A stretch of 38,073 nt of DNA from Rhodospirillales bacterium. GTDB taxonomy: Bacteria; Pseudomonadota; Gammaproteobacteria; Steroidobacterales; JAHEKG01. The stretch is taken from contig JAHEKG010000006.1 in NCBI GenBank assembly GCA_024638475.1, forward strand, positions 1 through 38,073, written 5' to 3'. How positions within the stretch are numbered: position 1 is the first letter of the stretch; every line of letters begins with the position of its first letter. Made by a program: the position numbers and the translations under genes. Of this stretch, positions 1 to 38,073 are shown one piece after another. The notes beneath the pieces are model-generated. The model was not told where the DNA came from. It ran no database searches and saw only the letters and a list, made by a program, of their open reading frames with translations.

Positions 1-1
1 G

Positions 2-421
2 GAGGTCGTCGATCACCGTCCCGCCTATGCAGATCAGTTCCTTTCTGCCGGAGGTCCGCAAATTACCGTACTGCAACCCGACGCGTTGGCGTCCGCAGTT
101 GATCTCGATAGTTTTGATGCCGCGGTGGTGATGAGTCACCACCTGGCGACGGATCACGCCTACTTGCGCAGTTTGGCGAAAACGACGATACGCTACATCG
201 GCAGTTTGGGGCCGAGCGATCGACGCGATCAACTGCTCAAAGATTTGCTGCCCGAGTTGGGGGACGACCTAGTCGAACTCCGACGGCGCCTGTACGCACC
301 CATCGGCCTCGACATCGGCGCGCGCGGCCCCGAAGGCATCGCATTAGCGATCTGCGCACAAATCCAAGGCGCCCTGAGTGGACGCGACGCCGGCCATCTA
401 GGCCCTCCGTTTACTGGCTAG
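2..421 (+). CDS. XdhC/CoxI family protein, C-terminal part (5'-truncated by window edge)
   Basis: Frame 2 is open from the window edge (EVVDHRPAYADQFLSAGGPQ...) into the listed ORF. VVDHRPAYA, the Rossmann-like 'VVMSHHLATDHAYLRSL' and 'YIGSLGPSDRRDQLL...APIGLDIGARGPEGIALAICAQI' are typical of the XdhC C-terminal domain. Confidence 0.85.
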   Translation, partial: EVVDHRPAYADQFLSAGGPQITVLQPDALASAVDLDSFDAAVVMSHHLATDHAYLRSLAKTTIRYIGSLGPSDRRDQLLKDLLPELGDDLVELRRRLYAPIGLDIGARGPEGIALAICAQIQGALSGRDAGHLGPPFTG

Positions 422-2015
422 GCAACAAGCCGAGGGAAGCGGCGATCACGTGAAACACGTAGTTTTGCTCCACCGTGCCGCCCAACAATTCCGAGCCAGG
501 CCCTTTCGAATAAACGGGTACGTCTTGCCCACCGTGGACCGAATCGGGGACGGGATTTAAGGCGGGTTGGATGTAGTTGATGTCGTCGGTTGCATCTTCC
601 AAGAGACTGCGCTCAAGGCGGGCGCCTGGCCCACCGGCGTAGCTGAGGATGGTATAGGGCGGGAGGCCCCGGCGGCCCCCGCCGCTCAGACCTGGCCTCG
701 GCGGTCCCACCATCATCGTGGTAAGACCGAGGACCGGGTCCTGCCGGCGCGGATAACCCGACAGCGTTAGGGTGTGGCCATGATCGGCGGTCACGATAAT
801 CAGCGTCTCTTCGTCCGCGGTCAGATCATCGGCAACCGCCACCGCCCGAGCCAGCTCCAACGCCTCGCGTAACGCCCGCGCCGCGTTGTTGCCGTGGTGG
901 GCATGGTCAATGAGGCCGGCTTCCACGAACAAAAAGTAACCCTGGGGTTGTGCCCCAAGGCGTTGCACGGCGAACCGGGTCATTGCGCTCAGACTAGGTT
1001 CGCCGCCAAAGTCGGCCGCGCGATCGGCCTCGAACTCCATATGGGTTGACTCGAACAAGCCTAATACCGGAAGGCGGTCCGTAGCGAGTCCATCAAGCTG
1101 CTTGTCATTCCAAACGTAGGCACCCTCGGGAAAACGCTGCTGCCACTCCTGCACGAGATTACGCTCGTCTCCCCGCGAACCTTGTTGCAGGGAACCAAAC
1201 AGGCGGCGCTCAGATCTCCGTACTACGCTGGGTTCAAAACGGCCTTCCACTTCACCGTCCGCCTCCTCGTCACGACGAGTCTTGGGAAAGAAGGTGGCGC
1301 GACCACCGCCTAGAATGACCTCAATGCCATCGCCATCGTCGAACTCCACTAGCTGGCGGGCGATGTCGGCGCAACCAGTCTTTGCGGCGGCGGACGACAC
1401 CTGCCGATCTAACTCCCAACGCCGATTCGGGGCCTGCGCATAAGCGGCGGCGGGCGTCGCATGAGTCACCCGGGTATTCGTCACAATTCCGGTCGCGATG
1501 CCCTGCTGCTCGGCAAGTTCTATCAGACTGAGGGAGCGCGCAGGATCGCAGGCGGCGGCAGGGGCACCGCTGTCGGTGCCAATTGCGCCGAGCACCGTCT
1601 TGATGCCGGTGAGCAACGCGGTAGCCGTATTCGCCGAATCCGATACGATGACGTTGCTACCGTAGGTACGAGCAAGCGCCAATTGGGGAAACGATTCAAA
1701 ACTTAACGGCCGCATGAGGCCCGTCTGACTCGCGCCTTCCTGCGCCAAGAGGCGACTCGCCGTCACGGTCGCCACGTCCATCCCGTCGCCCAGAAAAAGA
1801 ATCACATTGCGTGCACGGCGGGGCTGCAAATCGGCACTTCGCTGCCGCAACGTCGCGGCGGCAGCCTGAAAGTAAATGTTTTCGCTTTGCGGGATGACGG
1901 GACGGGTCTTGGCCCTTTCCGCCGTCGAGTCGCTGCAAGCCGGCGCGCTAAAGCCGACGCAAACAACGAGTTTCAGGGCCAGCGCCCGCCGAAATTTCAA
2001 CTGACTTGCGGTCAT
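411..2015 (-). CDS. Alkaline phosphatase
   Basis: NVILFLGDGMDVATVTASRLL, SDSANTATALLTGIKT (catalytic Ser region), VEAGLIDHAHHGNNAARAL, IIVTADHGHTL and VHGGQDVPVYSKGPGSELLGGTVEQNYVFHVIAASLGL are alkaline phosphatase motifs. N-terminal signal-like segment. Confidence 0.93.
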   Translation of the reverse strand: MTASQLKFRRALALKLVVCVGFSAPACSDSTAERAKTRPVIPQSENIYFQAAAATLRQRSADLQPRRARNVILFLGDGMDVATVTASRLLAQEGASQTGLMRPLSFESFPQLALARTYGSNVIVSDSANTATALLTGIKTVLGAIGTDSGAPAAACDPARSLSLIELAEQQGIATGIVTNTRVTHATPAAAYAQAPNRRWELDRQVSSAAAKTGCADIARQLVEFDDGDGIEVILGGGRATFFPKTRRDEEADGEVEGRFEPSVVRRSERRLFGSLQQGSRGDERNLVQEWQQRFPEGAYVWNDKQLDGLATDRLPVLGLFESTHMEFEADRAADFGGEPSLSAMTRFAVQRLGAQPQGYFLFVEAGLIDHAHHGNNAARALREALELARAVAVADDLTADEETLIIVTADHGHTLTLSGYPRRQDPVLGLTTMMVGPPRPGLSGGGRRGLPPYTILSYAGGPGARLERSLLEDATDDINYIQPALNPVPDSVHGGQDVPVYSKGPGSELLGGTVEQNYVFHVIAASLGLLPSQ

Positions 2016-2077
2016 CGTGCTCTGCTAAAGCCTAGACCGGGCCCATACTGGGTCGTCGGCCCGCCGCAGCGCAAGTA

Positions 2078-2998
2078 TTAGTTTCCTCCCGGACCCACCG
2101 GAGCCGGGCGGTCATCGATGTGCGCTTTCGTATGCTGAGGCGTTCGGATGACCAAAACGGCAGCAACGACGATGGCAGCAGTTATCAGGCTCATCTCCAA
2201 TGCGAATTCTGACGGCTTCTCCCAGAACTCCGTGATCAGGTGCCAACGCCCCACCAGCTCTACGCTGTTCCAAGCAATGATTGCCGTGGGTATACCATAG
2301 CGAATGGCCGTCGTGACCTTCCAGAAGCGCACCAGGCGCTGGAACAGATAGATCGCCCATACCGTATTGACGAAGAAAAACCCGTAGGTTACCGGGTGAC
2401 GATCGCCAAACAATTCATCGTTATACAAGAACAATAGCACCACATAAAAAAACCAAATGACGTAGATCGTTTCTAAACAGGTGATGGCCGCGAAACTGCG
2501 CTGATAACCTCGGTTCGGCTTGCCTGTGCGCATTTTTAAATTGCGCTGAAACCAAACAAACATGTTGCACTTGGTGTCTTTGTTGAACAAAAAGAACATC
2601 AACGTGGCCATGAGCACCCCGATGGAGGACATCATCACCAAGTATTCCGCTTTAGTGGCAATCTCCCCTGCGACATTCGGATCCATCAGGTCCGGCACGC
2701 TCAAATAATTGGCGTTCCAAACGAAAGAAAATTCGACCCACCCCGTCCACAGTAACGACCCGGCCCAGAAACCGAGCCAGGTACCAGCGACTTCACCGGC
2801 ATATTTCATGCCGTACCACAGCATAACTACCCCGACCAAGCCCATGAGCGCCGCGCTATGGTAAACATATTCCTCTCCAAGCCATTTTTCCATCACGATC
2901 ATGATGGTGTGCCCTAGACCCTGGAATGCGAACACGATGAGAAAGGCAAACAGCCCTATGAAAGGCGGCCGTACGAAAATACTCTTTGTGGTACTCAT
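2078..2998 (-). CDS. Uncharacterised polytopic membrane protein
   Basis: 306 aa with several long hydrophobic segments. No family recognised by eye. ATG overlaps the TGA of the upstream TetR gene (ATGA). Confidence 0.75.
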   Translation of the reverse strand: MSTTKSIFVRPPFIGLFAFLIVFAFQGLGHTIMIVMEKWLGEEYVYHSAALMGLVGVVMLWYGMKYAGEVAGTWLGFWAGSLLWTGWVEFSFVWNANYLSVPDLMDPNVAGEIATKAEYLVMMSSIGVLMATLMFFLFNKDTKCNMFVWFQRNLKMRTGKPNRGYQRSFAAITCLETIYVIWFFYVVLLFLYNDELFGDRHPVTYGFFFVNTVWAIYLFQRLVRFWKVTTAIRYGIPTAIIAWNSVELVGRWHLITEFWEKPSEFALEMSLITAAIVVAAVLVIRTPQHTKAHIDDRPAPVGPGGN

Positions 2999-3675
2999 GA
3001 CTTCACCTCGGGTTTTAGGAGGAGACCCGCCATGGCGGCGATAAACAACTTTCTAATGTCAGCGCTTGCTGAAAATACTTCTAAGATCGGCACGGCAACG
3101 CGGGCGATTAACCGCCCGCTATAATCGGCATCACCGTTGAGCAAGATTCCTGCGGGTTCGACACGCCGGACGAGTTGCACGAGCTCGTTGCGAAACTCAG
3201 CGTGATCCTCTTCGAATAACGAAAAGTAGACGCCACCGACCCGAGTCGCGACTCGCAGCGCGTTGGCGTTCAGTTCCCATAGAACCAGGTAGGCCTCGAA
3301 TATTCCGACCATGATCTGGCGGGGCGACTCGTCCGCAATGGCTTTTAGTTCCGCGACCCCGCGCCGGAAGACGGGCCGGACGAGTTCGGCCAACAGGCTT
3401 TCGCGATTGGAGAAGAACCGGTAAAAGCTGCTGCGGGCAATACCCGTCGCCGCCAGTATGTCTTCGACACTGACGTTTTCGAACCCGCGTTCGATGAACA
3501 GCTGGGCGCTTTTTTGCAGCAACAGGCGACGCGTCCGATCCTGGCGGTGGCGAACCTTGCTACTGATTTGCGCGACGGCTGAGTTGCGTGACGACACCAG
3601 GTTAATCCTTGGGTGACCAAACAATCGAACATTAGTGTACCACTTCGCCTCGCAATAAAAATCCCTTATAAACAA
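2995..3675 (-). CDS. TetR/AcrR family transcriptional regulator (start uncertain, may be internal)
   Basis: N-terminal HTH 'RTRRLLLQKSAQLFIERGFENVSVEDILAATGIARSSFYRFFSNRESLLAELVRP'. Confidence 0.9.
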   Translation of the reverse strand: MFIRDFYCEAKWYTNVRLFGHPRINLVSSRNSAVAQISSKVRHRQDRTRRLLLQKSAQLFIERGFENVSVEDILAATGIARSSFYRFFSNRESLLAELVRPVFRRGVAELKAIADESPRQIMVGIFEAYLVLWELNANALRVATRVGGVYFSLFEEDHAEFRNELVQLVRRVEPAGILLNGDADYSGRLIARVAVPILEVFSASADIRKLFIAAMAGLLLKPEVKS

Positions 3676-3704
3676 GCAAGTTACATAAAGTTACAGGTGG
3701 TGGT

Positions 3705-5645
3705 CTAGACCAATCTAGCCAACTGTTGGCCTTCCCTCACTTGCTGGCCTGGGCGAAAAAAAACCGCCTCGACCACCCCGGCCCGGGGAGCCCGAATGGG
3801 GTGTTCCATTTTCATGGCCTCGACGATCATCAAGGTCTGGCCGACTTCTACCGCATCCCCTTCCGCCACCAGCACGTCCAGCACCTGCCCTGGCATCGGC
3901 GACACCAGCGCACCCTCTTGAGCCGCGGCCAAGTCACGTTGTCGTGGCCGCCGGTAACTTCGCGCTGCGGCGTCAACCCAGATCCAAACGGTCTCGTCAT
4001 CGAAAATCACCGGGCAGTCGAACGGCTCACCATCCAAGTCGCCATTGATGCGGTTACCGCAACGAGAAATTTCGGTGACACGCCAACGCTGGTCGTCCGC
4101 ATAGACAGTCGCGGCATTGCCAACGAACTCTATTTCGACGACGTTACCACCGTCCTCACCTTCCAAATCCAGCAGGCTGCGACCAGCTCTGTTGAGGCGC
4201 CACCCGTCGCCGCTCTGCCACGACAACGCCGCGGCAACTGCCGGCATGCCACAGGCAGCCACTGCCGCAATGGGCAAGACCGCTCGGCCCGCCTGGCTGG
4301 CTAACGGGAATTCGCGCTGATCGAGAAAATCCGTCGTTACGGCTCCAGCCCGGAATGCGGGGTCGGTCACGACCTGAAGCAGTACCGCAAGATTCGTTGT
4401 GACGCCGATCACCTCGCACTCGTTAAGCGCTTTAGCCAACACGCTCAAAGCCTGCTGCCGGTCCGCACCCCAGCCGATGACCTTGGCGATCAGGGGGTCG
4501 TAGAAAACGGTAATCTCATCCGCCTGCCTAATGCCGGTGTCGATCCGCACCGCATTGCCCTGTTCCGGCAGGCGCAAGTGCCTAAGCACACCGGTCGATG
4601 GCAGATGTTCCGCCTTCGGGTCCTCCGCATATAGCCGAGCCTCTATCGCATGGCCCTCAAACCGGACTTCTGCTTGTCGAATGTCCAAGTTCTCGCCGGC
4701 GGCAATCAACAACTGCCACAAGACCAAATCGATACCGGTAATCATCTCCGTGACGGGATGCTCCACCTGGAGCCGCGTGTTCATCTCCATAAAGAAGAAT
4801 TCCTCACCCACTACTAGAAACTCCACCGTACCGGCCCCTCGGTAGTCGATAGCCTGAGCGGCAGCTATGGCGGCGCGATGGATTGCTTCGCGCAGGCCAG
4901 CATTGAGATCCGGAGCCGGCGCTTCTTCGAAGACTTTTTGGTAGCGACGCTGTACTGAACAGTCCCGCTCGCCCAGGTGAATACAATGGCCGCGGTTGTC
5001 AGCCAGAATTTGCACCTCGACATGGCGGGGCCGAGTCAAGTAGCGCTCAAGAATCAAGCGATCGTCGCCGAAGGCCTTAACCGCCTCGCGCCTAGCAGAC
5101 TGAAGTTGTTGCACTAGGTCATCGGCCTGGCGGATCAAGCGCATGCCTTTACCGCCACCGCCGGCAACCGGTTTTGCCAACAACGGGAACCCGATTGCGT
5201 TAGCCGCGCCGACGAGGGCTTCAAGTGATTGGTCGGCCCCGTCGTAACCGGGGACCACGGGCACATTCGCCGCCGCCATGAGCTGTTTGGCGCGAGCCTT
5301 GTCGCCCATAGCCGCAATCGCGTCGGCTGATGGCCCGACGAATACCACGCCGGCTGCCGCGCAAGCCCGGGCGAAGTCCGCGTTCTCGGCCAAGAAACCG
5401 TATCCGGGGTGCACCGCTTGCGCGCCCGTTGCCTGGGCCGCAGCGACGATCCGTGCAATGTCGAGGTAACTGCTTTGGGGGGCCGCCCCGCCAATTTCTA
5501 CGGCGCTATCGGCGAGCGCCACATGCAGCGCATCACGATCGACGGTCGAATAGACCGCCACGGTGTGGATACCCAAAGCCTGGGCGCTGCGAATCACGCG
5601 GCACGCAATCTCGCCTCGGTTGGCGATTAGGAGGCGTTCGAACAT
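3705..5645 (-). CDS. liuD: Biotin carboxylase/BCCP subunit of an acyl-CoA carboxylase, probably methylcrotonyl-CoA carboxylase alpha
   Basis: MFERLLIANRGEIACRVIRSAQALGI, ATP-grasp GGGGKGMRLI, MEMNTRLQVEHPVTEMITGIDLV, C-terminal biotinyl motif VEAMKMEHPIRAP. Adjacent to isovaleryl-CoA dehydrogenase and carboxyltransferase genes. The liu symbol is assigned by synteny. Confidence 0.88.
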   Translation of the reverse strand: MFERLLIANRGEIACRVIRSAQALGIHTVAVYSTVDRDALHVALADSAVEIGGAAPQSSYLDIARIVAAAQATGAQAVHPGYGFLAENADFARACAAAGVVFVGPSADAIAAMGDKARAKQLMAAANVPVVPGYDGADQSLEALVGAANAIGFPLLAKPVAGGGGKGMRLIRQADDLVQQLQSARREAVKAFGDDRLILERYLTRPRHVEVQILADNRGHCIHLGERDCSVQRRYQKVFEEAPAPDLNAGLREAIHRAAIAAAQAIDYRGAGTVEFLVVGEEFFFMEMNTRLQVEHPVTEMITGIDLVLWQLLIAAGENLDIRQAEVRFEGHAIEARLYAEDPKAEHLPSTGVLRHLRLPEQGNAVRIDTGIRQADEITVFYDPLIAKVIGWGADRQQALSVLAKALNECEVIGVTTNLAVLLQVVTDPAFRAGAVTTDFLDQREFPLASQAGRAVLPIAAVAACGMPAVAAALSWQSGDGWRLNRAGRSLLDLEGEDGGNVVEIEFVGNAATVYADDQRWRVTEISRCGNRINGDLDGEPFDCPVIFDDETVWIWVDAAARSYRRPRQRDLAAAQEGALVSPMPGQVLDVLVAEGDAVEVGQTLMIVEAMKMEHPIRAPRAGVVEAVFFRPGQQVREGQQLARLV

Positions 5646-5647
5646 GA

Positions 5648-7255
5648 TTACATGCGAAAGATGCCGTACGGCGTTTCACTTTCCATAGGCGCCGCGGCGG
5701 TAATAGCTAAGGCGAGCGCAAGCACTCGGCGGGTATCCAAGGGATCGATGACGCCATCGTCCCATAACCGGGCGCTGGCATAATAGGGGTGACCTTGAAC
5801 CTCATACTGTTCCAAGATGGCCTGGCGAAACGCTGCCTCGTCTTCCTCCGACCACGCCTTACCCTGCCCTTCGCGCGACTCTCGTTGCACCATGGCCAGT
5901 ACGGTAGCGGCCTGTTCACCACCCATGACCGAGATCCGCGCGTTCGGCCAAGTCCACAAAAAACGCGCGTCATAGGCGCGACCACACATGCCATAGTTCC
6001 CCGCGCCGAAGGACCCACCGATAATGACGGTAAGTTTCGGTACTCGAGCGCAGGCCACCGCGGTGACTAGCTTGGCGCCATCTTTGGCGATCCCGGCCGC
6101 CTCGTACTTTCCGCCGACCATGAAGCCGGTGATGTTTTGCAGGAACAGCAGCGGAATACCGCGTCGATTACATAGCTCGATAAAGTGCGCGCCCTTGAGC
6201 GCAGACTCGGAAAACAATATGCCGTTGTTCGCGAGCACGCCGACCGGGTAGCCTTCGATATGCCCAAAACCGCAAACCAGGGTCTTGCCGTAAAGCGGTT
6301 TGAATTCGCTAAATTCTGAATCGTCAAGTAGCCGCGCCAACACTTCGCGAACGTCGTATGGCGTGCGGGTATCCTTAGGAACGACGCCATAAATCTCGTC
6401 AGCGGGGTAGCGCGGCGCGCGCGCGGCCAGCGGTGGCGCGGCTGGAGCGGCCCGGTTCAGATGGGCCACCAACTCGCGGGCAATTAATAGCGCATGGCTA
6501 TCGTCCTCGGCTAGATAATCAGCCACCCCGGACTGGCGCGTGTGGACATCCCCACCACCCAGCGATTCGGCATCGATCTCCTCACCGGTTGCGGCCTTCA
6601 CCAATGGTGGCCCACCCAGAAAGATCGTCCCCTGCTCCCTAACGATGATCGTTTGATCGGACATGGCCGGAACATAAGCACCACCCGCCGTGCAGGAACC
6701 CATCACGACCGCTATTTGCGGAATATTGCGGGCCGACAGCTGAGCCTGGTTGAAAAAGATACGTCCGAAGTGGTCGCGATCGGGAAATACTTCGTCCTGG
6801 CGAGGCAGAAAAGCGCCGCCCGAATCCACCAAATAAATGCAGGGCAGATGATTCTCTAAGGCGATCTCTTGGGCGCGCAAATGTTTTTTTACGGTAAGCG
6901 GATAGTAACTACCGCCCTTTACGGTGGCGTCGTTGGCAACGAGCATACACAGGGTGCCGGACACTTGACCGACACCCGTGATGATACCCGCCGAAGGTAC
7001 CTGATCCTCGTACATTCCGTTGGCTGCAAGCGCGCCTACCTCCAGGAAAGCCGCGCCTGGATCGACGAGCTTGTCGATGCGATCGCGGGGTAATAACTTA
7101 CCGCGACCGACGTGGCGCTCCCGGGCACGCTCCGACCCTCCTTGGGCTAGGCCGGCCGTCTTGGCATGGAGATCGGCTGCGAGCGTGCGGTTGGCCGTGG
7201 CATTGGCCCCAAACACTGCATCGTTGGGATTGAGGCCGCTAATTATTGTCGACAT
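5648..7255 (-). CDS. liuB: Carboxyltransferase subunit, probably methylcrotonyl-CoA carboxylase beta
   Basis: 535 aa; [96 protein letters not shown]. Immediately upstream of the biotin carboxylase gene. Confidence 0.9.
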
Positions 7256-7279
7256 GGCGGTATTGTTTCAGAGAAGCCG

Positions 7280-8419
7280 TTACGGCGTCGAGTCAAAAAG
7301 CTCGCGCCCGATGAGCATTCGGCGAATTTCACTGGTCCCGGCGCCGATTTCATAAAGCTTAGCGTCGCGTAACAGGCGGCCGGTGGGATAATCGTTGATA
7401 TAGCCGTTACCGCCCAAGGCCTGTATCGCCTCCAACGCCATCCAAGTGGCTTTCTCGGAGGCGAACAAGATGCAGGCCGCCGCGTCGAAACGAGTAGTGC
7501 GACCCCGATCGCAGGCGTTAGCAACCGCATAAACGTAGGAACGTGCCGCATTCATGTTCGTATATAGGTCGGCAATTTTCGCCTGCATGAGTTGGAAGGT
7601 GCCGATGGGTTGGCCAAACTGCTTGCGCTCGTGGACATAGGGCAGAACCGTATCCATGCATGCGCGCATGATACCCAGGGAGCCGCCGGCCAGCACGACG
7701 CGCTCGTAGTCGAGGCCGCTCATGAGGATCTTGGCGCCCTCCCCCAGCGTGCCGAGCACCTGCTGCTTTGGCACGATACAATCCTTGAAAACCAACTCGC
7801 AGGTATCGGAGCCGCGCATACCTAGCTTGTCCAGTTTCTGGGCCGTCGAAAAACCGCGCGTACCTTTTTCTACAATGAACGCCGTGATACCCGCATCCGC
7901 CTTCGCGTAAACTACCAGCACGTCGGCATCGGGGCCGTTGGTAATCCACATCTTGTTGCCGTTGAGGAGGAACCCCTCATTGCATTCGCGGGCGCTGGTA
8001 CGCATGCCCAAAACGTCGGAACCCGCACCCGGTTCGCTCATCGCCAAGGCGCCTACGTGTTCGCCACTGATCAACGCCGGTAACCAACGCCGTTTTTGCG
8101 CTTCGCTGCCCCAACGGCGAAGTTGGTTGACGCAAAGGTTGGAATGAGCCCCATAGGACAGGCCCACGGCCGCCGAAGCGCGGCTGATCTCCTCCATAGC
8201 CACCACGTGGGCCAAGTAGCCGAGTCCGGCGCCTCCGTACTCGGCTTCAACGGTGATGCCGAGCAGACCCAGCTGACCGAGCTGAGGCCATAGGTCCCGC
8301 GGAAAGACATTACTACGGTCGATTTCCTCCGCCCGCGGAGCGATGGCGGCGGTTGCGAAATCCGCAACCGCGTCACGCATGAGGTCGAGCTCTTCACCCA
8401 AACCGAAATCGAATTCCAC
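7280..8419 (-). CDS. liuA: Isovaleryl-CoA dehydrogenase
   Basis: Acyl-CoA dehydrogenase fold ([34 protein letters not shown]). IVD-like placement of the catalytic Glu in '[12 protein letters not shown]', with the usual ACAD 'YEGTSEI' Glu replaced ([19 protein letters not shown]). Confidence 0.92.
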
Positions 8420-8495
8420 TCGCTACCCCAGGATCTGCGTCCAACCAGCGCCGAGTTCCATTGTCCGCCCGGCAAGCGGGAGATCCATACCCTAG

Positions 8496-9314
8496 TCAGG
8501 GTAGATGGGTCATGGCGTCCAAAAAATAGGCAAACAGGGCGGCCTGGGAGGTGACTTGCAGCTTGGCGTACAGATTTTTGCGATGCACGGTCACCGTCGC
8601 CGGTGAAATCTGCAATTCCCGAGCGACGGACTTCGCCGAGTGTCCCTTGAGCAGTAGCACGGCCACCTCACGTTCACGGGCCGTCAGCAGCTCACCGCCA
8701 AATTCTTCGAAGCAATCCAACATGCGCTGGTGCAGCTCATCCGCTTGCACGCGTGGATCGAGGCAGCGGCCGATTCGGCCCATGGCCGCATGAATGACCG
8801 GACCGACGCCCTTCAGACGAGCCAATTCGCGGGGACTAAAACGACTGGACCGACGGCCGATCACTAGCGCTAGCGTCAACCCGTCGGCCACCGGCGTCAC
8901 CGCATCGGCCTCATCGACGAGATGTGTGCGCAAACGATACTCGCGATAGTAGGCAGATACGTTGAACCGGTCCGGAGAGCGATCGCGAAACCGAAACATC
9001 CCAGGCCGCTTCGCGTTCAGAGCCAGCTCATAGAGTGGGTCGAGCAGATAGGGGCCGGCCAAGTAGCGATCGATGTAATGGGCCGCAACCCGCTGCGTCA
9101 TCGTGTGATGAATCACCTCGGGGCGGGCTTGGCTGCGGTATGCCACCAGGCAAGTACCATCATCGTGGACAACGGTTCCCACGGCCCTGGCCAGCGCCTT
9201 ACAAAGATCAGCGCGGTCCTCCGCCGCAACCAATTCGGCGACCGCGCTTTGCCAGGCTGGCGCGGTGAACTTCAAGTTAGTCGTCGGTCTTGCTGTCCGG
9301 CACGGCAAACACAC
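8496..9314 (-). CDS. LuxR-type HTH transcriptional regulator (start uncertain)
   Basis: C-terminal 'GGELLTAREREVAVLLLKGHSAKSVARELQISPATVTVHRKNLYAKLQVTSQAALFAYFLD' is a GerE/LuxR HTH. The listed start overlaps the neighbouring dehydratase CDS by 38 nt, so a downstream start is possible. Confidence 0.9.
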   Translation of the reverse strand: MCLPCRTARPTTNLKFTAPAWQSAVAELVAAEDRADLCKALARAVGTVVHDDGTCLVAYRSQARPEVIHHTMTQRVAAHYIDRYLAGPYLLDPLYELALNAKRPGMFRFRDRSPDRFNVSAYYREYRLRTHLVDEADAVTPVADGLTLALVIGRRSSRFSPRELARLKGVGPVIHAAMGRIGRCLDPRVQADELHQRMLDCFEEFGGELLTAREREVAVLLLKGHSAKSVARELQISPATVTVHRKNLYAKLQVTSQAALFAYFLDAMTHLP

Positions 9315-10833
9315 GTTCGAAGTAGTCGGATACCGTATCTATGACGCCCTGTTGCGTGTCCGGATCGATACCGGCCAAGCTCTTGGCTAACGCTTTCTTG
9401 AAGTCGAGTTGCATTTGCCGGCCGATCTGAATCCGCTGTGCCTGGGGTGACCCCGCGCCGTGCATGGACTCTGTGAGATACCCCACGGCGTTGCGGCCCA
9501 AGGTCATGTTCTCGATGAGTCGCAGGATGCGCATCCGATCTTCGGTAGGTATTTCCTTGCGGCCTTTGAAGTATTTCCGCAACCGGTCGCCCAGTTCCGG
9601 GTGTTCCAGATCCTGCTGCGACGGCAACGTCACGACCAACCCGCCGGCCAAATCCTGCGCCAACCGCGCGACCTCGTAAGGCATCTTAGTGACGTGGTGC
9701 TTACACACATTGGCGAGCATATCGTCATTAATATAAGCACCGGATGCGGTCGCGTGAGCCTGGTAGCTAGAGGCGATGCCTGTCGAGTACACGGTCTCGT
9801 TGAGGTGCGTCATTTCCACTAACTTGTCTTTGATGTGAGAGGCCCGCTCCACACCGTTGAAGTCGGCGATCGTCGCAGCTGCACCAATTAACACATCACC
9901 GACACCGGATTTACAAACATAGCTGCGACGGTGATAGCAGGTGAAACGCTCAACCAGCATCGCCGCGAATTCGAATTCCCCATGCATGAACACCCGATCC
10001 CAGGGAATGAAGACATCCTCGAAGATCACCATCGCTTCCTGCCCGGAATACTGACTGTTACCCACGTCGATGTCGCCCTCTTCCATGGCACGAGTGTCGC
10101 AGGATTGGCGCCCGTAAACGTAGGTGATCCCCGGGGCATCGACGGGAACGGCGCCAACAATGGCAAAGTCCTCATCGCCCGCACCTAAGCGCATCGTCGG
10201 CATGACCAACAGCCAATGGGAATTCAAACACCCGGTCTGATGAGCCTTGGCACCGCGAATGTAGACACCCTCTTCCGTACGCTTGGACACGTGCACGAAT
10301 AAATCCGGATCGTCTTGCTCGTGGGGGGCTTTGCTGCGGTCGCCTTTCACGTCCGTCATCGCACCACCGATGACGAGTCCCTGCGCCTGAGTCATGGTGA
10401 CGAACGACTTGAACTGCTCGTGATAGTGAGTACCGTGCGCAGCATCGATCTCATAGGTGACCGAGTACAGCGAATTGAACGCGTCCATTCCAACGCAACG
10501 TTGGAAACAGGTGCCGGTTAGCTGCCCGAGGCGCCGCTGCATCTTGTTTTGCAGGACTAAGTCTTCGGGGCTTTCGGCGATATGTAAAAACCGATTGATG
10601 CGCGTGCCCGTGAAAGGTGACATCGCAGTGGCCAGCTCCGGGCGCTCATTGGCGAGGTCATACGTCCGCGCAACCGCATTGATAGAGGGCCGAATCATAG
10701 GATGGTCCACCGGCTCATCGACGAGTTCGCCGAATAGGTACACGGTGAGGTCCCGGCCCCGCAGACTGGCGATGTACTCCTCGCCGTTACTAATGGGCTT
10801 CTGGGCCTTTATTTCAGCAACTTCAACTGCCAT
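9277..10833 (-). CDS. 4-hydroxybutyryl-CoA dehydratase / HpaB-superfamily protein (AbfD-like)
   Basis: Strong recognisable similarity to clostridial AbfD: VDHPMIRPSIN, TCFQRCVGMDAFN (CxxxC cluster ligands), RGAKAHQTG, YGRQSCDTR, SGQEAMVIFEDVFIP, CYHRRSYVCKSGVGDVLIGAA, EMTHLNET, TESMHGAGSPQAQRI. Confidence 0.9.
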   Translation of the reverse strand: MAVEVAEIKAQKPISNGEEYIASLRGRDLTVYLFGELVDEPVDHPMIRPSINAVARTYDLANERPELATAMSPFTGTRINRFLHIAESPEDLVLQNKMQRRLGQLTGTCFQRCVGMDAFNSLYSVTYEIDAAHGTHYHEQFKSFVTMTQAQGLVIGGAMTDVKGDRSKAPHEQDDPDLFVHVSKRTEEGVYIRGAKAHQTGCLNSHWLLVMPTMRLGAGDEDFAIVGAVPVDAPGITYVYGRQSCDTRAMEEGDIDVGNSQYSGQEAMVIFEDVFIPWDRVFMHGEFEFAAMLVERFTCYHRRSYVCKSGVGDVLIGAAATIADFNGVERASHIKDKLVEMTHLNETVYSTGIASSYQAHATASGAYINDDMLANVCKHHVTKMPYEVARLAQDLAGGLVVTLPSQQDLEHPELGDRLRKYFKGRKEIPTEDRMRILRLIENMTLGRNAVGYLTESMHGAGSPQAQRIQIGRQMQLDFKKALAKSLAGIDPDTQQGVIDTVSDYFERVFAVPDSKTDD

Positions 10834-10911
10834 GCCTCTATCTCCGCACGCAAAACCGCTATCGTCCCCCGCCCGGCGGACGACGTCAATCTTAAGCCAA
10901 CCCGGACCCCG

Positions 10912-13900
10912 TCAGGCGGCTTGTTGCAGATCGGGCGAACGCCAGCGACTAAGTAACTCCGCACGGCAAGCGTCGGCGCGAGCGACGGCCGCTGCCTTAA
11001 CGGGACCGTATCCCCGAATCTCCTCGGGTATTCGCAACAATTCGGCCGCCAAGTCTAGCCGCTCGGCAGACAGGCCGCGCATGACCTCATCCAACAAGTT
11101 TTGATACTCCGCGAGCAGCCGCCGCTCCATACGCCGTTCTTTGGCATAGCCGAACGGATCGAACATCGATCCGCGCAAGAATCTGAATCGCGCCAACAAT
11201 TTGAAAACGGACATTATGTAACCACCGAATACCCGTTTTATCGGCCGGCCGGTAACGGGGTCTAGTTTTGTCAGTAACGGCGGCGCCAGATGAAACTTCA
11301 GCTTCATCGGCCCATCGAACTCCCGCGCCAATCTTGCGGAAAATTCTGGCCCGCTCATCAACCGTGCCACCTCGTACTCATCTTTATAAGCCATCAATTT
11401 GAACAAGTTGCGGGCAACAACTTCCAAGAGCGCGCTGCTCCCCGGACGAACTTCGCTTTCCGCCTCGCGAACCTTTTCGACCTGAGCAAGATAGGTCCTT
11501 GCGTAAGTAGCGTTCTGGTAGCCGGTCAAGAACTCAACACGCCGCTCAATAATCTCGTCGATCGATGAGGACAGTCGTGCGATTTGGTTTTTTGGGCTCT
11601 CATCCGCAATGGACTCGACCGCAGCCAAGTCAGCCGCTGCGCGGCGGCCCCAGTTGAAGGCGTCGACGTTCTGCTCCACTGCGACCCCATTCAATTCAAT
11701 GGCCCGCTCGAGCGCGTCCGCGGTCAGCGGGATCAGCCCCCGCTGATAGGCGTAGCCGACCAAAAATAGGTTGCTGGCAATGGCGTCGCCTAGTAGCGCA
11801 GTCGCCAAACGCGTGGCCGGCACGAAGAAAGCGCGATCCCGACGCGTCACCGAAGTGATAGCCGACACCATGTCATCGGCAGGAAACGCCAAGTCGCGAT
11901 CACGAATAAACGCCGCCGGCATGTCGTCGTGGAGATTGACGACCGCCGCGCTGCGGCGTTGATCCAGCTTGCCGAGCGCCTCTTTACCGGCGCCCACGAC
12001 TAGATCGCAGCCTAGCATGAGGTCTGCCTCCCCTGCGGGAATGCGCACGGCATGCAAGACGCCGGGTGTCTTGCCGATGCGGACATGGGATAGAACCGCA
12101 CCAAACTTTTGCGCCAAGCCTGTCTGGTCGAGCGTCGTCACCGCCAACCCGTCTAAGTGCGCGGCCATGCCCAATAACGCGCTAACCGTGACAACCCCCG
12201 TACCACCGACACCAGGAACGATGATGCCGTACGGCCGATCCAAGCCCACTTTGTTACCCGGCTCCGGAATCGGCGTCGTGTCAATTTGTTTAGGCGTGGG
12301 TTTGCGCAGTTCCGCGCCCTCCACGGTGACGAAACTCGGACAAAAGCCTTCGACGCAGCTGAAATCTTTATTGCAAGCGGACTGGTTTATCGTCCGCTTC
12401 CTCCCGAACTCGGTTTCCCGCGGCACAACGGCAAGACAATTGGAAACCTGGCTGCAATCGCCGCAGCCCTCACACACCAATTCGTTGATCACGACTCGAC
12501 GCTGTGGGTCTTCCAATAAGCCCCGTTTGCGGCGGCGGCGCTTTTCCGCGGCGCAGGTCTGGTCGTAGATCAGCACGGTGATGCCGGGCTCTTCACGCAA
12601 CTGTTCTTGAATCCTGGCAAGATCGCGACGATGATCGATACTGGCCCGCTCCCGCAGCACGTCCGCGTTGGGATATTTTTCCGGTTCATCGCTGACGATA
12701 GCGATGCGCGTGACGCCCTCCGCAGCCACTTGATCCACGATCATCTCAACGGACAATTGGCCATCGACCTGCTGACCGCCCGTCATGGCCACGGCATCGT
12801 TGTAAAGAATCTTGTAGGTCATGTTCACGCCGGCGGCAATCGCGGCGCGGATCGCCAGTAATCCGGAATGGTAGTAGGTACCGTCGCCCAGGTTCTGGAA
12901 AATATGCGTCGTTTCGGTAAATGGAGCCTGGCCAATCCAGCTCGCCCCCTCGCCACCCATTTGGGTAAACGTCGCGGTGTCTCTGTCCATCCACATCGCC
13001 ATGTAATGACAGCCGATCCCAGCGGTGGCGCGGCTGCCAGCGGGAACCCGGGTCGACGTGTTGTGCGGGCAGCCGGAACAAAAATGCGGGGTCCGCTCCA
13101 AGCTGGGCTTCAGATGATCTAGAAAACCTTCTTTTTGCCTCAGGAAATCGATGCGTTCCTGCAGCCGGCTAGCATGGGCCGGGTCCGTTACATAGGGCCC
13201 CAGCCGCGCCGCCAGGACGGTGGCAACTTGCGCCGGTGTCAACTCCCCATTCGCCGGCAATAACCAATCACGGTTTTCATCGAACTTGCCGACGATGCGC
13301 GGTCGTCTATCCGCATGCCAGTTATAAAGCTGCTCTCTAATTTGGTTCTCTACGACGGCGCGTTTTTCTTCGACGACAACGATTTCCTCCAGGCCTTCCG
13401 CAAACCGGCGGACCCCTTCGGGCTCGAGGGGCCAGCTCATACCGACCTTGTAGAGGCGCACCCCGAGACGTTTTAATTCGGCCTCATCGAGGCCAAGGTC
13501 TTCCAGGGCCTGGCGCACATCGCCGTAGGCTTTGCCCGTAGTCACGATCCCGAAGCGCGCCGCGGGCGCTTCCAGCACGATACGATCCAACTGGTTGTGG
13601 CGCACAAACCCCAGCGCCGCATAGATCTTGTAGCGATGAAGACGGCGTTCCTGCTCTAGCGGAGAGTCAGGCCAACGAATGTTTAGCCCGCCCACCGGCA
13701 TCTCGATCTGCGGTGTGGCAATCGCAAACCGCTGCGAATCGATGTCGACGCTCGCCGATGAATCCGCCGTCTCCGAGATCATCTTAAGCGCTACCCAACA
13801 TCCCGAGAAGCGGCTCAACGCAAATCCGAATAAGCCAAAGTCGAGTACATCCTGCACGCCGGCCGGATTCAATACCGGAATCATCGCGTCCATGAACGCG

Positions 13901-14379
13901 TACTCGCTTTGATGGGCCAGCGTCGAGGATTTGGCGGCGTGGTCATCGCCCGCCGCAACGATCACGCCCCCGTGTGGCGCAGTGCCCGCCGAATTGGCGT
14001 GCTTGAGCACATCGCCGCTCCGGTCGACCCCCGGGCCTTTCCCATACCATAGGGAAAATACACCATCCTGCTTTGCCCCCGGGAAAAGCCCCACCTGTTG
14101 GGTCCCCCAAACTGCCGTCGCGGCCAGGTCCTCGTTGACTCCAGGGTGGAACTTGATGGCCGCGCGGTCGAGAAAGGGCTGCGCCCGCCAAAATTGTTGG
14201 TCCACTCCACCGAGCGGCGAACCGCGATAGCCCGTGACGTAACCCGCTGTGTTCAAACCACGCGCGTTATCGCGTTGCCGCTGCAACAACATGAGCTTGA
14301 CCAGCGCCTGGATACCAGACAGGTAGGCGGCGCCGGTCGCGACTCGGTACCGGTCGTTCAGGTCCTTCACGGCAAGCAA
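10912..14379 (-). CDS. Indolepyruvate ferredoxin oxidoreductase family protein (fused alpha/beta/gamma-type 2-oxoacid oxidoreductase)
   Basis: 1155 aa; GYRGSPLGGVDQQFWRA, TPP domain 'CSGCPHNTSTRVPAGSRATAGIGCHYMAMWMDRDT', Fe-S 'LVCEGCGDCSQVSNC', gamma-domain 'IIVPGVGGTGVVTVSALLGMAAHLDG'. Confidence 0.93.
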   Translation of the reverse strand: MLAVKDLNDRYRVATGAAYLSGIQALVKLMLLQRQRDNARGLNTAGYVTGYRGSPLGGVDQQFWRAQPFLDRAAIKFHPGVNEDLAATAVWGTQQVGLFPGAKQDGVFSLWYGKGPGVDRSGDVLKHANSAGTAPHGGVIVAAGDDHAAKSSTLAHQSEYAFMDAMIPVLNPAGVQDVLDFGLFGFALSRFSGCWVALKMISETADSSASVDIDSQRFAIATPQIEMPVGGLNIRWPDSPLEQERRLHRYKIYAALGFVRHNQLDRIVLEAPAARFGIVTTGKAYGDVRQALEDLGLDEAELKRLGVRLYKVGMSWPLEPEGVRRFAEGLEEIVVVEEKRAVVENQIREQLYNWHADRRPRIVGKFDENRDWLLPANGELTPAQVATVLAARLGPYVTDPAHASRLQERIDFLRQKEGFLDHLKPSLERTPHFCSGCPHNTSTRVPAGSRATAGIGCHYMAMWMDRDTATFTQMGGEGASWIGQAPFTETTHIFQNLGDGTYYHSGLLAIRAAIAAGVNMTYKILYNDAVAMTGGQQVDGQLSVEMIVDQVAAEGVTRIAIVSDEPEKYPNADVLRERASIDHRRDLARIQEQLREEPGITVLIYDQTCAAEKRRRRKRGLLEDPQRRVVINELVCEGCGDCSQVSNCLAVVPRETEFGRKRTINQSACNKDFSCVEGFCPSFVTVEGAELRKPTPKQIDTTPIPEPGNKVGLDRPYGIIVPGVGGTGVVTVSALLGMAAHLDGLAVTTLDQTGLAQKFGAVLSHVRIGKTPGVLHAVRIPAGEADLMLGCDLVVGAGKEALGKLDQRRSAAVVNLHDDMPAAFIRDRDLAFPADDMVSAITSVTRRDRAFFVPATRLATALLGDAIASNLFLVGYAYQRGLIPLTADALERAIELNGVAVEQNVDAFNWGRRAAADLAAVESIADESPKNQIARLSSSIDEIIERRVEFLTGYQNATYARTYLAQVEKVREAESEVRPGSSALLEVVARNLFKLMAYKDEYEVARLMSGPEFSARLAREFDGPMKLKFHLAPPLLTKLDPVTGRPIKRVFGGYIMSVFKLLARFRFLRGSMFDPFGYAKERRMERRLLAEYQNLLDEVMRGLSAERLDLAAELLRIPEEIRGYGPVKAAAVARADACRAELLSRWRSPDLQQAA

Positions 14380-14394
14380 TTCACCCTCCTAACG

Positions 14395-14506
14395 GCGTCG
14401 CAGGCTGTCGCCATGTTACGCCCATCCTCATAGGAAATAATTGCATATTTTCTTCAACTACTATAAATACTAGGATATATATCCGCCTTTTAGGTTTTAT
14501 ATTAGG
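14395..14506. promoter_or_regulatory. AT-rich divergent promoter region between the ferredoxin oxidoreductase and Lrp/AsnC genes
   Basis: Marked AT-rich tract in a GC-rich window, including the perfect 12-bp palindrome ggatatatatcc (14473-14484), between divergently oriented genes, one of which encodes an Lrp-type regulator. Confidence 0.55.
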
Positions 14507-14977
14507 ATGAAATCTCCGATAAATCTAGACGAAATCGACCGCCGAATACTCAGGGCTCTGCAACAACAGGGCGACATTTCCATGGTGGACCTAGGCGAGC
14601 GGGTCGGTCTCTCGCACACACCTTGCTGGCGGCGGGTGAAGCGCTTGGAAGACTCCGGCGTGATTCGGCGACGCGTCGCCTTGCTGGATCCGCATCTACT
14701 CGAACTATCCGTAAGCGTGTTTGCCGCCATTAGTATCAAGAAGCATGACGAAGCCTCGTTGGCCCGGTTTGAAAAGGCCGTGCAGGCAATCGACGCAATT
14801 GTCGAATGCCACACGGTCAGCGGCGACCGCGATTTCTTGCTGAGGGTCGTGGTCGGTACCGTCGCCGACTACGAATTGCTGTTGAAACGCAAACTGACCC
14901 AGCTACCCGGCGTGGAGTCGGTGAGTTCGACGTTTGCTTTGAAACAGGCCAAGTACACGACGCAGTTGCCGATCTGA
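14507..14977 (+). CDS. Lrp/AsnC family transcriptional regulator
   Basis: 'LDEIDRRILRALQQQGDISMVDLGERVGLSHTPCWRRVKRLEDSGVIRRRVALLDP', then a RAM-like domain 'IVECHTVSGDRDFLLRVVVGTVADYELLLKRKLTQLPGVESVSSTFALKQAKYTTQLPI'. Confidence 0.95.
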   Translation: MKSPINLDEIDRRILRALQQQGDISMVDLGERVGLSHTPCWRRVKRLEDSGVIRRRVALLDPHLLELSVSVFAAISIKKHDEASLARFEKAVQAIDAIVECHTVSGDRDFLLRVVVGTVADYELLLKRKLTQLPGVESVSSTFALKQAKYTTQLPI

Positions 14978-14996
14978 CTTTACGCAACGCTGTCTA

Positions 14997-16136
14997 TCAT
15001 TTCTTAGCACCGGTAAAGAAATATCGCCCACCGGCGCTGCGAGTGGCATGCTTGTCCACTTTATTGGCCGCAAAAAATAAACTGCGCGTAAAAGCGCGAA
15101 AGATATTAGCGGATGCGAAACCTGCAGCCGCATAGAAATCTTCCAATGGCAGCTCATAACATGCCGCCATAAAGGGTTCATTATTGAAATGAATATCCCA
15201 GTCGCGCAAAGACGCGGTGTATGCATCGAGCTCGTCAAACTGCGGTGCATCCTGATGCAGCATGATGCCACCCGGCTTTAGTAGCCGATGGCATTCGGCA
15301 AACACCCTTTTTAGCGCAGGCAGGGACGTCTCATGCAGAAACTGGCGTGACACGATGAGATCGAACGACTCGTCTTCGAAGGGCACCGCTTCCGCGTTGG
15401 CCTGTCGAAAATCGACGGCAACACCCAGTGCATTCGCGCGGGCGTGGGCATAGCGCAGACAAGGGGCGGCGACATCGATGCCGATGACCTCGGCAGTCTC
15501 GAAAGCCGCTTTGAACGGCAGCGTAAAGTGGCCGACCGTACAACCCAGATCCAGAATACGTTGCGGATGCAGGTCGGCATGCTTGGCTTTTAGCCACGCG
15601 GCCACGGACTGCCCAGCGTCGTCGTTGTAGGGCCCCTGGGTACCCATGGAATGCACACTGATCACCCGGTCGTAGGCTGCACCGGCCGATAGATCGTCGC
15701 TAACCGTTTCCGTATGGTATCCGCCGGGACAAAGATGAATGTCGTGGGCGGTGAGATAACGCGGCACCTCGACATCCGGGTCCAGGGTCAGCGATCCGAT
15801 GGTCCGCTGCGTTTTCGCCCGGGCCATGAGCGCCGCTCGCTGGCGGCCGACCATGCCTGCGGCGACGTCGTGCATGCGTTCCTGATTGTAGGTTCTCAAG
15901 GCGTACCAGGCCTGATTGGCCGGTACCCGCCGCATGGCCGCTGCGATATCTTTATGGTTGGGCGATCGGCCGAGCGTGTCTTTTAGAACAGGCGCTACTT
16001 CGCGTCGATAAAGTTGCCGCAAGCCGGGCCGTAACCGCACTTCCAGCAATAGCGACATTTGCCGTACGAAATCTTCTCGAGACTGCTCTTCCGCCGTCGC
16101 CGTCGGCAGCATCCCATGGGTGGCAAAACTCGGCAT
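14997..16136 (-). CDS. Class I SAM-dependent methyltransferase
   Basis: Motif I 'RILDLGCTVGHFTLPF', 'VIGIDVAAPCLRYAHARA', 'VPFEDESFDLIVSRQFLHE', 'LKPGGIMLHQD', with about 150 aa of N-terminal extension of unknown function. Confidence 0.85.
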   Translation of the reverse strand: MPSFATHGMLPTATAEEQSREDFVRQMSLLLEVRLRPGLRQLYRREVAPVLKDTLGRSPNHKDIAAAMRRVPANQAWYALRTYNQERMHDVAAGMVGRQRAALMARAKTQRTIGSLTLDPDVEVPRYLTAHDIHLCPGGYHTETVSDDLSAGAAYDRVISVHSMGTQGPYNDDAGQSVAAWLKAKHADLHPQRILDLGCTVGHFTLPFKAAFETAEVIGIDVAAPCLRYAHARANALGVAVDFRQANAEAVPFEDESFDLIVSRQFLHETSLPALKRVFAECHRLLKPGGIMLHQDAPQFDELDAYTASLRDWDIHFNNEPFMAACYELPLEDFYAAAGFASANIFRAFTRSLFFAANKVDKHATRSAGGRYFFTGAKK

Positions 16137-16185
16137 AGTGGCCCCAGTTTACACGCAATCCAGATGTCAGCGAACGTTGTGACTA

Positions 16186-16270
16186 GGGTAACTGTCCGTA
16201 CACCTCTCTCATGGGATGGCTCCCTGCGGTCCGCTTTATTCCCATGAGAGAGGTGTACGGACAGTTACCC
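16186..16270 (+). repeat. 85-bp palindromic element, copy 1: 31-bp perfect inverted arms around a 23-nt loop
   Basis: Left arm 16186-16216 gggtaactgtccgtacacctctctcatggga; loop 16217-16239 tggctccctgcggtccgctttat; right arm 16240-16270 is the exact reverse complement of the left arm. Confidence 0.97.
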
Positions 16271-16338
16271 CAGGATCGTTACGGCTAGACAGCGCCGTCA
16301 GCCAACGAGCCTATCGTCGAAGACGCCGCTTGTTAACT

Positions 16339-16423
16339 GCGCCTGGCTATGGTTACCCGTTTGGAGGGAATAAAGCGGACCGCAGGGAGCCATCCCTCCA
16401 AACGGGTAACCATAGCCAGGCGC
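16339..16423 (-). repeat. 85-bp palindromic element, copy 2 (inverted core): 31-bp perfect arms around the same 23-nt loop
   Basis: Left arm 16339-16369 gcgcctggctatggttacccgtttggaggga; loop 16370-16392 ataaagcggaccgcagggagcca, the exact reverse complement of the copy 1 loop; right arm 16393-16423 is the exact reverse complement of the left arm. Confidence 0.97.
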
Positions 16424-16472
16424 GGCGGGACAATCGCACAGGGGCGTGCGATCCGGTCGGAACTATTACCGG

Positions 16473-17273
16473 TTAGGCGCCGTCCATCTGGGCTTTGCCC
16501 ATGCGCAGCGCCAGCATGCGCTCATACTCTTCCTCGCCGAAAATCGGCACCACCAAGGCGTTCATCGGGTCTAGCCGATAACCCAACTCGCGAACGCGGT
16601 AGTCGTAATCGCGCAACGCGCCGCGCTCGGATTCCGGCACCGGCTCTGCTTCATCGAGCCAACCGAACCAGCGATTAATGAACCCTTCGAGATACGCCTC
16701 GCAGATATCAATGTTTTGCTCTTCCAGTTCGGCAAACATGCTAATGCACACCGGCGACAACAGACCGCGCAGGTAGGTGCCGTGACTGACGGACCAGGTG
16801 AAATTCGGATTGCTGCGGAAAGCGAGATGGTCCTCGTTGACTGGCTCGTAGTAACGATTGAGATAATCCAGGTCCACGCGAATATCCGCTCGTGGCGTAT
16901 AGTCGGCGTAGAAGAAAAGCTTGGGCACGGTGCCGAAGATCACGGTCAAATGAGGCACGCGAGTTTGCTGGCTCAAGAACACCGTGGCGTTGATGTCCAA
17001 GATCGATGCCTTGCGATTGCCGATCCATGAATTGACCAGCCAGTCCACCTCAGGTCCCGAATAACCGGCAAACGATCCTTCCATCCGACCATCCGGTGCC
17101 GCGTAATAATCCCTGCCCTCGCAAGCTGGATGCAGCTCGACGTCGAAACGCCCCTTGACTCGCTCAACGATGCCCTTTTGTATCCCCCACAGGCGCTCCC
17201 AGGCCTGGCTCACATCAACGTTGGGATTCTCCGCCAGAAACTCGTGGATGGTCTTAGTTTCGGTGACTGCCAT
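16473..17273 (-). CDS. Red chlorophyll catabolite reductase (RCCR)-like protein
   Basis: Compared from memory with plant RCCR (ACD2): 'VDWLVNSWIG...ILDINATVFLSQQTRVPHLTVIF...LFFYADYTPRADIRVDLDYLNRYYE' parallels 'IDFVIGSWIH...LNITSISGFLNSSTKAPNFVVEL...LVLILDLPHRKDLVLNPDYLKEYYQ'. 'YLRGLLSPVCISM' parallels 'FVRSAFSPTASML'. C-terminal 'RDYDYRVRELGYRLDPMNALVVPIFGEEEYERML' also parallels plant RCCR. Confidence 0.75.
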   Translation of the reverse strand: MAVTETKTIHEFLAENPNVDVSQAWERLWGIQKGIVERVKGRFDVELHPACEGRDYYAAPDGRMEGSFAGYSGPEVDWLVNSWIGNRKASILDINATVFLSQQTRVPHLTVIFGTVPKLFFYADYTPRADIRVDLDYLNRYYEPVNEDHLAFRSNPNFTWSVSHGTYLRGLLSPVCISMFAELEEQNIDICEAYLEGFINRWFGWLDEAEPVPESERGALRDYDYRVRELGYRLDPMNALVVPIFGEEEYERMLALRMGKAQMDGA

Positions 17274-17291
17274 GAACTGACTCCGTCGGAC

Positions 17292-18098
17292 TTACCAATC
17301 TGCTTTGCTAGATGACGACGGTGGCAATTGGCCAATATGGATTCCACTATCGACAATCAGGACTTCGCCGGTGACTACCGCCGCGCCTTCGAGAAACCAA
17401 ACCAACGCCTCGGCCACTTCCTCGGCCGTTGCCACCTTCTTTAATGGCAGCATTTTTTTCGCGGCCTCGAGCATCGCTTGGTAAGCCTCGTCTCCCATTC
17501 CTGCCTGTAACCAACGCGTCTGAATCATGCCCGGTGCCACCGCATTAATCCTTATTTCCGGCGCAAGCACGTGGGCCAGCGATTTCGTCATTAGATTTAG
17601 GGCCGCCTTGGAGGCCGCATAGGCCATCGAAGAAGCTATGCCGGTCACGCCGCCGATCGACGAGTTGTTGACGATTGCGCCGGCACCCTGCTTGCGCATG
17701 TGCGGTTCGACGGCGCGCACCATCTGATAAGTACCCACAACGTTAACGGCATAAATGTCGAGGAAGTCTTGCTTGTCTAGTCCTTCCAGGTTCTCGTACG
17801 GGTTGAACTTCGTCCGGGCGGCATTATTGACGAGGAAGTCTACTCTACCCCAAGTATCGACGGCGGCCTGAACCATCGCCCGGCAAGCTGCGTCATCCGA
17901 TACGTCGGCCTGAAACACTAACGCCTCTACACCCTTGGCGCGGCATTCCGCGGCCGTTTCCTCGGCCTCATCCTTACTGCGGGTGTAATTGATTACAACG
18001 TTACGGCCGCGTTCCGCCAACATCACCGCCGTCGCCGCACCCACGCCGGTGGCTGAACCGGTTACTATGGCAACTTTCTGGGTCATCGGATTATCCAC
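17292..18098 (-). CDS. SDR family NAD(P)-dependent oxidoreductase
   Basis: VAIVTGSATGVGAATAVMLAERG (TGxxxGxG), LVNNAA, MAYAASKAALNLMTKSLA (YxxxK), INAVAPGMIQT. Confidence 0.95.
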   Translation of the reverse strand: MDNPMTQKVAIVTGSATGVGAATAVMLAERGRNVVINYTRSKDEAEETAAECRAKGVEALVFQADVSDDAACRAMVQAAVDTWGRVDFLVNNAARTKFNPYENLEGLDKQDFLDIYAVNVVGTYQMVRAVEPHMRKQGAGAIVNNSSIGGVTGIASSMAYAASKAALNLMTKSLAHVLAPEIRINAVAPGMIQTRWLQAGMGDEAYQAMLEAAKKMLPLKKVATAEEVAEALVWFLEGAAVVTGEVLIVDSGIHIGQLPPSSSSKADW

Positions 18099-18290
18099 AC
18101 TAGTCGCTTGAAACGTTGCGCAGAATCATACGATCCCAAAAGGCCGGAAGGTTTGCTCCGGACCAGCTGGCGCCTGGCGCGTCCGCTAGGCGGTTAGCGC
18201 TTCGGGCCCAGTTGCCACCAGCGTTGCCAAGTCAACAATGGGCGCAATCAAACCACACCAATAAAAATCTAAAACCGGGAGAACGCGCTG

Positions 18291-19787
18291 ATGCCTTACC
18301 ACGACATGCGGGCCTACCTGAATCGGCTGAAAGAATTGGGTGAATACAAAGATGTGGACGTACCGCTGCGCTGTGACCGCGAGGGAAGCGAATTACAGGC
18401 ATTGATGCGTCACCTGCACAACATCGACGGTCCCGCTGTCAAACTCAATAAGTTGGAGGGCTACAACACGCCGGACGTGCCCGTCGTGTTCAACCCGTAC
18501 GGCACCCGGCATCGAACCGCCTTGTCCATAGAAGTCGACGATCCGCTGGAAGCAAAACTCAAACTTGCGCGCATCTTGGGCGATCGCAACAGCTGGCACA
18601 AACCACGCATGGTAGACGCCGGCGACGCACCCTGTAAGGACGTGATCATCACCGAAGATCAGGTGTCACTGGGCGAGCAAGTCCCCCATGTCTGGTTCGG
18701 CAAAGAGGGTCCAGCGTACATCACGAGCGGCGTGGCTATCACCAAGGATCCGGAGAATGGTGAACGTAACGTAGGTTGGTACCGCCATACGCAACTCCAT
18801 AACGCCTGGCATCCGGCCGGAGGTAGCTACTCGGCTAAGCGGCAGCAACGGGATCTAGCGGTGTTTGGCTACTGGAACCCGCCCATGAACCATATCGGCC
18901 TTCACATCGCCAAGGCTTGGGGGAACGGGCAACCCCTCGAAGTTGCCATCGCCATTTGTTGCGATCCCGCCGTCCACGTGGCCGCCGCAACCGGCTTACC
19001 CTATGGGCTGGATGAATACGATTTCGCAGGTGGTTTACGCGGTACGCCCGTAGAACTCACCAAGTGCGAAAGCGTCGATCTGGAAGTGCCGGCCACGTCC
19101 GAATGGGTACTGGAAGGAGTCATGCTCCCCGGAGAGGAAGAAGCCATTGGCTGGCACTCGAACCCGGTCGGGTATTACGACAAAGTGCAGACGTTTCCGA
19201 TCATGCAGGTCAATTGCATTACGCATCGCAAGAATCCATTGTGGCACTCCACTATGGAAATGGTTCCTCCGTTTGATCACAACTACATCGCCATCCTCCC
19301 GGTCGAAGGCGAAGTACTGAGCGATTTACAGCACAAAATTCCGGAAGTCAAAGATGTAGTCGTTACCCCCAACATGATGTACGTGGTCCAGCTGAGTGTT
19401 GACGGTGCCAGCAAACCCCATCCCGAGTTCGGCAAATACATACTGCATGCCGTATGGGGGGCCGCCGGCCGGTGGGGACGCACGGCGAAAATGGTGGTCG
19501 TGGTCGGACCCGATGTCGACCCCTACGACCTAGGGCAGATCGAGTGGGCCATCATGAGTCGCGTCCAACCCAAGAGCGACGTCATCATTAATGCGTCTGG
19601 CCAGGCGTTCGTACTCGATCCGTCGGCGCCTAAATCAGCCCAGGGGGTGCCGACGCAATCCGAACAAATGGGCATCGATGCAACCATCAAGATTCCGGAA
19701 CGCTTCGACGATTATCCGGAAGTCAGCAATGCCGATCCCGCTGACGTGGCCGCCCTCGCTGAAAAACTCAGGGATGTGCTTGGATAG
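18291..19787 (+). CDS. UbiD family decarboxylase
   Basis: MPYHDMRAYLNRLKELGEYKDVDVPL, NVGWYRHTQLHNAWHP, PLEVAIAICCDPAVHVAAATGLPYGLDEYDFAGGLRGTPVELTKCESVDLEVPATSEWVLEG, HAVWGAAGRWGRTAKMVVVVGPDVDPYD are typical UbiD-family blocks. Confidence 0.93.
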   Translation: MPYHDMRAYLNRLKELGEYKDVDVPLRCDREGSELQALMRHLHNIDGPAVKLNKLEGYNTPDVPVVFNPYGTRHRTALSIEVDDPLEAKLKLARILGDRNSWHKPRMVDAGDAPCKDVIITEDQVSLGEQVPHVWFGKEGPAYITSGVAITKDPENGERNVGWYRHTQLHNAWHPAGGSYSAKRQQRDLAVFGYWNPPMNHIGLHIAKAWGNGQPLEVAIAICCDPAVHVAAATGLPYGLDEYDFAGGLRGTPVELTKCESVDLEVPATSEWVLEGVMLPGEEEAIGWHSNPVGYYDKVQTFPIMQVNCITHRKNPLWHSTMEMVPPFDHNYIAILPVEGEVLSDLQHKIPEVKDVVVTPNMMYVVQLSVDGASKPHPEFGKYILHAVWGAAGRWGRTAKMVVVVGPDVDPYDLGQIEWAIMSRVQPKSDVIINASGQAFVLDPSAPKSAQGVPTQSEQMGIDATIKIPERFDDYPEVSNADPADVAALAEKLRDVLG

Positions 19788-19793
19788 ATCAGA

Positions 19794-20318
19794 TCACCAA
19801 GCCCTAACGGGCCCGGTGTCGATATGCACGAAGTTCGATTTGGGGTAATAGCCCACTCCGCCGGACCGCAATGCCAAAGCGGCCCCGCGTAAACGCTCCG
19901 TTGGCACGCTCGTTAGGCGCACGTCCACCGCGCGCCCCACCATATGGAAGCTGCGTTCCGAAACGCCCGCCGTATTGCGACGCAGCATGGTGTTGGTTTT
20001 GCTCGAACGGAAAGCCGATATCACCTCGAAGGCGCCGCGTTCGCCGGCCCGGGCGAACAATAACGCCAGCAAGTCTAATAACGATTTCTCTACCGGGTGT
20101 TCCTCACCGGTGCGAAAATCTCGCAATAGGCGGTTGATGTTGGCCAGGGCAGCCGGCAAATATTCACCGTGCTCGAAGTAGACAACGTCGAGGCGTTCTC
20201 CGGTATGAGCGTGCTGCAACCTGAGACGGCGGTGAGCAGGAGCGGCCGCTAGGGCGAGCGTAGGCGCAGCCATTAGGCCGCAACCGGCAGCCAGGATTCG
20301 GCGTCGAGTCAATTCCAT
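19794..20318 (-). CDS. DUF882/YcbK-like (peptidase M15-type) protein with Tat-like signal
   Basis: N-terminal MELTRRRILAAGCGLMAAPTLALAAAPA (twin-Arg-like); 'HTGERLDVVYFEHGEYLPAALANINRLLRDFRTGE', 'FEVISAFRSSKTNTMLR...SFHMVGRAVDVRL', 'GGVGYYPKSNFVHIDTGPVRAW'. Start chosen at the Met preceding the RR motif; the ORF extends to 20378. Confidence 0.88.
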   Translation of the reverse strand: MELTRRRILAAGCGLMAAPTLALAAAPAHRRLRLQHAHTGERLDVVYFEHGEYLPAALANINRLLRDFRTGEEHPVEKSLLDLLALLFARAGERGAFEVISAFRSSKTNTMLRRNTAGVSERSFHMVGRAVDVRLTSVPTERLRGAALALRSGGVGYYPKSNFVHIDTGPVRAW

Positions 20319-20393
20319 AGGGCGCATCGAGTAATTTCCCGAACCAACAGTATCGCCAAGGTAACCCATCGGTCGCAACCGATCCAGTCCGGA

Positions 20394-21368
20394 CTATGCG
20401 GGGAAGAAATCGATCGGCTTCGTCGTCGTTATGGCCTCGACATCCTTGGCATCGAAGCGGAACAACAATATTCGCTGCACGAGCTTGCGCTCAAGATCCG
20501 GGTCACCGAGTTCGCTCGAGACGACTTCACAGAATGTTACGGCGCCCGCTGGAGAAATCGTCAGGCGCAGCACCAACTTACCTTCCAGCGAGGGATCTTT
20601 ACGCAGGGCGCGGTTATACAGCGCGTAGATCGCCCCCTTGTTGCGATCGAACACCATTTCTATTTCTTCGCGGCTGCGCGACCCCTTATTGGACGAACCC
20701 GAGCGCCGTGCGGCGCCGCCACCAGCGCCGAAATCCGCGGCGTTGCTCGCGACTCGCGTCGTCGAACGCCCAGCCAAGCCGCTGCCGCCGGTATTACGGC
20801 TGAGCGCGGCAGTATTGATGCCGCCGCTGGCCCGGCCAGCCTTCGACGTAATCAAAGACCGCTCTGCTCGAGGCACGTCGCCCTCGACACCGCCGAGGAG
20901 CTGTTGGTCTTGATTGAGCTTGTCCAGCGTCTCGTTATCACGCAGATCGGCCAATTCGTCGGCAAACGGCAGGAGGCCTGCCACCTTTGCGTTATCTCTC
21001 GCCTGCTCCACCTGATCTATTACCGGTTCCGGTTCGGGCTCGGGTTCTTTTTGGACAACCTTCTCCGGTTCCGGATCGTCCTCCTTCACCACCTTCTCCG
21101 GCTCTTCTTTCACAACCACCGGCGGGGGCGGCGGGGGCGCCTTGCGCTCCAGTATCAGTTTCGCGAACCGCTTCGGAATTTCTTTGACGTCATTCGGGTC
21201 GGGTTGAGGCGTCGGCAAGATACTGATCAGTAACGCCAATACCAATACCGAGCCAACCGTGCGTAGCAGAATCTGCCGGAACTGCTGTTCCTGCTGGGAG
21301 GACATGCTCCAGGGCAGTTCAAAAACACGAAAATACGTCGTCGTTGTCGTTGCGGCGGCCATACCCAA
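20394..21368 (-). CDS. TonB-like energy transducer with AgmX/PglI-type C-terminus
   Basis: Single N-terminal TM segment, Pro/Glu/Lys-rich linker (APPPPPPVVVKEEPEKVV...EPEPEPEPV), C-terminal 'NKGAIYALYNRALRKDPSLEGKLVLRLTISPAGAVTFCEVVSSELGDPDLERKLVQRILLFRF'. Confidence 0.82.
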   Translation of the reverse strand: MGMAAATTTTTYFRVFELPWSMSSQQEQQFRQILLRTVGSVLVLALLISILPTPQPDPNDVKEIPKRFAKLILERKAPPPPPPVVVKEEPEKVVKEDDPEPEKVVQKEPEPEPEPVIDQVEQARDNAKVAGLLPFADELADLRDNETLDKLNQDQQLLGGVEGDVPRAERSLITSKAGRASGGINTAALSRNTGGSGLAGRSTTRVASNAADFGAGGGAARRSGSSNKGSRSREEIEMVFDRNKGAIYALYNRALRKDPSLEGKLVLRLTISPAGAVTFCEVVSSELGDPDLERKLVQRILLFRFDAKDVEAITTTKPIDFFPA

Positions 21369-21371
21369 TCC

Positions 21372-21902
21372 TTAGGTGTTACCGGCGGCTTGAGCCATGA
21401 CGGTGTCTGACGTTTTCTGCAGCACAGCCAGGGATAACTGACCGTAGTCGGCGTCCGTACAAGTTGCCATGACTTTCTTTAGCAACTTATAAGGAATCTC
21501 ACGATCACCCATAATCGTTACCTCGCGATTTAGGATGTCTTCCTTTGCCTCTTGGCGGAGGACCCGATCGGTTTGCTTCTGCAAAGCCGCACGTAGTGCG
21601 GGAATGACCACACTTTCGCTGGCCAGCACCTCGCTGACACTCGCGATGATTCGGCCCTGCACCAATAGGCTGTCCTTGGTGACCATGACCACAACCGTTT
21701 CACGGGACCGCTCTTCCGCCACGGACTCCGGGAGCTTTAGATCCTTGGCGTTAGGTAGAACCTCTACCTCGCTAGAACTTACCAGTAGAAAAAACACGAG
21801 GATCGTGAAAATGTCCATCAGCGACACCAGGTTAAGCGACAGGCCCTTCTTGTGCCGCTTATGGTGGCGCTCCATGCGCGCCGCTCGTCCACCTGAATAC
21901 AT
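21372..21902 (-). CDS. ExbD/TolR family biopolymer transport protein
   Basis: 'KGLSLNLVSLMDIFTILVFFLLVSSSEVEVLPNAKDLKLPES' single TM plus periplasmic region; adjacent to ExbB-like and second ExbD-like genes. Confidence 0.88.
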   Translation of the reverse strand: MYSGGRAARMERHHKRHKKGLSLNLVSLMDIFTILVFFLLVSSSEVEVLPNAKDLKLPESVAEERSRETVVVMVTKDSLLVQGRIIASVSEVLASESVVIPALRAALQKQTDRVLRQEAKEDILNREVTIMGDREIPYKLLKKVMATCTDADYGQLSLAVLQKTSDTVMAQAAGNT

Positions 21903-21911
21903 CGTCAGCTC

Positions 21912-22406
21912 CTAATTCAAGACCGGCGCATCGCCGATGGATATCTCGGGGAAGAGCTCAGCCTTTAGTACTTGCTCTTCGTCGTCAATTTTCTCCACCA
22001 CACGCACCGTATCCATCACCTGTACAAGCACCTCGTAGGCGATGTCCTGCTCGAGCAACAGCGTCGCATCCGTCTTAGTGGGGAATTTTTCCTTCACCGA
22101 AACGAGATACTCGCTGAGCCTCTTGAGGTCGTATTCGTCGCCGTCGCTTGCGATGTTCGTCAACATGCCCTGGTTGCGATCACCAACTTCAATCGTGGCA
22201 TCGCGTACCGTAATCTCAAGCATGAATTCCGGCTCAGTTGGCTCCTGCTCCTCAACCTGGGAAGTCGGCAGGTTGAGTTCCAGAATTGCCAACCGCGAGA
22301 ACACCGCGGTAATCAGCAAGAACGGCACGAGAATCACCATCAGATTCATGAACGCCGTAATGTTCAATTCGGCGGTTTCGTGCTGCTTACGACGTCGACG
22401 GCTCAT
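21912..22406 (-). CDS. ExbD/TolR family biopolymer transport protein
   Basis: 'MSRRRRKQHETAELNITAFMNLMVILVPFLLITAVFSRLAILELNLPTS' ExbD-type N-terminus. Start at MSRRRRKQ avoids overlap with the upstream ExbB gene (ORF extends to 22466). Confidence 0.88.
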   Translation of the reverse strand: MSRRRRKQHETAELNITAFMNLMVILVPFLLITAVFSRLAILELNLPTSQVEEQEPTEPEFMLEITVRDATIEVGDRNQGMLTNIASDGDEYDLKRLSEYLVSVKEKFPTKTDATLLLEQDIAYEVLVQVMDTVRVVEKIDDEEQVLKAELFPEISIGDAPVLN

Positions 22407-22416
22407 GGGCTCGCTC

Positions 22417-23076
22417 CTAGGCGGATGCCGCCGGCTTAGTCGGTGCCGAACGCTCCGTAATGGCATTTAGGAATTTCACGGAGGCCATTTCCAGGCTGTC
22501 GACAATCTCAGTGGTCTTAGTTTGCAGGACCGTATGGATCAACAGCAGGGGAATCGCCACCATCAGGCCAAACGCAGTGGTGTTCATCGCCACCGAGATA
22601 CTGGCTGACAGTAGGTCCGCTTTCTCCGCCGGGTTCGCATTAGAGACCGCCGTAAACGCGCGTATCAACCCGATGATGGTGCCGAGTAGTCCAAGCAGCG
22701 TGGCGATGTTCGCAAAGGTCGCGAGATAGTGAGTCCGCTTTTCCAACCGCGGCATCACTTCCATCAGGCTTTCTTCCATGGCCTTTTCCACGTCTTCACG
22801 GCGACGAGCCGAGCGAACGCGATTCAGGCCATAGGTCATGATGGTGGCAACTGCCGCTTTGGATTTACCGGCAACTTCGGCGGCGGCTGAAAAATTACCG
22901 GACCGTAGATAAGGTGTGACCTTCTTCCACAAGACCTTATTCTTAGTCGTGGTAACCGTGAGAAACAGGTAGCGCTCCACAGCGATGGCGAGCCCCAGTG
23001 CAAAAACCAGCACGATGGGGTACATGAAAAGACCGCCCTCCTGAAAGAAGCTCACAATGGTGCTATAGACTTCCAT
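22417..23076 (-). CDS. MotA/TolQ/ExbB proton channel family protein
   Basis: 'FFQEGGLFMYPIVLVFALGLAIAVERYLFL' and 'LEKRTHYLATFANIATLLGLLGTIIGLIRAFTAVSNANPAEKADLLSASISVAMNTTAFGLMVAIPLLLIHTVL'. Confidence 0.95.
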   Translation of the reverse strand: MEVYSTIVSFFQEGGLFMYPIVLVFALGLAIAVERYLFLTVTTTKNKVLWKKVTPYLRSGNFSAAAEVAGKSKAAVATIMTYGLNRVRSARRREDVEKAMEESLMEVMPRLEKRTHYLATFANIATLLGLLGTIIGLIRAFTAVSNANPAEKADLLSASISVAMNTTAFGLMVAIPLLLIHTVLQTKTTEIVDSLEMASVKFLNAITERSAPTKPAASA

Positions 23077-23081
23077 GGGTA

Positions 23082-23543
23082 CTACTCCTCTTGGCTCTCG
23101 CCGTACAGTGTGTCGTAATAGTCGAGTTGCCGGCGGAAGACCTCAGGGTCCACCGGAGCCAGCACCTCATCTAACAAAGTATTTACGGGCCTTCCTACTA
23201 AGTCCCCCAAATCCGAGTTTTTCCAGGGGATGATGTATAGGACTTTAGGCAATTCCTGGTTCCCGGTAATTGACGTGGTTCCCAGATCGAGCTGATCCAT
23301 TGCCCGGTATCCGCCGGCAGTCTTGCTCCCCCCCGCAATCGGGGGAGCCGGCGCCGTATCCCGAGCGTCGTCCGCGGGCGCCTGGGCTGCGGCGGGAGAG
23401 GGCGCCGCTGGGGCCGGATCAACGCGGCCCAGGCTCGTATTCACGGCGGGTTCCAGTGCATCGACCTCCGCTATGGGATCTTGCCCGAGGCTCGGCAGCG
23501 GGATCCCGCCGAGCAACGCCATCATCAGCCAAACGCGTCTCAT
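23082..23543 (-). CDS. Hypothetical exported protein in the ExbBD/TPR operon
   Basis: N-terminal hydrophobic signal (MRRVWLMMALLGGIPLPSLGQ), Ala/Pro-rich segment, conserved-looking C-terminus; overlaps the upstream CDS by 4 nt. Confidence 0.7.
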   Translation of the reverse strand: MRRVWLMMALLGGIPLPSLGQDPIAEVDALEPAVNTSLGRVDPAPAAPSPAAAQAPADDARDTAPAPPIAGGSKTAGGYRAMDQLDLGTTSITGNQELPKVLYIIPWKNSDLGDLVGRPVNTLLDEVLAPVDPEVFRRQLDYYDTLYGESQEE

Positions 23544-24229
23544 GGCGCCTCCTCCTGAGCGATACCTTCCTGGGCGATCCGTGTCGTCGGTTCCGTGATA
23601 CCCAATCGACGCCTAAGATCGATGATCCACTTCTTCACGCGGTCATCCTCACCGGCAAGTGTTTGGTAGCGCTCGTAGTGTGGCAGCGCCTCCTCGGGCC
23701 GTTTCAAATACAGGTCCAACAACACGCCCAGGTTGTAATGCGCGAGGGCATAGTCGGGTGCGATCGCCAAAGCATCGGCGTAGGCCTGCTCTGCCGCACC
23801 GAAGTCCCCTTGCCGGCGCAGCAAGATACCCAACTGATTATGCGCTTCGGCGTGAACCGGATTTAGCGCCAGCGCTTTCTGCAAAGCGTCTCTGGCCGCC
23901 GTATCCCGGCCCGAGTCCATGTAAATAATCGCGAGATTGACCCGTGGCCCGGCAAAATCCGGATGCTCCAGAATCAGCTGTTCCAACTCGAGTTCGGCCT
24001 CGGTCACATCGCCGCTGCGCATCGCCGCCAGCGCTCGGTCGAATCCGGCCTGGGCGTCGCCGGGAACCTCGACGATCGGCGCTACAGCAGCAGCCGGCAA
24101 ACCGGGATCGGCGGCAGCGGCGTCGCTGGCGGGTACCGTCTGAGTGGGCGGCACACTGGCGCAACCCGCCAGCACCGCCACAAGCAAGGGCATCAACCAC
24201 CGTGCGGACTTATTGAATCGCAACAACAA
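23540..24229 (-). CDS. TPR-repeat lipoprotein
   Basis: Signal with lipobox-like 'LLVAVLAGCASVPP'; TPR units 'AEAHNQLGILLRRQGDFGAAEQAYADALAIAPDYALAHYNLGVLLDLYLKRPEEALPHYERY'. Confidence 0.88.
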   Translation of the reverse strand: MLLRFNKSARWLMPLLVAVLAGCASVPPTQTVPASDAAAADPGLPAAAVAPIVEVPGDAQAGFDRALAAMRSGDVTEAELELEQLILEHPDFAGPRVNLAIIYMDSGRDTAARDALQKALALNPVHAEAHNQLGILLRRQGDFGAAEQAYADALAIAPDYALAHYNLGVLLDLYLKRPEEALPHYERYQTLAGEDDRVKKWIIDLRRRLGITEPTTRIAQEGIAQEEAP

Positions 24230-27038
24230 GCCTCTCTCCTAACTCTTGCTTGGCATAGCGTACCGGCATCAACTCGGCGAGCTGTCTCAAGCTCGCCTCG
24301 ATCCATTCGTCGTAGATGGCTTCTTTGGTTCGCTGGGCGTTGACTTCATGTAGTTCGATTGCTTGCTCCTCGAAGGGGTAAGCCTGTTCTTCGAGGAGAA
24401 TCTCGTATTGCTCCAATTCCGCCGCTGTCAGTCCCGCCGGGCGTTCGGACTCAAACAAATCTTTGCTGAATCGATGATAGAGATCGGCAATCTGAAAGGT
24501 CGCGGCCGTCGTCACCTCGGCTACCTCATAGTCTGCCGCGCGTCCGTATGCGGCCAACGCTTCTTCCATTCGCTGCTTCTTGATCTTCAGGCTTGCCTTG
24601 AGCGGAATGACCAGTCGCGTCCCGAGGAAGGCATCCCGCGCAGGTTCGGCCAGCACCAGGGCAGCCTTGGCGGCTAGGTAACGACTCCGATCGGTGCGCT
24701 CTGCGCCGGCCGCGCCGTCGGCGCGTACGATTTCGTTCAACCATTCCATCCGCCCCGCATAGTCGCCGTTCGCCTCAGCCATCTCTACGAGCTTCTGACG
24801 GGCTTCCATTGCCGGACCGAGTGGGCTCGGGTAACGCTCGATGTAGCTGGCGTAAGTGGCGCTGGCAGCGCCGGCATTACTTGCTTGCTCGTACAACTCC
24901 GCGGCTCGCCACAAAGCTTCCTGCTGCTCCTCCGGCGATGACGTCGGCGCCGAAGCGATGCGTTCGAATTCACCCGCTGCGCGTTGGCTCTGGCCCGCCT
25001 CGAGGTAGGCCACGGCCAGGTTTGCCGTTACCTCGTCAACTAATTCGTGGTCCGGGTGATTCGCCCTGAAGCCCTCTAATGCATTCGTCGCGCGAGCCCA
25101 ATCCTTCAGCTGGACGAGAGCAATGGCCGCGTCGTAGTCTGCGGTGACCCTGATAGCCGATGCCGGCGCGGCCCCAGCGACCCTGCCAAAGTGGCCCACC
25201 GCCGTTTCTAGATCGCCAGCCGCACGGGCGAGCTCGCCTTGCTTATAAATCGCCGAAGCGATGCGTTCTACAACAGCAGAATACTGATCATCCGTGGGTG
25301 CAATGTATGCCTGCAGCCGCAGATAGGCCGACTCTGCCTCCGAATAGTCGGCGAGATCGAAATTAGAGTGCGCAATAACGGTCCAAGCGGTGCGCGCATG
25401 TTTGGCTTCCACCGGCGGCTGCAGTGCAACGACCTGGGTGGCAACCTCCTTTGCCTCGACGAATTCGCCCAGCTCAAACAGCGCTTCTGAAGAGGCCGTC
25501 AAGACCGCGCCCGCCTGCTCGTGTTCGGGATAGGTTCGCGCAAATCGAAGACCACTGTCGATGCCCTGCCGATGCCAGGTGCTGCGCTCCGGCTCCGCCA
25601 GCTGCTGTTCGTGTTTCCGATACGCTAATAACGCCGCATAACCTGCCTCACCGCCCTTATCGTGAGGCGGATAAGCATATGCGGTACGTTCATACTCCAG
25701 CGCTGCACCGCCAGGGTCGCCGCTTTCGAATAACACTTCGGCAAGCAGAAAGTTGGTTTGCGGCGCCTCGCTGTCGTTCGGGAAAGATTCCAAATACCCC
25801 CGGTACCACTGCGCAGCTCGGGCGTAGTCGGAAGGCTTCTTGGAACTCTGGGCCTGCGAATGGTAATACTTGGCGAGGTCGGTAAAGTTGGTTTTGAGGT
25901 GCGCCAACACTTCGGGTTGGGTTGCCTGGTCGTGGCGCTCCCAGTATGGGCTAGTGAGCGCATAGCGTTCGACAAAGCTCTGCTTCCCTTCCAAGACCAA
26001 GGTTGCAAATTGTCCTTGTTTGTAGGCTTCGATAACTTCGACTTGAAGCAACGGCGCCTTCACATGGTAGGGATCTAGATCTACGAACGCCTGGTAAGCC
26101 TGGGCACCGTCCTGATAGCGTTCCTTTTCCAAGTAAAGATCGCCCAGGTTGGTATAGATGATGTACGTATAGGGTGGATTGCCGCGGCCACTGAGATATT
26201 CCGTGACCGAATCCGCGCCGTCGATATAAGAAAAACTGATGCTCAAGACGCGAAAGGTATCTTCGACCATCTCGCGCTCCGCGCGAGACATGTTGGCGAT
26301 CACTCGGTCCGTATCGGCCACGGAGGCGGCGTCGCTGCCGCCGTAGGGTATGAGTTTTCGATCCAGTAGCGAAAAGAACGAATCGAGACTCTCTTCATGC
26401 AACATCTGCTTGAACGACGACCATCCATGCTTGTACAGCGCTTGTTCGTAGAAGTTCGAGGCCGGCCCCATTTGGAGCACTTTGTTGTATGCCTCCTCCG
26501 CCTCCGCGTAGCGCTTGTTGACGAACAGTGCTTCACCGCGCCTGAACTGCGCCTCATCCATATGCACGGTAGCCGGGTATTCCGCGACCAGCCGATCCAG
26601 AATGTCTAATGCGCGTTGGTTATCACCCGTGACCTCATAGGCACGCGCCAACTGATAGAGAACTAGGTCGTTCTTGGCGTAATCAGGAAACGCCGCAAGC
26701 AATTGCTCGTACAAACCCACGGCACTCCCGAACGCGCTCGCTTCCAAACTTTCCAAATTGGTTACCAGCTGCTCCGCCTCACCGACTTCCAACTGTAAAT
26801 CAGCCAACCGGCGCATCGCTTCCGCGCGCAACAGCGGATCGCCCGAGGCAAGGTCGAGAAACAAGCGATAGCTTTCCATCGCCTTCGTATCGCTTTGCGG
26901 AATCTGCGAGAACGTGTCGACCTCGACCGTACGGTCCTCGAGGCTCTTGATCGTATCGGCTTCGTCGATCGAATGCTTACCCCCGCCGCCGAACGGCCAG
27001 ATGGCGGCAACCGCAACTAATCCGATCAGGGGACTCAC
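24210..27038 (-). CDS. Large TPR-repeat protein (about 942 aa)
   Basis: Multiple TPR-like units (e.g. 'LYQLARAYEVTGDNQRALDILDRLVAEYPATVHMDEAQFRRGEALFVNKRYAEAEEAYNKVLQMGP'); N-terminal hydrophobic segment. Confidence 0.88.
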   Translation of the reverse strand: MSPLIGLVAVAAIWPFGGGGKHSIDEADTIKSLEDRTVEVDTFSQIPQSDTKAMESYRLFLDLASGDPLLRAEAMRRLADLQLEVGEAEQLVTNLESLEASAFGSAVGLYEQLLAAFPDYAKNDLVLYQLARAYEVTGDNQRALDILDRLVAEYPATVHMDEAQFRRGEALFVNKRYAEAEEAYNKVLQMGPASNFYEQALYKHGWSSFKQMLHEESLDSFFSLLDRKLIPYGGSDAASVADTDRVIANMSRAEREMVEDTFRVLSISFSYIDGADSVTEYLSGRGNPPYTYIIYTNLGDLYLEKERYQDGAQAYQAFVDLDPYHVKAPLLQVEVIEAYKQGQFATLVLEGKQSFVERYALTSPYWERHDQATQPEVLAHLKTNFTDLAKYYHSQAQSSKKPSDYARAAQWYRGYLESFPNDSEAPQTNFLLAEVLFESGDPGGAALEYERTAYAYPPHDKGGEAGYAALLAYRKHEQQLAEPERSTWHRQGIDSGLRFARTYPEHEQAGAVLTASSEALFELGEFVEAKEVATQVVALQPPVEAKHARTAWTVIAHSNFDLADYSEAESAYLRLQAYIAPTDDQYSAVVERIASAIYKQGELARAAGDLETAVGHFGRVAGAAPASAIRVTADYDAAIALVQLKDWARATNALEGFRANHPDHELVDEVTANLAVAYLEAGQSQRAAGEFERIASAPTSSPEEQQEALWRAAELYEQASNAGAASATYASYIERYPSPLGPAMEARQKLVEMAEANGDYAGRMEWLNEIVRADGAAGAERTDRSRYLAAKAALVLAEPARDAFLGTRLVIPLKASLKIKKQRMEEALAAYGRAADYEVAEVTTAATFQIADLYHRFSKDLFESERPAGLTAAELEQYEILLEEQAYPFEEQAIELHEVNAQRTKEAIYDEWIEASLRQLAELMPVRYAKQELGERLVVAIQ

Positions 27039-28921
27039 GGACTTACCCCGTTCAGGCCGTCGAAATCCGTCACCGCACTAGCCGATGCGCGATCGTAAAT
27101 CGAGGCCAACGCGAATCTGGCTTGGATCATGTAGGTGTCCAGGCGGCGCTTCTGAGCGGTTAGCTCGTCAATCGCGACGTCTTCCAGGAAAGCGCGTTGC
27201 CGGCCCAGAGCATTATCGACGTTACTCGCTACCAACCCGACGCGGGGATTCAACGCCGCAACCCGAGCACTAAGTTCCGCAAACCGCTCCGGCCACTGCG
27301 CCGTTTTCTGCGATACCCTGTGGTAACGCCGCTGCCCCGTCTTGACGTCTTTGTCTAACTGGCGCAACGTTTTCGTCTGACGCCACAGCCGAGCTTTGTA
27401 ATCTCGGCTCAAGTCCCAGTACATTAGGCCCTTGAGAAACTCTTGCTTAGCCGCGATTTCCGCGACCTCGGGGTCGTCTCGGAACATTGCGAGTTTGGAT
27501 TCCATCCCCACCAACAGTTCCCAGTTCGTCTGTTCGTCTAGGGTGCCCAACGCCACGGCATCCTCGTCACGCTCAATGGCCTTCAAAGAGGTCTTCAACT
27601 CCAATAACCGGCTGCCCAGTTCATCCGGATCTGCGCTCGCCAGGCTGGCTTCGATGCGGGGCAAACGTTGCCGGTATGCAACTTCGCGAGTCGCCAGCAT
27701 GTCGTCGAAAGTATCAAGGCTCGCCACCCACTGATCCAAATTGGCTCGCATGAACATCAAATCGCGATAGTTTTTCAAGCCTTCTTGAAACCGGTGACTC
27801 GCCATCAATTCATATAAGTAACGCGTTTCCGGCGCATCGGGTAGTTCATCCAATTGCCAAAACCAACCCATACTCTTGCTCGAATCTTGCGCAAGCACCG
27901 CGGCCAATAATTCGCCATTCCTGATACTGGCGATCGATTGATCAAGACGGGTTATTTCTTCGTGAAAGGCCTCGATCGCGTCCAGGTAGTAATCGGCCGC
28001 CTGCTTGTTTGCGTCAAGCTTGGCGAGCGCGTACGGCACGGCCAATAACGACTCTTGCACGGCGGGATCGAGCAGATGGCGACGCCGCAATTCCATCCAC
28101 GGCACCAGCGCACTACGATAGTGCTCTTGCGCGCTATCCGACCAACCGACACCCAGCAGAGCCTTGGTCGAGAATGGCCCGTCAAGCCTGACCCGCTGTA
28201 ACGCCGGCCGCGCGAGTTCCGGGCGTTCCGCTTGCAGCCAGGCGTAACCTAGCGCGACGTTGGCCTTGTCCCTAAGGCCTGCCATCTCTTCCGTCCGCGG
28301 ATTCAAGCTGCCAACCTCGTCGAGCAGCGCCGTGCCTTCAGCAGTACGATTGAGCCTCACCAAAGCAACGCCCAAGTTATATCGCGAGTAGCCCGACCAT
28401 TCCTTTGGCCCTTCGAAACTCTCTAATTGCAACCGCGCTTCGTCGAAACGATCCTGTTCCATCAATACTTGAGCACGCAGCATGTGCCGCTCGGTCTCGA
28501 GCGGTCCAATGAGCTCGCCCTCAATACGATCTAACGCTGATTCAGCCTCCGCTAGGTAGCCGCGTTGGTACCAGACCTTCGCCATGAAAAACCAGGCGCG
28601 GTCACGAAACTCCGGCGATACCGCATCCTCGAGTAGGCGCTCGAAAATCTGCCCCGCCAACTTGTGTTGACCGTAGGAGAGATACAGGCCACCCAATAAT
28701 AGCTCGGCTTCCTCCGCGTGGTTGCTAACGCGATCGCGCTGTTTTGCCGTCAGCAGGTGGGTCAGGGCCGTAAAGTAGTCGTCCTGATAAAAATAGTACA
28801 GGACCTCCCCATAGTGGAGGTCCTGTACGGTAATCGCGTCGCGCCCGGCGTCTGCGCCAACGGCACTAGAACACAGGACAACCAGCAACAGGCCGCAGTT
28901 TAGGCGTAACCAGCGCCTCAC
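27035..28921 (-). CDS. TPR-containing exported protein (about 628 aa)
   Basis: Signal peptide 'MRRWLRLNCGLLLVVLCSSAVGADA'; helical repeats 'AELLLGGLYLSYGQHKLAGQIFERLLEDAVSPEFRDRAWFFMAKVWYQRGYLAEAESALDRIEGEL'; 4-nt overlap with the downstream TPR gene. Confidence 0.85.
   Translation of the reverse strand: MRRWLRLNCGLLLVVLCSSAVGADAGRDAITVQDLHYGEVLYYFYQDDYFTALTHLLTAKQRDRVSNHAEEAELLLGGLYLSYGQHKLAGQIFERLLEDAVSPEFRDRAWFFMAKVWYQRGYLAEAESALDRIEGELIGPLETERHMLRAQVLMEQDRFDEARLQLESFEGPKEWSGYSRYNLGVALVRLNRTAEGTALLDEVGSLNPRTEEMAGLRDKANVALGYAWLQAERPELARPALQRVRLDGPFSTKALLGVGWSDSAQEHYRSALVPWMELRRRHLLDPAVQESLLAVPYALAKLDANKQAADYYLDAIEAFHEEITRLDQSIASIRNGELLAAVLAQDSSKSMGWFWQLDELPDAPETRYLYELMASHRFQEGLKNYRDLMFMRANLDQWVASLDTFDDMLATREVAYRQRLPRIEASLASADPDELGSRLLELKTSLKAIERDEDAVALGTLDEQTNWELLVGMESKLAMFRDDPEVAEIAAKQEFLKGLMYWDLSRDYKARLWRQTKTLRQLDKDVKTGQRRYHRVSQKTAQWPERFAELSARVAALNPRVGLVASNVDNALGRQRAFLEDVAIDELTAQKRRLDTYMIQARFALASIYDRASASAVTDFDGLNGVSP
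28796..28828. repeat. 13-bp perfect inverted repeat with 7-nt loop inside a CDS
   Basis: gtacaggacctcc (28796-28808) / ccatagt / ggaggtcctgtac (28816-28828). Confidence 0.9.
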
Positions 28922-28927
28922 TCGATA

Positions 28928-29545
28928 CTACTCCCACTCCTTGACATAGAATTCGGGCTGCTGCTTCAATTCCCGATCGGAAATCTCAAGCTGCACATAC
29001 TTCGGCCCGATGCCTTTCTCGAACATCAGCGAGGCGCCCCTCCGGTAATCCCGCTCATGGGGGCCTTGCCCGGTGAAGATGGCCACTAGCTCATGCTCAC
29101 CGACCTTAAGATTGCCCAAATAGATTTGGTGCACCCCGCCGCGAATTAGTGCATCGACTTCGCGTCGGGTATAGAGATAGTTCGCAACCTCTTTGTTGTT
29201 GACTTTGATTTGTACCGAATCGAGGTTGAAGAAATCCCCAACGTCCATCGACACGAATAGTGCAACCTGCGTATTGGCGGGAAACAGAAGCTCTTCCTCT
29301 AGCAGGAACAGTTCCGTATTCAAGTCCAGTACTTCCTTCTTGAGCTCTTGGATATCCTGATCCAGATTCTTGAAAGAAGCCGCCGCCTGTTTGTTGGCGT
29401 TCAACGCGGCGCCGTCATCCGGATTGAAAGCCGGCGTGGCCTGTTCTTCATCCTGGCCCAATGCGTTGGGGCTCACGGCGAATGCAATCAGCATTACCGC
29501 TGTCAACCAAGCTTTAATCATCGCTGTCTCCATACTGACAGTCAC
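28928..29545 (-). CDS. Hypothetical periplasmic protein
   Basis: Signal peptide-like N-terminus, coiled-coil-like segment (FKNLDQDIQELKKEVLDLNTELFLLEEELLFP), then a beta-rich-looking region (ALFVSMDVGDFFNLDSVQIKVNNKEVANYLYTRREVDAL); operon position. Confidence 0.75.
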   Translation of the reverse strand: MTVSMETAMIKAWLTAVMLIAFAVSPNALGQDEEQATPAFNPDDGAALNANKQAAASFKNLDQDIQELKKEVLDLNTELFLLEEELLFPANTQVALFVSMDVGDFFNLDSVQIKVNNKEVANYLYTRREVDALIRGGVHQIYLGNLKVGEHELVAIFTGQGPHERDYRRGASLMFEKGIGPKYVQLEISDRELKQQPEFYVKEWE

Positions 29546-30036
29546 TCACGCAGTAGCGCCCTTAACTGTTGAAGATAAATTGTTTCGCGGCCACGCCTGT
29601 AACCCTCATTGACATGCCGGACGATGCCCTCCCGATCCACCAGGAGCATCACGGGTAATGAATCGATCTCGTACTGTTTGCTGACTTTGCGGCCATCGTC
29701 GAAGAGTACGGGATGACGCATGCCGAGGTTAGCCGCCATTTCCGCGGCATCTTCTCGCTTTCGGTCCATATTCACACTCAAGACTTGAAAACCAACTTCG
29801 CGATAACGCTGGTAAAGATCATTGAGCGCCGGCATGGACTCTCGACAATCGCCGCACCAACTGGTCCAGAAGTTGATAAGCACAACCTCGCCGCGATATT
29901 CCGAGAGGCGCAGGTTTTCACCGCCGATACTCTTGAGAACGAAATCCGGCGCCTCGGCACCGGCTAAGTCGGCAGCATTCGAGCCCACCGCAAAAAGCGA
30001 CAAGCTAACCAACAACACACAACGCCACATTGTCAT
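29542..30036 (-). CDS. TlpA-like thioredoxin-fold protein
   Basis: 'VVLINFWTSWCGDCRESMPALNDLYQRY' (WCGDC redox motif), 'LFDDGRKVSKQYEIDSLPVMLLVDREGIVRHVNEGY'; signal peptide. Confidence 0.92.
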   Translation of the reverse strand: MTMWRCVLLVSLSLFAVGSNAADLAGAEAPDFVLKSIGGENLRLSEYRGEVVLINFWTSWCGDCRESMPALNDLYQRYREVGFQVLSVNMDRKREDAAEMAANLGMRHPVLFDDGRKVSKQYEIDSLPVMLLVDREGIVRHVNEGYRRGRETIYLQQLRALLRE

Positions 30037-30354
30037 CGTTCCAATCCTTGGGCTCAGTGCGCGCGTACGGCGGGCCTGGCCTGCCAGAAGTTATCTGGGC
30101 AAGACATAATTCCCGCAGCAGCAACCTTATTGCCCCCATGTGTCACTGTATGTGAGCCAGTTCTCACCCTCGCCGTCCTGGCCTAAGGGCCGTCGGGCGG
30201 GCACCGAAACTGTGATGTTATTGGGTGATAAAAGCGCACACTCACGACGGCAGGCAGATCAGTATGCATCGGCGGGGAAACCGGGTCCAAGTGTCGCCCA
30301 TAGCCAACGGCGAACCCGTCTTGGCGATCAAAAAGCGTCGCAGATCGGCGACAG

Positions 30355-31368
30355 TTAGGGTGCTATGGCGGGCACCATCAGTCCGTCGGAGTAAAACAAC
30401 TGGCCTTTATCGTCCACGATCACGGCTTCGTACGCCGGCAGCTTCTGAATAATCCGGAGGCCTCGTTCTATCCCGAGTACGAACATCGCGGTCGACAGCG
30501 CATCCGTGATGGTGGCGTCGGGGCCGACTACCGTAGCGCTCTGCACGCCCATGCTCGGCATCCCGGTCGCCGGGTTGATAATGTGATGGTAGCGGACCCC
30601 GTCCTCCACGAAGAAACGTTCGTAGTCGCCGGAGGTAGAGATCGCCTCATCCACCAACGGCAAGCGAGTAACCACAGAACCTTGTTTGCGAGGATTACGA
30701 ATTCCAACTAGCCAGGGCTGCCCTCTGCGGTCACCAAGGACGCGAGTATCGCCCCCCGCGCTAAGAACCGCATGACGAACGCCCACATCACGAAGTATCG
30801 CGGCGCCGCGTTCGACAGCGTAGCCCTTGGCAATCCCTCCCAGATTCAAGCGCATTCCCGGCTTAGTAAACTGAATTTGGCGCGGATCAGCGTTGAGTTT
30901 CACAGCGCGGTAGTCGATGGCGTCGAGTCGCGCGGCGATGCTGTCCACATCGGGACGCTGGCGGGCACGGAAATCATACAAATAACCGACGCTCTCGTAA
31001 GTAATATCAAAGGCACCCTCGGTCGTTACCGATAAGGCGAGCGCGCGGCCGATCAAACCATGCAATTCGGCGCCGAGGCCGACCGGCGCAAGGCCGGCGT
31101 CGCGATTGATTCTAGACAGCTCGCTGTCAGCTTTGTAGGTACTCATTAAGCGATCGATACGAGCAAACTCGGCGATGACTGCTGCGGCCCAGGCCTTGCC
31201 CTGGATGGCATCCTCGGCCCAGAGGTCCACCGTGACCACGGTACCCATCATCGTTTTCTGCTGTCGTTGCCACTCAGCCGAGACTAGCTGCGGCGCCAGT
31301 AACAGAACCGCTTCAAGGACAAACACCGCCCAGAACTGGCCGTCACCCAGCGTTCGTCGTATGCTCAA
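30355..31368 (-). CDS. apbE: FAD:protein FMN transferase (ApbE family)
   Basis: MMGTVVTVDLW, STYKADSELSRINRDAG, GAFDITYESVGYLYDF, LNLGGIAKGYAVERGA, SAGGDTRVLG, AISTSGDYERFF...YHHIINPATGMP, VVGPDATITDALSTAMFVLG. Start tentatively placed at a TTG before the signal peptide; the ORF extends to 31482. Confidence 0.92.
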   Translation of the reverse strand: MSIRRTLGDGQFWAVFVLEAVLLLAPQLVSAEWQRQQKTMMGTVVTVDLWAEDAIQGKAWAAAVIAEFARIDRLMSTYKADSELSRINRDAGLAPVGLGAELHGLIGRALALSVTTEGAFDITYESVGYLYDFRARQRPDVDSIAARLDAIDYRAVKLNADPRQIQFTKPGMRLNLGGIAKGYAVERGAAILRDVGVRHAVLSAGGDTRVLGDRRGQPWLVGIRNPRKQGSVVTRLPLVDEAISTSGDYERFFVEDGVRYHHIINPATGMPSMGVQSATVVGPDATITDALSTAMFVLGIERGLRIIQKLPAYEAVIVDDKGQLFYSDGLMVPAIAP

Positions 31369-31396
31369 CGGGCATTTGAATCTAGGGGTTTCCGTT

Positions 31397-31990
31397 ATGA
31401 GTTGGCTCATATTCCTTGGCGTCCTGGCCGCCATCGCCGTTTGGGCTGTTGGCATGTATAACAATTTGGTGAACTTGCGCAATCGGGTACGTAACGCTTT
31501 TTCACAAATTGATGTTCAGCTTACCCGCCGGTACGACCTAATACCTAATTTGATCGAAACGGTAAAAGGCTATATGGCCCATGAGCGTGAAACCTTGGAA
31601 GCGGTGATCAACGCCCGTAACGCGGCAGTCAACGGCCTGAAAGCGGCGGCGGCGGACCCTTCCAACGCGGAAGCCATGAAGGCGCTGGGCGGCGCGGAAG
31701 CCGCATTGGGCGGGACTTTGGGCAGGCTATTTGCCCTAGCCGAAGCATATCCCGACCTAAAGGCCAACCAGAATATGATTCAATTACAAGAGGAGCTCGC
31801 CTCCACGGAGAACAAAGTCGCTTTCTCACGGCAGGCCTTCAACGATTCAGTGATGAACTACAACAACGCGACGGAAAATTTCCCAAGCAACATCGTTGCC
31901 AATACCTTCAGCTTCAAGGCCGCCGAGTTCCTGGAAATCGAATCGGAAACCAAGCGAGAAGTGCCAAAGGTCAGCTTCGGCAAGGATTGA
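31397..31990 (+). CDS. LemA family protein
   Basis: MSWLIFLGVLAAIAVWAVGMYNNLVNLRNRVRNAFSQIDVQLTRRYDLIPNLIETVKGYMAHERETLEAVINARNAA ... FSRQAFNDSVMNYNNATENFPSNIVA. Confidence 0.95.
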   Translation: MSWLIFLGVLAAIAVWAVGMYNNLVNLRNRVRNAFSQIDVQLTRRYDLIPNLIETVKGYMAHERETLEAVINARNAAVNGLKAAAADPSNAEAMKALGGAEAALGGTLGRLFALAEAYPDLKANQNMIQLQEELASTENKVAFSRQAFNDSVMNYNNATENFPSNIVANTFSFKAAEFLEIESETKREVPKVSFGKD

Positions 31991-32029
31991 GCGGGAGCTT
32001 GCCGAATAATTGTGCCGTAGCGGGCAATC

Positions 32030-33895
32030 ATGGATTTTTTTAACACTCAGGAGCAATCCCGGCGAACCACGCGCCGGCTCATGATCCTGTTCGGCTTGGC
32101 CGTTATCACCATAGTAATAGCGGTCACGTTGGTGGGCGGATTCTTGCTCGGCGCCTTCCAGTCGTATGACGACGGAAGCAGGCTCGTCCAGGTCCAGCCG
32201 GACTGGACATCACTCGCCCTGGTCGCCTTCGGTACCGGTCTATTCATTGGCTTGGCGAGCCTGTATCGAACCGCCCGATTGCGTCAAGGCGGCGGCGCAG
32301 TGGCCCGGGCGCTGGGGGGGACGGAAATCGCCTCTGATACAAGTGACCCACTCCGCCGGCGGCTCATCAATGTCGTCGAAGAAATGTCTATCGCTTCCGG
32401 GGTACCCGTGCCGGAAATCTTTGTGCTCGAGCGAGAACCGGGGATCAACGCCTTTGCCGCGGGTTTTAACCCCAATGACGCTGCAATCGCGGTTACCCAA
32501 GGCACACTGGAACACTTGAGCCGCGATGAGCTGCAGGGCGTCGTTGGCCATGAATTCAGCCATATCCTGAATGGGGACATGCGCATCAATATGCGCCTGA
32601 TCGGAGTCCTGTATGGGATTCTCGTGTTGTCGTTGATCGGTCGGCTACTGCTGCGGGGCGGGCGGTTTGCCAGCGTCAGCCGGCGCCGCGGCAATGGCGG
32701 CGCGCCATTGGTGATTCTCGGATTGGCGTTGGCCGTTATCGGCTCTATTGGGGTTCTGTTTGGACGGCTAATCAAAGCCGGGGTGTCACGCCAGCGTGAG
32801 TATCTGGCGGATGCTTCAGCCGTGCAGTTCACTCGCGACCCCAGCGGGCTTGCAGGCGCGCTGAAAAAAATCGGTGGCTTCGGCAGCAATTTGGACGCGA
32901 CGGATGGCGAGGAAGTTGCACACATGTTGTTCAGTCGGGGCGCCAACGCGTTTAGAGGCTGGTTCGCGACTCATCCGCCTTTAGAACAACGGATCAGGGC
33001 GTTAGATCCGCAGTTTGCTGCCGAGACACCGAGCCGGGATCCACAGCACCAGGCCGCGACCCCGGAATTACCGGTCTCCGGGTTGGCCGCCGGGTTGGCG
33101 GGGCGGGCCGACCAACCGACGGCCGCGGAACTGCACCATGCCAGCCGGCTCCACGCGTCCATGCCGAGTTCGCTTGCCGACGCCGCACACGCGCGAGAAG
33201 GCAGTTTCCTCCTGATCGTCGCGCTGGCACTGAACAGCGATCAACGCCAGCGCAGCGCGCAGCTGGGCCTGTTGCGCAGTCGCCTCGGGCAACAGCGCGC
33301 GGATCTCTGCGAACGCCTGAGCAATGAGCTAAGCGCGGCGGGTGTCGAAGTGCGGCTTCCGCTTCTCGAGATGGCCTTTCCTCGGGTCAAAGACCGCCCC
33401 GCCAGTCAGCTGGAGTTCCTACTCGCTCTGATTAACGAACTCATCGCGATGGACGACCGCCTGGAGCCCTTCGAACTCGCACTGGTCCGAACATTTGAAA
33501 GTTACTTAGCCGAACAACCGGAGTTTCGAACCGGCGCCAAAACGCTTGTCGCGGATCGGAGACAGGTGGAAACCGCAAGCGTCGATCTCATCGTTGGCTT
33601 GGCGGCTTTCAGTCATACCGAATCCCAGCAACGGCATGAAGCCGTGCAGCGAGGTTTACAGGCCTTGGGCGCCGATCACTCAACTCAGGCGCTTCAACCT
33701 GAACGCAACCTGGAACGGCTTGATGCGGCCCTCAGCGTCCTGGCTACGGCATCCCTTGACGCTCGCCGCCGTGCGCTGGTAGCCGCGTACGCCTGTGTTA
33801 GCGCAGACAACCACATCAACTTGGAAGAAGGCGAACTGTTCCGCGCCATTGCGGCGGTTTTGGGTTGTCCCTTGCCGCCGTTCGCAAAACACTAA
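32030..33895 (+). CDS. M48 family (HtpX-like) metalloprotease with long C-terminal extension
   Basis: Zinc site 'GVVGHEFSHILNGDMRINMRLIG', 'SRQREYLADASAVQFTRDPSGLAGALKKIGG', 'FATHPPLEQRIRALDP', plus about 270 aa of C-terminal helical region. Confidence 0.93.
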   Translation: MDFFNTQEQSRRTTRRLMILFGLAVITIVIAVTLVGGFLLGAFQSYDDGSRLVQVQPDWTSLALVAFGTGLFIGLASLYRTARLRQGGGAVARALGGTEIASDTSDPLRRRLINVVEEMSIASGVPVPEIFVLEREPGINAFAAGFNPNDAAIAVTQGTLEHLSRDELQGVVGHEFSHILNGDMRINMRLIGVLYGILVLSLIGRLLLRGGRFASVSRRRGNGGAPLVILGLALAVIGSIGVLFGRLIKAGVSRQREYLADASAVQFTRDPSGLAGALKKIGGFGSNLDATDGEEVAHMLFSRGANAFRGWFATHPPLEQRIRALDPQFAAETPSRDPQHQAATPELPVSGLAAGLAGRADQPTAAELHHASRLHASMPSSLADAAHAREGSFLLIVALALNSDQRQRSAQLGLLRSRLGQQRADLCERLSNELSAAGVEVRLPLLEMAFPRVKDRPASQLEFLLALINELIAMDDRLEPFELALVRTFESYLAEQPEFRTGAKTLVADRRQVETASVDLIVGLAAFSHTESQQRHEAVQRGLQALGADHSTQALQPERNLERLDAALSVLATASLDARRRALVAAYACVSADNHINLEEGELFRAIAAVLGCPLPPFAKH

Positions 33896-33959
33896 TGTGG
33901 CTGCGCTTGCTGTACCGATAAGGTATATTCACATCCACCTACACTCGGGGGTTGAGACG

Positions 33960-34754
33960 ATGATGCGACGTTACCTAAACGGCATTTTGTTCTGCCTAGG
34001 CATGGGCTTATTGAGTGTCAATGCGCACGCAGCGCTGAGTGAAGAAGAGCGGCTCGCGCGAGCCACCGAAGTGCTCCAGCAAATGACGCTGATGCCGGAA
34101 TCGGGCATTCCGCCGGTGTTACTGCGCCGTGCGCAGGCAGTGATCGTGGTCCCGAATCTCATCAAAGGCAGTTTCTTTATCGGCGGCCGCCACGGCCGCG
34201 GCGTCATGGTCGTTAAATCGCCCAATGGTGAGTGGAGCAACCCATCATTCGTCACCCTCAGCGGCGGTAGTTTCGGTTGGCAATTTGGCGCCCAGTCCAC
34301 TGATCTGGTATTGGTCTTCAAGAATCGCGGTGCGGCCGATAACATCGTCTCCGGCAAATTAACGCTTGGCGGCCAAGCCTCAATAGCAGCGGGTCCAGTG
34401 GGACGCAATACGGAGGCCGCCACTGATTTGAGATTCAACGCGGAAGTCTATACCTACTCGCGGAATCGCGGCTTGTTTATTGGCGCTTCGGTGGAAGGCG
34501 CATCGCTCCGAATCGACGATGCGGCCAATCGAGTCTACTACGGCAATCGCGGCATCACCTCCGTGGAAGTATTGAGCGATCAATCCTTGGCCACACCGGC
34601 TAGTGCCCGCCAATTCATTCTCGCACTGGACCAAGTAGAGCCGGCCAGAGCCGCCCAAAGTCGGCCGGCCCTTAGCGAACCACCCGACGAGCAGTTAGCG
34701 CCCGAAGAGGAAGCCACAACCTACGCGCTGGGCGAAGCCGACTTCGACGGCTAA
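33960..34754 (+). CDS. SYLF/YSC84-type lipid-binding domain protein, exported
   Basis: Signal peptide MMRRYLNGILFCLGMGLLSVNAHA; 'ILLRRAQAVIVVPNLIKGSFFIGGRHGRGVMVVKSPNGEWSNPSFVTLSGGSFGWQFGAQSTDLVLVF'-type SYLF core (actual first residues VLLRRAQAVIVVP). Confidence 0.93.
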   Translation: MMRRYLNGILFCLGMGLLSVNAHAALSEEERLARATEVLQQMTLMPESGIPPVLLRRAQAVIVVPNLIKGSFFIGGRHGRGVMVVKSPNGEWSNPSFVTLSGGSFGWQFGAQSTDLVLVFKNRGAADNIVSGKLTLGGQASIAAGPVGRNTEAATDLRFNAEVYTYSRNRGLFIGASVEGASLRIDDAANRVYYGNRGITSVEVLSDQSLATPASARQFILALDQVEPARAAQSRPALSEPPDEQLAPEEEATTYALGEADFDG

Positions 34755-34755
34755 T

Positions 34756-35856
34756 ATGGAGTCGATGGCCGCGCTTCTGAGCGCCGTTCAGGCCGGGTTG
34801 GATATTCTCGGGCCGAATCCATGGCTGCGTGCTGCCGTGATGATCGTGGCGGCACTCGTTGTTGCCTTCGTTGTCGAACGCCTTATCGTCGCCACCATCG
34901 GCCGCTTAGTGGGACGTACTAGCACTCTATTAGACGATGAGTTGATCGAACGTTCCCGTCGGCCGGTTTTCATGACAATTTTCATTGCCGGGCTCGTTAT
35001 TGCCACCCAGCAACTGAAGCTCTCGGAAGGCATCACCAACATAACCGTAAGCGCGCTGCAGACGATCCTGATTCTCTCCTGGCTGGGTTTCGCGTTGCGT
35101 TTCTTTAGTATCTTGCTAAGCGCACTATCGCGCGTGCATGAAAAATATGAGTTCATCCAGCCCAGCACGCTGCCGCTGTTCGACAATACCGCGAAAATCA
35201 TTGTGGCAGGCGCGGGGGTCTACCTCGCGTTCCTCGCCTGGAATATCGATGTCACCGCCCTACTCGCCTCCGCGGGCATCGTCGGGTTGGCCTTGAGTTT
35301 CGCCGCCCAAGATACCCTCTCGAACGTGTTTGGCGGCATGTCGATTCTGGCGGACCGGCCTTACCGGGTTGGCGACTTTATTAATTTGGATAGCGGTGAG
35401 CGTGGCGAGGTCACCCACATAGGCTTGCGCAGTACCCGCTTACTGACGCGCGACGATGTCGAGGTCAGCATACCTAATTCCGTCATGGGCAACGCGAAGA
35501 TCGTCAACGAAGCGGGCGGGCCGCATGAGAAATTCCGTATACGCATTGCCGTTGGCGTGGCTTACGGGTCTGATATCGACCGGGTAGAAGCCTTGTTGCT
35601 GGAAGTCGCCACTGAACATGAGGAAGTTTGCACGACGCCTGAACCGCGGGTGCGCTTACGCGGTTTTGGGAACTCGAGTTTGGACTTTGAATTGTTGGCG
35701 TGGGTGGCGCGCCCCATTTTGCGCGGCCGCATTACTCACGAACTCAATTGCGCCGTATACAAGACATTCGGCGCACACAACGTGGAAATCCCTTTCCCGC
35801 AACGAGATGTTCACGTGCGGGAGTTGCCCGCGCCCGCTCAGCCTTCGCCCGGCTGA
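34756..35856 (+). CDS. MscS family mechanosensitive ion channel
   Basis: 'VTALLASAGIVGLALSFAAQDTLSNVFGGMSILADRPYRVGDFINLDSGERGEVTHIGLRSTRLLTRDDVEVSIPNSVMGNAKIVN' is the MscS pore/beta domain. Confidence 0.96.
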   Translation: MESMAALLSAVQAGLDILGPNPWLRAAVMIVAALVVAFVVERLIVATIGRLVGRTSTLLDDELIERSRRPVFMTIFIAGLVIATQQLKLSEGITNITVSALQTILILSWLGFALRFFSILLSALSRVHEKYEFIQPSTLPLFDNTAKIIVAGAGVYLAFLAWNIDVTALLASAGIVGLALSFAAQDTLSNVFGGMSILADRPYRVGDFINLDSGERGEVTHIGLRSTRLLTRDDVEVSIPNSVMGNAKIVNEAGGPHEKFRIRIAVGVAYGSDIDRVEALLLEVATEHEEVCTTPEPRVRLRGFGNSSLDFELLAWVARPILRGRITHELNCAVYKTFGAHNVEIPFPQRDVHVRELPAPAQPSPG

Positions 35857-36683
35857 TTGCCCGGTGGTGGCTCAAAGGGCTGCCAGCTCGGATCAGCCGC
35901 CGAGGAGTCCTCGATCACTGGCTGCGGCTCCGCCACCTGAGTGCTGTCCGCAGTTGGCTGCTGAGAAACTCCCGAATCATCCATAGTGGGCACGGAAGAA
36001 ACTTCTGCGGGTACTAGGTCCGGCAATGCTTGCGCGGGGGCCTGCGCTGCGACCGCCGGGTCGATAACGTCAGCACCATTGCTAAGCGAATAACCCGGTT
36101 GAGTCTCACCGCCCAGATAGCTAGCCGCAGCTTCGGAGCGTTGTGGCTGGGCTGGGTCCGAAACCCCCGGTTGCAACGGCGGGGCAGGAAACTGCTGCCC
36201 GGCGTAAATATCCTGTCGGGTTTCGGGTTCGAGTTCTCCGCCGGTCGGGTAGCCGGCCGTATCTGCGCCGGTCCCGGTTGCATCTGCATAAGACCAGCGT
36301 TGTTCATACGCCGCGCTTGCGCGCCGCTTCATTTCGGTTAACTGTTGCCGCTCCGCCGCTTGACGCGCATCGATGCGTTCACGCAGGGCCGCACGCTTTC
36401 GTTCAGACTCTGCCTCGAACCGTCGCCGTTTCTCGGCATCGTTCTGCGCCGCCAGGGCGGCAGCCGCTCGCTTCGCGTTGATGCACTCGGCGTCCCCGCG
36501 GGAGGCGTCGCGGCTAGAGTTGCAGCGCAACAGCGTGGCCTCCCGGGCGATCGGATCTTCGAGATACTCAGAATAACTTCTTGGTGCTTCCGCCTCGCAT
36601 GCGGCTAGACCGATAGCCACCATCAGGAGCGCCGCCGGACGAATGGCCGAACGTGCTACTTTGGAATACGAAAATCGGGGCAT
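35838..36683 (-). CDS. EexN-like lipoprotein with extended C-terminus
   Basis: Lipobox 'LLMVAIGLAACEAEAPRSYSEYLEDPIAREATLLRCNSSRDASRGDAECINAKRAAA' resembles EexN/TrbK-type entry-exclusion lipoproteins; long low-complexity Pro/Gln/Ala C-terminus. Confidence 0.72.
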   Translation of the reverse strand: MPRFSYSKVARSAIRPAALLMVAIGLAACEAEAPRSYSEYLEDPIAREATLLRCNSSRDASRGDAECINAKRAAAALAAQNDAEKRRRFEAESERKRAALRERIDARQAAERQQLTEMKRRASAAYEQRWSYADATGTGADTAGYPTGGELEPETRQDIYAGQQFPAPPLQPGVSDPAQPQRSEAAASYLGGETQPGYSLSNGADVIDPAVAAQAPAQALPDLVPAEVSSVPTMDDSGVSQQPTADSTQVAEPQPVIEDSSAADPSWQPFEPPPGNQPGEG

Positions 36684-36797
36684 TTTTTCGGCCTGCGAAC
36701 GACCCCTCCGGGCTCGAGCCCCGGAGTTAAGTCAAGTGCCGATAGAATAGACGTTAACCTGCCAGCGGGGGCTGGACTGGTTCACAAAACCCAGACC

Positions 36798-38072
36798 TCA
36801 ACGCCGTTGCGGCTGGCCATCTGGAGTCAAATCCATTCCCAATGCATCACGGAGCGGGCCCCAATTACTGTCGGCATCGCCAGGCGGGAGCGGCCGCCGG
36901 ATGCGTTCGAAGCGGGCAACGCCCGGCCGGGCATGATACGCCGACAGTAACCGCAGCCGGCTGCCGTCACGGCTGATCGCTACTGGCCCTGTTTGGGCCC
37001 CTAGCGGCGCCAGCCGACTGGATTCGATCCGGATCTCGTTCCCGTCAAAACGCAGCCAGTGAATCCAATGCAAAGTCTGCGCAACGATAAACCGCTCATC
37101 GGCGCTAAAAACGATTGCCCGAATTCGATGCCGGAGATCAAGGCTCGCACCCACGGGGGCCCCTGAAGCGACGTTCCAAAGCTGCAACGATCCGTTTACG
37201 GTGCCCGAAGCGATGAGCTCGCCTTGAACAGCAAACGCCAACGCCGTCACTTCGCCCTTGGCGCGAGCCGCGCGTAGGGGCGTGTTGGCACGGGGGGCAA
37301 CCAATTGCAGATTGCCTGCGACATCGCCAACCGCCAATAGGTCGCTCGCCGGCGCAAAGGCCAACGCGGAAGCCCGGCCGGTCACCGCGACTTCACTCAC
37401 CATTGCCGCGTCGGCCGTACTCCAGACCCGCGCCGAATAATCGGCCCCGCTTGCCAACCATCGGCCATCAGGGCTCAGGACTACTTGCGTCACCGCGCCG
37501 GCGGGGTGGCGCATGAAAAACTCGCGCGGTACGCCGCTCGATAGGCTCCACAGCCGCACAGCGCCATCTGCACCGCCACTGGCCGCAATATCGCTTGATG
37601 ACAGGCTCGCCAGGCTCGTCACCGGACCGTTATGCCCAATGTAATCGAGCCCGCCTTCTTCCATCGCACTATCCACGATCAAGGGGCGCACGTGCCCCAA
37701 CGCGTCCCCAAGGAGGTAAAGCTCGCCCTCCGGATCCAATGCAGCACTGGTAAGCTGGCTAGACGACAAGGTTTGTGCGGACGGCTCGGTGAACTGCCAA
37801 AACCGCAAGATTTCTGTGTCGGCAAACGCCAACTCGCCGTCCCGGCCCATCAACAGCTTTGCCACATCACTCGGCAGCGCCTCATGTCGCATCACCCTCA
37901 CCCCCCGGCGCGCGAGATCGACGTGCTTGATGAGCCCATCTTCTGCGGTGTACGCGAGTTGGTCGCCGGCCACCGCAACGCCTCCGGCGGAGCGGCCCAG
38001 ATATTCGGCCTTGATCAAGCCATCGGCCGGTCGTTCGATCCACCAGAGCCCGCGATCGGCTGTGACCGCCGC
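36798..38072 (-). CDS. WD40-repeat protein (5' end beyond window)
   Basis: WD units 'GHNGPVTSLASLSSSDIAASGGADGAVRLWSLSSG', 'PAGAVTQVVLSPDGRWLASGADYSARVWSTADAAM', 'GEVTALAFAVQGELIASGTVNGSLQLWNVASG'. The frame is open through the window edge (AAVTADRGLWWIERPADGLIKAEYLG), so it is truncated. Confidence 0.88.
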   Translation of the reverse strand, partial: AAVTADRGLWWIERPADGLIKAEYLGRSAGGVAVAGDQLAYTAEDGLIKHVDLARRGVRVMRHEALPSDVAKLLMGRDGELAFADTEILRFWQFTEPSAQTLSSSQLTSAALDPEGELYLLGDALGHVRPLIVDSAMEEGGLDYIGHNGPVTSLASLSSSDIAASGGADGAVRLWSLSSGVPREFFMRHPAGAVTQVVLSPDGRWLASGADYSARVWSTADAAMVSEVAVTGRASALAFAPASDLLAVGDVAGNLQLVAPRANTPLRAARAKGEVTALAFAVQGELIASGTVNGSLQLWNVASGAPVGASLDLRHRIRAIVFSADERFIVAQTLHWIHWLRFDGNEIRIESSRLAPLGAQTGPVAISRDGSRLRLLSAYHARPGVARFERIRRPLPPGDADSNWGPLRDALGMDLTPDGQPQRR

Positions 38073-38073
38073 G

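Follow-up and report, generated by a model that had tools for sequence, protein, structure and literature searches.

REPs and similar dispersed palindromes are common in bacteria, and both how they move and how the pairing of their stems is kept up are unsettled. REP/BIME sequences are dispersed pairs of related hairpins, inverted to each other and separated by a spacer that varies. They lie near stop codons, where the neighbouring genes are either convergent or in tandem, and fold in a strand-specific manner; placement between convergent genes is usual for REPs (PMC3733652). The REPIN is a non-autonomous replicating unit of two inverted palindromes, with singlets also present (Bertels and Rainey 2011, PMC3116915), and the double-hairpin elements (DHE) of fungal mitochondria are pairs of neighbouring hairpins, mostly intergenic and thought to be mobile (Paquin et al.; PMC10085805, PMC4618339). 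Perfect stems can furthermore be created and maintained by template switching, in which one arm is copied from the other and multi-base compensatory changes result (PMC8794818).

Here we describe a locus sharing these traits of REP/BIME sequences, of the REPIN and of fungal DHE, located in a stretch of gammaproteobacterial DNA of 38,073 nucleotides (hereafter the window). An open-access literature search for this repeat in Woeseiaceae found nothing. Our analyses give good support to a real and widespread double-hairpin repeat, present in several marine bacteria related to Woeseiaceae, with an unusual mode of evolution, in which the loop is fixed and the stem rewritten, and to one inverted copy of flanking DNA. 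We further consider it reasonably probable that the pair of hairpins in the window represents a single copy of a mobile, non-autonomous dispersed element, similar to BIMEs and REPINs, whose two facing hairpins with their near-fixed 23-nt loop are recognised as folded single-stranded DNA and are subject to template switching.

Architecture of the window copy

The window copy comprises two hairpins, A (16186..16270) and B (16339..16423), each with 31-bp perfect arms around a 23-nt loop (ATAAAGCGGACCGCAGGGAGCCA in A when read on the minus strand), in agreement with a first-pass annotation of the sequence, which had described two 85-bp palindromes of this geometry. The underlying inverted repeats span 16183-16216/16240-16273 (34 nt, 97%, perfect over the inner 31 nt, with 23 nt between the arms) and 16339-16369/16393-16423 (31 nt, 100%, again with 23 nt between the arms). 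Both hairpins carry the same 31-bp core, GGGATGGCTCCCTGCGGTCCGCTTTATTCCC, for which the chance expectation in the shuffled window is 0; the identity noted in that annotation is borne out, with the qualification that the core is inverted between the hairpins, being on the plus strand in A (16213-16243) and on the minus strand in B (16366-16396). Each core consists of 4 bp of stem top on either side of a conserved 23-nt loop, located at 16217..16239 on the plus strand in A (TGGCTCCCTKCGGTCCGCTTTAT) and at 16370..16392 on the minus strand in B, and near-invariant across species. The bias of mismatches described below points to the minus strand as the folding strand of A and to the plus strand as that of B, and folding z-scores of the window hairpins range from -11 to -13 on every strand, for DNA and RNA alike.

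The hairpins are separated by a spacer (16271..16338) that is poorly conserved in the window's genome. In an alignment of 24 complete copies from that genome, conserved edge motifs lie ~8-15 nt outside each stem, placing the whole element at 16178..16440 with approximate ends. The copy sits between two minus-strand genes, one encoding a methyltransferase (PF13649; 14997..16136, start codon ~50 bp from hairpin A) and the other an RCC-reductase-like protein (16473..17273, stop codon ~50 bp from hairpin B). The latter product is predicted to belong to the red chlorophyll catabolite reductase family (PF06405, E 5e-12), here in a bacterial genome. An Rfam scan returned only a chance-level match (E 0.99; 22.7 bits, where the gathering score is 90), and no terminator-like site was found at this copy.

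One element with two hairpin types

The genome-wide core search called for by the first-pass annotation recovered 64 copies in the 3.46-Mb assembly at up to 3 mismatches, against 0 for the reversed control. Extracted copies fall into two stem types, A with TCAT and B with TTGGA adjoining the core, and most cores form one A and one B hairpin facing each other 110-155 bp apart. Since 24 complete pairs align as a single A-spacer-B element with conserved edges, the two window palindromes are halves of one element rather than products of separate events, with A and B being distinct hairpin types and for that reason different in their stems. Judged from these alignments, the stem sequence is inherited with the element, there being only the stem families A and B in the genome, both of them conserved and with a divergence that takes the form of paired changes.

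These results alter several proposals made from the window by itself. The 27-bp stems, for which local copying of flanking DNA had been one proposal, belong instead to the two conserved families, and the molecular ruler invoked to set their length is not needed. Pairing outside the core, thought to be constant at 27 bp, is uninterrupted over anything from <10 to 33 bp across the genome's copies, with a stem region of ~26-31 bp being paired in nearly all of them if single mismatches are allowed.

Three solo cores are flanked by one A arm and one B arm and so lack a stem (L037:357-441, L050:378-462 and L055:367-451), and are apparent deletion derivatives of the A/B pair. Around 367-451 of L055, a double-hairpin copy is broken up by an unrelated AAATGGGGACATTCCCC repeat. 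One wide pair (C70, 814 bp) was considered as a larger copy enclosing an enzyme gene and rejected, the gene between its two single hairpins being seemingly an ordinary thioredoxin-like gene.

Distribution, gain and loss

An exact scan of GTDB returned 58 stretches, all labelled Woeseia, Woeseiaceae or unnamed Gammaproteobacteria. Within the order, the element was present in 38 of 396 sampled genomes in a patchy distribution, and copy numbers among relatives reached 56 in genome G098 and 36 in both G099 and G100. The loop TGGCTCCCTKCGGTCCGCTTTAT persists from one species to the next, and the stems differ in sequence yet stay paired, such that the conserved loop within differing stems, first read from two hairpins, holds across species; in some species the order of the hairpins is reversed. 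A loop variant, TGACTCCCTTCGGTCCGTTTTAT, occurs in G112 (C12 and C25), where positions 3 and 18 have changed together with a possible intra-loop pair kept; this joint change, in one variant, suggests a short pair inside the loop.

Viral, phage or plasmid carriage of the element was rejected, as IMG/VR and the phage and plasmid collections gave zero matches. A conserved gene neighbourhood, which would have indicated vertical inheritance, was likewise set aside, L019/L070 being the sole convincing case of a site shared between species.

At L106, four hairpins occupy a 656-bp gap between genes that are 92 bp apart in G098, a member of the same genus. In G071, whole elements are 90-95% identical over ~285-315 bp, and several of G253, G120, G158, G164 and G321 have empty sites where G071 has copies; the nearest empty sites are only ~70-80% identical, at which distance neither an exact junction nor a target-site duplication is readable. 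Empty orthologous sites in sister species imply that copies have been gained or lost, and such gain and loss, together with recent amplification, make it most likely, as far as sequence comparison can tell, that the element is mobile. Amplification of the whole element and the empty sites would fit a doublet that may move as a unit, a REPIN trait. Single hairpins are also common. At L268 (G071:C46), hairpin B is absent and the flanking element sequence is retained.

Paired evolution of the stems

In fixed-length alignments of the hairpins from the window's genome, standard pairs account for 97.8% of cells in A (31 sequences) and 97.4% in B (25 sequences), and 25 of 31 pairs in A and 26 of 31 in B have changed on both sides. 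Covariation is 0.586 (A) and 0.543 (B), compared with 0.187 and 0.156 after shuffling and at most 0.12 in slid versions, which amounts to ~3 times the shuffled mean and nearly 5 times the best slid version, with the proviso that copies within one genome are kin and that mismatch and covariation cells are hence not independent events. Over the inner pairs 17-27, A and B together show 96 double changes against 8 imperfect cells. Among 14 copies of hairpin A in G071 there are 8 arm versions; pairing is perfect over 26-27 bp in every copy, and some versions carry an extra base in both arms. Hairpin B is imperfect in those same copies, with many mismatches kept. Double changes with few intermediates, together with matched insertions, are as arm-to-arm copying predicts (PMC8794818), and it is possible that perfect stems result from strong selection alone.

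Inverted copies of flanking DNA

In G071, flanks outside the terminal repeats of several copies are inverted copies of each other. They extend over 45 bp at both L263 and, with mismatches, L271, over 40 bp at L272 and over 31 bp at L262; except at L272, part of each length belongs to the element's own terminal repeat. With the element trimmed off, 5 of 11 G071 copies have a longest exact flank match (39, 33, 16, 14 and 13) above 12, the highest value in comparisons across elements. Significant inverted outer flanks were found in G071 only, and none in the window's own genome.

The direction of copying can be read at L263/L136, where the right arm includes the final codons of the gene to its right (plus strand, TCAAACCACCCGTCG). 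In the empty counterparts of this site in G164, G321 and G158, the end of the right-hand gene is present once, with no second arm. The C-termini read from these codons (IRRVV in G071 and G164, IRRVG in G321) show the right arm to be native, and it follows that the far side of the element received an inverted copy of this gene end. No other site identifies the native arm clearly, and the finding comes from one metagenome assembly. At L272 relatives have neither arm, and at L271 and L262 they are too divergent or not syntenic, so that the native arm cannot be told. Inverted copying of flank, as first proposed, is thus supported for unique DNA around G071 copies and is not supported for the 27-bp stems; the one-arm empty site named as its test was found at the outer edge of L263/L136 and not at the 27-bp stems. 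We infer template switching to be the cause of the inverted flank duplication.

A tentative alternative, to which we attach some weight, would make hairpin-templated copying the very means by which a mobile element spreads. The fixed 23-nt loop would be read by a factor on one folded DNA strand; in the course of insertion or replication, one arm would be copied from the other and unique host DNA could be carried across the element in inverted form, with the stem being rewritten and the loop kept.

Folding strand and gene context

Mismatches within the stems differ in kind according to the strand on which they are read. On the strand bearing the loop ATAAAGCGGACCGMAGGGAGCCA, G.T outnumbers A.C by 42 to 5 and G.G outnumbers C.C by 17 to 2 in the window's genome. 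The same reading in ten other groups gives 97 to 9 and 47 to 0, respectively, and ~100 to 3 for G.A against C.T, biases whose significance is overstated by binomial values, given the kinship of the copies and the origin of most G.A and G.G cells in a single species. The direction of G.T/A.C is the same in nine groups and 1 to 1 in the tenth, and A and B behave alike. Because of the inversion between A and B, it is opposite strands that fold in the two hairpins. On this ground, the idea that the two loops, which are complementary on one strand, pair with each other within a single transcript was dropped.

With regard to gene context, 28 of 37 assignable loci in G098 are flanked by convergent genes, both stops often being no more than ~100 bp away, and convergent genes likewise flank 53 of 82 loci in a mixed, partly redundant set; these counts rest on author-picked ORFs, and the background count is too small for a test. 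This placement, combined with covariation and a wobble bias typical of RNA, could reflect a structured RNA at mRNA 3' ends, serving as a bidirectional stabiliser or terminator for convergent genes, with structure selected in the transcript. We regard such a role as unlikely, since convergent location is typical of REPs too (PMC3733652), the folding strands of A and B are opposite in each pair, the hairpin order is reversed between species, orthologous sites are empty and the window copy is without a terminator-like site. Moreover, among the small number of single copies flanked by tandem genes, folding strand and sense strand do not consistently coincide. These observations favour folded single-stranded DNA over an mRNA element, the informative copies being few.

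Candidate mobilising enzymes

The element might also represent an unrecognised family of true REP/BIME sequences moved by RAYT, a Y1 tyrosine transposase. Its inverted palindrome pairs in extragenic space near gene ends are those expected of REP/BIME sequences, its strand-specific hairpins and empty sites are in keeping with them, and an asymmetric A-rich internal loop on the folding strand (ATAAA/CA) recalls the AA-GC bulge of the E. coli REP (PMC8266576). The hairpins are, however, 85 bp long compared with the 20-40 bp of a REP palindrome, and by eye their flanks contain no GTAG or CGTC tag and no tetranucleotide common to the species. In addition, none of the 18 Y1 loci examined has the element core nearby, and a Y1 search of G098, with its 56 copies, gave no match. 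As judged by neighbourhood, RAYT/Y1 mobilisation was not found, the one Y1 gene of the window's genome adjoining a different repeat, and we consider this explanation quite improbable; on the two points of unit length and a linked Y1 gene, the element is not filed as a REP. The Y1_Tnp gene in question (L146:1205-1985, G000:C186), the only one of that genome, is bordered on both sides by AAATGGGGACATTCCCCTTTT, an arrangement that recalls TIR-flanked Y1 genes (PMC3733652).

Discussion

We return to a dispersed, non-autonomous double-hairpin element as the preferred reading. Each hairpin would be recognised as folded single-stranded DNA through its loop, and a putative enzyme supplied in trans would spread the element, which may be tolerated mostly behind gene ends. 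Template switching between the arms during replication may help to keep the stems perfect, and could sometimes extend the inverted repeat into the flank, giving rise to the inverted flank copies in G071.

Two remaining explanations fare considerably worse. Template switching in an old palindrome could have yielded the perfect stems as a neutral by-product devoid of function and mobility, and both the capacity of template switching to create and maintain such stems (PMC8794818) and the double changes with few intermediates would fit; the conservation of the loop across species, the strand-specific mismatch bias, the recent amplification and the empty sites nevertheless render this very improbable. 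Assembly or amplification chimeras are the least credible source, for although the named genomes carrying the element are metagenome assemblies and short inverted duplications can be artefacts, the loop and architecture recur in many independent assemblies from different projects, the arms diverge in a compensatory manner and several inverted flanks carry mismatches.

The double-hairpin family separates two problems, in that the loop appears to be recognised and the stem to be rewritten. It provides natural replicates in large number, together with sister species in which sites are empty; selection on folding has left a strand-resolved footprint, and an inverted copy of host DNA is documented. 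The copying of one arm from the other by template switching consequently becomes testable in bacteria, and a putative loop-reading factor is implied.

In comparison with known systems, the element departs from REP/BIME sequences in its much longer stems, in having the loop as its conserved part rather than the stem or, as judged by eye, a GTAG/CGTC tag, and in that a linked RAYT was not found. Similarly, it differs from the REPIN (PMC3116915) in that its palindromes each fold alone into a 31-bp stem, with species-specific stems, a fixed loop and no RAYT linkage. Fungal DHE (PMC10085805, PMC4618339) are organellar and GC-rich, and are likened to the element by structure and not by sequence. With MITEs it shares a short, non-coding, recently amplified sequence and, in G071, terminal inverted repeats formed by copy ends with TGACNTCGNCGNACT in inverted orientation, which are not clear in the window's genome; it differs in that no parent transposon was found for it, and a target-site duplication is not readable at the distance of the nearest empty sites. 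Template-switch hairpins have the same perfect stems and multi-base compensatory changes arising through arm-from-arm copying (PMC8794818), but there the process is one of mutation in ordinary RNA genes, whereas here it would act in a dispersed element with flank copying around it. Finally, the attC sites of integrons conserve the stem ends and vary the loop, and the element described here is the reverse, with a fixed loop and a variable stem.
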